Below are positions 1-64,000 of a stretch of DNA of 64,000 bases, in pieces. This stretch comes from Aporhodopirellula rubra (GTDB lineage: Bacteria; Planctomycetota; Planctomycetia; Pirellulales; Pirellulaceae). The stretch is from the NCBI RefSeq assembly GCF_014192335.1, contig NZ_JACHXU010000004.1:1-64000 (forward strand). Direction: 5' to 3'. The position numbers were made by a program, and so were the translations under genes. The notes under the pieces were generated by a model that was not told where the DNA came from, made no database searches, and was given only the letters and a program-made list of their open reading frames with translations. Each line of letters starts with the position of its first letter. Position 1 is the first letter of the stretch.

Positions 1-162
1 CTTCTGGCATCGCCGAGGCCAAAGAAACGACGGCTTCCGCCATCGACGTCGCAACACCAAAATCAAAGAAACCTAACAAACCCTGTCATGCACCCCGTCC
101 GGAAACCAATGCATCTGGGCTCGCCTCAAGACTTGCTAGCAAAACAGCCTGGCGTGAGAAGA

Positions 163-879
163 TCAGCCGAAATGCTCGACCAATCCCTTGGCGACGGCGT
201 TGATGGCCTCGTCGATCTGCCACCCGGCGTGGTCACGATCACCCGCCTGATTGGAGATTCCTCGAACAATTGACAGGGGCAATGAGGCGACCTCACATGC
301 GAGAGCAACGGAAAATCCCTCCATGTCTTCCGCCGCCACGACGGTGTCCGTTTCGCCCATCGCCTGCAGTGTTTTCTGAACGCGTTGGGAACGCATCACC
401 GCCATGGAGCGATTCGACGATCCGGCACAACCGGTGACGAGACATCGCTGGCGCCGTCGAGGGCTGACCGATCCAGGCACGACTAACTCGATACGATCGC
501 CCACCCCCGGCGTCTCAACTTCCGGTGCAACGTGCTGCCACCCCATTTCATTGGCCGAAACGAAGCTCGATTGTTCACCCACCCCGATGCCGTCGATGAC
601 GACCGTGTCGAACCAATAGGCCGCTCCCACCTGACACTCGGATTGCGATTGCGAATCCGCACGGAGAGATCCCGCGATCCCCGCGAGTACGACTCGTTCG
701 GGGCGATGCATACTGAGATGCTGCATCGTCAACGCGCCCGCTGCGGCGATCCCAAATCCGCACAACTCGACACGTGTCGATTTCGCAAACAGGGCCCCTG
801 CCTCGCCGCAGTCGGCGAGACCGATCATCAACCGGTCTCGCTCCATCGCGGTGGGAACGAGCAGCAGTGTTTTTACCAA
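163..879 (-). CDS. mqnB: Futalosine hydrolase (MqnB-like nucleosidase)
   Basis: Predicted to hydrolyse futalosine to dehypoxanthine futalosine in the alternative (futalosine) menaquinone pathway; cytoplasmic. The 238-residue protein has the nucleoside phosphorylase/MTAN fold signatures: AGIAG at residues 66-70, EDMEGF at 184-189 (the Glu-Met-Glu base/ribose-binding stretch) and RGISNQAGDRD at 206-216, which is the typical MqnB ending. The start codon is TTG at 877-879, two bases after the stop of the upstream kinase-like gene, so the two are almost certainly co-transcribed. Other MTAN-family nucleosidases (5'-methylthioadenosine nucleosidase) are the alternative; the RGISN..GDRD motif favours MqnB. 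No other menaquinone gene is present in the window. Confidence 0.85.
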   Translation of the reverse strand: MVKTLLLVPTAMERDRLMIGLADCGEAGALFAKSTRVELCGFGIAAAGALTMQHLSMHRPERVVLAGIAGSLRADSQSQSECQVGAAYWFDTVVIDGIGVGEQSSFVSANEMGWQHVAPEVETPGVGDRIELVVPGSVSPRRRQRCLVTGCAGSSNRSMAVMRSQRVQKTLQAMGETDTVVAAEDMEGFSVALACEVASLPLSIVRGISNQAGDRDHAGWQIDEAINAVAKGLVEHFG

Positions 880-881
880 GG

Positions 882-2258
882 TTATCGACCGCCGCGTCGG
901 ATCTCGCTGCCTTCAAATCTGACTTGGAAGCGGAAGATTTTCTTGGTCGTGCAAGTAATCTTGCCGGTCTTCAGATCGAAGTGATCCGGTGTCTCGGCCA
1001 AGTTAATGTTTGCGACCGTTCGGAAGCCTCGCTCAGCGAAAATGTCGATGACCATGGCGAGTGCCAAGGGGTCATCAAACAAATGGTCTTCACTGTTGAT
1101 GATCGATAATCCTGCGATCGCGTGTCGCTGAACGATCGGCATGAACCGCTGTGCGATTACCGCGATCACCTGATGAAACAACTCTCGGTGTTCGAGTTCA
1201 TAGCTATCGAGACGGCGAACGAGTTCTTGGCGTGCATGAACACCGATCTCTGTCGCCAGCGGTAGCCCGCGGACGGCGTCATATGTTTCCGGATCGAGCT
1301 CAAGCGAGGATTGATAATCGAGTTCGGAGCGAATCTTCCGTTCGACATCTGCGATCGCACCATCGGCGTCAACGAAGTGGTAGTGATAGATTTGCTTGAG
1401 CGATTGCAACGCGTCCCACGTTTTTTCTTTAAAGACACGGTACCGCCGCTTCGCGGCAATCGGATCCAGGTCAGTGGGTCGCAGTTCGATAATCTCGCCG
1501 TCACCCTCGAGAGCGACTCGCTCGTTGTGTTCGGCGATCTGGCGACCACGCAGCAGTTGACGTTCGATGCTGGTCTTTTCATCGATAAACAAGACAACCG
1601 CGTGCACGGTTGGCTTGCGAAAGTTAATCGCCAGAGGTGTAGTGTGGTACTCGCGGTAGAGCTGGTTCATTTTCTGAACGAGCAAGTGCAGACATTCGAC
1701 CTGCACGCGTGTTCGAGGGAAACCGTCGAGGATACATCCGTCACGATACTCTTCTTCGAGCAGTTTGCGGAACAGAATCCCAACCACCTCGGTATCGCCG
1801 ACCATCCCGCCGGCTTCCTTGATACGGTTCGCTTCAGGCGTATTAAGCAAGTCACTGACGATGATCGGCGGGCAGGTGAGTCCGCGGACTTTCGCGATGA
1901 ACTCGCTGTTCGTCCCTTTACCACTACCAGGAGCACCGCCTAGCAGAATCAGCTCTTTCGTGAAGCGTAGGTTTTCGTGTCCGATCTCCTCTTCGAGATC
2001 ATTCCAAACCGTGTTGAAAATCACGTGGGCATCTTTGACCTCGAGATCCTCAACGCTTCCCTGACCGGCGGCCGCGACGACCGCGTCGGTCACGACCTGG
2101 GAGGCTTGATTTTCGAGAGAAAACTGATCCGCGACGAGACCGCCGTGGGTCGTCGTCGATCCGCTCCCGTTGCCTTGCGAGGACGGTTCAGAATCAGTCC
2201 CACTTGATTCGTTTCGGGAGGCGGGCATTTCAGGCATATGATCGAAATCGGGAGACAT
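882..2258 (-). CDS. Adenylate-kinase-like nucleoside monophosphate kinase with N- and C-terminal extensions
   Basis: 458 residues, about twice the length of ordinary adenylate kinase. The core carries the P-loop GGAPGSGKGT at residues 107-116 and the NMP-kinase motif DGFPRT at 178-183, followed by an Arg-rich phosphate-binding region, so phosphoryl transfer between nucleotides is likely. A Ser/Gly/Thr-rich, low-complexity leader of about 45 residues precedes a 60-residue helical segment, and about 150 residues of unrecognised sequence follow the kinase core. I cannot name the function of these extensions. Start is ATG at 2256-2258. It lies 2 bp upstream of mqnB on the same strand, suggesting one transcript. 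A role beyond housekeeping Adk is inferred only from the unusual architecture. Confidence 0.75.
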   Translation of the reverse strand: MSPDFDHMPEMPASRNESSGTDSEPSSQGNGSGSTTTHGGLVADQFSLENQASQVVTDAVVAAAGQGSVEDLEVKDAHVIFNTVWNDLEEEIGHENLRFTKELILLGGAPGSGKGTNSEFIAKVRGLTCPPIIVSDLLNTPEANRIKEAGGMVGDTEVVGILFRKLLEEEYRDGCILDGFPRTRVQVECLHLLVQKMNQLYREYHTTPLAINFRKPTVHAVVLFIDEKTSIERQLLRGRQIAEHNERVALEGDGEIIELRPTDLDPIAAKRRYRVFKEKTWDALQSLKQIYHYHFVDADGAIADVERKIRSELDYQSSLELDPETYDAVRGLPLATEIGVHARQELVRRLDSYELEHRELFHQVIAVIAQRFMPIVQRHAIAGLSIINSEDHLFDDPLALAMVIDIFAERGFRTVANINLAETPDHFDLKTGKITCTTKKIFRFQVRFEGSEIRRGGR

Positions 2259-2681
2259 CTATTAGTCGACCGTGCTTCAGGCGGGAAACGGATTGCAAAT
2301 GATCCAGCTCGATTCAGTGAACCCTAATAGCCGAACCGTGGTGTATCCTAACCACTTCGATTCCCGATGAGTACACATGGCGGTTTGTCGCAGCCTTTAT
2401 TGGCAACGAGCCACAGTGTGTGCGTGTTTAGCGGCCCACAGTTTGCCATAGCCATCGGCCCCGCAACGACGGCGTCCACCATCCGAAGACGCCACCACCA
2501 CCGCGATCGAAAAGCCGGCGCCGACGCAATCGAAAAACCGGTCCTATGAAATGACGAACCGAGACTCATCACGGGTCGTTGCGGTCCGATAAGTGGTCGC
2601 TCCTGTCCACGCGATGCAATTTGTGACCGCATCCGTTACGATCCGCAAAGCCAGACATCTTTCTCACCGAGTCCCGCCTCC
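2259..2681. other. Intergenic region between divergent genes
   Basis: A 423-bp stretch between the kinase-like gene and the divergent receiver-like gene. It must hold both promoters, but I see no convincing motif, repeat or RNA gene, and the short open frames here have no recognisable protein features. Confidence 0.5.
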
Positions 2682-3098
2682 ATGGCCTCTGATTCCGATT
2701 CCGCAATGAACGATTCCGACGCAATTTCGCAAGCCTCCGGTTCAGACGATTCATCGCCCTCGACGGGAATGGTTGTCTTTCTCTCAGGCGATTTGATTTT
2801 TGCCTCGCGAGTTCGTGCGGCGGCTACTGGCGCAGGACTCGAATTCAAATTAGCGGGCAACCTGCCGGAGCAGAGCGAGCATCCGGTTCGTTTTATTGTG
2901 GTGGACCTCTCGACGCGATCCAAAGTCGTCGACGGACTGATGGCGGACGTGAACCAGCGTTTTCCTGATGCCCAGGTAATCGCCTACGCGCCCCACGTTC
3001 AGGTCCAACGGATTCGTGATGCACGACAACATGGAATCTCGACCGTCTTAACTCGCGGTCAGTTCAACGAAGGCCTTACTGCGATGTTTGAGCAGTAA
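2682..3098 (+). CDS. Degenerate response-regulator-receiver-like protein
   Basis: A 138-residue soluble protein. The first 28 residues are Ser/Asp-rich and disordered-looking; the rest alternates hydrophobic strands and helices in the order of a CheY-like receiver: VVFLSGD (strand 1), FIVVDLST (strand 3, with Asp75 at the phospho-acceptor place), VIAYAPHV (strand 4) and a terminal STVLTRGQF segment. The usual acidic pair after strand 1 is reduced to one Asp and the conserved Lys of strand 5 is replaced by Arg in TRG, so phosphorylation may not occur. No output domain. It stands alone with no neighbouring kinase. The receiver assignment rests on pattern only. Confidence 0.55.
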   Translation: MASDSDSAMNDSDAISQASGSDDSSPSTGMVVFLSGDLIFASRVRAAATGAGLEFKLAGNLPEQSEHPVRFIVVDLSTRSKVVDGLMADVNQRFPDAQVIAYAPHVQVQRIRDARQHGISTVLTRGQFNEGLTAMFEQ

Positions 3099-3468
3099 CG
3101 AGCCTGTGCTCGCACCTCTAGAGGGCTACCCCCTCTGCAAATAGCACATTTCGTGAAGAACACCGTCAAAAATTAATAATCTCGGCGATATCTCATCGAA
3201 CGACCGTCCGGTTGTTCTGATTGTCCGATTTCGATCGTCTCGTTTGATGAAGATGCTCCAAAGTCACATCCTTCCCGAGCGACTGCGAAGCCGGTTCTCC
3301 CGAAATGTGTTAATGGGGGAAGGACGGATTCTTCCTGGCTTTGGCACACAAAGCTACCGAGATCATCCACCGCAGGGACGCGTTAAACAAAAATGAACGC
3401 GCACAGGAGACGGTCGGCCCACTGGTGTATCACGCCAGGTCATAGCAATTCAACAGAAGGCGTCATCC
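3099..3468. other. Intergenic region upstream of the porin gene
   Basis: 370 bp with no supportable gene. It contains a short AT-rich patch (about 3165-3182) and probably the promoter and leader of the porin gene; I see no terminator-like hairpin with a U-tract. Confidence 0.5.
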
Positions 3469-4986
3469 ATGGACTCCGGCTTTTTAACAGTCCGCAAACG
3501 GACTCTCTTTCGACTCCTTTGCACGTCGGCCATCGCATTCATGAGCCAGAGTGCCTCAGCAGACCAATTTGGAAACTTCCTCGACTCGACCTACTCGTAC
3601 GCCGTCGAGGAACCCGTTGGTGACTCGATCGCAGAGCCGATCGATACAGATGAAGCCGCCGACGCAGAAGAAGGCGACAGCGACATCACGAAACTTTCTG
3701 AAAAAATCGCCGCCATCGGTGAAGACATGGGTGACTTGGAAGAGTCCCTCGAGAAAGTGGAAGGCCTCGCAGGCAACAAGAGCATCGTCGTCAGCGGTAC
3801 CAGCAAGTCGACGATGAAGGTCAGCGGTCGTGTTCACGTCGACGCGTGGGGATTCGATCACGATGACAACATCAACGAAATTGCTGCCAACGACACCGAC
3901 GAAGCGAACCGTCTTGGCTTCCGTCGTTTGCGTTTCGGCGTCAAAGGCAAGATCAAAGACAACATGATCTACAAGATCGAAATGGAACTCGCAGGCGGAA
4001 ACGATTCGGAGTTTCGTGACGCGTTTATCGGATGGACCGACCTTCCCTTCCTCGGAGAAGTGTTGCTCGGTAATCAGAAACGTCCCTACGGTCTCGATCA
4101 CCTCAACAGCTCACGTTACAACGTTTTCATCGAGCGCCCCTTTGTTATCGAAGCGTTTAACGAAGATGCGCGTCGCCTCGGCTTGCAGGCGTACGGCGTT
4201 TCCGACAACGAGGCATGGAACTGGCGTTACGGTGTCTTCAACGGACGTAACGTCCAAGACGAAGGCAACTACGTCGGCGATCACCTGCAACTCGAATTTG
4301 CAGGTCGCTTGGCCAACACGATTTGGTACGACCAAACGAGTGGCGGTCGCGGATACGCACACTGGGCGATCTCGGGAACCCACTCTGACGTCAGTTCTAA
4401 CCAAGACGAGGACGAAGGTGCCGTTGCAGAAAGCCGTTTCCGCACCCGTCCAGAAGGACGTACCGCTGGCACGCGTTGGCTGGACACCGGACGCATCGCA
4501 GGTCTCGACTACTACAATGTCCTTGGCCTTGAAAGCGTCGTTAACCTTGGTGCTCTTCAGCTCGTCGGTGAATACCAAAGCAACTGGGGTTCACGTAATG
4601 GATTCGAAGACGTGCACCTGCACGGTGCGTATGGGTACGTTAGCTACTTCTTGACCGGTGAGCACATTCCATGGGATCGCGAAAGCGGCACCTTAGGACG
4701 TGTCAAACCATTCGAGAACTTCTGGTTGGTTGACACTGCTGGTGGCGGACGTGCTGCGGGCTGGGGTGCATGGCAAATCGCGGCACGCCTTTCCTATGCT
4801 GACTTCAGCGACGAAGACGTAGCCGGTGGCGAAGCCGAATCGTTGACGCTTGGTCTGAACTGGCACTGGAATGAGAACGCCCGTATGCAGTTCAACTACA
4901 TCACCGGCAACATCGAAGATCGCACCGACTTGGTCGGAAAGGGCAACTACGACATCTACGGTGCCCGTTTCATGGTCGACTTCTAA
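3469..4986 (+). CDS. Phosphate-selective porin O/P-type outer-membrane protein
   Basis: 505 residues. The N-terminus (MDSGFLTVRKRT then a hydrophobic run ending SASA-D) is a Sec signal peptide. A Glu/Asp-rich acidic region and a short coiled-coil segment (about residues 75-105) come next, as in oligomeric porins whose N-terminal helix bundles sit in the periplasm. The remainder is beta-barrel-like, with alternating aromatic strands, LGNQKRPYG and a terminal Phe (FMVDF) as expected for outer-membrane insertion. This matches the OprO/OprP family, which passes phosphate or other anions; the true substrate cannot be read from sequence. AGAAGG lies upstream of the ATG. It is followed by a Cys-rich exported protein gene. 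Confidence 0.85.
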   Translation: MDSGFLTVRKRTLFRLLCTSAIAFMSQSASADQFGNFLDSTYSYAVEEPVGDSIAEPIDTDEAADAEEGDSDITKLSEKIAAIGEDMGDLEESLEKVEGLAGNKSIVVSGTSKSTMKVSGRVHVDAWGFDHDDNINEIAANDTDEANRLGFRRLRFGVKGKIKDNMIYKIEMELAGGNDSEFRDAFIGWTDLPFLGEVLLGNQKRPYGLDHLNSSRYNVFIERPFVIEAFNEDARRLGLQAYGVSDNEAWNWRYGVFNGRNVQDEGNYVGDHLQLEFAGRLANTIWYDQTSGGRGYAHWAISGTHSDVSSNQDEDEGAVAESRFRTRPEGRTAGTRWLDTGRIAGLDYYNVLGLESVVNLGALQLVGEYQSNWGSRNGFEDVHLHGAYGYVSYFLTGEHIPWDRESGTLGRVKPFENFWLVDTAGGGRAAGWGAWQIAARLSYADFSDEDVAGGEAESLTLGLNWHWNENARMQFNYITGNIEDRTDLVGKGNYDIYGARFMVDF

Positions 4987-5132
4987 ACCAACCCCTAAAG
5001 TGCCCCTGCCCTCGACGGCAGGGGCCGAGAACTCTGGTCAGGCTTACTTCCTGACGCTGAATTACATGATTGCCGCGTCCGGTGCGGGCGCCGCAGACAC
5101 CAAACGCAAATACATCTAAAAAGGATTTTCCG

Positions 5133-5792
5133 ATGAACCGAATCATCCCCTTAGGGTTGTTGGCTGCTGCCGCCGTGATGTCGCTGGCGAGTTCCGCCAG
5201 TGCCTTCGGCCCCTGCTGCTGCTTCTGCCAAGAAGGCCGTTGCCAAGTCACAGTTGAACGTGAAGAAGTCGAAACGAAAAAGTTCGTTGTCGAGTGCGAA
5301 GCGATCTGCATTCCACCACTGCGTTTCCCATGGGAATGCGGACCACTGAAAAAGTGTGGTAAAGTGCGATGCGTCAAGAAACTCGGCAGCGAAAAAGGTA
5401 GCAAAGTCGTCTGCGTCTACGACTGGACCGCAATCCACTGCTGCCCATCGTGCAGCAGCAAACTGCGTGGTTGCTGCGGAAACGGTTGCGACTCTGGTTG
5501 CTGCGATTCCGGTTGCGGCGACACGGGTTGCTGTGAGCCCGTTGGCTATCCGTGCGAAATGACGATGGAACCTTGCTGTGCCGAAGCCAAGACGCCTGCC
5601 GTCACCGAACTGAAGGACGAAGCATTCGCCGAAGAAGCGGCTGCATTCGCCGAGCGTTATCCTGAAGTTTCCGTTGCCGTCTTCGACGCCATTCGTGAAG
5701 CGAAACCCGAAGCCGACGGCTGGATCTCGTTGAGCAACCACTCAACGGATTCGCTCGCGGCCGAAGTCGAGATGATTGAAGTCGCTCGCTAG
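5133..5792 (+). CDS. Cysteine-rich exported protein
   Basis: 219 residues starting at the ATG at 5133, which is preceded by AAGGA at a 7-base spacing; this start gives a clean signal peptide (MNRIIPLGLLAAAAVMSLAS, cleavage near SASA-FG). The mature protein has about 25 Cys residues, in CCCFC, CCPSC and GCCxSGC clusters, mostly in the first 150 residues, then an acidic Cys-poor tail. The pattern suggests disulfide cross-linking or metal binding outside the cytoplasm; no enzyme motif is visible. It follows the porin gene by 146 bp and ends before a strong terminator. It resembles the second Cys-rich protein near 51.2 kb in leader and style but not in repeat unit. Confidence 0.75.
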   Translation: MNRIIPLGLLAAAAVMSLASSASAFGPCCCFCQEGRCQVTVEREEVETKKFVVECEAICIPPLRFPWECGPLKKCGKVRCVKKLGSEKGSKVVCVYDWTAIHCCPSCSSKLRGCCGNGCDSGCCDSGCGDTGCCEPVGYPCEMTMEPCCAEAKTPAVTELKDEAFAEEAAAFAERYPEVSVAVFDAIREAKPEADGWISLSNHSTDSLAAEVEMIEVAR

Positions 5793-5825
5793 TTCTGACG
5801 AAGCGGTCTAACGAGCAACACGACC

Positions 5826-5861
5826 AACCGTCCGGTCTCCGAAAGGAACCGGACGGTTTTT
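5826..5861 (+). terminator. Rho-independent terminator after the Cys-rich gene
   Basis: AACCGTCCGGT (5826-5836) pairs with ACCGGACGGTT (5848-5858), with an inner TCC-GAAA-GGA extension, followed by a T-tract (5857-5861). It lies 34 bp after the stop codon of the Cys-rich gene and also separates it from the convergent AraC gene. Confidence 0.88.
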
Positions 5862-5873
5862 GCATTAATGGTA

Positions 5874-6698
5874 TCATCCACCGGGCGTCCTACCGGTGAT
5901 CCGTTTGAATGCTCGGTAGAACGTCGACAAATCATCAAAACCACATTGGAACGCGATCGACGTCACCTTGCGATCAGCCTCTAACAGCAGTTCTTCGGCC
6001 CGACGCACCCGAAGCGAGTTCACATACTCGAGCCACGTCGCGCCCGTCCGTGCTTTGAATCGACTTGTAAATGTGCGACGCGACATGCCGGATGACTTTG
6101 CCGCGTCGTCGAGCGTCAGCGGCTCATAGAAATTCCGATGCAGCCAATCCAAGTAGGCTTCGAGCATCGGATCCGGCGGTTCCTCATTGATTGAACCGCG
6201 GCCGGTGACATTCGTTGCTCGGTTACGATTGCGATTCTGATCGTCGACCGATGGCGACGTCAAGTTCAATGCCAACTCGGCGAGCAGTTCCAACGCGACG
6301 GCGACGGACGACAACTCACTCGCGACGTCATCCTGGTCCACGAGATAGAGCAGCTTTCGAAATTGATGCTCGATCCGCAACGTACTCATTTGGGGTCCCG
6401 CAAAAACACCGCAACGAAACAGCGGCATGACCGGGGACAAACTTTTGAGTTGTTTTTCATTGACCCCTAATCCGCACAGCGATACCGGCGTGTTGGGGGA
6501 ATCGACGATACGGTGGCGTGTGCGTGCCGGAACGATCACCAAATTGCCCGTTTCGCAATCCTGCGATTCGTCCCCAAATTCGATCCTCGCACGCCCTTCG
6601 CGGATCCACAATAGTTTAAGAAAAGTATGCCGGGTGACCGACATTGCAAACGTCTCGGCGTGACGACTCTCGAACACCCACAACCCGTTGGCTCGCAT
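5874..6698 (-). CDS. AraC-family transcriptional regulator with cupin-like sensor domain
   Basis: 275 residues from the ATG at 6696-6698. The N-terminal half has the features of an AraC-type cupin arm (RARIEFGDES, LVIVPARTRHRIVDS). The C-terminal about 100 residues are a classic double helix-turn-helix: LTLDDAAKSSGMSRRTFTSRFKARTG, then LRVRRAEELL, VTSIAFQCGFDDLSTFYRAFKRITGRTPG. The frame stays open upstream to 7088, but that part overlaps the divergent aldolase gene and looks like antisense, so the internal ATG is preferred; a non-ATG start a little upstream is possible. Being divergent from a three-gene catabolic cassette, it is the likely local regulator, responding to the pathway sugar. 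Confidence 0.85.
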   Translation of the reverse strand: MRANGLWVFESRHAETFAMSVTRHTFLKLLWIREGRARIEFGDESQDCETGNLVIVPARTRHRIVDSPNTPVSLCGLGVNEKQLKSLSPVMPLFRCGVFAGPQMSTLRIEHQFRKLLYLVDQDDVASELSSVAVALELLAELALNLTSPSVDDQNRNRNRATNVTGRGSINEEPPDPMLEAYLDWLHRNFYEPLTLDDAAKSSGMSRRTFTSRFKARTGATWLEYVNSLRVRRAEELLLEADRKVTSIAFQCGFDDLSTFYRAFKRITGRTPGG

Positions 6699-6893
6699 AT
6701 TTGCGGGCACCGGTGACGATCGGGTCTCGCTGGGTTGGCTCACGGGATTGGATCGTTTCACGAAGGAGCAGTCCGAGTTGCGGGTGCGTTTGTTGCCGGC
6801 GTCACCCCATTGTGAACGGATTTGCCCGAAACGCCAATAGCTCGTGCTCAAATCGCCAAGCCATCTACCGGCGCGCCGTGTATCTTTGCCGCC
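6699..6893. promoter_or_regulatory. Divergent regulatory region of the AraC/aldolase pair, with an inverted repeat
   Basis: 195 bp between divergent starts. It contains an inverted repeat GATTTG (6819-6824) and CAAATC (6849-6854) separated by 24 bp, a layout compatible with two half-sites for an AraC-type activator. The operator role is inference; promoter elements were not identified. Confidence 0.35.
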
Positions 6894-7832
6894 ATGATGA
6901 ACAACACACCTCCGATACGTTACCAGCGGAAGATCACCGGCATGTCCGCGATCCTGCTGCCCATGCTCTCGAGTACCAAAATTGATTGGCCCGGGTTCCG
7001 CGATCACGTCGCGAGAACGTCCGACGCGGGACTCGTTCCCGCCGTCAACATGGACACCGGTTACGGGAACCTGATCAGTAAAGAGCAACGACTCGCGGTC
7101 TTAAAAGAAACACAGCACGTCACCGATGGTCGCCCCTTTATCGCGGGGGCATTTGTCGGTGATCAGTCCGGCGACGCACTCAACATGGACGCCTACCGAT
7201 CACGGATGGACGAGATCATGTCTTGCGGTGGCAAACCGGTCATTTTCCAAAGTTATGGATTGACCGAACAATCCGGCGATGGCGTACTCGAGGCGTACTC
7301 GCAGATCGGAAAACACTCCGGTGGTTTCTACGCGTTCGAACTGGGAGAAATGTTCGCTCCCTTCGGCGCGATCTACGACCTGGACGTTTACGAAAAACTG
7401 ATACAAATCCCCGAGTGTTTGGGCGCCAAACATTCATCACTTAATCGCCAATTGGAGTGGCAGCGATTGGCGATTCGCGACTCGGTGCGACCGGACTTCA
7501 TGGTGTTGACCGGCAACGACTTGGCCATCGACATGGTGATGTATGGCAGTGACTACCTGCTAGGCCTGAGCACGTTCGCTCCCGCGGAATTCGCCAAACG
7601 TGATGCGATGTGGGAAAGCGGCGACAACGATTTCTATCAGCTCAACGACCTGCTGCAGTATCTCGGCTTCCTCACCTTCCGTTCGCCTGTCCCTGCATAC
7701 AAGCACAACGCGGCGCAGTTTCTAAAGGCGCGTGGATGGATCGAAACGTCACGCACCTATCCCGGCAGCCCCACGCGTCCTGATTGCGACGTTGCCATCC
7801 TCACCGAAATCCTCGAAAGGCTCGAAGCATGA
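6894..7832 (+). CDS. Dihydrodipicolinate-synthase-family (DapA-like) aldolase
   Basis: 312 residues from the ATG at 6894 (a second ATG follows at once). The protein reads as a class I aldolase TIM barrel: VPAVNMDTG near strand 3, [11 protein letters not shown] near the Tyr region, and GAKHSSL with Lys179 in the position of the Schiff-base lysine. A long conserved-looking stretch follows ([22 protein letters not shown]). It is more divergent than true DapA, so lysine biosynthesis is unlikely; retro-aldol cleavage or dehydration of a sugar acid or keto-polyol is a better guess. Its stop overlaps the start of the dehydrogenase gene (ATGA), giving translational coupling. Confidence 0.75.
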
Positions 7833-9013
7833 ATTTGGCACCAATGAAAATTGCGATGCACGGTGTGACCGGTCGCATGGGTACGAACCAACACTTGATC
7901 CGATCCATCTTGGCGATCATGCGGCAAGGTGGCGTTCAACTGTCGAGCGGCGATTGGCAACCGATCGAGCCAATCCTTGTCGGACGCAATCCCGACAAAT
8001 TGAAACATCTCGCCGAAACGGTGGCGACCAAGGAGACCGGGCAATCGATCGCGTGGACGACGGACCTCGACTCAGTACTCGCCGATGACAGCGTTGAAAT
8101 CTTCTTCGACGCGGCGAGCACGCAGATGCGTCCGCGACTGCTCAAAAAGGCGATGGAGAATGGCAAGTCGGTTTACTGCGAAAAGCCGATCGCAACGGAA
8201 CTCGAATCGGCAATGGAACTCGCCGAGATCGCCGAGCGGACGGGCGTCAAAAACGGTGCCGTCCAGGACAAATTGTGGCTGCCGGGAATTCGCAAACTAC
8301 GCATGCTCCGCGACCAAGGATTCTTCGGTGACTTACTCAGTGTTCGAGCTGAGTTCGGGTATTGGGTTTTCACGGGCCACACCGCAGACCAACCGGCACA
8401 GCGTCCCTCATGGAACTACCGCAACGAAGATGGTGGCGGCATGATGATCGATATGTTCTGCCATTGGGAATACTTGATCAACGATTTATTCGGCCCTGTG
8501 GACCGCGTGCTCGCTCACGCGTCGACGGAAGTTCCCGAGCGGATCGACGAATCGGGTAAACCCTATCGCTGCACCGCCGACGATGCGGCTTACGCGATCT
8601 TTATTTTAGAGAGCGGCCTGACGTGTCAATTCAACAGTTCGTGGACCACACGCGTTCGACGCGATGACTTATTGACGATTCAAGTTGACGGGACCAACGG
8701 TTCGGCAGTCGCGGGATTGCGAGAATGTTGGATTCAAAACGAGGCGGCCACACCGAAGCCGACCTGGAACCCGGACGTTCCTCAACCCATCAATTTCTAC
8801 GACAATTGGCAACCAGTTCCTAACAACGCCGAATACGACAACGCGTTCAAGATACAGTGGGAACTGTTCATCCGACATTGTGCGGGTGATGCCGATTTCC
8901 CGTGGTCGCTCGTGTCCGCCGCAGCGGGAGTACGTCTCGCCGAGGCGGGTGCTCGGTCGGCCGGCGATCAAACCTGGGTCTCGATTGAGAAAGCAGTAAC
9001 CCATGCATCCTGA
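7829..9013 (+). CDS. Gfo/Idh/MocA-family NAD(P)-dependent oxidoreductase
   Basis: 394 residues from the ATG at 7829, which shares bases with the stop of the preceding gene. The N-terminal Rossmann fold has MHGVTGRMG (residues 10-18), and the catalytic-lysine motif EKP sits at 118-120. The C-terminal sheet domain includes an [12 protein letters not shown] stretch with Asp and His where the active-site pair lies in this family. It probably oxidises a hydroxyl group of the pathway sugar or polyol. No export signal, unlike the second family member at 52.3 kb, so it acts in the cytoplasm. It overlaps the next gene by 11 bp. Confidence 0.9.
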
Positions 9014-9839
9014 CTCGAACGAATCACCCTCACGCGATCGGCTCGCGGTCCATACCATCACGACCAAACCATGGGCGTTGCCGATCGCGGCAGATCGTTA
9101 TGCCGCATCCGGTGTGACCGGGATGAGCATTTGGGTCGAAGCGATCGAAGGCATGAGCAACGCGGAAGTGCGTGACATCGTCAACACATCCGGCCTGAAA
9201 GTTCCCGCACTCGTTCGTGGCGGGTTCTTTTGTGATCCGGATGCCAACGAACGTATCAGCCGGATTGAAAACAACCGCAAACTGATCGAGACCGCCGCTG
9301 AAATTTCGGCCGAGATGTTAGTCCTCGTCGTAGGTGCGACGCCGGGCGAACCGCTCGAACTTCAGCGTCAGTGGGTCCGCGAGGGCATCGAAGCGTTGAT
9401 CGAAGATGCTCAGTCGCATAACGTTCAACTCGCGATCGAACCGCTGCACCCGATGTACGCATCCGACAAGAGTTGTATCAATCGAATGGCGGAGGCCCGT
9501 GCGATCTGCGAGTCGGTTCGCAACCCGTGGGTCGGCATCGCCGTCGACGTTTATCACACATGGTGGGATCCGGATCTCGAGAACGAAATTCGACTCGCCG
9601 GTGAACTCAACGCACTCTTCGGGTTTCACCTCTGTGATTGGCGAGTCCCCACGCGTGATTTCCTCAACGACCGTGGATTGATGGGAGACGGCTGCATCGA
9701 CATCCGAGGAATCCGTCGCATGGTCGAGGCAGCGGGATTCTCCGGTTGGAACGAAGTCGAGATTTTTTCGGACGAACATTGGGCGGGAGACCAACAAGTG
9801 TTCTTGGACAAAATCATCGATCGTTACTCCGACTGCTAA
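9003..9839 (+). CDS. Sugar phosphate isomerase/epimerase-like TIM barrel
   Basis: 278 residues of the xylose-isomerase-like (AP endonuclease 2) fold. Metal-binding residues appear at the expected strand ends: [27 protein letters not shown] and [10 protein letters not shown]. It has no signal peptide. The start overlaps the end of the dehydrogenase gene by 11 bp, and it closes the three-gene cassette. Within the cassette it likely interconverts an aldose and ketose or epimerises the substrate, but the specific reaction cannot be assigned. Confidence 0.85.
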
Positions 9840-9853
9840 ACGCGACCGTTTAG
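9836..9853. terminator. Short hairpin between convergent genes
   Basis: CTAAACG (9836-9842), loop CGAC, then CGTTTAG (9847-9853). It overlaps the stop codon of the isomerase gene and sits between convergent transcription units. There is no U-tract, so termination is only possible. Confidence 0.35.
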
Positions 9854-9893
9854 CGACAAGCACTCATCGGCGGGTCCCCGCGCCGCGTCTCGA

Positions 9894-11204
9894 TCACGGA
9901 CGCGCTTCCTGGCGTTTGGCCTCATCAGTCGCAGCCAAGCAAAATAAATGCTTCTCACCGCGGACAAACAGTCGATCCGCGCCGGGGATGAGAGAACCGA
10001 TTACCGGTTCGTCAAAGTCGTTCTCCGAGAGCAGTTCGAAATGCGAGTCGTTGATCCCCACCACGAAAACGACGCCGTCCTCCCGTGCTGCGTAGAGCTT
10101 CCCGCCGGCGATCAAAGGTGACGCGTAGTAGTTGGCTCGATTCTTCGGCAATCGGTCACTCCAAATCGTCTCGCCCGTCGCCGGATCGATGCACTCCACC
10201 TCGCCCTTATCGCGGACGATATAAACGCGTCCGTCATGCACTGCGGGCGTTGGCACAAACGTACCGATATCGTCACGGAACCACACGTGATTGGATTCGG
10301 TAACGTCACCACTCCCGTCGAGTCGGATTCCATGCAATCGAGGCACTCCGCGGTCGTTACGTCCAAAACAAATGACCGCGACGTCGTCGACGATGACGGG
10401 CGTTGCGATCGCCGGCCAGAGCATATTGCCCTCCGGGTTGAAATCACCGCACGACCAAATCTCCTTCCCATCGGAGGCGTCATGGATCGTCAAATGCTCG
10501 GCCCCCCAAACCAAAATCGCTTCCCGGCCCGAATGCTTGATTACCAACGGCGTCGTATAACACTGGTCACATTCTTTGGGCACGTCGTAGTTTCGATCGA
10601 CCTTCCACACCAGTTCACCGGTCTCTTTATCGAACGCGGCCAACCAAGAATCGCCAGCATGCATCCGCGCCACCACCACGTTGTCTTGCGTGAGAACGGG
10701 CGACGTTCCGTGATCCCAGAATCGCTTATCTTCGCCAAAACGTTCCACCAGATTCGTTGTCCAACGTTGGGTCCCGTCCAGCGCAACTGCCGCGAACGTT
10801 CCGCTCTTGAAATAAGCAAACACTGTCTCACCATCCGTGACGGGCGACGCGTTGCAGCCCGAACCGTTTCGATGTTTTCCGGAAACTTCCGTTGAGAACG
10901 AAGTGATCCACCGTTGGGCTCCTGAAGAGTCGATCGACAAGATCCCGTCTTTCCCATCGAGCGGTGCGGTCACGTAAAGGTTGCCGTTGTACAAGATCGG
11001 TGTCGAACAACCTTTGCCAGGCAACGGGCTGCGCCACTGAATCGCGGCCTCGTTTAACACAACCGGATACGTCCCCTCGGCGACGCTGCCGTGATCGTCC
11101 GCGCCTCGCCAACTCGGCCAGTCCGCAGTTACCTCCGTCGTCCAACTCCCGACAAACCAAACTGCAACGAATGCCGTTCGCACGGCGGCGTCGATGATGT
11201 TCAT
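9894..11204 (-). CDS. Exported PQQ-like beta-propeller protein
   Basis: 436 residues from the ATG at 11202-11204, which has AGGA upstream and gives a signal peptide (MNIIDAAVRTAFVAVWFVGS, then TTEVTADWPSW). The body is repeated blades with the W-R-x-P, LYVTAPLDGKDG, VWKVDRNYD, IYxVRDKGEVECIDPATGETIW pattern of PQQ_2/PQQ_3 beta-propellers. Planctomycetes carry many such outer-wall proteins; PQQ binding itself is not implied, because dehydrogenase active-site residues are not evident. A longer frame reaching 11414 adds residues without a leader and is disfavoured. Convergent with the sugar cassette. Confidence 0.87.
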   Translation of the reverse strand: MNIIDAAVRTAFVAVWFVGSWTTEVTADWPSWRGADDHGSVAEGTYPVVLNEAAIQWRSPLPGKGCSTPILYNGNLYVTAPLDGKDGILSIDSSGAQRWITSFSTEVSGKHRNGSGCNASPVTDGETVFAYFKSGTFAAVALDGTQRWTTNLVERFGEDKRFWDHGTSPVLTQDNVVVARMHAGDSWLAAFDKETGELVWKVDRNYDVPKECDQCYTTPLVIKHSGREAILVWGAEHLTIHDASDGKEIWSCGDFNPEGNMLWPAIATPVIVDDVAVICFGRNDRGVPRLHGIRLDGSGDVTESNHVWFRDDIGTFVPTPAVHDGRVYIVRDKGEVECIDPATGETIWSDRLPKNRANYYASPLIAGGKLYAAREDGVVFVVGINDSHFELLSENDFDEPVIGSLIPGADRLFVRGEKHLFCLAATDEAKRQEARP

Positions 11205-11498
11205 AGAATTCCTGATCCGAGGAGGGGCAACATTTACTTCGTTGAATTGTAACTCATCTGTCCTGGCATCCAAATTCAGATGCAGTCGCGGAACCGCGGA
11301 CAACGCAAATCCGCTGCCTTTCTTATTGGCGGCACAAGAACAAGGACGCTGCAACCACAGTGGATGCGAACAAACGTTCCGGTCACGAAGCGACGCGAGA
11401 ATTGAGCAAAACACGGATATTCGCGAAACCTGTCATGTAGAACGGAGTTTTACCCAAGTGCCCCGCCTCGTCTTATCCTTCTCTCTCTGGAGCCGACC

Positions 11499-11963
11499 AT
11501 GAAACTGTCCGCCACCTTTCTTGCTGTCTCGTGTGCCCTTCTGTTCGCTTGCCAAACCCAAGCTCAACCGCCAAACCGACTGGGGGCGGGACGTGACAAT
11601 GACGCCAAAGGGCAAGATCGCGGCGGACCGGGACGAGGGCAAGCTCGAGACGGCGAACAACGACGCCAACGCGGCGGCATGGCTGATCGCGATCCCGCAC
11701 AAATGGTCGGTCGACTGATCGAACAATTCGACAAAGACGGCGACGAAAAGCTCGACTCGACTGAGTTGACCGCGTTGTTAACGATGATGCGTGACCGTCG
11801 TGGCGGCCAAATGGGCGGCAACGGCGAGCGTCCTCCCTTCGCTCGCAACGGTGACCAAGCAGGGCCAAAGGCTCGCGACATGATGCAAAGAAAACGCCGC
11901 AATGCGGGTAACGAAGACGCGACTCCGGGCGGAGATCTCCCAAAGCGGCCTTTGGCTGAATAA
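11499..11963 (+). CDS. Exported EF-hand-containing small protein
   Basis: 154 residues with a signal peptide (MKLSATFLAVSCALLFACQTQAQ). The mature protein is Gly/Arg/Asp-rich and holds one clear EF-hand loop, FDKDGDEKLDSTEL at about residues 78-91, so calcium binding is plausible. The rest is low complexity. GGAG lies about 6 bases upstream of the ATG. It is 51 bp ahead of the PSCyt1/DUF1549 gene in the same direction; small EF-hand proteins often precede such genes in planctomycetes. Function unknown. Confidence 0.75.
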   Translation: MKLSATFLAVSCALLFACQTQAQPPNRLGAGRDNDAKGQDRGGPGRGQARDGEQRRQRGGMADRDPAQMVGRLIEQFDKDGDEKLDSTELTALLTMMRDRRGGQMGGNGERPPFARNGDQAGPKARDMMQRKRRNAGNEDATPGGDLPKRPLAE

Positions 11964-12014
11964 GCAACCGTTCGAGAATTAAGAACTCCTTCTCTTTCTG
12001 CACGAAGACTTATC

Positions 12015-14600
12015 ATGTATCGCATCCGAATCTCGGCCATTTTATTGGTCGCGGGCGTCGTCGCGCCCGCACTGGCGGACGAACCCACCGCTGAACAACT
12101 GAAGTTCTTCGAAGCGAAGATTCGCCCCGTCCTCATCAGAGAATGCTACGGGTGCCATTCCAATGAATCGGGGAACGTTCGCGGTGGGCTGCGATTGGAT
12201 TCGCGAGAGTTGACGCACATCGGTGGCAGCAGCGGCCCTGCGGTGGTGCCAGGCGACGTTGATGAGAGTCTGCTCTACAACGCGATCATCCACGAAGACT
12301 TTGTGATGCCGCCGAAGCGGAAGTTGCCGCAGAACGTCATCGACGATTTCCGTCAATGGATTGAAATGGGGGCGCCCGATCCGCGTGTCAACGAAGTCAT
12401 TGAGATTCGTCCCTCGATCTCCGAAGAGGACATCGAACAAGCCAAGGAGACATTTTGGGCGTACCAGCCACCCGTATCCCATGCCGCCCCGTCGGTGAAT
12501 AACGCGGACTGGCCACGGACAGATGTCGATCGATTCGTTCTCGCGAAATTGGAAGAGAACGAACTCGCACCGGCCGATGATGCGGAATCTTACAAGGTGC
12601 TGCGGCGTCTGTGCTTTGACCTCGTTGGCCTGCCTCCGACTCCCTCGCAAATCGAAGCGTTTGCGGATCGATGGAAGTCAGATCCGGACAAGGCGATCGC
12701 TTATGTCGTCGACCGTTTATTGGAGATGGATCAGTTTGGCGAACGTTGGGGGCGACACTGGCTCGACGTCGTTCGGTACGCCGAGTCCACAGGGCGCGAA
12801 GTCAACCAAACCTATCCCCATGCGTGGCGTTACCGCGACTTCGTGATTGATTCAATGAACGAAGACAAACCGTTCAACCAGTTTGTCCAACAACAAATCG
12901 CAGGCGATCTGATGCCCGCGAAAACCGACGAGCAGTGGGCGGAGAATCTAGTCGCCACCACGTTCATGGCCATCGGCCCCAAAAACCTTAACGAAGCCAA
13001 CCGGGTTCAGTTCGCAGCCGACTTGGTCGACGAACAAATCGACGCGACCACGCGAGTCTTCTTGGGAACGTCAGTCGCGTGTGCCCGATGCCACGACCAC
13101 AAGTTCGACGCGATCCCTCAAGCCGACTACTACGCGTTGGCGGGAGTGTTCGCCAACATGACCACCTATTTCGGAAACCCACCGTCCGAGTTCGGAACGA
13201 TTACCAACGCGCAAACACGGCAATCGAGCAGCCTGCTACGACTGCCAATTGACGATCCCAACCCCTACGACAAACGATACACCGCAAAAGAGTTGCAAGA
13301 CCTCCGCGATGAAATGGCCGAGAAACAACGAGAAATCGCCACGCTCGGTCGCGGTTCGGCGAACTCCAGCGGCAACGCCGCCAACGCGCAACGGACGCGA
13401 CTGCGGTTACTCAATGAAATGTCCATGTTGTCGGCCAAACTGGGCGTCGTTGACGAAGACGGCAACCCACGCAGTTATTGCATGGGCGTGCAGGAACGCA
13501 AACGTCCGTCCGACGTTCGCCTCCTCGTGCGAGGCGAAATTGATCAACCCGCGCAAAGCGTCGAGCGTGGCTTTCCACAAGTGTTGTGCAGCGTCCAACC
13601 GGATATCGATGAAGACGAAAGCGGGCGACTCGAACTGGCGCGGTGGATCGGCAGCGAAGCGAATCCACTCACTGCTCGCGTGATGGTGAACCGGATTTGG
13701 CAACACCTCATTGGACAAGGAATCGTCAGCTCGGCGGACGATTTCGGCGTCACAGGGCAACCACCCAGTCATCCCGAATTGCTCGATACGCTCGCCGTGC
13801 AGTTCATGCAATCGGGTTGGTCGACCAAATCGATCATCCGAACCATCACCACGTCTCGCGTCTATCGGATGAACACCGCGTATGATCGTCGATCGCACGA
13901 GGCGGATCCGGACAACGCATTCGTATGGCGAGCCAACCCACGACGATTGGACGCCGAAGCCATCCGCGATGCCATGCTCAGCGTCAGCGGCGAAATTGAC
14001 TTCGAACGCCCTCGCGGTTCGGAAGTCGCCAAGGCAGGATTCACACGAGTCACCGGAGGCGTCTTAGGGAACCCTCGCGACATTGCCCGCAAAGCATTTG
14101 AATCCGCAGGACAATCGCGTCGTCGAATGCAGCGAGGGTCAAGAAATCAGATCGCCGAAGAGGTGGCTCGAAAGATCACCGGGCAACTCAACCAAGAAGA
14201 TGCGAAACACCGCAGCGTTTACTTAACAATCGTTCGCGACGAAGAGCCTCGATCGCTTTCCGTCTTCGACTTTGCCGACGCGAGCACGATCATCGGTACG
14301 CGAGAATCGTCGAACACCGCTAACCAAGCTCTCTACATGATGAACAATCGCTTTGTCATTCAGCAAAGCGAGGCGTTCGCCGACCGAGTGATTCGCGAAC
14401 GAACGTCCCCCAACGACCGACTCGAATACGCGTTTCTGTTGGCCTATGGACGTCCCCCAACGTCATCCGAACGCACCGCCGCCGCGTCCTTCATTCGTGA
14501 TTTTGCATCCACGACCGGCTTTCGATCGCGGAGCAAAGACACCATCAACGCACTCTGTCAAAGCCTCTTCGCGTCCGCCGAATTCCGCTATCTCGATTAA
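12015..14600 (+). CDS. PSCyt1-DUF1549-DUF1553 exported cytochrome-like protein
   Basis: 861 residues. Signal peptide MYRIRISAILLVAGVVAPALA. A haem-binding CYGCH at residues 44-48 followed by a GGLRLDSRE and MPPKRKL pattern marks the Planctomycete cytochrome C (PSCyt1) domain. DUF1549 (PSCyt2) follows at roughly 165-380 (LLEMDQFGERWGRHWLDVVRYAEST; CARCHDHKFDAI, a second CxxCH), then DUF1553 from roughly 540 (RVMVNRIWQHLIGQGIV). These families are abundant and characteristic of planctomycetes, with a proposed but unproven role in electron transfer or polysaccharide degradation. The DUF1501 gene starts 11 bp downstream. Confidence 0.95.
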   Translation: MYRIRISAILLVAGVVAPALADEPTAEQLKFFEAKIRPVLIRECYGCHSNESGNVRGGLRLDSRELTHIGGSSGPAVVPGDVDESLLYNAIIHEDFVMPPKRKLPQNVIDDFRQWIEMGAPDPRVNEVIEIRPSISEEDIEQAKETFWAYQPPVSHAAPSVNNADWPRTDVDRFVLAKLEENELAPADDAESYKVLRRLCFDLVGLPPTPSQIEAFADRWKSDPDKAIAYVVDRLLEMDQFGERWGRHWLDVVRYAESTGREVNQTYPHAWRYRDFVIDSMNEDKPFNQFVQQQIAGDLMPAKTDEQWAENLVATTFMAIGPKNLNEANRVQFAADLVDEQIDATTRVFLGTSVACARCHDHKFDAIPQADYYALAGVFANMTTYFGNPPSEFGTITNAQTRQSSSLLRLPIDDPNPYDKRYTAKELQDLRDEMAEKQREIATLGRGSANSSGNAANAQRTRLRLLNEMSMLSAKLGVVDEDGNPRSYCMGVQERKRPSDVRLLVRGEIDQPAQSVERGFPQVLCSVQPDIDEDESGRLELARWIGSEANPLTARVMVNRIWQHLIGQGIVSSADDFGVTGQPPSHPELLDTLAVQFMQSGWSTKSIIRTITTSRVYRMNTAYDRRSHEADPDNAFVWRANPRRLDAEAIRDAMLSVSGEIDFERPRGSEVAKAGFTRVTGGVLGNPRDIARKAFESAGQSRRRMQRGSRNQIAEEVARKITGQLNQEDAKHRSVYLTIVRDEEPRSLSVFDFADASTIIGTRESSNTANQALYMMNNRFVIQQSEAFADRVIRERTSPNDRLEYAFLLAYGRPPTSSERTAAASFIRDFASTTGFRSRSKDTINALCQSLFASAEFRYLD

Positions 14601-14611
14601 CTGGAAATACC

Positions 14612-15976
14612 ATGTTCTCACGACGTCACCTACTGCAAAGCATGTCAGCCGGTTTCGGGTACCTCGCGTTCGCCGGGATGTGCAATGAACGAGCCGCCGC
14701 CGAAGCGGCATCAACGAATCCGCTGGCGCCTAAGACGCCTCACTTTCCCGCGCGGGCCAAACGCGTGATCTTCCTCTGCATGCAAGGTGGCCCCTCGCAC
14801 GTCGACACGTTCGACTACAAACCCCAACTCGCCAAAGACCACGGCAAGTCCGGCAAATACGGCGGATCCTTGCTGAAATCGCCGTGGGAGTTCCGCCAAC
14901 GCGGTGACAGCGGGTTGTGGATTTCGGACATTTTCCCCAACGTCGCCAAACACGCGGACGACATGACGCTCATCCGCTCGATGCAGTGTGATCAACCGGT
15001 TCATCCGGGAGCGATGACGCAAATGCACACCGGCACAGCACAGTTCATCCGCCCGTCGCTCGGCGCGTGGACGTTGTACGGGCTAGGAACCGAGAACGAA
15101 AGTTTGCCAGGATTCGTCTCGCTCAATCCTCCTTCGGGAAGCTCGCGAAATTATGGCAGTTCCTTTTTGCCCGCGATCTACAGCGGATCGAAAGTCGGGC
15201 GGTCATCGCGTTTCGGGCGCGGCAACAGTGGCGAAAGCGTTCCCGACATTCGCAACCCAAACCTCTCGGAAAAACAACAACGCAAACAACTCGACCTGAT
15301 TCAACGACTTAACGAGGAAAAGCTCAAACGGGAAAAATACCAGCCCGGAATCGAAGGCATGATCGAATCCTACGAACTCGCCTTCCGAATGCAGGATGCC
15401 ATGCCGTCCCTGATGGACACGTCCGAGGAAACTCAGTCGACACTCGATTTGTACGGCATCAACAATGCCACGACGGAGAGCTTTGGCAAGCAATGCTTGT
15501 TGGCCCGGCGATTTGTCGAAGCCGGTGTCCGGTTTGTGGAAGTCACCCACGGGAACTGGGACCAACACGTGAATTTATCTGTCGATCACAAAGCCCGCGC
15601 CGAAGCCTGTGATCAGCCGATCGCGGGATTGCTGCAAGATCTCAAACAACGTGACATGCTCAAAGACACGCTGGTGATTTGGGGCGGCGAATTTGGACGG
15701 ACCCCTGCCGCTCAAGGCGGTGACGGCCGCAACCACAATAACAAGGGCTACACGACCTGGATGGCCGGAGGCGGCGTCAAAGGTGGATTCAGCTACGGTG
15801 CGACTGACGAACACGGCTACGAAGCGATCGAGAACAAGTGCCACATTCATGATTGGCACGCGACGATCCTGCATCTGCTCGGACTCGATCACGAGCAACT
15901 TACCTATCGCTATGCCGGTCGCGACTTTCGCCTGACCGACGTACACGGAAACGTCGCCACCGATATTCTCGCGTGA
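14612..15976 (+). CDS. DUF1501 sulfatase-fold exported protein
   Basis: 454 residues. N-terminus MFSRRHLLQSMSAGFGYLAF is a twin-arginine-type leader. The body has DUF1501 features of the alkaline phosphatase superfamily: FLCMQGGPSHVDTFDYKP near the start, GNWDQH, and VIWGGEFGRTP plus GGDGRNHN near the end. It is the usual partner of PSCyt1/DUF1549 genes in planctomycetes and lies 11 bp behind one here. The reaction is unknown; hydrolysis of a sulfate or phosphate ester has been suggested from the fold alone. Confidence 0.95.
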   Translation: MFSRRHLLQSMSAGFGYLAFAGMCNERAAAEAASTNPLAPKTPHFPARAKRVIFLCMQGGPSHVDTFDYKPQLAKDHGKSGKYGGSLLKSPWEFRQRGDSGLWISDIFPNVAKHADDMTLIRSMQCDQPVHPGAMTQMHTGTAQFIRPSLGAWTLYGLGTENESLPGFVSLNPPSGSSRNYGSSFLPAIYSGSKVGRSSRFGRGNSGESVPDIRNPNLSEKQQRKQLDLIQRLNEEKLKREKYQPGIEGMIESYELAFRMQDAMPSLMDTSEETQSTLDLYGINNATTESFGKQCLLARRFVEAGVRFVEVTHGNWDQHVNLSVDHKARAEACDQPIAGLLQDLKQRDMLKDTLVIWGGEFGRTPAAQGGDGRNHNNKGYTTWMAGGGVKGGFSYGATDEHGYEAIENKCHIHDWHATILHLLGLDHEQLTYRYAGRDFRLTDVHGNVATDILA

Positions 15977-16081
15977 GTAAACCAACAATTCGCTAGATCA
16001 AATTCAGTCGCCTTCTTCGGTGCGTGACGCCAGCACCCAACGTGACCCCGGTGTCTAACACCACAAACAATCGAACCTCTT

Positions 16082-16115
16082 ACGGCCCCCATGAACACTC
16101 ATGGAGGGCCGTTTT
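16082..16115 (+). terminator. Terminator of the EF-hand/DUF1549/DUF1501 unit
   Basis: ACGGCCC plus CCATGA (from 16082) pairs with TCATGG, one bulged A, and GGGCCGT (to 16112), followed by TTTT. It lies about 105 bp after the DUF1501 stop. Confidence 0.75.
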
Positions 16116-16246
16116 CGCTGCGTGGTTTGACCTATCTCCCGTGGAATGCTCTCGCATCCAACCTGGTCGCGAGAGCACACATGCGTCGAGTCGATTTACC
16201 GAATCCGGAACCCCGAAGCACCAACCGCCGATCGGTATCGCATCCA

Positions 16247-17066
16247 TCAACCAGCGCCGCCGGGACGACTTTGAACCGCGAAACCGCATGCGGGCATAAC
16301 GCCACCTATGCCCGAAATTTGTTCACAAACTAAAACGCTTGGCACGTGCTGGCCACCGCCAATCATTACTCTCTCAAACGAACGACCGACCGACTCCCAT
16401 GTGTCACCAATCCGCAATTCATCAATAGCGGTAATCGCAAAGGTATCACTCCACAAGTTAAGAGTCTTCATGATTCCGGAGTGATAAGAGGGTTTGGATA
16501 CGACGTCCCATTGAGCCGGTTCGATCACTTGAGGGGCGTCATCAGCACTCAATGCACACGCCATGATGGTGTCGGGTTCGTCGCGACGAATCTTTAGCTT
16601 CAGAACGAATAGGTACGTACGATCCGTATCGAGCATTTTCCCCACATTATGCAGTCCCTTTCCCGTCGAGCAGAGCAAACGTTCGTTCTGCGCGATCGAG
16701 CACAAGAACACGACGCTCTCTGGTCCTGGTGACTTGCGAGAGCCATCCGCAGACGGCGTGAGATGAAAGGAAATTCCCGCCGTCGACTTCTTCACGCCCT
16801 TTTCAGCCAAACGCTTTTTGTGAATGTAGCAACTCAAAAACAGATCGCGATCTTCGTCCAAATCAATCCCGTCGGTGAGATCACGCGAGCACCCGGTTGC
16901 CGAAGGAACCACGAAGTAGTTTCCATCTCCACGCTCCAACCACCCTGGTGATTTGATGTAGTTTCCCTGACGCACAACGGCCAAAGCAGGACCAGGTTTT
17001 CGATTTCCGCGGAACCAAGGAGTCTCCCGACCATGACCATTGAGATTCCCCTTATAGACCCAACGG
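16247..17066 (-). pseudogene. C-terminal remnant of a LamG/FecR-type surface protein
   Basis: The minus-strand frame reads as the end of a larger protein without a credible start: from about 17066 it runs WVYKGNLNGHGRETPWFRG and onward, with LERGDGNYFV, a long beta-rich stretch, and IDELRIGDTWESV near 16388, which is the typical last strand of planctomycete LamG-like (concanavalin-fold) domains. After that motif the frame continues about 46 codons of unlikely sequence, suggesting that the original stop was lost by a frameshift. At its 5' side it abuts, head to head, a sulfatase remnant. I read it as a decaying fragment; an expressed small protein from a TTG near 16984 cannot be excluded. Confidence 0.5.
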
Positions 17067-17487
17067 GATTGAATGCGGCACGACGTACGATCTTCCCGTC
17101 TCGTCGTTAGACATCGCGGCTACCGCGGTCGCGTTGGGCAACGGAGACACCTCGGGTCCCGAACTCGAGGGTGTGAACCTGATTCCATACGTGACGGGGC
17201 AAAAAGACGGCGTCCCTCACGAGGCACTTTACTGGCGAATGGAAAGCGGCAAGCACTGGGCCGTTCGCACACAGGCAGCCAAATACCTCCTGCCACGCAC
17301 CGACGTCGGCGACAAACCGATGCTGTTTGATATGGAACGTGATCCCTACGAGTCGAATGACATCGTCAACGAACGTCCCGAACTCCGCCAACAACTCGCC
17401 GCGTTGTGGAACCAATGGAACGCAAAAAACCAGCCGAACCAATATCTTCAAGCAGGCGCGTACCAGAAAGCTCGCTTAAAGTTCTAA
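17047..17487 (+). pseudogene. C-terminal fragment of a sulfatase
   Basis: Only the last 130 or so codons of an arylsulfatase-like gene are present. In frame from about 17050 the sequence gives YDLPVSSLDIAATAVALG, then LEGVNLIPYVTGQ, PHEALYWRMESGKHWAVR, KYLLP, LFDMERDPYESNDIVNERPEL and a final LWNQWNAKN, which is the standard sulfatase C-terminal order. The catalytic N-terminal domain, with the Cys-x-Pro/Ala-x-Arg motif, is missing, and the frame opens at a stop at 17041-17043. It is therefore a truncated relict lying among other fragments. Confidence 0.8.
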
Positions 17488-17583
17488 CACGAACTGCGTC
17501 AAAAGCTGGACGCCGAAGCGGCTCAGAAGAGCCCCTTGGTTATCGAATAGAGTCGGTTGGCCGAGTCTCCGCAATCAGCAAAA

Positions 17584-17856
17584 CTAGCTGCCGTCGCAGG
17601 ATGAATTCTTATCACGAAACGTGCCACAACAGGCCGACGACTCCAACAACCGTTCGACGTCGGCGGCGAGATCACGGTCTTCGAGCGTTTGGAGAAACCA
17701 TCGTCGTTCGGTGTCCTCAAGAGCAACAGCCTGATTAAACAACGAACGCACGACTTGATGACGATCCGCGTCATCCTGCGGCGGTGTCGTGTCACCGGAT
17801 GGTCGTGTGGATTCGGACAAAGAACATTCCTTTGTTATGGGGATGAGGGGAGCCAA
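17584..17856 (-). pseudogene. N-terminal remnant of a Ser/Thr protein kinase
   Basis: A 90-codon minus-strand frame reads VVRSLFNQAVALEDTERRWFL then LEDRDLAADVERLLESS. This is the short helical region that precedes the kinase domain in many planctomycete Ser/Thr kinases (pattern: LF..A..L....R..FL....D..L...VE.LL). The kinase domain itself is absent: the frame stops 15 codons later. I interpret it as the leftover 5' end of a deleted kinase gene. Confidence 0.5.
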
Positions 17857-18446
17857 CTTCAGATGCCAGAATTACTCAGTCACGGAAGAGTTATTTCATC
17901 TGACACAAGCCTCAGTGTTTGTCGACACCGACCGACCAATGGCCGTTGACTCTCCAGGATATCGATCGGATTGACTTTAGTCATTCGCGCCCCGTTGAAC
18001 AAGCGAACCGGGTTAGAACCGATACTTGCTCGACCGTGTTGCCGAATCGACATTTCGCGGCGTCAGTCCCTATTCACGCATGGTGAACAAGCGTCGCTCG
18101 AGATCTGGCACACCGAATGCATCTTGGACGATGAACCGAAGACTGAACTTCGAGTACCAAAGCAAAGGATGCTTTACCGTTGAGTATTCCTTCACCTCAG
18201 ACGCACAAACCCACAGGATTTGCCGAACCAATCGTGGCAAACACGGGCCGGCTGATCAGACCCGGCATCGTAGTGACCCCAGCGACCCAACGTCGCACGG
18301 GGACTCAAAACCGCAAGTCTGATCGACGTCCGACCACTCTTTCACCGACCGCAACCCAAGTTGAGACGAACCGCCACCGACAAAATTGAGCATGAACGGC
18401 AAACCGAAACACAGTCGAATTTTCCTACACACCACGAGTCTTGTTG
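17857..18446. other. Gene-poor stretch upstream of the HAD-ATPase gene
   Basis: About 590 bp. Several short open frames exist but none shows a leader, domain or plausible ribosome binding site. It continues the degraded region that starts near 16.1 kb and must hold the promoter of the HAD-ATPase/cyclase unit. Confidence 0.5.
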
Positions 18447-20156
18447 ATGCGTTATCACGTTCTCGCAGCCGACTACGACGGCACGCTCGCCCACGACGAA
18501 CGCGTCGATGATTCCACGGTCGAGGCGCTTCGGCGACTTCGTGACTCGGGCAGAAAACTCATCTTGGTGACAGGGCGCCGTTTGGAACCGGTGCTCGAAC
18601 TGTTCCCCGAGGTTTCACTCTTTCATCACATCGTTGCGGAAAACGGCGCGTTGCTTTTCGATCCAACCACGGGAGAAGAAACACTCCTAGCTGCCCCGCC
18701 ACCTCCCGAGTTTGCTGCGGAACTCACCCGACGCGGCGTTCACCGTCTTGAAACCGGTCGATGCATCGTCGCAACCTGGCAACCCTTTGAAACGATTTCG
18801 CTAGACGTGATCCGCGAGTTTGAAATCGACTTGCAGATCATCTTTAACAAGGACGCCGTCATGCTGTTGCCCAGCGGCGTTAACAAAGCCTTCGGGTTAA
18901 GTAAGGCGTTGCAGCGGATCGGATTCTCGTCACACAATGTCGTGGCCGTTGGTGACGCGGAAAACGACGAAGCGATGATGCGTTCGTGTGGCGCCGCTGC
19001 TGCGGTCGACAATGCCCTCCCGAGAGTGAAAGCGATGGCGGACGTGGTTCTCCGTCATCCGCGTGGAAAAGGCGTGGAAGAATTGATCGACATGATCATC
19101 GAAAATGACCTCGACGAACTTCGGCATCGTCCGCACCGACAACTCGTCCTTGGAACTCGACTCGACGGCGAACCATTCTCGATTGCGAGTCATGGCGAAA
19201 GCGTGCTGGTGACCGGCGGTCCGGGTGGCGGTAAAAGCAAACTCGCAATTCGAGTGATGGAATCGCTCACCGAACGAGGCGAACAGTGCTGTGTCGTTGA
19301 TCCAGAGGGCGACTACCGCGGGCTCGATGGGTCGATCACGTTGGGCACTGCGGAACGTGCACCCGACGTCGAAGAGGTGGTCGGCGTTCTCGAGTCGCCA
19401 GACGATCATTGCGTGGTGAGTTTTTTCGGCATCGCGAAAGACGACCGCCCCGAATACTTTAACAAACTCTTCCGCGCCCTCTCCGAACTACGCAGTCGCA
19501 CGGGAAGGCCACACTGGATCATCGTGGACGAGGCTCACTATGCGGCACCGAAAGACTGGCAACCGGCCAAGATGTGGAGTGGTGACGAGTTAGCCGGAAT
19601 CATTTTCATCACCGCCTATCACGACCGAATTTCCCCCGCGGTGCTCGAACACGTTGATTGGATCATCTCGATCGCGGAGCAACCCGAAGACGCGATCGAA
19701 CAATGTTGTCAACTCATGGGTGACGCACTCCCTTCATTCGACCGCCCCAAAATCGAATGCCAACATGGTGCGTTAGCATGGCGAAGAGGCGAACGGTACC
19801 CGGTATGGTTTAGCCGCCTGTCACCTCGCGATGAGGGGCAACGTCACCAACACAGCTACTACGAAGGAGTGATGGATGAGGAACTTCAATTCGTCTTTCG
19901 TGGAGTGGACAACCGAATGTCGCTAGCCACAGGCAATCTCAAGGAATTCATCAAAACGGCGTCCGGCATTGATGACGAAACTTGGATTCATCACCTCAAA
20001 CATGGTGACTACTCAACTTGGTTTCGAGACATCATCAAAGACCCTGAAGTCGCCGATGAGATTGCCACAATCGAACGCAACACTGGACTGCCTGCGAAAG
20101 ACAGTCGCGAGATGATTGCCGATCACATTCTCAAACGCTTCAAACCACCATGGTGA
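18447..20156 (+). CDS. HAD-superfamily phosphatase fused to a P-loop ATPase
   Basis: 569 residues from the ATG at 18447 (two in-frame TTG codons precede it). Residues 1-220 are a Cof-type HAD-IIB phosphatase: DYDGT at 9-13, ILVTGR at 39-44, GDAENDEAM at 169-177. Residues 230-450 are a P-loop ATPase related to HerA/DUF87-type proteins: VLVTGGPGGGKSKLA with Walker A at 257-264 and IIVDEAH (Walker B) at 358-364. A further 120-residue tail (FRGVDNRMSL, then HHLKHGDYSTWFRDIIKDPEVADEI) forms a separate small helical domain I cannot name. The stop is 4 bp before the diadenylate cyclase start, so the pair is co-translated. Function of the fusion is unknown; sugar-phosphate or nucleotide dephosphorylation gated by ATP is one possibility. 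Confidence 0.8.
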   Translation: MRYHVLAADYDGTLAHDERVDDSTVEALRRLRDSGRKLILVTGRRLEPVLELFPEVSLFHHIVAENGALLFDPTTGEETLLAAPPPPEFAAELTRRGVHRLETGRCIVATWQPFETISLDVIREFEIDLQIIFNKDAVMLLPSGVNKAFGLSKALQRIGFSSHNVVAVGDAENDEAMMRSCGAAAAVDNALPRVKAMADVVLRHPRGKGVEELIDMIIENDLDELRHRPHRQLVLGTRLDGEPFSIASHGESVLVTGGPGGGKSKLAIRVMESLTERGEQCCVVDPEGDYRGLDGSITLGTAERAPDVEEVVGVLESPDDHCVVSFFGIAKDDRPEYFNKLFRALSELRSRTGRPHWIIVDEAHYAAPKDWQPAKMWSGDELAGIIFITAYHDRISPAVLEHVDWIISIAEQPEDAIEQCCQLMGDALPSFDRPKIECQHGALAWRRGERYPVWFSRLSPRDEGQRHQHSYYEGVMDEELQFVFRGVDNRMSLATGNLKEFIKTASGIDDETWIHHLKHGDYSTWFRDIIKDPEVADEIATIERNTGLPAKDSREMIADHILKRFKPPW

Positions 20157-20160
20157 AGTA

Positions 20161-21348
20161 ATGTGGTTTCAGCTCAACGAATTGGTTGAATCGATACGAG
20201 TCGCTGATTTACTCGACATCGCGATCGTTGCTTCGTTGCTGTATTTGACGTTCGTCTGGCTACGTGACCGTGCATCGCGATCACTTGGGATCGTTGCCTG
20301 CGTGTTGGGCGTGATCTTTTTGCTCGCCCGTTGGCTCGATCTTTATTTGACCACGATGGCATTCCATTACGGTTCGGTGGGAATGTTGATCGCCATGGTG
20401 GTCGTCTTCCAACATGACCTTCGGCACGGCTTCGAACGACTGGCCTCGTCACGTTGGTTCCGTCGCTCGCATGCTGATTTGCCGTGCAGGAAGATCGTCG
20501 ACACCATCACCGAAGCGGTTGCCGATATGGCCGATAATCGCATTGGTGCGTTGATCATTTTTCCCGGTCGCGAACCGCTGGAACGACATGTCCGTGGAGG
20601 CATTGATGTCGATGGAAAGATCAGCCAGCAATTGCTGCTGAGCATCTTTCACCCGAAATCCCCTGGGCATGACGGCGCCGTGCTGATCACGCAAAACCGG
20701 ATCGCTCAATTGGGCCTTCATCTGCCGTTGACCACGCAGTTATCACAGATCCACGATGGCGGCACACGCCATGCTGCGGCGTTGGGCCTCGCCGAATGCA
20801 GCGACGCGATCGCGTTGGTTGTCTCCGAAGAGCGTGGCACGATCTCGCTCGCTCGCGATTCAACGTTGACCGTAATCGAACCTGCCGACGTCGCCGAGCA
20901 TCTTCGCGCGTACTTTTGCGAGCAATCGGGTGACGGTTGTCGGAATCGCGAATCAAGACGCGTCGATTGGCTCACCAAATTGACAGCCGTTCTCGCAGCG
21001 GTCACGTTATGGCTGTTGTTCGCCTACCACACCGACACAATCCAGCGAACCCTGGTGGTACCGATCGAATATCGCAACCTGCCTGCGACGCTCGAAATTG
21101 ACGATCCGAAACCAACCCACGCGGAAGTCACGTTATCGGGATCCGAACCCGCGTTCGCGGTTCTCAACCCTCGCGAGTTGGCGGTGTCTCTCGAAGTCAA
21201 AGACGTCAACGGACGTCGGGTGCTCAGTTGGCAGACGGAGCCCAACCTCGTCAACATCCCAAGGGAACTCCGCGTTCAAAACATGAGCCCCGAAACCGTT
21301 ATCGTCACACTGCGAGAAAAGCCCAATTCGCACGAACTCGCGCAGTAA
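20161..21348 (+). CDS. Membrane diadenylate cyclase (CdaA-type) fused to a YbbR domain
   Basis: 395 residues from the ATG at 20161. Three N-terminal membrane segments (about 18-34, 42-58, 66-86) precede a DisA_N/DAC domain with IGALIIFPG at 128-136, DGA at 171-173 and GTRHAAALG at 201-209. A fourth hydrophobic segment (about 272-290) leads to a YbbR-like beta domain (about 297-390). The expected reaction is synthesis of c-di-AMP from two ATP. In Firmicutes CdaA and the YbbR protein CdaR are separate adjacent genes; here they are one polypeptide. The canonical RHR motif reads RHA (203-205), so one phosphate-contacting Arg is missing and activity needs proof. It directly follows the HAD-ATPase gene. 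Confidence 0.88.
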   Translation: MWFQLNELVESIRVADLLDIAIVASLLYLTFVWLRDRASRSLGIVACVLGVIFLLARWLDLYLTTMAFHYGSVGMLIAMVVVFQHDLRHGFERLASSRWFRRSHADLPCRKIVDTITEAVADMADNRIGALIIFPGREPLERHVRGGIDVDGKISQQLLLSIFHPKSPGHDGAVLITQNRIAQLGLHLPLTTQLSQIHDGGTRHAAALGLAECSDAIALVVSEERGTISLARDSTLTVIEPADVAEHLRAYFCEQSGDGCRNRESRRVDWLTKLTAVLAAVTLWLLFAYHTDTIQRTLVVPIEYRNLPATLEIDDPKPTHAEVTLSGSEPAFAVLNPRELAVSLEVKDVNGRRVLSWQTEPNLVNIPRELRVQNMSPETVIVTLREKPNSHELAQ

Positions 21349-21352
21349 GCAG

Positions 21353-21386
21353 GAGGCCATGACCACCACGAGGTGATCGCGGCCTC
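21353..21386. terminator. Hairpin between convergent genes
   Basis: GAGGCC (21353-21358) pairs with GGCCTC (21381-21386), with an inner CACC/GGTG pairing. It sits between the cyclase gene and the convergent isomerase gene and may serve both; no long U-tract. Confidence 0.4.
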
Positions 21387-21424
21387 AGAACAGGAACCAT
21401 TTCAGGGCGTCATCCGCATGTCCG

Positions 21425-22330
21425 TTAAACGATGCACTGCGCGACCGCGTTTTGCAGTCCCGTCATCGGATCGCCAGCGGGAATGAACTCGTGCGCGAAG
21501 TACCCGTCATACCCCGTGTCGGCGATCGCGCGGGCGATAGGCGGGTAGAACAACTCCTGCGTGTCGTCGAGTTCGTGACGCCCAGGATTTCCTGCGGTGT
21601 GGTAGTGACCATAGTAAGGGTGGTTCTTTTCAATCGTTCGAATGATGTCCCCTTCCATGATTTGCATGTGATAGATGTCGTAGAGCAACTTGAAGTTATC
21701 GCTTCCGACTTGTTTCACTAACTCAACGCCCCATTCGCTGTTGTCGCACATGTAGTCCGCATGGTTGACTTTGCTGTTGAGAAGTTCCATCTGCAGGGTG
21801 ACACCAGCGGCCTCTGCGACGGGAACGATTTTCTTCAACGCGTCAACGCAGTTCTTCATTCCGGTTTTACGATCGATTCCGCGAGCGTTCCCGCTGAAGC
21901 AAATCACGTTCTTCCAACCTTCCGCCGAGGTCGCTTCGATGGCGGCATTCATTTTCTCAAGTGCCTCGTCGTGAAATTTGGGGTCACACAATCCATTTGC
22001 GAGCGAGTGTGAACCCACCATCGTGCAGACGAGCCCATGCTTTTTCAGCGTTGGAAAATCATCTGGACCTAACAAATCGATGCCGACCATACCTAACTTC
22101 GAGGCGGCAACGCACATGTCGTCCAAGCTGAAATTCTTGTAGCACCATTTACAGACGGACTGATTGAGTCGACCTTGTTTGGCATCGACTGATTCAGTGG
22201 CGGGTGTGGCGGCGACGGCGTCTTGCGCGACGACCGAACCGGCGGATGCGAGCGTCGCGGCACCGGCGGCGGTGGCCAGCGAACGTGAAAGGAGACTGCG
22301 GCGGGAAACCGAATCGTCGGGACGGGACAT
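21425..22330 (-). CDS. Tat-exported hydroxypyruvate-isomerase-like TIM barrel
   Basis: 301 residues from the ATG at 22328-22330, chosen because it opens a twin-arginine leader (SRRSLLSRSLATAAGAATLAS). The rest is the xylose-isomerase-like fold with metal-site motifs MELLNSKVNH, LLYDIYHMQIMEGD, HYHTAGNPGRHEL and FAHEFIPAGD; these match the hydroxypyruvate isomerase subgroup, as does the cytoplasmic paralogue at 33.9-34.7 kb. Exported members of this group are common in planctomycetes and their substrates are not established. It is a single gene, convergent with the cyclase gene. Confidence 0.88.
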   Translation of the reverse strand: MSRPDDSVSRRSLLSRSLATAAGAATLASAGSVVAQDAVAATPATESVDAKQGRLNQSVCKWCYKNFSLDDMCVAASKLGMVGIDLLGPDDFPTLKKHGLVCTMVGSHSLANGLCDPKFHDEALEKMNAAIEATSAEGWKNVICFSGNARGIDRKTGMKNCVDALKKIVPVAEAAGVTLQMELLNSKVNHADYMCDNSEWGVELVKQVGSDNFKLLYDIYHMQIMEGDIIRTIEKNHPYYGHYHTAGNPGRHELDDTQELFYPPIARAIADTGYDGYFAHEFIPAGDPMTGLQNAVAQCIV

Positions 22331-22575
22331 CAGCAGAACTTCCGTTGGGTTGGGGAGGAAGAGGATGGAGGGAAACGCGATGAGGCCGTACGAGACAGCA
22401 TGTTTATCGCGACATGCCATTGTATACAAACACGGGCCTGAAACCGCTGCGACAAACAGACATTGGTCGATTCCGTTAATGCGTTCCCAATCGAGAGCGA
22501 TTCGCAGTCCTAAAGCGGGCACACCACTGGCATTGACGAGTCAGTGCGTCATCGCGAATGTTCAACAACAGCCGT

Positions 22576-23298
22576 TCAGGAGCTCTTGGAATGCATTCGC
22601 AGCACAGTCCAACCGGAACGAATCGCCTCGCGAAAATTCAGCTTGCTGTCGCCGATGGTTCGCTCGGTAAACGTAATGGGGACTTCCGTGAATGTCGCAC
22701 CTTGGTGATGTAGCTTGAGCAGCACTTCTTGCAGAAACGAATAACCTTCGGACGGTTGATCATCGAGATCCAGTTCAGCAAGTTTACTGACGCGGTAACA
22801 CCGAAACGAACCGCTGGCATCGTTCACGGGCAGACCGAGGCGTCGCCGAGCGATCAGATTGATCCACCGGCTCATCCATTTTCGACGAAGGGGCCAACCA
22901 ACAATCTCCCCATCGGGAACATAACGTGAGCCTACCGCGACATCGCATCCGTCACCAACGGCCGCAACCAATCGAGGCAAATCGGCAGGGTCGTGGGACA
23001 GGTCTGCATCGAGATTGCAGAACAGATCGTAGCCGCCGTCGATCGCGGCGATCATTGCAGCAAGGATCGCTCCACCGAGCCCGCGTTGATCTCGAACGAG
23101 GCATTTAATCGAGTCAGCTCGGTCGCGAGACTCCGCAAATTGTCGAACCCGTTCGGCCGTTCCGTCAGGCGAATCATCATCGACAACGAGGATGTCCGCA
23201 TCGGGCAGCGCGTCCGAGATTCGGCTGAGCAGGGAGGAGACATTCCCCGCTTCGTTGTAGGTGCAGACTCCGACGAGAATTCGAAGATTCGATGACAT
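22576..23298 (-). CDS. Polyprenol-phosphate mannosyltransferase-like GT2 glycosyltransferase
   Basis: 240 residues, the size of single-domain dolichol-phosphate-mannose synthases without membrane segments. Diagnostic motifs: DDDSPDGT at 40-47, LVRDQRGLGGAI, DADLSHDP at 97-104, VGSRYVPDGEIVGWPLRRKWMSRWIN, and YSFLQEVL, VPITFTER. It is predicted to move a hexose (mannose or glucose) from a nucleotide sugar to polyprenyl phosphate at the inner face of the membrane, for later protein or wall glycosylation. It stands alone, 230 bp downstream of the pyruvate dehydrogenase genes on the same strand. Confidence 0.9.
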   Translation of the reverse strand: MSSNLRILVGVCTYNEAGNVSSLLSRISDALPDADILVVDDDSPDGTAERVRQFAESRDRADSIKCLVRDQRGLGGAILAAMIAAIDGGYDLFCNLDADLSHDPADLPRLVAAVGDGCDVAVGSRYVPDGEIVGWPLRRKWMSRWINLIARRRLGLPVNDASGSFRCYRVSKLAELDLDDQPSEGYSFLQEVLLKLHHQGATFTEVPITFTERTIGDSKLNFREAIRSGWTVLRMHSKSS

Positions 23299-23400
23299 AA
23301 ATTCCGTCGTGTCTTTTATCGAGCGTCGAGTCCGTTCTGGCGAGCCTGCGGTGCGGGAAATGGTGCAGTAGACGCGAGTTATTTAACGTTAGTTTTTCAG

Positions 23401-23443
23401 AACCGGAGGGGTGCCGGTTGTCTGTCACGAACGCTTCGTGACA
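23401..23443. terminator. Two adjacent hairpins downstream of the pyruvate dehydrogenase genes
   Basis: AACCGG (23401-23406) with CCGGTT (23414-23419), and a perfect 9-bp stem TGTCACGAA (23423-23431), loop CGC, TTCGTGACA (23435-23443). They lie 86-128 bp past the aceF stop on the transcribed minus strand. No U-tract is seen, so termination or transcript-end protection are both possible. Confidence 0.45.
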
Positions 23444-23528
23444 TTCCATCAGGGCTCGCGACGAATCGTTTCGGAGACAACGATCCGAAGCGAATGGCTC
23501 ACGCGCGCCCTTTCCTGTCTATTTCGTC

Positions 23529-24932
23529 CTACAACGCGAGCAACAAGCGGCTCGGTGCTTGCAGGTAACTGATCACGTCGTTGAGGAAGCGAGCAGCGGT
23601 GCCGCCGTCGACGAGCCGGTGATCGTACGACAGGCTCAGCGGCATCATCAACCGTGGCTGAATCGAATCATCGGGCATCACGACAGGCAATTTCCGACTG
23701 CGTCCGACCAACAAGATCGCGACTTCGGGAACGTTCACGATTGGTGTGCTGTATTGGCCGCCGATCGCACCGAGATTGCTGATCGTAAACGACCCGCCCT
23801 TGAGATCACTGACGGCGAATTGCCCGCCACGTACCTTACCGGCCGTTTCGGCCAGGGCACGAGTAATGTCTGGGATGCCCATGCGATCGACGTCTGGAAG
23901 AACCGGCACGACGAGGCCGCGATCGGTATCCACGGCGATTCCGATGTTCACGTAATCTTTGTAGATGATCTGTTCGTTGTCGCTATCGATCACGGCGTTG
24001 ATCGCCGGGTGATGCCGCAGCGCGGTCGCGACGGCTTTGATCAAGAATGGCATCGTAGTGAGTTTCAAACCCTGAGCCGCGTAGTCGTCTTTGCTAGACT
24101 GACGCAGACGCTCCAGGTCGGTGATATCCGCGTCGTCAAAGTTGGTCACGCGTGGAACGCTCGACCAAGAAACATGCATTTGAGCAGCGATCGTTTTACG
24201 GATCTTGCTCATGCGTTCGACTCGGATCGGGCCGAATTCGTCTTGCCCTTCGGTACCTGGCAGATCCGAGCCACCCGCCGATGCGGATGCGGCAGGACGA
24301 GCCGGGCGGGAGGAACCGCTGACCGATGCGGCTTTGGTGGTGTTCGCCGAACGCACGGCGGCGAGAACGTCATCTCGAGTGATCCGTCCGCCAGGGCCCG
24401 TGCCTTGGACGTTGGCCAAGTTGACGCTGGTTTCACGAGCGAGACGCCGGATGGCGGGACCAGCAGGAATCGAGCCGGAGTCGGCAACGGTGACGTTATC
24501 CGCCATTGGACGTTCAATGGTCGCCGGTGCGACGGGCGCCGCCGGTGCGGCAGGCTTGTCCGCAGGAGGCGCGGCCGAAACGGGCGTGGGAGCTGGTTTG
24601 GGTGCCGGAGTCGGCTCAGACGCGGGTTCTGGCTTCGCCTCCGCTTTGGGCTCCGGAGCGGCTGGTGCAGGTTTGGCGGGTGCTGCGTCGGCACCTTCGG
24701 CGGCTTCGACTTCGATCAGATCGCCACCGATCGGAACGGTATCGCCTTCGCTGACCGAAATTTTGGTCACCTTGCCGCTGACGTCCGAGGGCACAGGAAC
24801 CGTTGCTTTGTCTGTTTCCATCTCGATGATGTCATCACCGGCACTGATAACGTCACCGACGGATACGAAGATTTCGAGGACGTCGCCGGATTCAATACCG
24901 TCGCCGAGTTCAGGAAGTTTGACTGCAGGCAT
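23529..24932 (-). CDS. aceF: Pyruvate dehydrogenase E2, dihydrolipoamide acetyltransferase
   Basis: 467 residues. One N-terminal lipoyl domain with EMETDKATV and the lipoyl Lys42, an Ala/Pro/Glu-rich flexible linker (about 80-145), the peripheral E1/E3-binding domain (PAIRRLARETSVNLANVQGTGPGG...), a second linker, and the catalytic acetyltransferase domain ending with SLSYDHRLVDGG, where His and Asp act in transfer to CoA. E. coli E2 has three lipoyl domains; one is common elsewhere. It lies 115 bp after the E1 gene on the same strand. E3 (lpd) is not in the window. Confidence 0.95.
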   Translation of the reverse strand: MPAVKLPELGDGIESGDVLEIFVSVGDVISAGDDIIEMETDKATVPVPSDVSGKVTKISVSEGDTVPIGGDLIEVEAAEGADAAPAKPAPAAPEPKAEAKPEPASEPTPAPKPAPTPVSAAPPADKPAAPAAPVAPATIERPMADNVTVADSGSIPAGPAIRRLARETSVNLANVQGTGPGGRITRDDVLAAVRSANTTKAASVSGSSRPARPAASASAGGSDLPGTEGQDEFGPIRVERMSKIRKTIAAQMHVSWSSVPRVTNFDDADITDLERLRQSSKDDYAAQGLKLTTMPFLIKAVATALRHHPAINAVIDSDNEQIIYKDYVNIGIAVDTDRGLVVPVLPDVDRMGIPDITRALAETAGKVRGGQFAVSDLKGGSFTISNLGAIGGQYSTPIVNVPEVAILLVGRSRKLPVVMPDDSIQPRLMMPLSLSYDHRLVDGGTAARFLNDVISYLQAPSRLLLAL

Positions 24933-24961
24933 GGGAGCAAGAGATATAAGGGTGAAAGGCA

Positions 24962-25025
24962 GCAGGTAACAGGTGCATCAGAAAAAGGTGACAGGCAAAG
25001 CGTTTCAGGTCCACCTGTGACCTGC
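24962..25025. repeat. Imperfect inverted repeat between aceE and aceF
   Basis: A 14-base arm starting GCAGGTAACAGGTG (24962-24975) is complementary at 13 of 14 positions to CACCTGTGACCTGC (25012-25025), with 36 bases between that include another GGTGACAGG unit (24987-24995) and the palindrome CAGGTCCACCTG (25006-25017). It fills most of the 115-bp gap and could form a long hairpin in the aceE-aceF transcript. Confidence 0.6.
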
Positions 25026-25047
25026 TCGCTCGGACCCGAACGCCGGA

Positions 25048-27792
25048 TTAGGCGAAGTACGGGTCGATCTTTTCGGCGTCGTAATCGAGATCTTTGATTG
25101 CGGCGGCGACATCCGACATTTCGAATTCACCGGCCTTGGCCAATCGGTAGAGGGTTGCGATCACGATCGACTCGGCATCGACTTCGAAGTGACGACGAAG
25201 GGCTTCGCGGGTTTCGCTACGTCCCATTCCGTCTGTCCCGAGCACGTAGTAGTCGCCTGGGACCCACGGAGTCAATTGCTCTCCGAGTGCCCGAACGTAA
25301 TCGCTGGCCGAGATGAATGGACCTTCGACGCCTTCGAGCGTTTCTTCGAGGTAACTCTTACGAGGTGTTTCGGTCGGGTGCAGTCGGTTCCAACGCTCGC
25401 AGGCACCGGCTTCGCGGCGGAGCTGCGTGTAACTGGTGACGCTCCAAACGTCCGAGGCGACCGAGTATTTCTCGGCCAGGATTTCCTGAGCCTTCAGAGC
25501 ACAATTCAAGATCGCACCGCTGCCGAACAACTGAACGCGTTTCTTCGAACCGTCGACATCGACGCTCTTGTATTTGTACATCCCCTTCACGATGCCGTGC
25601 TCGCATCCTTCGGGCATTTCGGGGTGCATGTACTCTTCGTTTTCGGCCGTGATGTAGTAGATGCACTGCTCGCCATCGGCGAACATGCGTTGCAGACCTT
25701 CTTGCACGATCACGACGACTTCGTACGCGAATGCGGGGTCGTAAGCACGCACGGTCGGATACGCGATCGCGTTGAGCAGGCTATGTCCGTCTTGGTGTTG
25801 GAGACCTTCCCCGTTGAGCGTGGTGCGGCCGGCCGTACCACCAACGAGGAAGCCCTTGGCACGCATGTCGGCGGCAGCCCAGATCGAGTCACCGACACGC
25901 TGGAAACCGAACATGCTGTAATAGATATAGAACGGAATCATGTTCACGCCGTGGCAACTGTACGCTGTCCCGGCGGCGTTGAAGCTGCTCATCGAGCCGC
26001 ATTCGGTGATGCCTTCTTCGAGGATTTGGCCGTCCTGGGCTTCCTTGTAGAACGCGATTTGGTCCGAGTCAGCGGGCTCGTAAAGCTGTCCGGCGTGGGC
26101 GTAGATACCGAACTGACGGAACATGCCTTCCATACCGAAGGTGCGTGATTCGTCAGGCACGATCGGCACGACGTTCTTGCCGATCTTCTTATCGCGGCAC
26201 ATCGCGATGAGAGTTTGAACGACAGCAAACGTGGTGCTGATGCTCTTGTTCTCAAGCTTGCTGATGAGTTTACCGAAGTCCTCCATCGAAGGAACGTCGA
26301 TCGTTGGCGGGGATGCCGGACGACTCGGCACGGGACCACCGAGTTCTTTGCGGCGTTCCTGCAGATACTTCATCTCGGCACTGGTGCCCGGTGGTTTGTA
26401 GAACGGTGCGTTGCCGACTTCTTCGTTGCTGATCGGAATCCCGAATCGGGTTCGGAACTCGAGCAACTCGGCTTCGTTCATCTTCTTTTGGTTGTGGGCG
26501 ACGTTGCGTCCTTCGCCCGCTTCGCCGAGACCGTATCCCTTGACGGTCTTTGCCAAAACGACGGTCGGTTTCCCGTTGTTCATCTCGGTGGCTTGCTTGT
26601 AAGCCGCGTAGACCTTTTCCGGATCGTGACCGCCACGGCGGATCTTCTCCAGTTTTTCGTCGGAAAGGTGTTTGACCAGTTCGAGCAATTCGGGGTACTT
26701 GCCGAAGAAGTGCTCGCGGATGTAGCTGCCGGGCATCGACGTGTATTTCTGGTACTGGCCGTCGACGACCTCATTCATCCGTTTGGCGAGCAATCCGGTC
26801 TTGTCGCGGGCGAGCAATTCGTCCCACTCGCTGCCCCAGATGACCTTGATGACGTTCCATCCGGCACCGTGGAAGATCGATTCGAGTTCCTGGATGATCT
26901 TGCCGTTCCCGCGAACCGGTCCGTCGAGACGCTGCAGGTTGCAGTTGATGACGAAGATCAGGTTGTCGAGTTTCTCACGCGAGGCCAAACCGATCGCGCC
27001 GAGGGTTTCCGGTTCGTCGCATTCGCCGTCACCGAGAAACGCCCAAACCTTTTGCCCCTTGGTGTTCTTCAACCCACGGTCGTTGAGATATTCGTTAAAC
27101 CGGGCTTGGTAAATCGCCATGATCGGGCCGAGACCCATCGAGACGGTGGGGTATTCCCAGAACTCAGGCATCAACCACGGGTGCGGGTAGCTGCTCAGGC
27201 CGCCGCCTTCGGAGAGTTCGCGGCGGAAGTTTTCGAGTTTCTCTTCGTTCAGTCGTCCTTCTACGAACGCTCGCGAGTACATCCCCGGCGAGGCGTGACC
27301 TTGGAAGTAAACCGAGTCTCCTGAATAGCCGTCGGCGCCGCGACCTTTGAAGAAGTGGTTGAAGGCGACTTCGTACAACGTCGCACTACTGGCAAAGGTG
27401 CTGATGTGGCCACCGACGCCACCGCCACGTTTGTTCGCCCGGACGACCATTGCCATCGCGTTCCAGCGGATGATCGATTTGATGCGTCGTTCGAGCTCAC
27501 GGTTGCCCGGGTAGGCGGGCTGCTTGTGAGGCGGAATCGTGTTGACGTACGGCGTGGATGTGTCCGCAGTCAATGTCACGCCGTGTTCGGCGGCCCGGTC
27601 ACGAAGTTGGTCGATGAGGAATTTAACGCGTTCGGGGCCTTGGCTTTCGAGCACGTACTCGAGGGAGCTGAGCCACTCCTGCGTTTCATAGGTATTGATG
27701 TCGATATCGGCGGATTTTTTCAATTCGCCGAGGCTATGGGCGAGTTCGTTTTGGGCGACTTCGACTTCGGCAACATTATTGGAATCGGTCAT
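25048..27792 (-). CDS. aceE: Pyruvate dehydrogenase E1, homodimeric type
   Basis: 914 residues from the ATG at 27790-27792 (nine more codons would follow from an upstream alternative at 27819). It has the single-chain E1 organisation of E. coli AceE, not the alpha/beta type: the EWLxSLEYVLESQGPERVKFLIDQL leader, HISTFASSATLYEVAFNHFF, and the thiamine diphosphate motif beginning GDGECDEPET and ending NCNLQRLDG. It decarboxylates pyruvate and loads acetyl groups on the E2 lipoate. Transcribed leftward as the first gene of the aceE-aceF pair. Confidence 0.96.
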   Translation of the reverse strand: MTDSNNVAEVEVAQNELAHSLGELKKSADIDINTYETQEWLSSLEYVLESQGPERVKFLIDQLRDRAAEHGVTLTADTSTPYVNTIPPHKQPAYPGNRELERRIKSIIRWNAMAMVVRANKRGGGVGGHISTFASSATLYEVAFNHFFKGRGADGYSGDSVYFQGHASPGMYSRAFVEGRLNEEKLENFRRELSEGGGLSSYPHPWLMPEFWEYPTVSMGLGPIMAIYQARFNEYLNDRGLKNTKGQKVWAFLGDGECDEPETLGAIGLASREKLDNLIFVINCNLQRLDGPVRGNGKIIQELESIFHGAGWNVIKVIWGSEWDELLARDKTGLLAKRMNEVVDGQYQKYTSMPGSYIREHFFGKYPELLELVKHLSDEKLEKIRRGGHDPEKVYAAYKQATEMNNGKPTVVLAKTVKGYGLGEAGEGRNVAHNQKKMNEAELLEFRTRFGIPISNEEVGNAPFYKPPGTSAEMKYLQERRKELGGPVPSRPASPPTIDVPSMEDFGKLISKLENKSISTTFAVVQTLIAMCRDKKIGKNVVPIVPDESRTFGMEGMFRQFGIYAHAGQLYEPADSDQIAFYKEAQDGQILEEGITECGSMSSFNAAGTAYSCHGVNMIPFYIYYSMFGFQRVGDSIWAAADMRAKGFLVGGTAGRTTLNGEGLQHQDGHSLLNAIAYPTVRAYDPAFAYEVVVIVQEGLQRMFADGEQCIYYITAENEEYMHPEMPEGCEHGIVKGMYKYKSVDVDGSKKRVQLFGSGAILNCALKAQEILAEKYSVASDVWSVTSYTQLRREAGACERWNRLHPTETPRKSYLEETLEGVEGPFISASDYVRALGEQLTPWVPGDYYVLGTDGMGRSETREALRRHFEVDAESIVIATLYRLAKAGEFEMSDVAAAIKDLDYDAEKIDPYFA

Positions 27793-27938
27793 CAAAAACG
27801 GGAGAAATCCCGGCCTCACGGAACGTGTTCAAAAACAGCAGTTGGTGCAAAAACTCTTTGGCGCCCTACACTTTAGTCAGACGACCCGTGATCCAACAAG
27901 GTATCCTTCGACGCCACCGCTGGCGATAAAAGCGACTT

Positions 27939-28385
27939 TTAGGGGGCGAATTCGACGTCGATGACGATTTGGTTCTCCGCAGGCTCAACTTCCAGTGTGA
28001 TCCCGGAAGAGTCGAAACTGCGGTATCGCGGATCCAGCTTGGTCTCCGGGATCATCCCAGGACGCTCGGCACCGGTGCCGATGACGTAATTACTGACCAC
28101 GGCGACGCGGTGACGTCCCGCGAGAGCCCCGTCGTCGGCCGCAAAAGTGCCCAACGTAAACGTCCCGTCGGGACCAATTTGTCCGGTTGCTGTGACCGCT
28201 GGTTTCCGACCGATGATTTCAAACTCGACCGATCCGTCTCGCAAAACGGTTCCGTCAGGAAATCGCACCAATCCAGAAACGGGATACGTGTCACGCCCCG
28301 GATCAGAGCAACCGCACAGAACCAGCCCCGCAAAACAAAAAAACCAAACCACCCACCGCGAGCAGTCCGCACGCCCCCCCAACAT
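27939..28385 (-). CDS. Small lipoprotein with a transthyretin-like beta domain
   Basis: 148 residues from the ATG at 28383-28385. A hydrophobic segment ends in a lipobox, LVLCGC, so it is a predicted lipoprotein. The mature part (TYPVSGLVRFPDGTVLRDGSVEFE, then IGPDGTFTLGTFAADDGALAGRHRVAVV) matches the planctomycete family of about 150-residue lipoproteins with a carboxypeptidase-regulatory/transthyretin-like fold. Function unknown. The frame is open further upstream, but earlier starts bury the signal sequence. Confidence 0.7.
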   Translation of the reverse strand: MLGGRADCSRWVVWFFCFAGLVLCGCSDPGRDTYPVSGLVRFPDGTVLRDGSVEFEIIGRKPAVTATGQIGPDGTFTLGTFAADDGALAGRHRVAVVSNYVIGTGAERPGMIPETKLDPRYRSFDSSGITLEVEPAENQIVIDVEFAP

Positions 28386-28591
28386 TTGCCTTGCCGATTT
28401 CGGCGTGAGGAATCGGACCGGCAGGCAATGCGGTTCCCGGAAACGCCGCGGCGTCACGTGCGGCGTCATCGCAGATGGCTTCGAGGCGAGCGGTGTCATG
28501 AAAAAGTCAGCGGCGAAAAGGCAGCGGCGAGGGCAAGGATCGGCGTCCGAGTCGAGAACGGACACAATTAAGCGAGAGAACACGCTTCCTC

Positions 28592-30157
28592 TCAGGGCGA
28601 TTGCGAGACGTTTTGCAACGCGAGTTCTCGCAGAATCTCAATCGCATCAGCCGGTGAACCGTACAGAACCGTCATCCCGTCGGCACCGATCGCGATATCA
28701 AACGCCTGCTCGACTTCCTCCTCGGTCAGCCATCCGGAGACGCCGAGGAACCGGATCTCCGCCAATTTCCGCAGCGGCGAGAGCGACGAATCCGCCAACA
28801 GGCCGGTCACCCGACGGCGAGCGACTTCCGGGGTCAACTGAGGAAACGGTGTCACCGCGATTTTGCTGTCGATGATGCTCCAGAACTTCTCGAGAGCTTC
28901 GGTCAGGTGGCTTTCGGCGGTCCCGCGATTGGTCTGTTGCAGACGCTGGACCTCGCGGCTGTCCATCGCTCCCGAGAGAACGACCGTTTTTCCGTTTTTG
29001 CAATCGAGGACTTTGACTCGCGTCAAGTTTTGAGTGGTTCCGCCGCGGACCTCTTTCAACGCAACGTCGAAATGCAACAAGAGTTCAATATTGGCTTGGA
29101 CGGCGGCTTTCGACATTTCTTGAATGCTGCCTTCACCGAGGTAAACGACGCCGGGGATCCACATCCGGGTTTCGGCCTGCGGAACGCTCTCGCCGCCCAC
29201 CATGTAGCCCTGGTCCTTGGCCTCCGGATCGACTTCGGTGAGAGCGTGGCCGAATTGGCCCTTTTCGATTCTCGAACGCATCCCCTCAGCAACCGTTGAG
29301 GCAACCGCGCCCATGAGATCGTCAAATCGCTCGGTAATTGCGGGATCGGTGACCTGTGGATCGGGAATCGAAGCCTCGACTTTGGCCGTCCCGCGCTCGC
29401 CCGACCGCCCGAACTCGTCGTCGTACCCCATCATCATCTCTTCTTCCATCATCATTTCTTCGTCCATCATCATGTCATCGGGCGGCCCTTGACCGGGTCG
29501 CTCGCCCGGACGCCGGCCACCACCTCTAGGATCGTCGAAATCTTCCATGCCGCCTCCGAACTCATCCATGCCCATTCCTCGACCATCAGACGAGCCATCG
29601 ATTCGGATCGGCGAGTAGCTTGTGACATCAGTGTCGCCATGCAGCCCGATGGAAACGCCCCAACGGAGGGCCCACACCGGGCGTCTGAAATAAGCACAGA
29701 ACTGCAGTTTCTTCAGGTCCTCGAGGGCCTGCTCATCCGCTAACGCGACATGCGCGAAGAACAATTCGTGAGCGAGAGGCAGGTGCCCGTATCGAAACGC
29801 GACATGAGCTTCGTTTCGAAGCGTCGGACCTTCCACGCGAGGCGGAACGGGCATTTTCGACGCGGCAACCAACTGATCGATTTCTTGACGCAGCGGCCTC
29901 CAATCCGGCTGTACCAACTGCCAAACCGCCATCGGCGTCGGGCCGGTGGTCAAGTTCGCTGGCGGAAGTGCGTCCTTGTCGACGGGCGGACCGCCACCGT
30001 TTTCATCGAAACCGTAACCTGATGGATCACCATCGGGATACGGATTACTGGGGTCCTGGGCCGAACCGACGACAGGCGTCACGAACAGCACCACGGCGAC
30101 CGCGATCAGGACGACCACGATGCGAGGAGGACGAAGGTTGATCAGTGGGGTAATCAT
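28592..30157 (-). CDS. Exported protein with a Met/acidic cluster, function unknown
   Basis: 521 residues from the ATG at 30155-30157, which starts just before a signal peptide (PRIVVVLIAVAVVLFVTPVVGSAQ). Residues 190-250 are Gly/Arg/Asp/Met-rich and contain MMMDEEMMMEEEMMM at 229-243. The N-terminal part (VWQLVQPDWRPLRQEID, FRYGHLPLAHELFFAH) and the long C-terminal part look folded. The last 60 residues (WLTEEEVEQAFDIAIGADGMTVLYGSPADAIEILRELA) look helical. No family is recognised. Met-rich acidic stretches can bind copper, but that is only an analogy. Confidence 0.65.
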   Translation of the reverse strand: MITPLINLRPPRIVVVLIAVAVVLFVTPVVGSAQDPSNPYPDGDPSGYGFDENGGGPPVDKDALPPANLTTGPTPMAVWQLVQPDWRPLRQEIDQLVAASKMPVPPRVEGPTLRNEAHVAFRYGHLPLAHELFFAHVALADEQALEDLKKLQFCAYFRRPVWALRWGVSIGLHGDTDVTSYSPIRIDGSSDGRGMGMDEFGGGMEDFDDPRGGGRRPGERPGQGPPDDMMMDEEMMMEEEMMMGYDDEFGRSGERGTAKVEASIPDPQVTDPAITERFDDLMGAVASTVAEGMRSRIEKGQFGHALTEVDPEAKDQGYMVGGESVPQAETRMWIPGVVYLGEGSIQEMSKAAVQANIELLLHFDVALKEVRGGTTQNLTRVKVLDCKNGKTVVLSGAMDSREVQRLQQTNRGTAESHLTEALEKFWSIIDSKIAVTPFPQLTPEVARRRVTGLLADSSLSPLRKLAEIRFLGVSGWLTEEEVEQAFDIAIGADGMTVLYGSPADAIEILRELALQNVSQSP

Positions 30158-30620
30158 CGTGGAGTATTTTTGATCATGGAATGAAGACGGAAGGGCTCCC
30201 GCGTGATCCACACCAATTCTAGGGTCGCCTTCCTCTCGGGAGAGTTGGCTCGCGGGAAAGGTGGCTCGCCAAAAAACGGGTCCGCAAGAAACGAACGTTT
30301 TGATTTAGAAAGCGTTTACCTGGCAAGAATTGGCTGGATTCCTACATATTTTGCAGTGACTCAGCGAACCTGTCGGCGTTTATAATACGCCAACCGTTTC
30401 GCGTTGACGACGTTTTCCCGGGTGTTTTGCCCCAGGAAGGGGAACTTTTCCCCCTCCGCCAACGTCGCACTCAACAGCAAAGTCTCTCTGCTGTTGTGCG
30501 GTCCGTTTGCGCATACGAGCAGGTTACGCTGAAAGCAGGGCGGAATGCCCGAGTCGCCGACGCGTAATGAGGTGGGCATTCACCTCATTTCGAACAATCC
30601 ATTCCCACACATCGATTTCC
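30158..30620. promoter_or_regulatory. Long structured region upstream of the surface-protein gene
   Basis: 463 bp without a credible gene. Its right part has three hairpins in a row: GGGGAA/TTCCCC (30439-30453); CGCA-CT-CAACAGCA (30466-30479) with TGCTGTTGTGCG (30489-30500), a 12-bp stem with a 2-base bulge; and AATGAGGTG/CACCTCATT (30566-30574 with 30581-30589), a perfect 9-bp stem 31 bp before the start codon. The region would be a structured 5' leader if transcription begins upstream of 30440. Confidence 0.5.
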
Positions 30621-33600
30621 ATGCCACGTCACCCGCGACGCACTCACCGTAGGCTGTCACTCCAGGTCCTGGACGACCGGCGAGTTTTGGCGGCGATCGT
30701 GGGGAGCGTCTTCAATGACGTGAACGATTCGTTCCGTCGAGACGAGGCTGAATCCGGCCTGAGCGGGCGATTGGTTTACGTCGACCAAAACAACAACGCC
30801 CGAATGGATCAGGGTGAACGGTACGCGTTGTCCGATGCAGCGGGCGATTTCGCAATCGAAAACATGCCCGATGGCGAATACGCCGTACGGCTTTTCAACG
30901 CAACGAAGAGCCAAATTCAAACGACGCCGATGTCGGCTAAGTTCCTGCATGACGCGGTCCTGCGAAACGACATCACGGCCGCCACGGCAGCAGCTCCCGT
31001 CGATATCGGCGGGCCAAATGAACGAATCGCCGCGGCCGTCTTCGCCACCGGAACGGACCTACAGACGCTCGCCGGCGACGGAACCGTGGGCGCGCCAACC
31101 AGCTTCGGCGGTGACATTACCCACATCGCCCGCCTCGCCGACGGATCAATCCTGGTCGCCAATGACGATGTCGGCGGCACCGTTCTTTCTATCATCGACG
31201 ACTCACTCTCGACATTGAATTCGTTCACCCAACCAGGCGGCGTGGCGTTCGGGTCGATCGGCAGCGATGACGTGGGAAGAGGGATTGCCGTGGCCGCTCC
31301 GGCGGGCAATTCCGACATGAGTGAACTCTGGGCGATCGACGCCAACAACCTTGCAATCACGGCGACAGGAGTCATGGTCGATCCCGGCGCCGTCGTTACG
31401 GGCGACTCCACACCACGAACCAACGACGGCCCGACACGAAGCGTTATCAGCCACGCCTCGTTGGTCGACGACGGCAACGGCGGATCCACACAAACCCTGG
31501 CGATCAGCTTCTGGAGTAATTCAGACGAGTCGATGTTATCGCCCCCGATCATCGTCAGCGGCGCCAGCGAAGTGGTCGCATTCCACGATGAAGCAGGACT
31601 CCTGGTGCTGCGTTCGGGCGACGCCCTGTCGGTTCACGACGTGGATTCGGGCACCCTCGCCACGCTGTACACGATCGACGATACCGAAGCGATCGCGGGC
31701 ATCGACGCGGCCCGCGGACTGATCGTCACTCTTTCACCGCGATCGTTTGGCACCGAAGGCTCGCCTCACGACGCGGGCATGCGATTGATCGACAGCGAAA
31801 CCGGATCGGTTGTCGCCGACCTAGCTATCGACCTGTCAGCAATCGGCGATGTCGCGGCCGTTTCCCTCGACGCGAACCTACACAGCATCGCCGTTGCGGG
31901 AACGGCGGGAATTTCCCAGATTTCGCTACGGCGTCCGGCCCCCGCACGCGTTCTCGTTGCCGGCGGTGACTCGGCACCGGCCCGCTTTGGCGTGCGATTG
32001 ATCGGCGAAAACTCCGCACCACAATTTGCTGAGCCACCGGTCATCTCCGTTGCCGAAGACAGCGACCTCATCTCGCCCGCACCGGGATTGCTGGCGGGCG
32101 TCTCGGATGCCGACGGCGACTCGGGATACATCATTTTGCCGACCGGAATCCCCACCTCCGGCGCCGCCACGTTGAACCTCAACGGCCAAATCACCTACTC
32201 GCCATTCGACGATTTCGAAGGCACCGACATCTTCACCGTGATCGTTCATGACGGCCGCGACACGACGGAAGCCGTAGTGACGATCAACGTCACGCCCGTC
32301 CCTGACGCACCAACCAGCGTCGAGATACTGCTCGATCCGGTCCCTGAAAACATCCTCCCCGCGGACCCCGGCGGCGATTTCGATCCGATCGGAATCATCA
32401 ACATTATCGACGCCGATATTCTCAACAATCACGAAATCGAAATCCTCAACGACAACCGCGTCCTCGACGATCGCTTTGCCGTGATTAACGGTGAAATCGT
32501 GTTCGTCGGCCCGGGACGCCTCGATTTCGAAAACGAATGGACGATCCCGCTGATTTTCAGCGTCACGGACCCCGACACGGAAACAAACATCGAATACGCG
32601 ACGTCGATTTCGGTGACGGATGCCGACGATCCCGTTACCGACATCACACCGGGCAGCGCCACGGTTCGCGAAAACGCCCCCGGCGAAATCATCAAATCGA
32701 TCTCGGTTGTCGACCAAGACTTCGACGATCGACACACGCTCACCGTCGATGATGAACGATTCGAAATCGTGTTCGGCGAACTCAAACTCAAAGACGATCA
32801 GGCCCTCGACCGCGAGGCAGACCTGACGGTCTCGATCAACATCACCGCGTCGTACAAAGACGATTCATTCACCAAAGCGTTCCTGGTCACTGTCCTCGAC
32901 GCACCTGAAATCCCGCAAGACTTCCGGCTCACCGATGACACGGTGCTGGAACTCGAACCCGGCGATGTCGTTGGTGACCTCACGATCGCGGGCAATCCGG
33001 CCGCAAACGGACACACGCTCACCGTCGATGACCCCCGGTTCATCTTTGACGGCTCGACGCTTCGTCTTGCCGATGACGAATTCATTGAGCGAACACCGGA
33101 CTTCGACGACGAAATCCTGTTGAAGGTCACCGCCACACCTGACTCCGGTGGGATCGCCCCCGTCGAGGTCGAGTTCAATGTTTCCGTTGTCGAAAACGAC
33201 AAACCATTCCACAACGACGACCTTCCCGAAGACGTCAACGGAGACGGCGACGTCAGTGCCCGCGACGCCCTTGCCATCATCAACTACCTGAACACCTACG
33301 GCCCCGGCCCGGTTGGTGAAGGCGACCCCGGATACGGATACGACGTCAACAACGACGGAATGGTTACCTCGCTCGATGCACTGCTGGTGATCAACGAACT
33401 CAACGTTTCCAGCGGCGGCGGTGGCGGCACGGTGGGCAACGAACCGGGCGGAGAACCCACGCCCGACCGGAATCGCTCCGGCGCATCGGGTGACATCGCC
33501 AGCGACAACGAGGACCAAGAGATCGTACCCGCGCCGGAACTCGAACGACAAATCGCACCGCTCGGACGCCGCGTGTCTCTCGAAGATCTGATCACGAATA

Positions 33601-33761
33601 ATTCGCTCAGCAGCCCGCTGCAGAAAACGGTCGGGTCTCCAGAATCAACGTCGATCGAAAGTGCCCTCGACATGATCGCTTCGCAAACGCAACGAACCGA
33701 GGACGACGAAGAGTCCACGGATAAAGTGTTCGGCGAACCTGAAATCGACCTGCTCGGCTGA
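30621..33761 (+). CDS. Large surface protein with SdrD-like, cadherin-like and dockerin domains
   Basis: 1046 residues from the ATG at 30621. The N-terminus PRHPRRTHRRLSLQVLDDRRVLAA is the planctomycete leader motif found on many giant surface proteins. An SdrD B-like fold follows (GSVFNDVNDSFRRDEAESGLSG..VYVDQNNNARMDQGE), then a propeller-like region, then cadherin-like repeats (HTLTVDD.RF occurs three times at roughly 700-880). A type I dockerin with two calcium loops, DVNGDGDVSARDAL and DVNNDGMVTSLDAL, sits at about 871-930. A low-complexity acidic tail ends the protein. Likely cell-surface adhesion or scaffolding through cohesin-like partners. Confidence 0.8.
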   Translation: MPRHPRRTHRRLSLQVLDDRRVLAAIVGSVFNDVNDSFRRDEAESGLSGRLVYVDQNNNARMDQGERYALSDAAGDFAIENMPDGEYAVRLFNATKSQIQTTPMSAKFLHDAVLRNDITAATAAAPVDIGGPNERIAAAVFATGTDLQTLAGDGTVGAPTSFGGDITHIARLADGSILVANDDVGGTVLSIIDDSLSTLNSFTQPGGVAFGSIGSDDVGRGIAVAAPAGNSDMSELWAIDANNLAITATGVMVDPGAVVTGDSTPRTNDGPTRSVISHASLVDDGNGGSTQTLAISFWSNSDESMLSPPIIVSGASEVVAFHDEAGLLVLRSGDALSVHDVDSGTLATLYTIDDTEAIAGIDAARGLIVTLSPRSFGTEGSPHDAGMRLIDSETGSVVADLAIDLSAIGDVAAVSLDANLHSIAVAGTAGISQISLRRPAPARVLVAGGDSAPARFGVRLIGENSAPQFAEPPVISVAEDSDLISPAPGLLAGVSDADGDSGYIILPTGIPTSGAATLNLNGQITYSPFDDFEGTDIFTVIVHDGRDTTEAVVTINVTPVPDAPTSVEILLDPVPENILPADPGGDFDPIGIINIIDADILNNHEIEILNDNRVLDDRFAVINGEIVFVGPGRLDFENEWTIPLIFSVTDPDTETNIEYATSISVTDADDPVTDITPGSATVRENAPGEIIKSISVVDQDFDDRHTLTVDDERFEIVFGELKLKDDQALDREADLTVSINITASYKDDSFTKAFLVTVLDAPEIPQDFRLTDDTVLELEPGDVVGDLTIAGNPAANGHTLTVDDPRFIFDGSTLRLADDEFIERTPDFDDEILLKVTATPDSGGIAPVEVEFNVSVVENDKPFHNDDLPEDVNGDGDVSARDALAIINYLNTYGPGPVGEGDPGYGYDVNNDGMVTSLDALLVINELNVSSGGGGGTVGNEPGGEPTPDRNRSGASGDIASDNEDQEIVPAPELERQIAPLGRRVSLEDLITNNSLSSPLQKTVGSPESTSIESALDMIASQTQRTEDDEESTDKVFGEPEIDLLG

Positions 33762-33929
33762 TCCACGGCGAGCCCGCCAGGTAGCGTCCCCTGGGCAACC
33801 TGCCCCTGGTTCGACTGCCGGAGCTAAACCGAGCTACCCGAACGGCAACTTAGCTCAATCGCCGTTGCACAAGAACTCACGTGGTTGCATGCAGATTAAG
33901 CCGACCGCTGGCACCACATCGCGACGCCA

Positions 33930-34706
33930 TTAGCGTGGCGACGCCACCATCTCGACCGCCGCCCGCAGGCTGGCGTCGGCATCACCAACCGGCCAATACT
34001 CCAGACCAACGTAGCCCTCGTACCCGGTCTCACGGATCGCGGCAAAGATCTCTGGGTAATTCAGCTCGCCCCGGGTCAACTCATTCCGCCCCGGATTCCC
34101 TGCAGCGTGGAAGTGAGCGATGTCCTTGATGTTTCGCGTCAAGCGATCGATCACGTGACCTTCACTGATCTGCTGGTGATAGATATCGAACACAACTTTG
34201 ACGTTGTCACTGCCGACTTTGCTGACGATTTCAAACGCCTCATCACTTTTGACCAGGTAATAGCCGACGTGGTCAACGAGATCATTCAACGGCTCAATCA
34301 CCAACGTGACACCGGCCTGCTCGAGCAGGGGCGCCGCCTGCCGCAAACCATCGACGAGCGACTGATGCTGGTCCTGACGCGACACGCCCGGCAGAAAATC
34401 GCCGACCTGGGAAATCAACGTCTTGCAATCGAGACGCTGCGCCGCCTCGATCGACTCCTCCAACCCTTGCAAATATTCCTCGCGTTTACCCGGATCAACG
34501 AGCGAAACAAATTTGGTGCAGCACGACGCGATCGTCATTCCGTGCTTGTCCCGGTCGCGAATCAATTGGTCCAGATCCTTTTCCCACCAACACCAAAACT
34601 CGAACGCTTTGATTCCGGTTTCGGCAACGCGAGCGATCGCTTCAGACTCGCCGACGCCTTCATAAACAGCGTCGATACAAACCGAGAGTTGGGGATTGAG
34701 TGTCAC
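33930..34706 (-). CDS. hyi: Hydroxypyruvate isomerase-like protein
   Basis: 258 residues if translation begins at the GTG at 34704-34706, which equals the usual length of Hyi and removes an unlikely Pro-rich leader (the frame is open to 34811). Motifs: SVCIDAVYEG, FEFWCWWEKDLD, LVIEPLND, VVFDIYHQQISEGHVID, HFHAAGNPGRNEL and GLEYWPVGD, which place the metal-binding Glu, Asp, His and Glu residues. Predicted to interconvert hydroxypyruvate and tartronate semialdehyde, though relatives act on other ketoses. Cytoplasmic. Divergent from a sulfatase gene. Confidence 0.85.
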   Translation of the reverse strand: MTLNPQLSVCIDAVYEGVGESEAIARVAETGIKAFEFWCWWEKDLDQLIRDRDKHGMTIASCCTKFVSLVDPGKREEYLQGLEESIEAAQRLDCKTLISQVGDFLPGVSRQDQHQSLVDGLRQAAPLLEQAGVTLVIEPLNDLVDHVGYYLVKSDEAFEIVSKVGSDNVKVVFDIYHQQISEGHVIDRLTRNIKDIAHFHAAGNPGRNELTRGELNYPEIFAAIRETGYEGYVGLEYWPVGDADASLRAAVEMVASPR

Positions 34707-34942
34707 GAGAGGAAGTTCCGATTTCGGAGGTACAGGCGGATCGAACGGCCGGATCAAAATAGACGGCGGATCGGTGGTTTTGAACCCCGCGCCGAACGAG
34801 ACAATCCACAAACCCGATAGCCTGCCGACGACCGCGCCGCATGAGAGGGTCCGCTATACTCACTCTCCGGCAATGCATTCGAAAAAACACTCCCACCGAA
34901 ACCACCCCCACCGTCCCCCCCCTCCCCACCGACACCCTTCCC

Positions 34943-36904
34943 ATGAACCTCTCTCGCAAAACACAATTGCAACCACGTCTCCGATCGGCCGCATGCCTCT
35001 TCTTCTGCATGGTCGTTTGCACCATCGTCTGCGGGCAAACTTTGGCCGCAGACAGCACCGGCACCACACCACCACGCCCGAATATTTTGTGGCTAACGAG
35101 CGAAGACAATGGCCCCGAACTCGGATGCTACGGCGACGATTATGCGGACACTCCTTGCATCGACGAACTCGCCGCCCGTTCGCTGCGATATCGAATGTGC
35201 TGGTCCAACGCACCGGTCTGCGCACCGGCACGTACAACAATCATTTCCGGAATGCACGCCACCAGCCTCGGCGGGCAACACATGCGCAGCAGCGCCAGCC
35301 TGCCCGAAGGCATGAAGCTGTATCCGCAGGTGCTTCGCGAAGCTGGATATTACTGCACCAACCACACCAAGACCGATTACAACTTTCGCGAAAGCGACAG
35401 CGACGCGGGGTGGCACGAAAGCGGTCGCAAAGCGCACTGGAAGAATCGCCCCAGCGACGACACACCCTTCTTCAGCGTGTTCAATTACACAATCAGCCAC
35501 GAGAGTAAGATCCGCAACAAACCTCACACGCTGGTGCACGACCCCGCGAAAGCAGTCTTGCCCGCGTACCACCCCGATACACCGGAGGTTCGGCGTGACT
35601 GGGCGCAATATTACGACCGGTTAACCGAAATGGACGCCATGGTCGGCGCGGCGATTGCTGAACTCACCGAAGCCGGTCTCGCGGATTCGACTATTATCTT
35701 CCACTACGGCGATCACGGCAGCGGCATGCCGCGGAGCAAACGCAGGCCGTTCAACTCGGGACTTCAAGTTCCGTTGATCGTGCATGTCCCCGAAGCCTAC
35801 CGGGAACTCGCGCCAGCCGACTATTTGCCAGGCGGCATTTCGGATCGATTGGTCAGTTTCGTCGACCTCGGCCCGACGGCAATCAGCCTAGCCGGCTCCG
35901 CTCCACCAGCGAACATGCAGGGCGTGCCATTCATGGGCAAGCATGCCGGCGATGCCAAGACCTTGCTGTTCGGATATCGCGGACGCATGGACGAGCGTAT
36001 CGATATGGTGCGTTCATGTACCGATGGCCGCTTCGTTTACATGCGGCACTTCTATCCCGACCGTCCCTACCTGAAACACGTCGACTTCATGTTCCAAACC
36101 CCGACCACTCGGATTTGGAAACAGATGAACGACGCCGGACAACTCAACGATGCCCAATCAAAATTCTGGCAAGTCAAACCGACCGAGGAACTGTTTGACC
36201 TTCAGTCCGACCCTGACGAGGTCGACAACATCGCGCAACTGCCGCAGCATGCTGCAAAACTCGCCGAGATGCGAGAAGCGACTAAGCAGTGGATGCGATC
36301 CACCGGCGACCTCGGGTTACTGACCGAAGCGGAAATGCACCGGCAATCGGGACCGGACGCTCCCCGGACACTCGCACTATCGGACCGGTTCGACGTTGAC
36401 GCGTTGGTCGACGCCGCATGGGAGGCCGGCGACGCATGGCAAGCCTGTGATGCCCACACGATCGCCGCCATGCAAAAACTCTGCGCCAGCGACGCCCCGG
36501 GGATCCGTTTTTGGGGCTGTCGCGGATTGGCACTGGGACTGGCCTCCCACGGAACGGTCTTGTCGAACGAGGAGATCGCCTCGGCGATGGAAACGTTAAT
36601 GACGGCGACCGAAGACCCCAACGCCAGTGTCCGCGTGGCTGCGTGTGACATCCTCATCCGGATCAACGACACCGGCGCACAACAGCGGGCGGCGAAAGAG
36701 CTGATGCGTTTGGCTGATTTACCGGAGGATGGTTATTTCGTGGGGATTGCGGCGCTCAACGTCATCGATGCGAACCGCGAGGCCGTGCTGAGACACTCCG
36801 GCAAGACTTTCGAATCGCTCAGCAAGATCCGAAAAGATTCGCCCAAGCGAGGCGGCGATTACGTCACGCGGCTGCTGACCACACTCAGCCAACCGCAGGA
36901 CTGA
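34943..36904 (+). CDS. Exported sulfatase with C-terminal helical extension
   Basis: 653 residues from the ATG at 34943, chosen because it opens a signal peptide (RLRSAACLFFCMVVCTIVCGQTLAA). PNILWLTSEDNGPELGCYGD starts the sulfatase fold with metal-binding Asp; CAPAR at 93-97 is the formylglycine-forming Cys-x-Pro-Ala-Arg motif; FHYGDHGSGMPRSKR supplies further metal and substrate residues. Overall it resembles the N-sulfoglucosamine sulfohydrolase group. After the sulfatase domain, about 150 residues (AMETLMTATEDPNASVRVAACDILIRINDTGAQ) form HEAT-like helices. Likely acts on sulfated polysaccharides in the periplasm or outside. An anaerobic or FGE-type maturase would be required and is not in the window. 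Confidence 0.92.
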   Translation: MNLSRKTQLQPRLRSAACLFFCMVVCTIVCGQTLAADSTGTTPPRPNILWLTSEDNGPELGCYGDDYADTPCIDELAARSLRYRMCWSNAPVCAPARTTIISGMHATSLGGQHMRSSASLPEGMKLYPQVLREAGYYCTNHTKTDYNFRESDSDAGWHESGRKAHWKNRPSDDTPFFSVFNYTISHESKIRNKPHTLVHDPAKAVLPAYHPDTPEVRRDWAQYYDRLTEMDAMVGAAIAELTEAGLADSTIIFHYGDHGSGMPRSKRRPFNSGLQVPLIVHVPEAYRELAPADYLPGGISDRLVSFVDLGPTAISLAGSAPPANMQGVPFMGKHAGDAKTLLFGYRGRMDERIDMVRSCTDGRFVYMRHFYPDRPYLKHVDFMFQTPTTRIWKQMNDAGQLNDAQSKFWQVKPTEELFDLQSDPDEVDNIAQLPQHAAKLAEMREATKQWMRSTGDLGLLTEAEMHRQSGPDAPRTLALSDRFDVDALVDAAWEAGDAWQACDAHTIAAMQKLCASDAPGIRFWGCRGLALGLASHGTVLSNEEIASAMETLMTATEDPNASVRVAACDILIRINDTGAQQRAAKELMRLADLPEDGYFVGIAALNVIDANREAVLRHSGKTFESLSKIRKDSPKRGGDYVTRLLTTLSQPQD

Positions 36905-37080
36905 TCCCCGCGATTCGCATTTAGGCCGACTTCCGCTCCCCAAGGCCCTGCCCTCTTCCCCGATTAGGCCTGGGTGGCTAGGCTTTTGCGGGCCCAAAAC
37001 GGAACCCAAATGGGTATTTAACGCGTTTTCTCGGCCATCTCATTCAAATTAATTTCACCCCTGACCCCTCGGCACGGTTC

Positions 37081-39129
37081 ATGACAGCGACCTCGACAGA
37101 TCTACAAACACTGGCGATAGATACGATCCGCACGCTCAGTATGGATGCAGTACAGACAGCCAACAGTGGACACCCGGGCACGCCGATGGCGCTCGCGCCG
37201 ATCGCTTATCAATTGTTCCAAAACACAATGGCTTATGATCCGGCGCGGCCTCACTGGCCCGGTCGCGATCGATTCGTCTTGTCATGCGGACATGCATCGA
37301 TGCTGCTCTACAGCACACTGCATTTGATCGGCACCAAAGCAACCGACAAATTCGGCAAGCCGACCGGTGGCGAGTCGATCAAACTCGAAGACATCAAAAA
37401 TTTCCGCCAACTCGGATCGGTTTGTGCCGGGCACCCCGAGTACGCCGAAGCCGCGGGAATCGAAACGACGACCGGCCCACTCGGCGCGGGCGTGAGTAAC
37501 AGCGTCGGCATGGCGATGGCCGAAAAATGGTTGGCGGCGAATTACAACACCGATGACCTGACCCTGTTCAACTATAACGTGTACGCCGTCTGCAGCGACG
37601 GTGACATGATGGAAGGCATCGCCTGCGAAGCCGCCTCGGTTGCCGGACACCTGAAACTCGACAATTTGTGCTGGATCTACGACGACAACCACATCACGAT
37701 CGAAGGTGATACGGACCTCGCGTTTAGCGAAGACATGGGCAAGAAATTCGAGGGCCTCGGATGGAACGTGCTGCACGTCGACGACGCCAACGACATCGAA
37801 GCCCTCGGCAAAGCACTCGCCGCCTTCGCCGCCTGCCACGACAAACCGACCCTCATTGTCGTCAAGAGTATCATCGGCTTCGGTGCCCCGAACAAGCAAA
37901 ACACCCACGGCGCTCACGGTGCCCCACTGGGCTGGGACGAAGTGGCACTGGCGAAGAAGAGCTATGGCCTCCCCGAAAACGAGAAGTTCTATATCCCCGA
38001 CGGTGTCAAGAAACACTTCGCCGACGGCATCGGAGCACGCGGCAGCGAAGCGTCGGCAGCCTGGGATCAAGCCTGGGAAAAATACCAAACCGCTGAACCG
38101 GAAAAAGCAGCTCAACTGCAAGCGATCTTCGACGGCAAACTGCCTGAAGGTTGGGACAAAGACATCCCCGTCTTCGAACCAAGCGAAAAGGGCGATGCGA
38201 CCCGCAACAGTTCTGGCAAAGTCCTCAACGCGATTGCCGCCAACCTGCCTTTCATGATCGGCGGTTCAGCGGACCTCGCACCGAGCAACAAATCGGATCT
38301 CACGTTCGACGGTGCGGGCGACTTCCTGCCCGCACAGTACGGCGGCCGCAACCTGCACTTCGGTATTCGCGAACATGCGATGGCGGGGATCGCCAACGGA
38401 TTGTGCCTGTCGGGACTACGTGGCTACGCCGCAACGTTCTTTGTCTTCACGGACTACATGCGTGGCGGAATGCGGTTGAGCAGCATCATGCACCTGCCAA
38501 CGCTCTACATCCTGACGCACGATTCGATCGGCGTCGGCGAAGACGGACCGACTCACCAACCGGTCGAACACCTGACCGCATGCCGTTCGATCCCTGGACT
38601 GAACGTCTATCGCCCCGGCGATGCCAACGAAGTCGCAGAGTGCTATCGCACCGCAATGCTCGACGGCGATCACCCCGCCGCGATGGTTCTGTCGCGACAA
38701 AACATGCCAACCCTCGACCGCACCGTTTATGCACCGGCCTCCGGTTGCAGCCGCGGCGGCTATATTCTCAGCGACTGCGAGGGCACCCCGGATGTGATCC
38801 TGATGAGCAGCGGCAGTGAACTCTACATGGCCGTCGACGCAGCCAAAACGCTGACCGAAGCGGGCAAGAAAGTTCGCGTCGTCAGCATGCCATGCATGGA
38901 CATCTTCGCTCAACAAGACCAGTCGTACATTGATGAAGTCCTGCCACCGGCGGTCACCAACCGCGTGGCGATCGAAGCCGGCATCCGCATGTCATGGGAC
39001 CGCTGGATCGGATCGGCGGGCAAGTTTGTCGGCATGAGTGGATTCGGAGCCAGTGCCCCGTTCGATGCCGTCTACAAGCATTTCAACATCAATGCAGAGG
39101 CCGTCGTCAAAGCCGCTTCGTCGAGCTAG
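37081..39129 (+). CDS. tkt: Transketolase
   Basis: 682 residues, full family length. Features in order: SGHPGTPMALAPIAYQLF, the thiamine diphosphate motif CSDGDMMEGIACEAASVAGHLKLDNL, GAPNKQNTHGAHG, then in the pyrimidine domain NLHFGIREHAMAGIANGL with the conserved activating Glu, and EDGPTHQPVEHL. It transfers two-carbon units in the pentose phosphate pathway and Calvin-type rearrangements. Start is the ATG at 37081. Single gene between the sulfatase and purA. Confidence 0.97.
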   Translation: MTATSTDLQTLAIDTIRTLSMDAVQTANSGHPGTPMALAPIAYQLFQNTMAYDPARPHWPGRDRFVLSCGHASMLLYSTLHLIGTKATDKFGKPTGGESIKLEDIKNFRQLGSVCAGHPEYAEAAGIETTTGPLGAGVSNSVGMAMAEKWLAANYNTDDLTLFNYNVYAVCSDGDMMEGIACEAASVAGHLKLDNLCWIYDDNHITIEGDTDLAFSEDMGKKFEGLGWNVLHVDDANDIEALGKALAAFAACHDKPTLIVVKSIIGFGAPNKQNTHGAHGAPLGWDEVALAKKSYGLPENEKFYIPDGVKKHFADGIGARGSEASAAWDQAWEKYQTAEPEKAAQLQAIFDGKLPEGWDKDIPVFEPSEKGDATRNSSGKVLNAIAANLPFMIGGSADLAPSNKSDLTFDGAGDFLPAQYGGRNLHFGIREHAMAGIANGLCLSGLRGYAATFFVFTDYMRGGMRLSSIMHLPTLYILTHDSIGVGEDGPTHQPVEHLTACRSIPGLNVYRPGDANEVAECYRTAMLDGDHPAAMVLSRQNMPTLDRTVYAPASGCSRGGYILSDCEGTPDVILMSSGSELYMAVDAAKTLTEAGKKVRVVSMPCMDIFAQQDQSYIDEVLPPAVTNRVAIEAGIRMSWDRWIGSAGKFVGMSGFGASAPFDAVYKHFNINAEAVVKAASSS

Positions 39130-39254
39130 ACACGCCCCACTCTCGCCGAAACGCGGGGCGTCAACCTGTCACAGGATCGCGCCCGCTCGGATCTCAGGTA
39201 TAAGATCTGCGGCGTCAATCATCGAACGCTTCCTTCACCGGAAGCACCCGCCCT

Positions 39255-39284
39255 CGGGTCACGGGCGAGAACGCCTGTGACCCG
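39255..39284 (+). promoter_or_regulatory. Strong hairpin between tkt and purA
   Basis: CGGGTCACGGGCG (39255-39267), loop AGAA, CGCCTGTGACCCG (39272-39284): 13 pairs with a single G-U. It is 125 bp after the tkt stop and 38 bp before the purA start. It is followed by TTATCTGTT, not a true U-tract, so it may be a weak tkt terminator or a leader structure of purA. Confidence 0.55.
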
Positions 39285-39322
39285 TTATCTGTTACGTCAT
39301 ATTTCATCCGAAGGAAGCTCTC

Positions 39323-40639
39323 TTGTCCGGTACATGTGTCATTGGTTTGCAGTGGGGAGACGAAGCGAAAGGTAAGCTCGTCGATCTATTGGCGCCTCGT
39401 TTTGATTGTGTGATCCGTTATCAGGGCGGTGCCAACGCCGGACATACCGTCGTTGCCGGTGATGAGGTTTACAAACTGCATCACATTCCGTCGGGAATCC
39501 TCCACGGCGACGTGCAAAACTTCATCACCCCCGGTGTCGTGATCAACCCGACCACGATGCTGCAAGAGATCGACGGGCTGGCCCCACGCGGCATCAACGT
39601 TGCCGACAACTTGAAGGTCAGCGAACGAGCACACCTGGTCATGCCATGGCACATGATCGAAGACGCGACAATCAACAAAGTCAGCGTTCGCGGCGAATCG
39701 ATCGGAACGACCAACCGCGGCATCGGCCCGTGCTATCGAGACAAAGTCGGCCGCACCCACGCGATCCGCATGATTGACTTGATCGAAGAATCACGCGACG
39801 AACGGATCGCAACGGTTGCCGAACAGAAAACCGTGCTACTGCGTCAACTCGGCGCGACGGACGAAGAACTCGAATCGATCTCGCCGGAGAAGATGGTGCC
39901 CTTGGCAGCATCGTGGGCCGAACGATTGGCACCGATGATCGCCGACACCACGGACCTGATCCTCGATGCGGCGGAAGCCAACCAAACCCTGCTGTTCGAA
40001 GGCGCACAGGGCGCGCTACTGGACATTGACCACGGGACGTACCCGTTCGTCACCAGCAGTAACAGCAGCGGCGTCGGCGTCTGCGCCGGCGCGGGTGTGC
40101 CTCCCAAATGGATTGACCACGTCCTCGGTGTCTGCAAAGCCTACAGCACTCGCGTTGGCGGCGGACCGTTCCCAACGGAACTCGACGACGAAACCGGCGA
40201 CAAGATCCGTAAACTCGGAAACGAATTCGGCACGACCACCGGACGACCACGACGCTGCGGATGGTTTGACGCCGTCGCCGTTCGTTACACCGCTCGCCTG
40301 TCCGGCGTCAGCCGATTGGCGTTGATGATGATGGACGTTCTCGCTCACTTCGAAGAACTCAAAGTCTGTGTCGCGTACGAACTCGATGGCAAAGAAATCC
40401 ATCACGTTCCCGCCCACGCCGACCAACTCCGCCGCTGCAAACCAGTCCTGGAAACGATCAAAGGCTGGAACAGCCCCGTGGACCACGCCCGCAGCATGTC
40501 CGACTTCCCACCGGGAGCTCTGGCCTACGTGAAACGAATCGAAGAACTCGTTGGCGTGCCCGTTGGCATTCTCTCGGTCGGCCCCGACCGAGCTCAAACG
40601 ATCTTCACCGAAGAAGCCGCCGCGATGGGATTGGCATAA
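39323..40639 (+). CDS. purA: Adenylosuccinate synthetase
   Basis: 438 residues, usual length. The start codon is TTG at 39323, supported by AAGGAAG at 39311-39317. Motifs: [17 protein letters not shown] (the phosphate loop, GDEGKGK in most bacteria, here with Ala for the first Gly), [10 protein letters not shown] with the catalytic His, [56 protein letters not shown], and [15 protein letters not shown]. It makes adenylosuccinate from IMP, aspartate and GTP in purine synthesis. Followed by a clear terminator. Confidence 0.97.
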
Positions 40640-40663
40640 CACCGATTCAACTCGCACTCATTC

Positions 40664-40702
40664 AAAGGCGACCGGCGTTCAACACCGGTCGCCTTTCTTT
40701 TG
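40664..40702 (+). terminator. purA terminator
   Basis: AAAGGCGACCGG (40664-40675) pairs perfectly with CCGGTCGCCTTT (40685-40696), a 12-bp stem with a 9-base loop, followed by CTTTTG. It starts 25 bp after the purA stop. Confidence 0.88.
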
Positions 40703-40901
40703 CGCATGCACCTTAGCCTGGCGTGAATGACGGACGTGCAAAACTCACGGATGCGGCAAAAGTAGTGACACCGGCAACTCCGTCACGCTAGACTGAGTTC
40801 GCAGACAAAGTCACTGGACTCTCGGCGTTTGATACACCAATGCGTGGAACGCCGACTGAGCACCGATCGCTGAACACGCCACGTCCGCAAGGAACCTCGT
40901 C

Positions 40902-42419
40902 GTGCTTTTCTTCCCGTACTCCACCGACGCGCCGATCTATCACTACCCGATCGCGACGGGAACGATCGTGGCACTCAACGTGATGGCCTACACCGCGACG
41001 ACGATCCAGGTGGCGACAGGAAACCTCAGCCTCGACGACGTCAAATGGCTGGCACTGACCTTTGACGGCATCCATCCGCTGCAGTGGATCACGCATTGTT
41101 TTTTGCATATCCATCCATTCCAACTCATCGTCAACATGCTGTTCCTGTGGAGCTTCGGTTTGGTGATCGAGGGCAAAATCGGCGGGTTGCTGTTCAGCAT
41201 CATCTATTTCGCCACCCACATTTTTTGTGGCGCTCTCGCGCAGTGCCTTTTCTACGCCCTGTCGTTTGCGGTTCCCGCGGTCAGCGAAATGACCGCCGTA
41301 GGGGCGGACAACGGCATCTACGTGATGATGGCCATGGCACTGATGTGGGCTCCCGAGAATGAGATGAACTGCATGTTCCTGCTGCTCGTCCCCCGACTCG
41401 GAAAGATGGGTGGCGGCATCATGACCGAACTGAAGATTGCAACACTCGCGACAGCGTACCTCTTCATCGAATTGATCATGTTCTTCTTTCTCGGACTACT
41501 CGTTTGGCAAGCCGGTTTTCACTTGATGTCGCTGATGATTGGTGTCGTGCTGGCGTTCGTGATGCTGCGAATGGAATGGGTCGACTGTGAAGACTGGGAC
41601 ATCATCTCGCGCAACGAATGGTTGCACGGATACACGTTCTTGTGCAGTGACGAGCGAAGAGAGCGACTGGCTGAGAAGGTCGACGTGCGGCACGATGCGG
41701 TTTCGATGGCATTGGCAACGTCATCAACGGCATCGACCAGCAACGCATCCTACATGGCGGCCAGATCAACCACGATGGCACGATCCGCGAAAGGCGAAGC
41801 GACCACCATCGCCCCGCGAAACAACAGTGGCCAAGCGGGGACCGCGACAACGACCACGGCACCAACGCCTAACTCGGGAAAGGACGGCAAAGGAAAACGC
41901 CGAGGTCTGCTGGGACTCAAAGGGAAAGCCCCCGCTCCACCGCCGTCACCTCAACAGATCGCCGAAGCCCACCCCGACTTCAACCGCATCGCGATGCTGT
42001 TGCGGCAATCCCTCTCGACCCGCAGCCTGATGCTCGCGGAGCAACACTTCGGAAAACTCCAACAACTCGGCTTGGCCCCAGGACTCGCTGACAAAACTCT
42101 GTTTGATTTCGCCTCGCTACTGGCGTCTGAAAAGAAGTACCTGCCCGCGTTGACTCCGCTGCAGTTAATTGTCGAGCATGGCGGACCGATGTCGGCAGAC
42201 GCGTTGATTCGGGTCGCCCAAATTCAATTGAAAGTCATGCGTCTGCCCGGTGAAGCGGTCAAAACGCTCAGAAAAATCCGCTTCCCCGCAGAGACCGCCG
42301 CGGGCGCCGAACGCCTGTCCGAAGCCCAGAAAAAAATCATCACTCGCCGAAACGCATTACTTGAGCAATGTGGCGTTCAACCGCCTCCACTTATCGCCAA
42401 ACCCGACGGACCGAAGTAG
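40902..42419 (+). CDS. Rhomboid-like membrane protein lacking the catalytic serine
   Basis: 505 residues from the GTG at 40902, with AAGGAA 7 bases upstream. Residues 15-225 are a six-helix rhomboid fold: WITHCFLHIHPFQLIVNMLFLWSFGLVIEG (65-92) holds the His-rich segment and Asn of the rhomboid family, and GFHLMSLMIGVVLAFV (about 206-220) holds the His of the dyad. Where active rhomboids have GxSG the protein reads GADNG at 134-138, with Asn137 at the serine place, so it is probably a non-proteolytic rhomboid. The cytoplasmic C-terminal half has a Ser/Thr/Ala-rich linker and TPR-like helices (about 355-480). Client binding or scaffolding is inferred. Confidence 0.7.
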   Translation: MLFFPYSTDAPIYHYPIATGTIVALNVMAYTATTIQVATGNLSLDDVKWLALTFDGIHPLQWITHCFLHIHPFQLIVNMLFLWSFGLVIEGKIGGLLFSIIYFATHIFCGALAQCLFYALSFAVPAVSEMTAVGADNGIYVMMAMALMWAPENEMNCMFLLLVPRLGKMGGGIMTELKIATLATAYLFIELIMFFFLGLLVWQAGFHLMSLMIGVVLAFVMLRMEWVDCEDWDIISRNEWLHGYTFLCSDERRERLAEKVDVRHDAVSMALATSSTASTSNASYMAARSTTMARSAKGEATTIAPRNNSGQAGTATTTTAPTPNSGKDGKGKRRGLLGLKGKAPAPPPSPQQIAEAHPDFNRIAMLLRQSLSTRSLMLAEQHFGKLQQLGLAPGLADKTLFDFASLLASEKKYLPALTPLQLIVEHGGPMSADALIRVAQIQLKVMRLPGEAVKTLRKIRFPAETAAGAERLSEAQKKIITRRNALLEQCGVQPPPLIAKPDGPK

Positions 42420-42458
42420 AATCGTACCAACTCCCGCCTCCCCCACCCTAAAGAGCGA

Positions 42459-43418
42459 ATGACTATGACGACTCCCGCCTTGCCCCGCCGTAATTTTCTG
42501 CAAACCCTGGCCGCCACTGCTGCCGTTGGCGCGATCGCGCCACGCTTCGCTGCTGCTCACGAAGGCGAACACAGTCACTCGCACGATGACGCTCCCTTCC
42601 AAATTTCGCTCGCCGAATGGTCGCTGCACCGCACGCTCCGCGATGCGTCCAAAGGGGTCACCAACCTCGACTTCCCTCGAATCGCAAAAGAAGACTTCGG
42701 CATCGACGGAATCGAATACGTCAACCAATTCTTCAAAGACAAGGCCCGCGACGAAGCCTATCTCGGCGACCTGAAGAAACGCTGCGAAGACCAAGGCGTT
42801 AAGAGCCTTTTGATCATGGTCGATGGCGAAGGGCAACTCGGCAACCCTGACAAAGCTGGCCGCAAAAAAGCCGTTGAGAACCATCACCAGTGGGTCGACG
42901 CGGCTAAATTCCTCGGCTGCCACTCGATTCGAGTCAACGCGGCGAGCGGCGGGTCCTATCTCGAGCAAATCGGTTACGCCGCGGACGGCCTCAGCCAACT
43001 CTGCGAATACGCGGCACCGCACGGCATCAACGTTATTGTCGAAAACCACGGCGGACTCAGCAGCAACGGTGCTTGGCTGGCCGTGGTGATGGAGCGAGTC
43101 GGAATGGATAACTGTGGCACGCTGCCCGACTTCGGTAATTTCGATATCCGTCGCGGCAACGATCCGCTGTCGTTCGATCGCTACCTGGGCGTACAAGCCT
43201 TGATGCCATACGCCAAAGCTGTGAGTGCCAAAACGCACAACTTCGACGCCGAAGGGAACGAGACCAACACGGATTACTTCAAGATGATGGATATCGTGAT
43301 GGAGTTCGGATACCACGGATACGTGGGCATCGAATACGAGGGTGGCCAACTCGACGAGTACGCAGGCATCCGGGCAACCAAGTCATTGCTCGAACGAGTC
43401 CGAGCAAAACTAGCATGA
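42459..43418 (+). CDS. Tat-exported sugar phosphate isomerase/epimerase-like protein
   Basis: 319 residues. [23 protein letters not shown] is a twin-arginine leader, followed by a His-rich spacer ([11 protein letters not shown]) that could bind metal. The TIM-barrel domain has [56 protein letters not shown] and YVGIEYEGG, which place the usual metal ligands. Substrate unknown. The stop overlaps the start of the CoaC gene by four bases (ATGA); this couples an exported enzyme with coenzyme A biosynthesis, which is hard to explain by pathway logic. Confidence 0.88.
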
Positions 43419-43978
43419 CCCAAACACCCGCGAAACGGATTTTACTGGGTATCGCCGGCGGAATTGCCGCGTATAAAGCCGCCGATCTCTGCAGCAAACT
43501 CGCCCAAGCCGGTCATCACGTCCAAGTCGTGATGACCGCGGGGGCGTCGGAGTTCATTGGAGAGACGACTCTGGCGGCATTGTCGGGGCGACCGGTCGCG
43601 ACAAAATCGTTCGACCCGCGCTACCCACTCGGGGCACACATCGAATTGGCCGTTGACCTGGACGCGATGGTAATCGCGCCGGCGACGGCCTCGGTCCTGG
43701 CGAGATTGGCGAATGGCCAGGCCGACGACTTGCTCAGCACCTTGTATCTGCAGAATACCGCTCCCGTCTTGCTCGCACCGGCCATGAGCGACCCGATGTG
43801 GAGCCAACCGGCTGTCCAACGCAACATCGAGACGCTTCGCAACGATGGCTGCCGAATCATCGGCCCCGAAAAAGGTTGGCTGAGTTGTCGTGTCCAGGGT
43901 GTTGGACGAATGAGCGAACCGACTAAGATTGTCGACGAAATCCATACATTTTTTTCTGCAATAACGAAACGCTCATGA
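43415..43978 (+). CDS. coaC: Phosphopantothenoylcysteine decarboxylase (CoaC domain only)
   Basis: 187 residues: only the flavoprotein half of the usual bifunctional CoaBC; the CoaB ligase is not in the window. [18 protein letters not shown] binds FMN, GAHIEL carries His75, and [13 protein letters not shown] carries Cys158, all at E. coli Dfp numbering. The conserved PAMN motif reads PAMSDPMW, with Ser125 where the substrate-binding Asn is expected. It would decarboxylate 4'-phosphopantothenoylcysteine to phosphopantetheine precursor; the Asn to Ser change raises the possibility of another peptidyl-Cys or aromatic-acid (UbiX-like) substrate. ATGA overlaps link it to both neighbours. Confidence 0.8.
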
Positions 43979-45630
43979 CCGTCCATGTTTTCGGACACCG
44001 CAATCCCGACACCGACGCCATTTGTAGTGCACTCGCCTACGCCGAGTACTTACGAAGAACGACACGCCCTGATGCCGTCGCCGCCTGTTGTGGAGCCCCG
44101 AATGAGCGAACCGAGTTCGCCCTCCGGCAAGCCAAACTCGCGATGCCGCGAATCATCATGGACGTCCGCCCTGAACTCGACGACATCTGCAACCGTGAAG
44201 TCATCTTCGCGAGACCCAACGACGTTTTCTACGACGTCTACAAATTGATGAACGCCCACGGGCTCCGATCGATCCCGGTTCTCGACGAAAACGACACTCT
44301 GATCGGTTTGGCAACGCTGCTCGAATTGCTCGAACTGGTTTTCAAAGGCGGCGTCGACGGCGGGCAATCACGCGGTGTTCGCTCGACCCTTCGCAGCATC
44401 GTTTCGGTGCTCGGCGGAGAGTTCCAGCACGCGGTGAATCCGGACGAGACCGAAGACCTGATCGTCACCGTCGGTGCGATGAGCGCGGGCGGTTTCACCG
44501 ATCGACTCAGCCAGTACCCCGTCGACCGCCTTCTCGTGGTGAGCGGTGACCGACCGACGATCCAGTTGCCCGCGCTCGAAATGGGCGTTCGCGCCCTCGT
44601 CGTCACCGGCGGATTCGAACTGTCGAGCGGCCTGATGGAGTTGGCACGAAACCGGGGCGTCGCGGTGATCACGAGCGAACTCGACACCGCAACGACGACG
44701 ATGCGAATCAAGGCGGCCCAAGTGATCGCCGATGCCATCGACAAGGACTTCGAATCGTTGCCGGCGAAGATGCCGGTCACGACGGCAAAACAACAAATCT
44801 TCCGCTCCGCCCAACCGGTTTTCCCCGTCACCGATGGCAAAAAACTCATCGGCGTGCTGAGCAAGAGTGACCTCGTCCACCCGCCCCGTCCGCAACTCGT
44901 CCTCGTTGATCACAACGAAATGGGACAAGCCGTCGAGGGCGCCGACGAAGCCGACATTATCGAGGTGCTCGATCACCACCGCCTTGGCGGATCGCTAAAA
45001 TCGACCGGTCCGATCAAGTTCACGATGGATCCCGTCGGTTCGACTTGCACGCTCGTGGCGAGACTGTTCCGCCAATCGAACATCACACCCGAACCGGGCA
45101 TCGCTCTCTGCATGGCCTCAGGGATCATCAGCGACACGCTTTACCTGCGTTCGCCCACAACGACGGACGTCGACCGCGACATCCTCGCGTGGCTGCAAAC
45201 GTTCTGCAACCTTTCGCTCGAGCAGTTCGCAACGGACTTTTTCCAAGTCGGCTCTGCCCTGCGTACGTGTACTCCGGAAAAAGTGGTGCGGGAAGACTGC
45301 AAGCAGTTCGAAGAAGGGGGCAAGCGTTTTTCGATTTCACAGATCGAGGAAATCGGATTCGACCTTTTTTGGCAGCGACAAACCGAACTCGCCAAAGCGC
45401 TCAGCGGACTCGCGACCGAAAACCATTTGGACTTTTCGGCCCTGCTCGTCACGGACATTTCCAGCAACGGCAGCCTGTTGCTCATGAGCCGAGAACCCGA
45501 CGGTTGGGATGAGATCAATTACCCACAACTCGAAGACAATCTCTACAAACTCGACAACGTGGTCAGCCGCAAGAAGCAATTACTGCCCCTGATCAGCAGC
45601 CTGCTCGAAACCGCCACTCACCCGTCGTAA
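43975..45630 (+). CDS. Family II (DHH) manganese pyrophosphatase with CBS and DRTGG domains
   Basis: 551 residues. The DHH domain is split by a regulatory insert: HRNPDTD at 8-14 and the N-terminal part, then CBS 1 (about 75-125), a DRTGG domain (about 155-245), CBS 2 (about 265-300), then VDHNEMGQAVEG (311-322) and the DHH signature LDHHRLGG with DHH at 333-335, followed by the DHHA2 domain. This is the adenine-nucleotide-regulated type of inorganic pyrophosphatase, hydrolysing PPi to phosphate and activated or inhibited by nucleotides bound at CBS. Its start overlaps the coaC stop (ATGA). Confidence 0.92.
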   Translation: MTVHVFGHRNPDTDAICSALAYAEYLRRTTRPDAVAACCGAPNERTEFALRQAKLAMPRIIMDVRPELDDICNREVIFARPNDVFYDVYKLMNAHGLRSIPVLDENDTLIGLATLLELLELVFKGGVDGGQSRGVRSTLRSIVSVLGGEFQHAVNPDETEDLIVTVGAMSAGGFTDRLSQYPVDRLLVVSGDRPTIQLPALEMGVRALVVTGGFELSSGLMELARNRGVAVITSELDTATTTMRIKAAQVIADAIDKDFESLPAKMPVTTAKQQIFRSAQPVFPVTDGKKLIGVLSKSDLVHPPRPQLVLVDHNEMGQAVEGADEADIIEVLDHHRLGGSLKSTGPIKFTMDPVGSTCTLVARLFRQSNITPEPGIALCMASGIISDTLYLRSPTTTDVDRDILAWLQTFCNLSLEQFATDFFQVGSALRTCTPEKVVREDCKQFEEGGKRFSISQIEEIGFDLFWQRQTELAKALSGLATENHLDFSALLVTDISSNGSLLLMSREPDGWDEINYPQLEDNLYKLDNVVSRKKQLLPLISSLLETATHPS

Positions 45631-45843
45631 ACACGGCGGTATGGGCCGAACGCGAACATTCCGTACTGGGCTCTCCCATACCCGCCTTCTCGGGTCCGAC
45701 GACCGCCACACCCACGCAGATCACATGGCAAGGCATACAGCGACGCACCGGGGGGCTTCCTCGGCGGATATAGTTGCGATGCCTATCGGATGATGAACAT
45801 CCTAAAATCCTCTCACCATGATTTTGAGAACCGGTGTTAAACC

Positions 45844-47124
45844 ATGAAAACGTCCTATGACTGTGTGGTCGTCGGCGGGGGCCCCGCCGGCGGAACCGCT
45901 GCCTCCATCGTTGCCTCGGCTGGCCTTAGCACCTTGTTAATCGAACGTGAGGCCGTGCCACGTTTCCACGTGGGGGAATCCCTGATGCCGGAGGCCTACT
46001 GGCCGCTCGAACGTCTCGGGCTGATCGACCAGATGAAAACGTCTGGATGGCAACAGAAGAAGAGCGTTCAATTTGTGACGCACACAGGTAAAGAGTCCGA
46101 ACCGTTTTTCTTCCGTGAACACGACGAACGGGAGTGCAGCACCACATGGCAAGTCGAACGAAGCGAATTCGACAAGATGCTGTTCGACCGGGCCGCGGAA
46201 TTGGGTGCGGATTGCCACGACCGGACACGGCTCGTCGAAGTCAAGTTCGATCCTGCGGACTCTCCCGACACGCCACCTCGCGCGACCGGTGTGGTTGTCC
46301 GTGATGCGGCAGGCGAAGACCACACGATCGAATGCCGCGTGGTGATTGATGCCACCGGACAACAAAGTTTCATCGCCGGTCGCCTCGGTCTCAAAGAGGT
46401 CAACCCAAACCTGAAGAAAGCTGCAATCTGGACGTATTACAAAGACGCGATTCGCGGCGATGGGGACAACGAAGGCGCCACGATCATCCTCAACAGCGAA
46501 AACAAAAACGCGTGGTTCTGGTTCATCCCACAATCTCGCGGCATCACGAGTGTGGGATGCGTCGCCGATCATGAGTATCTGCTCAAGGGCCGAGGCACAC
46601 CGGAAGAAATTTTCGGCGAGGAACTCGCGAGTTGCCCAGGCCTGATCCCACGCCTAAGCAGCGCCACCCGCGTTGGCAAATTCACAACGGCGAAAGAATT
46701 TTCCTACATGACGCGACAGCACGCCGGGCCGGGATGGGTCCTCGTCGGTGACGCGTTCGGATTCATCGACCCGGTGTACTCGTCCGGTGTGTATTTCGCC
46801 TTAGAGATGGGTGTGCGGGCGGGTGATGCCGTCGTCGAGGGTCTGCAAAACAACGACCTCTCGGGCGACCAACTCGGCAAATGGGCTCCCGAATTCAAAG
46901 CCGGTGCCGAACGAATCCGCAAACTCGTGCATGCATTCTACGACAAAGATTTCAGCATCGGCCGGTTCATGCGAGAGTTCCCTCAGTATCGAGGCAATGT
47001 GACGGACCTTTTAATCGGACGCGTTTTCACCGATGATGCCGGGCGCATGTTCCCCGACATGCAACAAAGTATCGAAAACACTCGGCAACAAAAAATCGCT
47101 GCGGCGAAAGAGATGAACGCTTGA
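45844..47124 (+). CDS. FAD-dependent oxidoreductase, flavin-halogenase/geranylgeranyl-reductase-like
   Basis: 426 residues. GGGPAGG at 11-17 binds FAD, HVGESLMPEAYWPLERLG (42 onward) and the GDAFGFIDPVYSSGVYFALEMG stretch near 300 are typical of the group that contains flavin-dependent halogenases and geranylgeranyl reductases. NAWFWFIPQS near 220 fits the WxWxIP motif of halogenases; the catalytic Lys motif of tryptophan halogenases is not seen, so substrate and chemistry stay open. No membrane segment. Its stop overlaps the next gene's TTG start, so a phosphatase is coupled to it. Confidence 0.8.
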   Translation: MKTSYDCVVVGGGPAGGTAASIVASAGLSTLLIEREAVPRFHVGESLMPEAYWPLERLGLIDQMKTSGWQQKKSVQFVTHTGKESEPFFFREHDERECSTTWQVERSEFDKMLFDRAAELGADCHDRTRLVEVKFDPADSPDTPPRATGVVVRDAAGEDHTIECRVVIDATGQQSFIAGRLGLKEVNPNLKKAAIWTYYKDAIRGDGDNEGATIILNSENKNAWFWFIPQSRGITSVGCVADHEYLLKGRGTPEEIFGEELASCPGLIPRLSSATRVGKFTTAKEFSYMTRQHAGPGWVLVGDAFGFIDPVYSSGVYFALEMGVRAGDAVVEGLQNNDLSGDQLGKWAPEFKAGAERIRKLVHAFYDKDFSIGRFMREFPQYRGNVTDLLIGRVFTDDAGRMFPDMQQSIENTRQQKIAAAKEMNA

Positions 47125-47744
47125 ACGAATTCAATGAACTGCGTTGGTGGCAGGACGACCTCTCAGAACGCTTTGACGCTCTGATCTTCGACTGTGACGG
47201 CACCCTCACCGATTCGATGCCACTGCACTACCGCGCGTGGCGTGACACTTTGCTGGCACGAGGCGTGGAATTCCCCGAGCCTCGGTTCTATTCGATGGGC
47301 GGCATGCCCACGGACAAGATTATCGACATCTTGTGCGGCGAACAGAATGTCAGTGTGGATGTCGACGCCACCGCTCAAGCCAAAGAAGATGCTTTTGAGG
47401 ATTTGATGGGCGAACTGCAACCGCTGCAGATCGTCTGCGATTGTGCCGCCCGACACCGTGGCCAAATGCCGATGGCCGTCGCCAGCGGTGGAATCCGTCC
47501 GATCGTCGAGCGTCAACTCAAACAAATCGAAACGTTCGACTGGTTTGGCGCCATCGTTACGAGCGAAGACACCGAACTGCACAAACCGGAACCAGACGCA
47601 TTCTTGCTCGCCGCCCGATTGCTCGACGTCGATCCGACGCGTTGCCTGGTCTTTGAAGATTCACCACTCGGATTCGACGCCGCATGTCGGGCCGGCATGC
47701 AATTCGTCGACGTTCGCCCAACCGTCGCGGCAAACGGAAAATAA
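47121..47744 (+). CDS. HAD-family phosphatase, beta-phosphoglucomutase-like
   Basis: 207 residues starting at the TTG at 47121 (TTGA overlaps the upstream stop). Motif I FDCDGTLTDS, cap region TLLARGVEFPEP, motif II AVASGG, motif III Lys in LHKPEPDAF, motif IV VFEDSPLGFDAA. Subclass IA with helical cap, as in YqaB and beta-phosphoglucomutase. It probably dephosphorylates a small sugar phosphate. A natural product context is not evident, although the upstream flavoprotein is halogenase-like. Confidence 0.88.
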   Translation: MNEFNELRWWQDDLSERFDALIFDCDGTLTDSMPLHYRAWRDTLLARGVEFPEPRFYSMGGMPTDKIIDILCGEQNVSVDVDATAQAKEDAFEDLMGELQPLQIVCDCAARHRGQMPMAVASGGIRPIVERQLKQIETFDWFGAIVTSEDTELHKPEPDAFLLAARLLDVDPTRCLVFEDSPLGFDAACRAGMQFVDVRPTVAANGK

Positions 47745-47780
47745 GCCGCAGAGTCCTAACAGAACCGCGGGCAGGTTTCG

Positions 47781-47814
47781 CGCCGCGTCCACCGAGCCAA
47801 GGGTGACGCGGCGT
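47781..47814 (+). terminator. Hairpin after the HAD gene
   Basis: CGCCGCGT-C-CAC (47781-47792) pairs with GTG-ACGCGGCG (47803-47813) around a loop of about 10 bases. It lies 37 bp after the HAD stop. The following bases (TTCGTT) are only weakly U-rich. Confidence 0.55.
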
Positions 47815-47901
47815 TCGTTGCAGCAAACGCAAGTCAGTAGCGAACTCAAAATCGGCAATGTCACCCGCGAAAGGGGCCACCCACTCGCGGCACCTTCTCA
47901 C

Positions 47902-47928
47902 GCCCCCCGCCGGCTCTCTCGCGGGGGC
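47902..47928 (-). terminator. GC-rich hairpin downstream of the coiled-coil membrane gene
   Basis: GCCCCC-C-GC (47902-47910) pairs with GCGGGGGC (47921-47928). It is about 60 bp past the stop of the minus-strand gene that ends at 47989 and would fold in its transcript. No U-tract. Confidence 0.4.
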
Positions 47929-47988
47929 TACCGATATTCTCGAGAGCCCGACATTCCCGAGAGAATGCCGGTGACTCATTCAGGCCAT

Positions 47989-49467
47989 CTAAGGGGCGAG
48001 AATTTCGTTCGTCGTTTGCACGCCAGAGTTGTCTTGCTGGAAGATCGAAGGCAGGTTGTTTGGCAAACGACCGGGTGCGTCCGATGGATCTGGAGCGAAG
48101 TCGCTGCCGCGGACGGCCGATCCCAACGGGGTCGTTAACGAATCGTCGATCGTTCGCAAATAAGCTTGCAGCTTCCACGCCGGGATGACGGTCACACCGA
48201 GTTCCTTGGCCATCGTCTTCGCTCGGCCGAGTGCCACGACTTCGCGAGCATCGGCTTCGCCATCAGCCTCAGGTGGTTCGCCGAGAACGAGGAATCGGAC
48301 GCTGCTGTCGAAATCACCATCGGTGCTCAAGTCGGGCTGCAGGATCGCGGCGACTTCCGCTCCCGCGGCACGCACCATCGAGGCGACACCCTCGGTATCA
48401 GGTCGCTCATCGCCATCGAGATCGATGTTCCATCCCAACGCAATCTTGACGCGTCGGCCTGGTGACCAGAACGGCGAGTAGATTTTGTCGCCCGAGATGA
48501 TCGGATAGCGGAATTCAGGACGTGCAACGACACGGGCTTCGGCACGATGCTCGCCGAGAATCTTCGTGACCTGGATGGTCGCTTTCACTTTGGCATCTTG
48601 CAGGCGGGTTTCGTCGCCGTCGATCACTCCAAACGTCACGCCAGGACGGAGTGCTTCGGACGATCCCAAGTTGATGTTCACCACGTTGCCGTCGCGGACG
48701 ACGTACGTGATCACACCTTGTGTGCTTTCGAAGTTATCGCTGCGCAGTTTGGTCAACTCGATCAATTGCGTGTTGATTGTCGAGAGCAGTTTGTCTTCAC
48801 GTGTTTTGAAGTTGGCGAGTTCGGTCTGCAACTTTTTGCTCAGTGCGTTGAGCTTCTTCGAGGTTTGCAGGAGCGTGTCTTTGTTCTTTTCGCCGGTCTC
48901 CTTCATCTTCTCGCGGTCTTCGGCGTACTTTGACATCTCCACTTCGAGTTGCTTGTTCGCTTTGTCTTTGTCCGATTCAGCCTGCTCCTGTGCCTTCCGC
49001 GCGAGATCCACTTCCGAGGCCGTTTGGACCCGAATCTTGGTCGCTTCATCACGTGCTTGACCGTACTGAACGTTCCGGGACCGAATCGCGTTGACGAGCA
49101 CCTCGGGGAGGTTCGGATAGTTGCGGTTTTGCGGATCGACTTCAGGACCGAAATAGGACATATCACGGGCGAACTGCCGTTCGATCGTTTCCATGTCCGG
49201 GTCCCCGCCCGTGCTCGAGGTCAGTTGGTCGAACTGAGCTTGGGTCAATCCACCGACGCCTAGCATCGCCTTCATCATTGTCGCCTGGCTCTGAAGCGTT
49301 TGCAGTTCCGATTGAGCGGAGGTCAAGCGATCTTTGGACGCTACTGCGGTAAGCGACTCGACGCTGCCCCAGCGATACAGGAAGAAATTCAAGGCCAGAG
49401 AAAGGACCAAGAAAATCAGGCAAGCGATCAAGCTGCCACGGATGACGGAATCGTCGCGTGCGGCCAT
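47989..49467 (-). CDS. Membrane-anchored coiled-coil protein, function unknown
   Basis: 492 residues. One N-terminal membrane helix (GSLIACLIFLVLSLALNFFLYRW) anchors the protein. Residues 45-80 and about 150-255 form a long coiled coil (Ala/Glu/Lys/Gln-rich heptads). Then comes a beta-rich domain (VVRDGNVVNINLGSSEALRPGVTFGVIDG; KATIQVTKILGEHRAEARV; GDKIYSPFWSPGRRVKIALG) reminiscent of a stretch of translation-factor-like beta barrels, and a C-terminal domain (VASMVRAAGAEVAAIL; ARTMAKELGVTVIPAWKLQAYLRTID) with a BRCT-like strand-helix pattern. No family named with certainty. A periplasm-spanning scaffold is a reasonable guess. Confidence 0.7.
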   Translation of the reverse strand: MAARDDSVIRGSLIACLIFLVLSLALNFFLYRWGSVESLTAVASKDRLTSAQSELQTLQSQATMMKAMLGVGGLTQAQFDQLTSSTGGDPDMETIERQFARDMSYFGPEVDPQNRNYPNLPEVLVNAIRSRNVQYGQARDEATKIRVQTASEVDLARKAQEQAESDKDKANKQLEVEMSKYAEDREKMKETGEKNKDTLLQTSKKLNALSKKLQTELANFKTREDKLLSTINTQLIELTKLRSDNFESTQGVITYVVRDGNVVNINLGSSEALRPGVTFGVIDGDETRLQDAKVKATIQVTKILGEHRAEARVVARPEFRYPIISGDKIYSPFWSPGRRVKIALGWNIDLDGDERPDTEGVASMVRAAGAEVAAILQPDLSTDGDFDSSVRFLVLGEPPEADGEADAREVVALGRAKTMAKELGVTVIPAWKLQAYLRTIDDSLTTPLGSAVRGSDFAPDPSDAPGRLPNNLPSIFQQDNSGVQTTNEILAP

Positions 49468-49737
49468 GATGGGCGTTGGGTTTTAGGGAGAGAAAGGTCT
49501 ATCGTCAGACGAGAAGAACCGCCAATTGTATTCGCTCAATATCGAAATCACACGCTCGGCGGCGGATTTTCTTTACGAATCACTCCCTCTTCAGGTTCAG
49601 GGTTTGCCGATTCCACCGGTTTTGGCGTTCAGCCGACGATCGGCGGATGCTCCGCTCGCGTCACCCCCACCCTGAACGGGCCCGGCCAGCGGCCGGCGCG
49701 GCCCCAATTTCGTCGGTTCTGCCGGAAAGCGAACCGC

Positions 49738-50790
49738 TCAGTCCTGCAGCTCACGCCGCAGATTCCGGACTCGGTCCTGAATGAGGATCGGCAATTTGCT
49801 CCGCAGCAGGTTGCGGCCGTCGAACCAATCGTGGGGTTCGTGAAGAACGAAACGGAGTTGGATAATGGACGCTTGTTCTTGTCCCGGCACCGGAGTGATC
49901 GCGACGTACCCCCCCATACCGGCATAAGGATGTGGCGGACCGAGCTCTTTCTCGCCAACGGAATTGCGTTCAATCGCCCGCCATTGATTCGAGATCGATT
50001 CCGGATCCGGCGTTGGCGAACCGAACCGTGAATCCAACAACCAAGTCAAAATGATCGGAGCGGTTTCGTCATCTGTCGACCAGATCGAACGTCTCGCCCG
50101 AGCGACCCCACGAACGACAACCTTGCTGAGCAACGGCATCTGCAGATATCCGAGAGCCTCGTACTGCCCGTCGAGGGTCACGTTGAAATCAGCGAGTTCC
50201 TGTTTGGTCAGTGACCGGGTTTTGTTCTTCTCCAACTCCTCCGGATTGTCTTGGTCGCTCAGTTCGATCGTTTTCTCCGGCGAATCTGGATCCGATTTAA
50301 AGTCCTCGAGCGCTTCCGATTTCCGAATTTCAGCAATCGACTGATGGACGACGAACGCGACATCAATGAAATGCCCGATGCGATCGCCCTCATCATTTTT
50401 GATCGAATCGGTTTGCACCGAGATCGGCGCCACCACGGAATCCCGCGTGAACCGGCTCACACCATGTCGCCCCGCAAGAGTCTCCAACGCCTTCATTGCC
50501 GACGGGCTGTCGGCGGGCTCGCCGGTGACCGAAACGAAACTGGGCTCCGGCAACACAAACGATTTGTCATTGGTGAGTTCAATGCCCTCGGTTGTCATCT
50601 TCCGCAACAGATTTTCTTGAGACGATCGTTCGTCCGCCGCATCCGCTGAGGCGGCCTCCGGCGCAGCGGTTTGTTCTCCACACGCTCGATGGGCCACCGG
50701 GAAGGAAACCAAGAACGTCGCCAATAAGATTGCAGGTAGCGTCACGTGAGAGACGGGATCGGAAACGGCGCCGCAGCGAAGAAGATTCAT
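49738..50790 (-). CDS. Exported protein of unknown function
   Basis: 350 residues. The N-terminal hydrophobic stretch (VTLPAILLATFLVSFPVAHRACG) is a signal peptide; a short Ala/Asp/Glu-rich spacer follows. The rest is a mixed alpha/beta protein with FIDVAFVVHQSIAEIRKSE, LADFNVTLDGQYEALGYLQMPLLSKVVVRGVARARRS and a final SIIQLRFVLHEPHDWFDGRNLLRS. I do not recognise the family. Start ATG at 50788-50790. It follows (upstream of) the coiled-coil gene on the same strand with 270 bp between, so co-transcription is uncertain. Confidence 0.65.
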   Translation of the reverse strand: MNLLRCGAVSDPVSHVTLPAILLATFLVSFPVAHRACGEQTAAPEAASADAADERSSQENLLRKMTTEGIELTNDKSFVLPEPSFVSVTGEPADSPSAMKALETLAGRHGVSRFTRDSVVAPISVQTDSIKNDEGDRIGHFIDVAFVVHQSIAEIRKSEALEDFKSDPDSPEKTIELSDQDNPEELEKNKTRSLTKQELADFNVTLDGQYEALGYLQMPLLSKVVVRGVARARRSIWSTDDETAPIILTWLLDSRFGSPTPDPESISNQWRAIERNSVGEKELGPPHPYAGMGGYVAITPVPGQEQASIIQLRFVLHEPHDWFDGRNLLRSKLPILIQDRVRNLRRELQD

Positions 50791-51199
50791 TGTTGCCTAG
50801 ATGCGTGTGAGTTTTTGGGGTGCGTTGGGGTTGGGACGCCGAATCGGATCAAAGACCACCGGGAACTTCAGTGGTGCATACGATTGTGGGCGCGTCAAGC
50901 GAATTGGGGTTCAAAAACATTCAGATTCCTCGAGCGGCCTTGTCGATCCGTAGCGATCGAGCAATGCGTTGCGAATCCTACAGTCTGCAGGGTCTTGAGC
51001 CATTCCGATTAGATTTCGCAAACTTGATGCTGCCGAAACACTCATGCCGTCCGATACCTACTTGTGCAACGGTATCTTGCTTTCAATTTACCGAGAACGC
51101 AAATCACACAGCGTCGTCGTTGACCCTCCCAATCGAAACGATAACCGTCGTGTGGCGATCGAAACCTTCCTCTCAAAAAATTCCACGGAGACCTGTACG
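50791..51199. other. Intergenic region upstream of the Cys-repeat gene
   Basis: 409 bp between divergent genes. Open frames here lack start signals and domain features. It must contain both promoters, and perhaps a long leader for the Cys-repeat gene, but no specific motif is supported. Confidence 0.5.
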
Positions 51200-51763
51200 A
51201 TGCGTCGTATTCTTGTACCAGCTGTTTTGGCCGTTGCCCTGCTTGCCGGAAACGCCTCCAGCGCCAGCGCCTTTGGCCACCTGAAATCCCTGTTCGGCGG
51301 TTGCGGATCCGCATGTGACACCGCTTGTTGCGAACCAGTTTGTGAGCCCGTTTGTGGCTGTGAGCCTGTTTGCGGTTGCGAGCCTGTTTGCTGCGAACCA
51401 GTTTGCGGAGCAGAGCCTTGCTGTGCACCAAAGATGGGCTTGCTCCAACGCCTCTTCCACAAGAAGAGCTGCTGCGACACCGGTTGCTGCGAGCCAGTTT
51501 GCGAGCCAGTTTGTGGCTGTGAGCCAATTTGCGAACCAGTTTGCGGTTGCGAGCCAATCTGCGAACCAGTTTGTGGTTGCGAGCCAGCTTGCTGCGACTC
51601 GGCACCTTGCCGCCCATTCGGTGGATTCTTCGCTCGCATGTTCAGCAAGAAGAGCGCCTGCGACGCCGGCTGCTGCGAAATCGTTGAGCCAGCTTGCGGT
51701 TGCGAACCAACCTGCGGTTGCGAGCCAGTTTGCGGTTGCGAAGCACCTTGCGGATGCCACTGA
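51200..51763 (+). CDS. Exported protein with CEPVCGC repeats
   Basis: 187 residues from the ATG at 51200, with GGAG at 51187-51190; this start gives the signal peptide MRRILVPAVLAVALLAG (cleavage near SASA-FG). The mature part has 41 Cys, about a quarter of its residues, in three blocks of CEPVCGCEP(V/I)CEPVC-type repeats separated by two similar spacers (LLQRLFHKKSCCDTGCC and FFARMFSKKSACDAGCC). The regular spacing suggests a disulfide-linked rod or metal-loaded wall protein. It has the same leader style as the Cys-rich protein at 5.1 kb. Function unknown. Confidence 0.8.
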   Translation: MRRILVPAVLAVALLAGNASSASAFGHLKSLFGGCGSACDTACCEPVCEPVCGCEPVCGCEPVCCEPVCGAEPCCAPKMGLLQRLFHKKSCCDTGCCEPVCEPVCGCEPICEPVCGCEPICEPVCGCEPACCDSAPCRPFGGFFARMFSKKSACDAGCCEIVEPACGCEPTCGCEPVCGCEAPCGCH

Positions 51764-51849
51764 GAACTTCACTTTCCCGGCAGGGCGAGCTCCTAAGAGA
51801 TCATTACTCGACTAAGCCCGCTCGACGGCGAAACTGAAACCTAACAATG

Positions 51850-51886
51850 ACCCCGTGCTCGGAATTGATCCGACACGGGGTTTTTT
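51850..51886 (+). terminator. Terminator after the Cys-repeat gene
   Basis: ACCCCGTG (51850-51857) pairs with CACGGGGT (51874-51881), with an inner TCGG/CCGA extension, followed by six T (51881-51886). It is 87 bp after the stop. Confidence 0.88.
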
Positions 51887-52305
51887 CGTTGGCGTCACGC
51901 GGTCGCGCCGAAATACCGACACAGCTTCAAAATTACAATGCATCCCCAAACTCACGGCAGCGTCAAATCACGCAATCACGGAAAAACCCCGCCTTGGACG
52001 CCAATCTGATGCGTTTTGGGATTGAGCAAATCCGTGGCAAACCACTGGGAGTAGGGTAATTCCCCTCCCGCATCCCGCCATTACGATCGCTCCACTTCGG
52101 ATCGGCGACACCGGTCGCTTTGCAAACCTATTGATTGTCGAGGGCATCGCAGCTTGTTAAGCTGGGCACCATCGGAAAATCGTTCGACATCTGTGATCAA
52201 GCGATCTTCCGCCTCCTGGGTTTCGGATCAAGCAATGCGTTTTGTCTCCGGAGACCTCCCACCACCCCCCCCTCCTTACCCGCTCACCACATGGAAAATT
52301 CTCGC
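51887..52305. other. Intergenic region before the exported Gfo/Idh/MocA gene
   Basis: About 420 bp. The frame of the next gene stays open back to 52135, but this part codes for unlikely residues (Cys/Pro-rich, no leader). No RNA gene or repeat recognised. Confidence 0.45.
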
Positions 52306-53718
52306 ATGACCAACCGAACTAATCGTCGTCGTTTCTTGGGCCAATCCGCAGCCGTGACCGCCAGTGTCGGTTACTGGGCCGGAACGTCGCTCGCCTCCGA
52401 TACGAAACCTGAATCCGCACTTAACGCTCTCGCAGCCGGTTGTATCGGTGTGGGAGGAAAAGGTGGCAGTGACACTAGTCACATCGGAAACCAAGGCGTT
52501 CGCATTGCCGGCCTTTGCGATGTCGATGGTGACACATTGACTAAGAAGGGACGCGAATTTCCCGACGCCGCCAAATTTGATGACTTCCGCGAGATGCTCG
52601 ACAAACTCGGCGACAAGATCGACATCGTCACCTGCAGCACCCCAGACCACGTTCACGCCGCGGCCTGCGTCCGGGCAATGAACATGGGCAAACATATCTA
52701 CTGCCAAAAACCGCTGACTTGGTCGATCCGGGAAGCCCGACTGATGCGGGAAACCGCCGAAAAAACGGGCGTCATCACCCAAATGGGTAATCAAGGCACC
52801 AGCGAAGATGGACTGCGGGAAGCCGTCGAAGTGATCCGCAGCGGCGCGATCGGAGACGTCAGCGAAGTTCACATCTTCTCAAACCGTCCCGTGTGGCCAC
52901 AGGGCGGCGGACGTCCCGACAAAGTGGATCCGGTTCCGGAATCATTGAACTGGGATGCGTGGATCGGCCCTGCACCGATGCGTCCATTTGTTTCCGGTGC
53001 TTACCATTCGTTCAACTGGCGCGGTTGGGTGGATTTTGGCACCGGCGCGTTGGGGGACATGGCTTGCCACACGACCAACATGCCCGTCATGGCACTGAAA
53101 CTGTGGGACCCGGTCGCCGTGACCGCGGTGAAAAACCCTGGCATCGTCGAAGGCGAACAGTTCCCTGCGAGCAGTGCGTTGATGTTCGAATTCCCAGAAC
53201 GTGAAGGACTGCCCGCATGTAAGTTCTACTGGTACGACGGCGGAAACCTTCCTTCGGACGACATCATCTCGCAATTGCCGAAATCGTTCCAAAAACGAAT
53301 CGCAAAACAACGCGAAGGCGGCCCGAAAATGTCCGGTGCTGTCGTCGTCGGCAGCAAGGGACTGTTGTTCTCGCCTGATGACTACGGCGCGAAGTACTAC
53401 CTGTTGCCTGAGGACAAATACGAAGACTACCAGGTGCCCGAGCAAACGTTGCCGCGGATCCCGTTCAAAGCCTCCGGTGACGAACGTCAAAAATGGGAAT
53501 TCGTCAGCACGATCAAGGGCGAATACGAACCCGGAACGATGGCCAACTTCGGCTACGCGGGTCGCCTGACCGAAACCATCCTGGTCGGCAACTTGGCCAT
53601 GCGGGCCGGCGAAGGCCAACGGATCGAATGGAACGCGAAGGACTTAACCAGCCCTAACGTGGAATCCGTCAACCAATTCGTCCAACGCGAATATCGATCA
53701 GGCTGGGAACTCGGCTAA
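52306..53718 (+). CDS. Tat-exported Gfo/Idh/MocA-family oxidoreductase
   Basis: 470 residues from the ATG at 52306 (a second candidate ATG is at 52291). The twin-arginine leader is TNRTNRRRFLGQSAAVTASV. The Rossmann part has AAGCIGVGGKGGSD, VRIAGLCDVD and the motif QKPLTW in place of EKP, and the second domain has GTGALGDMACHTTNM. This is the large exported subgroup typical of planctomycetes, which probably receives a bound cofactor before export. Substrate unknown; relatives include glycoside-cleaving enzymes that use NAD in a redox-elimination mechanism. Closed by its own terminator. Confidence 0.92.
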   Translation: MTNRTNRRRFLGQSAAVTASVGYWAGTSLASDTKPESALNALAAGCIGVGGKGGSDTSHIGNQGVRIAGLCDVDGDTLTKKGREFPDAAKFDDFREMLDKLGDKIDIVTCSTPDHVHAAACVRAMNMGKHIYCQKPLTWSIREARLMRETAEKTGVITQMGNQGTSEDGLREAVEVIRSGAIGDVSEVHIFSNRPVWPQGGGRPDKVDPVPESLNWDAWIGPAPMRPFVSGAYHSFNWRGWVDFGTGALGDMACHTTNMPVMALKLWDPVAVTAVKNPGIVEGEQFPASSALMFEFPEREGLPACKFYWYDGGNLPSDDIISQLPKSFQKRIAKQREGGPKMSGAVVVGSKGLLFSPDDYGAKYYLLPEDKYEDYQVPEQTLPRIPFKASGDERQKWEFVSTIKGEYEPGTMANFGYAGRLTETILVGNLAMRAGEGQRIEWNAKDLTSPNVESVNQFVQREYRSGWELG

Positions 53719-53763
53719 CACGCCTGGTTCGCTTCGACGCGAATAATTCAACGAGATCGACTC

Positions 53764-53801
53764 ACGGGACTGGCTTGCTATCGCAGACCAGTCCCGTTTT
53801 T
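53764..53801 (+). terminator. Terminator after the exported Gfo/Idh/MocA gene
   Basis: A perfect 10-bp stem, ACGGGACTGG (53764-53773) with CCAGTCCCGT (53788-53797), followed by TTTTT (53797-53801). It lies 45 bp after the stop. Confidence 0.92.
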
Positions 53802-53973
53802 CGTTGGAAACAAGACGTTGCCCGCAAAGCAAGAAAACATCTAACAAGAACATGTCCCCGGCACCGACAGTGGTGCTCAACCATCGGCAAGCCAAAAAAA
53901 CCGAGGAATCAATCGAAAAAAAGCAAATTCAGCGCGCCGGCATCTGACTTCGATACCCTAGTAGTTAGATACC

Positions 53974-56316
53974 ATGAAAACGAACGCCCCTCACCCGCCG
54001 ACCGCGCCGCCGCGTCCTCTGCCGCCCCCATCACCAGAACCTCCGCCGATCGTTGATTCGACCGACACAATGTTCTCCGGATTGAGCGACCGTGATCTCC
54101 TCATCGGATGGCGGGACGATCAATGCCGTGCGGCGTTAGACGAACTTGTTCGCAGGTACCGCGTGTTGGTACTGAGCGTTTGCCGTCGTCATTGCCTCAG
54201 CGAGCAGGACGCCGATGATGCGTTTCAAATCACTTGGGTCTGCTTGGCTCAATCGGCAAATCGAATTCGCAACCCTGATCGCCTCGCCGGTTGGCTCCAT
54301 CGGGTCGCGACTCGCGCCAGTCGTGCGGTAATGCGAAAACGACGTGGGGCCGGCACCGCAAACATGCGTCGGTCCAATCTGGGTCACAACGAGATGAATG
54401 AGATCCCCGGCGAGCACGACGAAGCGTTGACGCAATTGACACGACGCCACGAGGCCGCCGTGCTCGACGAAGAGATCGCCGAATTGCCGGAACACTACCG
54501 CACAGCAATCGTCATGCATCTCATCGATGGGCAAAGCTACCAGGCAATTGCCCAACGAATTGAATCGAGCGTGGGAGCAGTCCGAGGCCACGTCCAACGA
54601 GGCAAACAAGTTTTAGCCCGTCGGCTGAGACACCGCGGCATCGTTCCGGTGATGGCCTTCGCCGCAACTCAAACTCTCCGTGTCTCGGACGCGATCGCTG
54701 CCGACGCCGCCCGCCGTACCCTTCCCTCTGAACTCAACCTGTCCGACGCGTCCTCGATAACCAACGCAACAGCGGGCCAAGAACCTCTCCACATTCCTTC
54801 TCTTCTCTCTTCAGGAACTCCAATGATTCGCATCGCTTCATGGGCAACCGCCGGATGCCTTACCTCGGCTGCGCTGGTAGGCATCTGGCTGACTCAAGTT
54901 CCCGCTTTTGGGGAGACCGACGGCAAGCCACTGACCGTTCGCATTTCGAAAATCCCAAACGGCGACACCGATGCGGCGACTCTCGTGGTCGGTCAAGCTG
55001 CATCGTTCGCCACAACGCCGCCACCGACAGACGCTCCATCGAATCCCGAACGGCAACCCTCCCCTGCACCGGAGCATCGCACCGACGTTGCCCACACCGT
55101 GGCCGAAAAAATGGATGACGTGGTCAGCATCGATCTGACCTGTTCGCTCAACGATCTCGATGAATCCTTGTCAGGCGCACTCGGAATCGCTGTCCTACTC
55201 GACCGACGTGCGATCGGCCTCACCGACCTTTTGGATACAGGCACTGCTCTCAACATCTCGACTGACAAACAACCGCTACGAACCATCCTTCGTAAAACAC
55301 TCGAACCACTGGGCCTGCGCGCCGAGGTTCAAGACGAAGGACTCGTCATCACCGCCGATTTCGCAGAACTCACCCGTCGTGGAATCTCGACTGACAAATG
55401 GATTGGTTTATCCGATGAACTCGTCGAACAAGTCGACGAAGTCCTGGCGACCAAAGTCGCCGTCGATTTTGTCGATACACCTCTAGTCGAAGCCGTTGCC
55501 CACTTGGCGAGTGAAACTGCATTCCCTATCCGGATCAACTTAAACGCGTTAGAAGAAGAGGGTCTTACCGATGACACCCCCGTGCAGTTTTATTCTGGGA
55601 TTTCACCGACCGTGACACCGGTTACCGCTTTCGATCCATCCAACGACCCATTTGGATCAACGAGCACACAACCATCGAAAAAATCAAAACCGCAGCCATC
55701 CACTGGAAAAACGCAAGCGATCGAGTCCAAACCGCCCGTCGAGGATGGCCGAAGCGCATCGGTTGAAGTCGTGCTCAACTCGATCCTCCGACCGCTCGAA
55801 TTGACGTACACCGTGCGTGACGAAGCCATCATCATCACGACTCTTGACGACGCACGAACCGAGCTCCGACCAAGAATCTATTTTCTCGAGGGCACCGGTT
55901 TACCGCGTGGTGACTACAACGTCGTCATCGAACTCATTCAGAGTTCATTCGAGCCGGATCAATGGGAAGCACTCGGTGGCTCGAGCACGATCATGCCGAT
56001 CGGCAATGGCTCGCAGGGCCGTCCTGCGTTGTTGATCAGCACGACGACATCCACTCACGACCAAATTGAATCCTTCATGGGATCGCTCCGAGAAACGCAC
56101 TTCGGCCCTGATCCGATCGCAACCCAACCGTCTTCTCCCGGAGGCGGCCCATTTGGTGGAATGGGTGGCGGAATGGGTGGCGGAATGGGTGGCGGAATGG
56201 GTGGCGGAATGGGCGGTGGAATGGGTGGCGGAATGGGTGGCGGAATGGGTGGCGGAATGGGTGGCGGAATGGGCGGCGGAATGGGCGGCGGAATGGGCGG
56301 CGGTGGAATGTTCTGA
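53974..56316 (+). CDS. ECF sigma factor fused to a membrane anchor and STN-like domains
   Basis: 780 residues. A Pro-rich start is followed by sigma-70 region 2 (about 45-125; DADDAFQITWVCLA, LAGWLHRVATRAS) and region 4 (about 170-225; ELPEHYRTAIVMHLIDGQSYQAIAQRI). A single membrane helix at about 286-303 then leads to a presumed extracytoplasmic part with two STN/secretin-N-like domains (about 370-455 and 470-620), a third short domain (IYFLEGTGLPRGDYN..VVIELIQSS), and twelve MGGG units. Met284 (ATG at 54823) has AGGA six bases upstream, so the anchored half may also be made alone. The architecture suggests a one-piece membrane-tethered sigma factor. Confidence 0.85.
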   Translation: MKTNAPHPPTAPPRPLPPPSPEPPPIVDSTDTMFSGLSDRDLLIGWRDDQCRAALDELVRRYRVLVLSVCRRHCLSEQDADDAFQITWVCLAQSANRIRNPDRLAGWLHRVATRASRAVMRKRRGAGTANMRRSNLGHNEMNEIPGEHDEALTQLTRRHEAAVLDEEIAELPEHYRTAIVMHLIDGQSYQAIAQRIESSVGAVRGHVQRGKQVLARRLRHRGIVPVMAFAATQTLRVSDAIAADAARRTLPSELNLSDASSITNATAGQEPLHIPSLLSSGTPMIRIASWATAGCLTSAALVGIWLTQVPAFGETDGKPLTVRISKIPNGDTDAATLVVGQAASFATTPPPTDAPSNPERQPSPAPEHRTDVAHTVAEKMDDVVSIDLTCSLNDLDESLSGALGIAVLLDRRAIGLTDLLDTGTALNISTDKQPLRTILRKTLEPLGLRAEVQDEGLVITADFAELTRRGISTDKWIGLSDELVEQVDEVLATKVAVDFVDTPLVEAVAHLASETAFPIRINLNALEEEGLTDDTPVQFYSGISPTVTPVTAFDPSNDPFGSTSTQPSKKSKPQPSTGKTQAIESKPPVEDGRSASVEVVLNSILRPLELTYTVRDEAIIITTLDDARTELRPRIYFLEGTGLPRGDYNVVIELIQSSFEPDQWEALGGSSTIMPIGNGSQGRPALLISTTTSTHDQIESFMGSLRETHFGPDPIATQPSSPGGGPFGGMGGGMGGGMGGGMGGGMGGGMGGGMGGGMGGGMGGGMGGGMGGGMGGGGMF
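56161..56304 (+). repeat. Twelve tandem 12-bp units coding for MGGG
   Basis: ATGGGTGGCGGA is repeated twelve times without gaps, ten units filling two 60-base rows exactly; later units use GGC in place of GGT. Only third-position changes are seen apart from one GGT added in the last unit. It encodes the Gly/Met tail of the sigma-fusion protein and is prone to length change by slippage. Confidence 0.95.
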
Positions 56317-56352
56317 CTTCCACCGCGTCGCGAACTCGGTACGCCACGTCCG

Positions 56353-56381
56353 ATCTCACGTGAGACGGACTCACGTGAGAT
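56353..56381. terminator. Perfect 12-bp hairpin made of two CTCACGTGAG palindromes
   Basis: ATCTCACGTGAG (56353-56364), loop ACGGA, CTCACGTGAGAT (56370-56381). Each arm contains the palindrome CTCACGTGAG. It lies between convergent stops (56316 and 56404) and fits a bidirectional terminator, though without U-tracts; the twin palindromes could also be protein-binding sites. Confidence 0.6.
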
Positions 56382-56403
56382 GGTGGTGGACTCCGAAAAT
56401 CGG

Positions 56404-57276
56404 CTACTCCTTCGAGCTGCCCAATTGCACGAGCACGTTGCTCGACTCGGGAAGGATGTCGATCGACGCACCGGCTTCGAGCAACTGGTTGATCTCCATG
56501 ACTTCGAGCACCGTATCGAGAACTTCGGGATCCTTCTTCCCGATCTCGTTCAGCTTCTGACCAACAATTTCCGGACGCGCCGCAGCGGCCTCGGCCATTT
56601 TCTGGCTGACCTTGAACGCAGTTTCACTCTTGATCAGTCCGACGCGGTTTTCGCCGTCCTGCTTCATCGCACTGGTCACCTGCACCAACCGTTTGACGAC
56701 CTTTTCGGTGATGTTGTGAACCATCTGCATGTCGGTGAATTCGACTTTGCGAATGTAAACCGACCCGAGCCGGTAACCCCATTTTTCCGATAGCGGCGAA
56801 ACCGCTTGACGGACCGTTCGACTGAGACTGTGCCGGTCCTCGAGCATCGTTTCCATTTCCAGATTGCTCAACGTCGAGATCGTCGAACTCGTTACGTTCG
56901 CTTGCAACGATCCATCAGGATTGGCATTGATGAAGAGGTAGGCGACGGGGTCAGCAACTTGCATTTCATACCAAATACCGACACCCATCGGGGTTCCCTC
57001 TTCCGAGTTCACCATTTGGCTGCGCAGGTAATGTTGACGCAATGCCGTGCTAACGACGTATCGCTTTCCAAAGAATGGAATCAACATCGCACGCATACCG
57101 AAGTGCGATATCGGAAAGTGCAATCCGGACCGGTTGAGCGTACCGATGACTTTGCCGAAGAGCGTGAAGACCTGAGCCTCACATTCGTTGACACAGGTGT
57201 AAATCCCGAACGCGCGGGCGAAGGTCAGAATCATCGGGATCGTCGCGACACCGAGAATAAATAAGAAGATTTGCAT
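56404..57276 (-). CDS. SPFH/Band 7 domain membrane protein (second of pair)
   Basis: 290 residues. An N-terminal membrane helix (QIFLFILGVATIPMILTFARAFG) is followed by an SPFH domain: FTLFGKVIGTLNRSGLHFPISHFGM, MGVGIWYEMQVADPVAYLF, and a helical Ala/Glu-rich end (AFKVSQKMAEAAAARPEIVGQKLNEIGK). These form large rings in membranes that confine proteases or organise microdomains. It starts 27 bp after the stop of a second SPFH gene, as in HflK/HflC pairs. No FtsH gene is nearby. Confidence 0.9.
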   Translation of the reverse strand: MQIFLFILGVATIPMILTFARAFGIYTCVNECEAQVFTLFGKVIGTLNRSGLHFPISHFGMRAMLIPFFGKRYVVSTALRQHYLRSQMVNSEEGTPMGVGIWYEMQVADPVAYLFINANPDGSLQANVTSSTISTLSNLEMETMLEDRHSLSRTVRQAVSPLSEKWGYRLGSVYIRKVEFTDMQMVHNITEKVVKRLVQVTSAMKQDGENRVGLIKSETAFKVSQKMAEAAAARPEIVGQKLNEIGKKDPEVLDTVLEVMEINQLLEAGASIDILPESSNVLVQLGSSKE

Positions 57277-57302
57277 GGAATTAGCCTATGAGAATGTTGG
57301 GA

Positions 57303-58325
57303 TTATTTGGAACGCGAATTGTTGAGGACAACACGTGAAGCGAGCCCATAGAGTGGGACCCTCGCGTTTCGCAAATAGGCTTTCAAACATGACGATCCTC
57401 CTTCGTTCTTAATCGTTCCCAAGGTCCCCGCGAGTTCCTGCAGCGGTGCCACTTCGGCTTGCGCGTTGTTGGTCGCGATCTCAACGGCACGAGCACTCAT
57501 CGTGATCTGTTGCTCGGAGTCCGCACGCGCGGTGCTGATGTCAGCGGCAACTTGGTTGCGCGTGCTGTTAATCGCAGACAACGCCCGATCGACTTCCGGT
57601 GGCGGATCGATTTCGGTGATCAACGCGGCATCGAGTTCGATCCCATACCGTCCGGTGGTCGAACGACATTGTTCTTCCATGTACTGATTGAGTAGCGGTA
57701 GGTTTTTACGGAGATCATTGATCGAAACGCCCTCGGACAATTCGACCGCACTACCCTTCCCTTGGCTTTCATCGACTTCTTCCTCTTCGGCTGCACTGAG
57801 CAAACTCGCACCTTTGGGATCGGTGAAATTGGCAATCCGCTCTCGCAACACCGAAACGAAGTACCCCATCACATGCTCGAGCGGACTCTTGACCCCGAAC
57901 AGAAACGGGTACAGGTTGCTCTCGCTGATCCGGTATCGAATTTGGCCGTTCACGCCAGTCGTCAAGTTATCCTTCGTCACCGCCTCGATTGTGTCCTGGC
58001 GTTTCGACGGGTCCCATGAGAGATCAACCGCGTGGGTGGCAACACTGACGCGGTGCACTGTTTCCCATGGCAATTTGAAATAGGGACCACCAGGTCCGAT
58101 AACGCGAACCTGCGGGTACGCGTAGCGTTCGCGTTCCTCGTTGCTGAGCGAGGGATCGATTGGCGGCGCGATGTCGGGCGACTCAGCCACCATGGGCAGC
58201 ACTTCGGCGGCGCCGAATCGGGTCTTCACCGCTCGCTGGTCAGGCGAAACCGTGTACAGACAGCCAGGTAGGGTCCGGAAGGCGGCGTAGGCCGCGAGGC
58301 CCAAAACATACCACAATAGAAACAT
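57303..58325 (-). CDS. SPFH/Band 7 domain membrane protein (first of pair, HflK-like)
   Basis: 340 residues from the ATG at 58323-58325, chosen because it opens a membrane helix (MFLLWYVLGLAAYAAFRTLPGCLYTV); the frame is open to 58550 but that addition is not leader-like. The SPFH domain follows: VSPDQRAVKTRFGAAEV, GPGGPYFKLPWETVHRVSV, VTKDNLTTGVNGQIRYRISE; then RNQVAADISTARADSEQQITMSARAVEIATNNAQAE is the coiled helical tail. It is the first gene of a two-gene SPFH operon. Confidence 0.9.
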   Translation of the reverse strand: MFLLWYVLGLAAYAAFRTLPGCLYTVSPDQRAVKTRFGAAEVLPMVAESPDIAPPIDPSLSNEERERYAYPQVRVIGPGGPYFKLPWETVHRVSVATHAVDLSWDPSKRQDTIEAVTKDNLTTGVNGQIRYRISESNLYPFLFGVKSPLEHVMGYFVSVLRERIANFTDPKGASLLSAAEEEEVDESQGKGSAVELSEGVSINDLRKNLPLLNQYMEEQCRSTTGRYGIELDAALITEIDPPPEVDRALSAINSTRNQVAADISTARADSEQQITMSARAVEIATNNAQAEVAPLQELAGTLGTIKNEGGSSCLKAYLRNARVPLYGLASRVVLNNSRSK

Positions 58326-58528
58326 GATGCACTCACTGGTTTGTCGAAGGCGAAACATCCCCGAAAGGGGGCGTGAGTTAGGATTGTAACGTTCCCCCGA
58401 GGTCGCGGTACGGGTTGCGGAGACTGGCCCCACGCGACCAAACGCCCGAATGTCACGGCTATACATCGTCGCCCGACTGACTATTTTGAAAGGACTATCG
58501 TCAACGCCCACTATCGACCGGTTTTCGC

Positions 58529-59392
58529 TTGTCCCCTCCGACCTCTCCACGAATCTCGCGACGGCTGAGAATCGTACTGAGTCTATTGATTCTGGCCCAT
58601 TTGTCCGCCGTCATCGCGCCTCCGTTGGCGTTTCAAAGTCGCGGCCCACGCGGTCTTTCGCCCTCGGTTTCGCTGCTGCTATCACCGCTCGCGGCGTACG
58701 GACAGTTCCTCTACCTCGATCGCGGGTACGCATTCTTTGCGCCCGATCCGGGTCCGAGCCATTTGATGCGGGTCGAGATCTCCTCAGGCGAAAACGACTC
58801 CGCCGAAGCAAATGATGCGAACGTCGAAACGCGTTTGTATCCAAGCCTGGATGATCAGTGGCCGCGCCTGCTTTACCACCGGCATTTCATGTTGGCCGAA
58901 TTTTTGAACGACGCCTACCAACCGGCTTTGCCCGGCGAAGCCGCGAAATTGGTCGGCTCGGATTTGCCGATCGAAGAACTCAAAGCATGGCGGATGGGCC
59001 GACAACGTTATGAGATGATTGCCGATTCGATGATCCGCCACCTGCAGAAAAAGTTTGACGCGCAGGACGTCAAGATTGACCGGCTCGAACACATGATTCC
59101 GGACTTCGTTCCGTACGCGAACGAACCGACACCGCTGAACGATCCACCGACCTATGTTTTGCTCGAAGACATTCCGATCACACTAGACACATTGCTCGGA
59201 GTGCTCCCGCAAGATTTGCCGCAACCTGAACCGCGTGAAACCGTCCCCGCTCCTTCCGGCGAACCGATTCGCGATCGTTCAGAAACGTCCGAAACCACGG
59301 ACGAACGCGAACGTGATTCAGAGACGACAGTACCAATCGATCGCCAACGTGCCGTGGTGCCTCCGGTCTCCGAAGGAGTCAGCCCACAATGA
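58529..59392 (+). CDS. Membrane-anchored partner of the HTTM protein, function unknown
   Basis: 287 residues if translation starts at the TTG at 58529. One N-terminal hydrophobic helix (about 12-34) and a weaker one near 45-62 anchor a soluble domain with the sequence FLYLDRGYAFFAPDPGPSHLMRVEI, WPRLLYHRHFMLAEFLNDAY and LKAWRMGRQRYEMIADSMIRHLQKKF. A Pro/Glu/Thr-rich tail ends it. The stop overlaps the HTTM start (ATGA), so the two are co-translated and probably form a complex. No known family was recognised. Confidence 0.7.
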   Translation: MSPPTSPRISRRLRIVLSLLILAHLSAVIAPPLAFQSRGPRGLSPSVSLLLSPLAAYGQFLYLDRGYAFFAPDPGPSHLMRVEISSGENDSAEANDANVETRLYPSLDDQWPRLLYHRHFMLAEFLNDAYQPALPGEAAKLVGSDLPIEELKAWRMGRQRYEMIADSMIRHLQKKFDAQDVKIDRLEHMIPDFVPYANEPTPLNDPPTYVLLEDIPITLDTLLGVLPQDLPQPEPRETVPAPSGEPIRDRSETSETTDERERDSETTVPIDRQRAVVPPVSEGVSPQ

Positions 59393-60798
59393 CTTCCAAT
59401 ACCAGCCTCCAACAACGTCTAAAGAATTCCGCTAGCGAGTTTCTCGATTCCTGGGATGAGTTTTGGTTTGCCGCGCGGCATGTCGAAACCCTCGCGGTCC
59501 TGCGCATCATCACCGGTGCGATGCTGCTTTACTCGCACGTCGTCCTGGCGACCAATTTGGAATCGTTCTTGGGCGTTGACGCCTGGATCAACAACGACGC
59601 GTCACGCGCACTGCACGACGGAACGCTGGGTGAACCGACCGCGGCGTGGTCTTACCTCTGGAACGTCGACAGCCCCGCGATGATCGGAGTGCATCACTTC
59701 GTCACGATCCTCGTTTCGGCATCGTTCATGGTCGGGTTCCTGACACGGATCACCGGACCGTTGGCGCTGTGGTTTCAACTGATGTTGATCCATCGATTGT
59801 TGGGCAGCCTTTTTGGCCTCGATCAGATCGTGACCTACTGCGCCATGTACCTCGCCTTCGCTCCGTGCGGGGCGGTGTTTTCGGTGGACGCGTGGTTGCG
59901 GCGTCGTTTCTCAGCCGGATCCGAATCGACCTCGAAGAAATTCAAATGGCTGTTCCCAAGTGATGCCCCGAGTGTATCGGCGAATGTGGCCACACGATTG
60001 CTGCAAATTCACCTCTGCGTGATCTACCTGTTCGGTGGATTAGCCAAAGCGCGCGGCCAACTCTGGTGGGACGGAACTGCCATGTGGTACGCGATCGGCA
60101 ACTATGAATACCAATCGCTGGATGTCACCTTCCTCGCTGCGTATCCACGTTTCTTCACGGCGCTGACGCACGTCACTCTTTTTTGGGAAGTGTTCTACTG
60201 TGCGTTGGTTTGGCCACGGTGGACACGTCCGATCACGTTAGCGATCGCCGTTGCCGTCCACGGGGGCATTGCCTTGGGCCTCGGCATGGCGACGTTTGGA
60301 TTAATGATGATCGCGGCCAACGGAATCTTCGTCAGCCCATTGCTGATCCGGCGTTGGCGCAGAATCGAGGTTCCCGAACCGAACGTGGCCATGGCAGGGA
60401 TGGGCCCGACTTCAGATGCTTCGACGGCCAGTGTGATCATCGCGTCGCCGTCCGATAAGGCCTCGCCATCAACTGCGTCAGCGTCCGAGGCTGAAATCGC
60501 CAAACGCCTCGCGGATCTCGAAAAGGGAGAAGAGGCGTTTCGAAAACGCTATCACAAACTCAAACGTCGCGAAGCAAAAGTCGAGGAACGCAACGATCGT
60601 ATCAAAGCCACTAAGGCAAAGATTCGTGCCAAACTCGAAGACGGCACGTTGGTACGCGGCGACAAACTTCTTGATCAGTCAGGAATCGAACTCTCCGGAA
60701 TCGGATTAAATGACAGCCATGATGACCTGGAGACTCACATCGACGACAGTTTGTCGGGATATGACCTACTGAACCCGACCGAACGCAAGGATTCTTAA
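59389..60798 (+). CDS. HTTM-domain (vitamin K-dependent carboxylase-like) membrane protein
   Basis: 469 residues. The first about 350 residues form the HTTM (horizontally transferred transmembrane) domain: VETLAVLRIITGAMLLYSHVVL, WFQLMLIHRLLGSLFGLDQIVTYCAMYLAF, LLQIHLCVIYLFGGLAKARGQLWWDGTAMWYAIG, LFWEVFYCALVWPRWTRPITL. The family includes gamma-glutamyl carboxylases; bacterial members are mostly uncharacterised. A soluble, highly charged tail follows (about 355-469) with a short coiled coil (EIAKRLADLEKGEEAFRKRYHKLKRREAKVEER). It overlaps its upstream partner gene by four bases. Confidence 0.88.
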   Translation: MTSNTSLQQRLKNSASEFLDSWDEFWFAARHVETLAVLRIITGAMLLYSHVVLATNLESFLGVDAWINNDASRALHDGTLGEPTAAWSYLWNVDSPAMIGVHHFVTILVSASFMVGFLTRITGPLALWFQLMLIHRLLGSLFGLDQIVTYCAMYLAFAPCGAVFSVDAWLRRRFSAGSESTSKKFKWLFPSDAPSVSANVATRLLQIHLCVIYLFGGLAKARGQLWWDGTAMWYAIGNYEYQSLDVTFLAAYPRFFTALTHVTLFWEVFYCALVWPRWTRPITLAIAVAVHGGIALGLGMATFGLMMIAANGIFVSPLLIRRWRRIEVPEPNVAMAGMGPTSDASTASVIIASPSDKASPSTASASEAEIAKRLADLEKGEEAFRKRYHKLKRREAKVEERNDRIKATKAKIRAKLEDGTLVRGDKLLDQSGIELSGIGLNDSHDDLETHIDDSLSGYDLLNPTERKDS

Positions 60799-60884
60799 TA
60801 ACGCGACAGACGGTTTGAATCTCGCGTGGTACATTACGGGCCGGTGATTGAATCAAGGACGACCACCTCTCGGAACCCAGCCTG

Positions 60885-62366
60885 ATGTTGACAAAAACTC
60901 TGAATTGGCAAGAGATAACCAACGAATTATCTCACTCGGTTTTTCTGATCCTCGAAGACGGGTCGTTTTTCTACGTCAACAAACACGCGTGCGAGTCGCT
61001 GAAATACTCCCGCGAAGAAATGTCGAAGATGAAAGTTTTCGACGTCACGCCCCGGTATGAAAACATCTCATGGAAAGACACATGGGAGAAATTCCGGAAA
61101 CTCAAACGAGTCCATCACGAATCGACGCATCGAGACCGTGAGGGCAATGAATTCCCGGTACTCGTCAATGTGAGTTACAACGAGGAGGCCGCGGACCAAC
61201 CGTTCCTGATCGTTCACACATACGACCTGTCCGAAAACCAACGCGATCGACAACAACTTCTGTTGGCAATCAAATCTGCGAAAGTCGCCTTTTGGGACTT
61301 GGATCTCAAATCGGGCAACGTGTACATCTCGCCGGAACTCCACAATCAACTCGGCCACGATACCGATGTGGAATGGAACGTCGACGTTTGGAAAAGCGGT
61401 TTGCACCCCGATGATTACGACACTGCGGTCGGCTGCCTGGAGGATTTTCAGTCAGGCAAATCAGACGAATACCTCAACGTGTATCGATTGCGTCACACCG
61501 ATGGGGAGTACCGCTGGTTTGAGTCCAGAGGGCAATTTGTCCACGATTCGGCGGGTAACCAGATTCGCATGGTGGGTACGCAGATCGACATCACAGATCA
61601 AAAATTGATCGAAGAAGAAGTCCGCAAGATGCTGCGACGAAGCGAGGCGGTTTCGAAGTCCCTCGCGCGCAGTAATCGGGACCTCGAACAATTTGCTTAT
61701 GTGGCGTCACATGACCTGCGTGCCCCGCTGCGAGGATTGATCCACCTCACCAATTGGGTCCGTGAGGACGCCGCCGATGCCAAGGTCGAACTACCTGATA
61801 ACGTCCTCGAACATCTAAGGAAGATGCAGGATCAAGTCGAACGGATGGACGCGTTGTTGTCGGGACTGCTCGAGTACTCACGCGTGGGCAACCGCAACCA
61901 CATGCAGCGAAGCGTTGAACTGCTCGAGGTGCTCACCGATGCCGTCGAACTCGCCGACGTTCCACCAAACTTTGAAATCGTGCTGCCGGAGAAAGACTTC
62001 TCATGGATGACCGTCCGCGAACCACTTCAGCGTGTGTTCCAAAACCTGATCGACAACGCGGTCAAACATCATGACCGCGACTCGGGCACTGTGAAGATCA
62101 CGTACACGGAGACGGAGAACGAACTGATCTTCAGCGTGACTGACGATGGACCTGGGATCGAAAGCAAGTACCACGCGAAGGTCTTTGAGATCTTCCAAAA
62201 GCTGCATCAGGAAAACGGCGACGAGGGCTCCGGACTCGGTCTCACCATCGTGCAAAAGCTGGTGCAAACGACGGGTGGTCAAATCGAGATCCACAACGTC
62301 TCCCCACGCGGCAGCGAATTCCGATTCACGTGGCCAAAAGTCATCAGTTTCGAAGACCTCAACTGA
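60885..62366 (+). CDS. Soluble PAS sensor histidine kinase
   Basis: 493 residues, no membrane segment. PAS 1 covers about 8-115, PAS 2 with its PAC about 128-240 (FWDLDLKSGNVYISPE; YRLRHTDGEYRWFESRG; VGTQIDITDQK). A coiled link leads to the dimerisation helix with the phospho-acceptor His276 in YVASHDLRAPLRGL, and the catalytic domain with Asn391 in NLIDNAVKHH, VTDDGPGI at 418-425 and GSGLGLTIV at 448-456. Phosphorylates an unknown response regulator; none is encoded beside it. Confidence 0.92.
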   Translation: MLTKTLNWQEITNELSHSVFLILEDGSFFYVNKHACESLKYSREEMSKMKVFDVTPRYENISWKDTWEKFRKLKRVHHESTHRDREGNEFPVLVNVSYNEEAADQPFLIVHTYDLSENQRDRQQLLLAIKSAKVAFWDLDLKSGNVYISPELHNQLGHDTDVEWNVDVWKSGLHPDDYDTAVGCLEDFQSGKSDEYLNVYRLRHTDGEYRWFESRGQFVHDSAGNQIRMVGTQIDITDQKLIEEEVRKMLRRSEAVSKSLARSNRDLEQFAYVASHDLRAPLRGLIHLTNWVREDAADAKVELPDNVLEHLRKMQDQVERMDALLSGLLEYSRVGNRNHMQRSVELLEVLTDAVELADVPPNFEIVLPEKDFSWMTVREPLQRVFQNLIDNAVKHHDRDSGTVKITYTETENELIFSVTDDGPGIESKYHAKVFEIFQKLHQENGDEGSGLGLTIVQKLVQTTGGQIEIHNVSPRGSEFRFTWPKVISFEDLN

Positions 62367-62617
62367 TTTGATACCCTGACGTGGCTGACCGTCTAGATCG
62401 ATCTCGATTTCGAAATCGCCCGATGGCTCGGATCACTGCGACTGCGCGGATGCACTGTGGCGATTTGCTCCCGGATTCGACATTCATCGCGGCCTTGGAC
62501 AGCGAGAATGGCGTGGGAAAAACCCGCGTCCAGTTCCGCTACCCCTAAACGGCTCGACAGGTCACAATTGTCGTTTCATTCATTTTGACTCATCCGCTCC
62601 CGAGGCCCATTCCTGCC
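62367..62617. other. Intergenic region between the kinase and glnS
   Basis: 251 bp with no recognised gene, hairpin with U-tract or repeat. Confidence 0.5.
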
Positions 62618-64000
62618 GTGAACGCTTCCCCTCGCCCTGACGATTCCCCAAACGCTGCCGATCCAAAAAACGCCGCCGATTCGTCAGGCGGCGATGATTC
62701 AAACCCTAATCCAGACAAAGCCCACCGGCACTTCATCCGACAAGCCATCGACTCGGATCTCGCTTCAGGACGATTCGACGCCGTTCGCACCCGTTTTCCA
62801 CCTGAGCCGAACGGGTATCTGCACATCGGCCACGCCAAAAGTATCTGCCTCAACTTTGGTTTGGCAAAAGACCTCGGCGGGACGTGCAACCTTCGTTTCG
62901 ACGACACGAATCCATCCAAGGAAGACACCGAGTACGTTGACTCGATCCAAGAAGACGTCCGCTGGCTCGGTTTTCAATGGGACAACCTGCACTTCGCGAG
63001 CGACTATTTCGAGCAACTCTATCAGTGGGCGGAGAAACTCGTGACCGACGGTCATGCGTACGTCTGCGATCTTACCGCCGAACAAACCCGCGAATACCGA
63101 GGCACGCTGACCGAAGCCGGGCGCGAGAGCCCCGGACGAAGCAACACACCGGAAGAAAACCTGGACCTGCTACGGCGGATGAAAGCGGGCGAGTTCCCCG
63201 ACGGCGCCAAGACTCTGCGTGCCAAGATCGACATGGCGAACCCGAACATCAATTTGCGTGATCCCGTGATGTACCGAATCGCGCACGTGCCTCACCATCG
63301 GACAGGCGATCAATGGTGCATCTATCCGATGTACGATTGGGCGCACGGACAAAGTGACTCGATCGAGAAGATCACCTTCTCGATCTGCACGCTCGAGTTC
63401 GAACACCACCGACCGCTCTACGATTGGTATTGCGACAAACTCGAAATCCACCACCCCCGCCAAATCGAATTCGCCCGGCTGAACATCACATATACCGTGA
63501 TGAGCAAACGCAAACTCTTGCAACTCGTTCAGGAGAAGCACGTTTCGGGTTGGGATGATCCACGAATGCCAACGATCGTCGGCCTGCGCCGCCGTGGCTA
63601 CACGCCCGAATCGATCCGTGCGTTCTGCGCCGACATCGGCGTTGCGAAATTCAACAGCACCATTGACGTTGTCCGATTGGAAAACGCCGTTCGCGAACAC
63701 CTTAACGACGTCGCACCGCGGCGAATGGCGGTCCTCGACCCCGTCAAACTGACCATCACGAACTGGGACGAACACGGATCGCCTGTCGAGATGATGTCGG
63801 CCGTGAACAACCCCGGCGATGAATCCGCCGGCAGTCGCGAGATCCCGTTTTCCGGATCGTTGTGGATCGAACGAGACGACTTCAAGGAAGAAGCACCTCG
63901 AAAATTTTTCCGCTTGAAAAAAGGTGGCGCAGTACGTTTGCGGGCCGGCTACATCGTTGACTGCCACGACGTCGTTAAAGACGCCGACGGGAATGTCATC
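62618..64000 (+). CDS. glnS: Glutaminyl-tRNA synthetase (3' end outside the window)
   Basis: The window holds the first 461 codons. The start is read as GTG at 62618; the first 37 residues (Asn/Pro/Ser/Asp-rich) are a low-complexity leader before [29 protein letters not shown]. The class I motifs are LHIGHAKSI (HIGH type) and VMSKRKLL (KMSKS type); [54 protein letters not shown] match GlnRS more than GluRS. It charges tRNA-Gln with glutamine directly. Confidence 0.95.

Follow-up and report, generated by a model that had tools for sequence, protein, structure and literature searches.

At positions 53974–56316 of the window (the whole 64,000-nucleotide stretch of Aporhodopirellula rubra contig NZ_JACHXU010000004.1 that was analysed), a single open frame on the forward strand runs from an ATG at 53974 to a TGA ending at 56316 and spans 780 codons (Table 1). 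The encoded protein is an ECF sigma factor (group 4 sigma-70): it contains only sigma regions 2 and 4, directly linked, and scores 73.9 bits against the TIGR02937 sigma70-ECF model, above that model's cut-off. A linker of about 60–70 residues separates the sigma regions from Met284 and a membrane helix, beyond which the frame continues into an exported half (hereafter, the C-half). The helix has a borderline Kyte–Doolittle value of 1.41, compared with mostly 1.5–2.5 in other fusions. The first-pass annotation had read a sigma region 2/4 module, a helix and outer domains in one continuous frame, and the Pfam, TIGR02937 and hydropathy results agree with it. A second, weaker hydrophobic segment (54637–54693) follows sigma region 4 immediately and is also seen in several relatives (values of 1.4–1.7); if it spanned the membrane, the topology of the full-length protein would change. 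Elsewhere in the window, a Cys-rich repeat protein (CGCEPVCGCEP units) is encoded at 51044–51763, with long open frames on the opposite strand.

Table 1. Features of the sigma factor fusion gene and its upstream region, in window coordinates.
Feature	Coordinates	Strand	Basis
Conserved element resembling a promoter, TTCAGCGCGCC-N17-CCCTA; 13 nt separate it from the sigma ATG	53928..53960	+	Conservation upstream of fused genes
Long form: 780-aa ECF sigma factor plus exported half, putative membrane tether	53974..56316	+	Open frame; fused in 11/13 genus genomes
Sigma-70 region 2, residues 58–124	54145..54345	+	PF04542 (Sigma70_r2), E 1.6e-11, above Pfam cut-off
Sigma-70 region 4, residues 164–212	54463..54609	+	PF08281 (Sigma70_r4_2), E 2.4e-11, above Pfam cut-off
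Internal Shine–Dalgarno (SD) AGGA, 6 bases 5' of internal ATG	54813..54816	+	Sequence; core in 96/109 fused genes
Proposed short form, 497 aa, exported or membrane-anchored, from Met284	54823..56316	+	Conserved SD and ATG; product predicted
Membrane helix, about residues 287–306; N-terminal signal anchor of the proposed short form	54832..54891	+	Hydropathy; flanking charge pattern
STN-like repeat 1, about residues 375–464	55096..55365	+	STN matches in aligned C-halves; hhalign vs repeat 2; model
STN-like repeat 2, about residues 479–628, including a low-confidence insert of ~45 residues	55408..55857	+	hhalign vs repeat 1; model
Third, N1-like domain, about residues 629–715	55858..56118	+	Strand–helix order in model; secretin N0/N1 matches
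Gly/Met-rich tail, GGGM repeats	56140..56313	+	Sequence

The C-half of the 780-aa protein has no Pfam match of its own at E <= 1, and its domains were recognized through relatives and structure prediction. STN is matched by 17 of 24 aligned C-halves (E <= 0.1; best 1.1e-9) and FecR_C by two of 24. The two STN-like repeats align to each other (hhalign probability 99.3, E 1.2e-20), and the C-half profile gives a weak match to the PupA signalling domain (2a02, E 0.035). An AlphaFold model of 497 aa has a mean pLDDT of 69 and a pTM of 0.56; its domain blocks lie mostly at 76–96 and its first 80 residues below 50. In Foldseek searches, this model is most similar to secretin N0/N1 domains (best E 4.5e-3, probability 0.97; none at 0.001 or below), and the first 20 rows include signalling domains of TonB transducers (2o5p, 2a02) and a putative anti-sigma factor (4m0h). 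Residues ~629–715 are unlike both STN-like repeats in sequence when compared by hhalign, and the label 'N1-like' is our own reading of the model for this segment. The two STN-like domains proposed by the first-pass annotation are thus upheld by the matches in relatives, the repeat-to-repeat alignment and the model, and a candidate third domain is added to them. Scans of the whole 780-aa protein against Pfam found neither a FecR nor a zinc-finger anti-sigma domain (E <= 1), and no WD40 or propeller match. By type, the part beyond the helix would be extracytoplasmic. Many relatives have a shorter Gly-rich tail, ending in GMF or GFF, in place of the GGGM repeats.

Among 13 genomes of the genus, 12 have the full C-half, and in 11 of these 12 it is fused to the sigma module (one of them, G703, was counted as fused by reading its protein, as the automatic pattern missed its sigma part). 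The remaining two are G115, with the C-half alone, and G141, with partial matches only. This comparison of fused and split relatives, together with 117 distinct helix-bearing fusions from the class Planctomycetia in the wider set described below, rules out an assembly error or frameshift, the outcome that the first-pass annotation had named as fatal to its reading. Among named relatives, Aporhodopirellula aestuarii comes closest (L038; 68 per cent over the alignment), and the 780-aa query matches 47 of 149 family genomes at E 1e-20, some via the C-half only.

The first-pass annotation also placed an AGGA six bases upstream of an ATG at codon 284, correctly in every detail, and guessed that the membrane-bound half may be translated separately from that codon. 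Conservation of both signals across relatives makes this guess much stronger, with the product itself a prediction. We collected 165 loci, most of them found with the 780-aa protein and an alignment of 26 relatives, which yielded 126 distinct sigma ORFs. A hydrophobic helix lies 20–160 residues past the sigma domain in 117 of these; the other nine are ordinary ECFs or ORFs cut by the end of the locus. An ATG lies near the start of the helix (codons –22 to +8 relative to it) in 109 of the 117 fusions, and 96 of those 109 have an SD core (AGGA, GGAG, GAGG or AAGG) at –20 to –5. When the same amino acids were recoded with each gene's own codon use (20,000 simulations), a core was expected in 56.7 (sd 3.8) of the 109 genes (z = 10.4), and the highest simulated total was 72. 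Gene by gene, the resampling is weak, with only four of 109 genes at the 5 per cent level or below; its strength lies in the sum. These counts come from related members, chosen by similarity to the 780-aa protein or to an alignment that contains the linker, which may favour Met-bearing genes.

Because the initial SD test took the best SD where a window held several Met codons, a blind repeat was run. In this repeat, 111 of the 117 fusions have an ATG 45–75 residues past the sigma domain (43 per cent expected from Met frequency), and the first such ATG has an SD core in 91 of the 111. After thinning at 50 per cent sigma identity, the core is present in 19 of 21 representatives, and it precedes only 17 per cent of the remaining in-frame ATGs of the fused genes (n = 1,284). 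Within the genus, GGA stands 6–9 bases before the internal ATG in all ten fusions whose ATG was printed. The ATG falls mostly 53–65 residues past the sigma domain, irrespective of the C-half that follows. Codon 284 is, by these comparisons, a strong candidate for an in-frame internal start, having an SD at ordinary start spacing that is conserved beyond amino-acid expectation.

The conserved signal is carried by nucleotides rather than by residues. The start of the core falls in each of the three codon phases (28, 30 and 38 cases), and the residues that bear it vary (EG, QG, KE, QE, RGE, SG), which is incompatible with a protein motif 'LLSSGxxM' as the sole cause. Glycine at codons –6 to –3 is encoded by GGA in 64 of 77 cases, as opposed to 20 per cent elsewhere in the same genes (P = 7.7e-32); KE is written AAG GAA or AAG GAG in 13 of 14 cases, and QE is written CAG GAG in eight of ten. 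Since the core occurs in three phases, GGA is favoured and the core exceeds the recoding expectation, these patterns argue that the start signal is selected at the nucleotide level, and they indicate present selection on DNA, not protein. The anti-SD reads CACCTCCTTT in the 16S genes of three genomes of the same family; these were used because no 16S match was found in the source genome (G000) or in G130, two nearly complete genus genomes (one of them a single contig), where the gene may be masked, missing or missed by the tool. Counted from the Met, the first 12 residues have a mean net charge of +1.07 (positive in 87 of 109), as against –0.06 for the 12 residues that precede it and –0.88 for the 20 residues past the helix, a distribution that in sequence terms is that of an N-terminal signal anchor.

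Genes that have the C-half without a sigma module retain the same signal. In G115, of the same genus, the sigma half is lost and gene order is the same (flanking genes were matched by eye); a 458-codon ORF is left, whose pre-helix ATG retains its SD (dG –5.7), and the promoter pattern discussed below was not found at this sigma-free locus. The C-half ORF of G087 retains FLSEGTRLM, which corresponds to the end of the linker in fused relatives, along with its SD and ATG, and four more C-half-only genes (L041–L044) have SD-like stretches (dG –5.8 to –7.3) before their likely starts. Searches beside the C-half-only genes yielded no convincing sigma remnants (tblastn matches no better than E 0.021). 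One of these genes, a C-half-only STN gene in G055 (L041; 4081–7477, minus strand), lies directly upstream of a fused sigma gene on the same strand, and the locus is thus a tandem of plain and sigma-tagged paralogues. Just 5' of the internal SD, the A. rubra gene has a pyrimidine-rich stretch at 54790–54812 (CTTCTCTTCTCTCTTC); genes for the C-half alone, among them those of G115 and G087, have similar stretches before their starts.

The signal could instead serve the long form only, if the SD-like stretch paused ribosomes for cotranslational insertion of the helix, the Met were incidental and the protein were a plain one-piece tethered sigma factor. That it almost always sits immediately upstream of the helix would suit such a role, but pausing needs no ATG at ordinary start spacing, and the signal is kept by relatives that consist of the C-half only. 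It is also missing from planctomycete Ser/Thr kinases with a membrane helix: an SD core precedes the helix in none of 28 (any ATG in eight of 28), which speaks against a general trait of membrane helices. These 28, drawn from 30 loci, have a helix past the kinase domain, identified at a cut-off of 1.6 as against 1.35 for the fusions. We therefore regard pausing as an unlikely explanation, albeit the best placed of the alternatives to an internal start.

The internal start has exceptions: eight of the 117 fusions are without an ATG at the expected place, and 13 of the 109 with an ATG are without the core. Ten exceptional fusions (all eight without the ATG, plus L128 and L138) were scanned for domains. 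L131, L138 and L139 are clear WD40 proteins and L106 has weak propeller matches; L083 has a peptidoglycan-binding domain, L137 has CarboxypepD_reg and HEAT repeats, and four are without any match. Outside the class, seven of 18 sigma ORFs have an SD–ATG pair with dG –7 or lower at the corresponding position; in the remaining 11 it is weak or absent. Two fusions have a GTG with a strong SD readable at the place of the internal ATG, L022 (G112:C8; dG –7.6) and L028 (G036; dG –6.4); these are suggestive and were excluded from the counts. The frame of L022 stops soon past the helix and is without an STN half.

The exported halves are diverse. STN is detected at E 0.01 in 38 of the 108 C-halves scanned, and at E 1e-3 the family profile recognizes its module in 72 of 109; of the other 37, 20 were scanned singly, giving 13 with matches at 1e-5 and seven without. 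In L124 (G512:C65), a complete serpin (PF00079, E 2.1e-122) follows the ECF sigma module and membrane helix in frame. Other C-halves comprise an HlyD adaptor (L146), Poly_export (L082, L153), peptidoglycan-binding domains (L087, L088), leucine-rich repeats (L115), thioredoxin-like domains (L130, L163) and beta-propeller repeats (L162). The internal SD core is present in all of these except the thioredoxin-like fusion L163. Many of these families act outside the cytoplasm, which fits both the single-helix topology and stand-alone use of a short form. Judged from these sequences, very different exported proteins can take the place of the outer half, and the start nearly always persists.

This variety bears on what a short form would do. 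Both forms might be made and the short one act mainly as a brake, competing for a ligand or partner, or holding the sigma factor in mixed complexes, with no envelope job. Phage endolysins offer a precedent in which a long and a C-terminal product of the same gene assemble with each other (PMC9430671, in excerpt), but complete serpin, HlyD adaptor and Poly_export C-halves, and genes that encode the C-half only, suggest that the exported half has a job of its own, and we consider a mere brake improbable. Slightly less probable still is that the internal start is a relic of a sigma gene and an exported-protein gene that lost the intervening stop, with the second start not yet decayed: very different C-halves behind the same sigma module would be expected from such events, but class-wide conservation despite changing amino acids and codon phase points to present selection, and the similar distance between sigma domain and ATG, regardless of which C-half follows, speaks for a single old junction.

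Upstream of the sigma ATG lies a conserved element with two boxes (Table 1). Defined as GCG[CT]G[CT], 14–24 bases, C[AC]CTA, it precedes 21 of the 109 fused genes (0.7 expected after shuffling), and in 18 of those 21 the spacing is exactly 18 bases after GCGCGC. Within the 240 bases that precede the sigma domain, 49 of 109 genes have the shorter word CACTA, compared with 22 for the reversed word. The two-box form and the location of the element are those of a putative ECF-type promoter. A strict pattern, TTNNGCGCGC-N18-CNCTA, gives nine matches in 12 genomes and its reversed control ten, so the case for a promoter rests on place and conservation and not on rarity. Five of the nine strict matches lie 11–15 bases before a fused gene and three are without a clear gene; in G138 the match precedes the start codon of a 390-aa ORF by 33 bases, and the N-terminus of that ORF is signal-like. 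The source genome has one strict match, before the gene at 53974, and its reversed control also gives one. At the fused gene itself, a strict match is absent in seven of the 12 genomes; G130 has a single match with one mismatch, upstream of its fused gene.

A wider regulon was considered and rejected: one-mismatch matches in the source genome (six) are fewer than in the reversed control (15), and we claim no further target. Two similar one-mismatch copies in genus genomes (G045:C3:959488 and G091:C3:307800) are a possible second target. From the place and conservation of the element, and not from counts, it is most likely that the sigma factor acts on its own promoter and may act on little besides. 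Because the element ends 13 bases before the ATG, the leader would be only a few bases long. In line with a near-leaderless first start, 47 of 108 genes have an SD core at one or other possible N-terminal start, as against 95 of 108 at the internal one.

Our preferred reading, which we hold to be likely, is that one gene gives two proteins and a feedback loop, the proteins being a tethered sigma factor and, by itself, the exported partner. Transcription would begin a few bases before the sigma ATG, from an ECF-type promoter that the gene's own sigma factor probably reads, and near-leaderless initiation at that ATG would give the long form, in which a single helix would tether the sigma factor to the membrane with the STN/STN/N1-like half outside. 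Initiation on that mRNA at the internal SD and ATG before the helix would produce the short form, in which the exported half stands alone and the helix serves as signal anchor. This form would act as the working envelope protein, and the long form would be the same protein with a sigma factor attached; with the outer part common to both, the long form could report the state or ligand of the short form. As the first-pass annotation suggested, the chain may replace a separate anti-sigma factor, and the sigma half may be held inactive in it. The sigma factor would be released by cutting or by a shape change, most likely by proteolysis, an idea borrowed from IutY (PMC8999054, in excerpt), and transcription of its own gene would rise.

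One-piece membrane-anchored ECF fusions are known, among them IutY and the groups ECF48, ECF52 and ECF53 (PMC8999054, in excerpt). In IutY of Pseudomonas putida (ECF243), a sigma factor is fused to a membrane anti-sigma factor, and, as here, a cytoplasmic ECF module, an anchor and an outer sensor form one chain with no separate anti-sigma factor, according to the same excerpt. The 780-aa protein also has an STN-type outer domain behind one membrane helix. However, the IutY type has a fused FecR-type anti-sigma domain between the sigma module and the helix, which the Pfam scan did not find in the 780-aa protein; a partner gene for a TonB-dependent transducer and release by Prc and RseP are further features of IutY. 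An internal start is proposed here, whereas a term search of the available text of the IutY paper (PMC5411451) found none; this is a comparison by text and not by gene sequence. The actinobacterial groups ECF48, ECF52 and ECF53 (e.g. SCO4117) likewise combine a sigma module, a membrane region and a long outer extension (PMC8999054; PMC5826349; both in excerpt), but the passages available describe a zinc-finger anti-sigma domain in them, together with parts that are proline-rich or bind carbohydrates; we found none of these here. Membership of the IutY or ECF52 type thus fails on the anti-sigma domain, though the 780-aa protein may work like them.

Other comparisons concern single parts of the architecture. 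ECF57 of Singulisphaera is, like the present protein, a planctomycete ECF with a long C-terminal extension (PMC8999054, in excerpt), but its extension is described there as WD40-like rather than STN, and the three clear WD40 fusions in our set are without the internal SD–ATG. Anti-sigma factors of the FecR/PupR type also place a helix before an STN-type outer part in a protein that controls a sigma factor (PMC7186176, in excerpt). In that source they are separate proteins, whereas here the sigma factor is in the chain, with two STN-like repeats and the N1-like domain, and we identified no juxta-membrane domain. Two-polypeptide phage endolysins offer the closest parallel for the expression strategy, in which a full-length and a C-terminal product share a stop codon and the latter arises from an in-frame internal start, as proposed here (PMC9430671, in excerpt); these are lytic enzymes and, unlike the 780-aa protein, have neither a regulator nor a membrane tether in that account. 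We found no report of internal starts in ECF genes in the literature searched, outside which lie the main planctomycete and ECF-classification papers, so that absence from print is not established. As far as these searches go, the class-wide internal start, the widely varying exported halves and the conserved own promoter would be new.

If both proteins are made, many planctomycete 'sigma factor' genes would also yield an exported protein that gene callers overlook, and the long and short forms together would make a compact self-regulating unit. Tentatively, we raise the possibility, which we rate well below the reading of the single gene, that this is a gene format of the Planctomycetia: a few sigma-tagged reporters would come from the first start and the bulk, plain copies, from the internal start, and the sigma factor would serve chiefly its own promoter. 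Each gene would thereby measure and adjust its own envelope protein, and the C-half could be swapped behind a cassette of sigma module, linker and start. Such a format would give a common logic to the large and mostly unstudied set of extended planctomycete ECFs.
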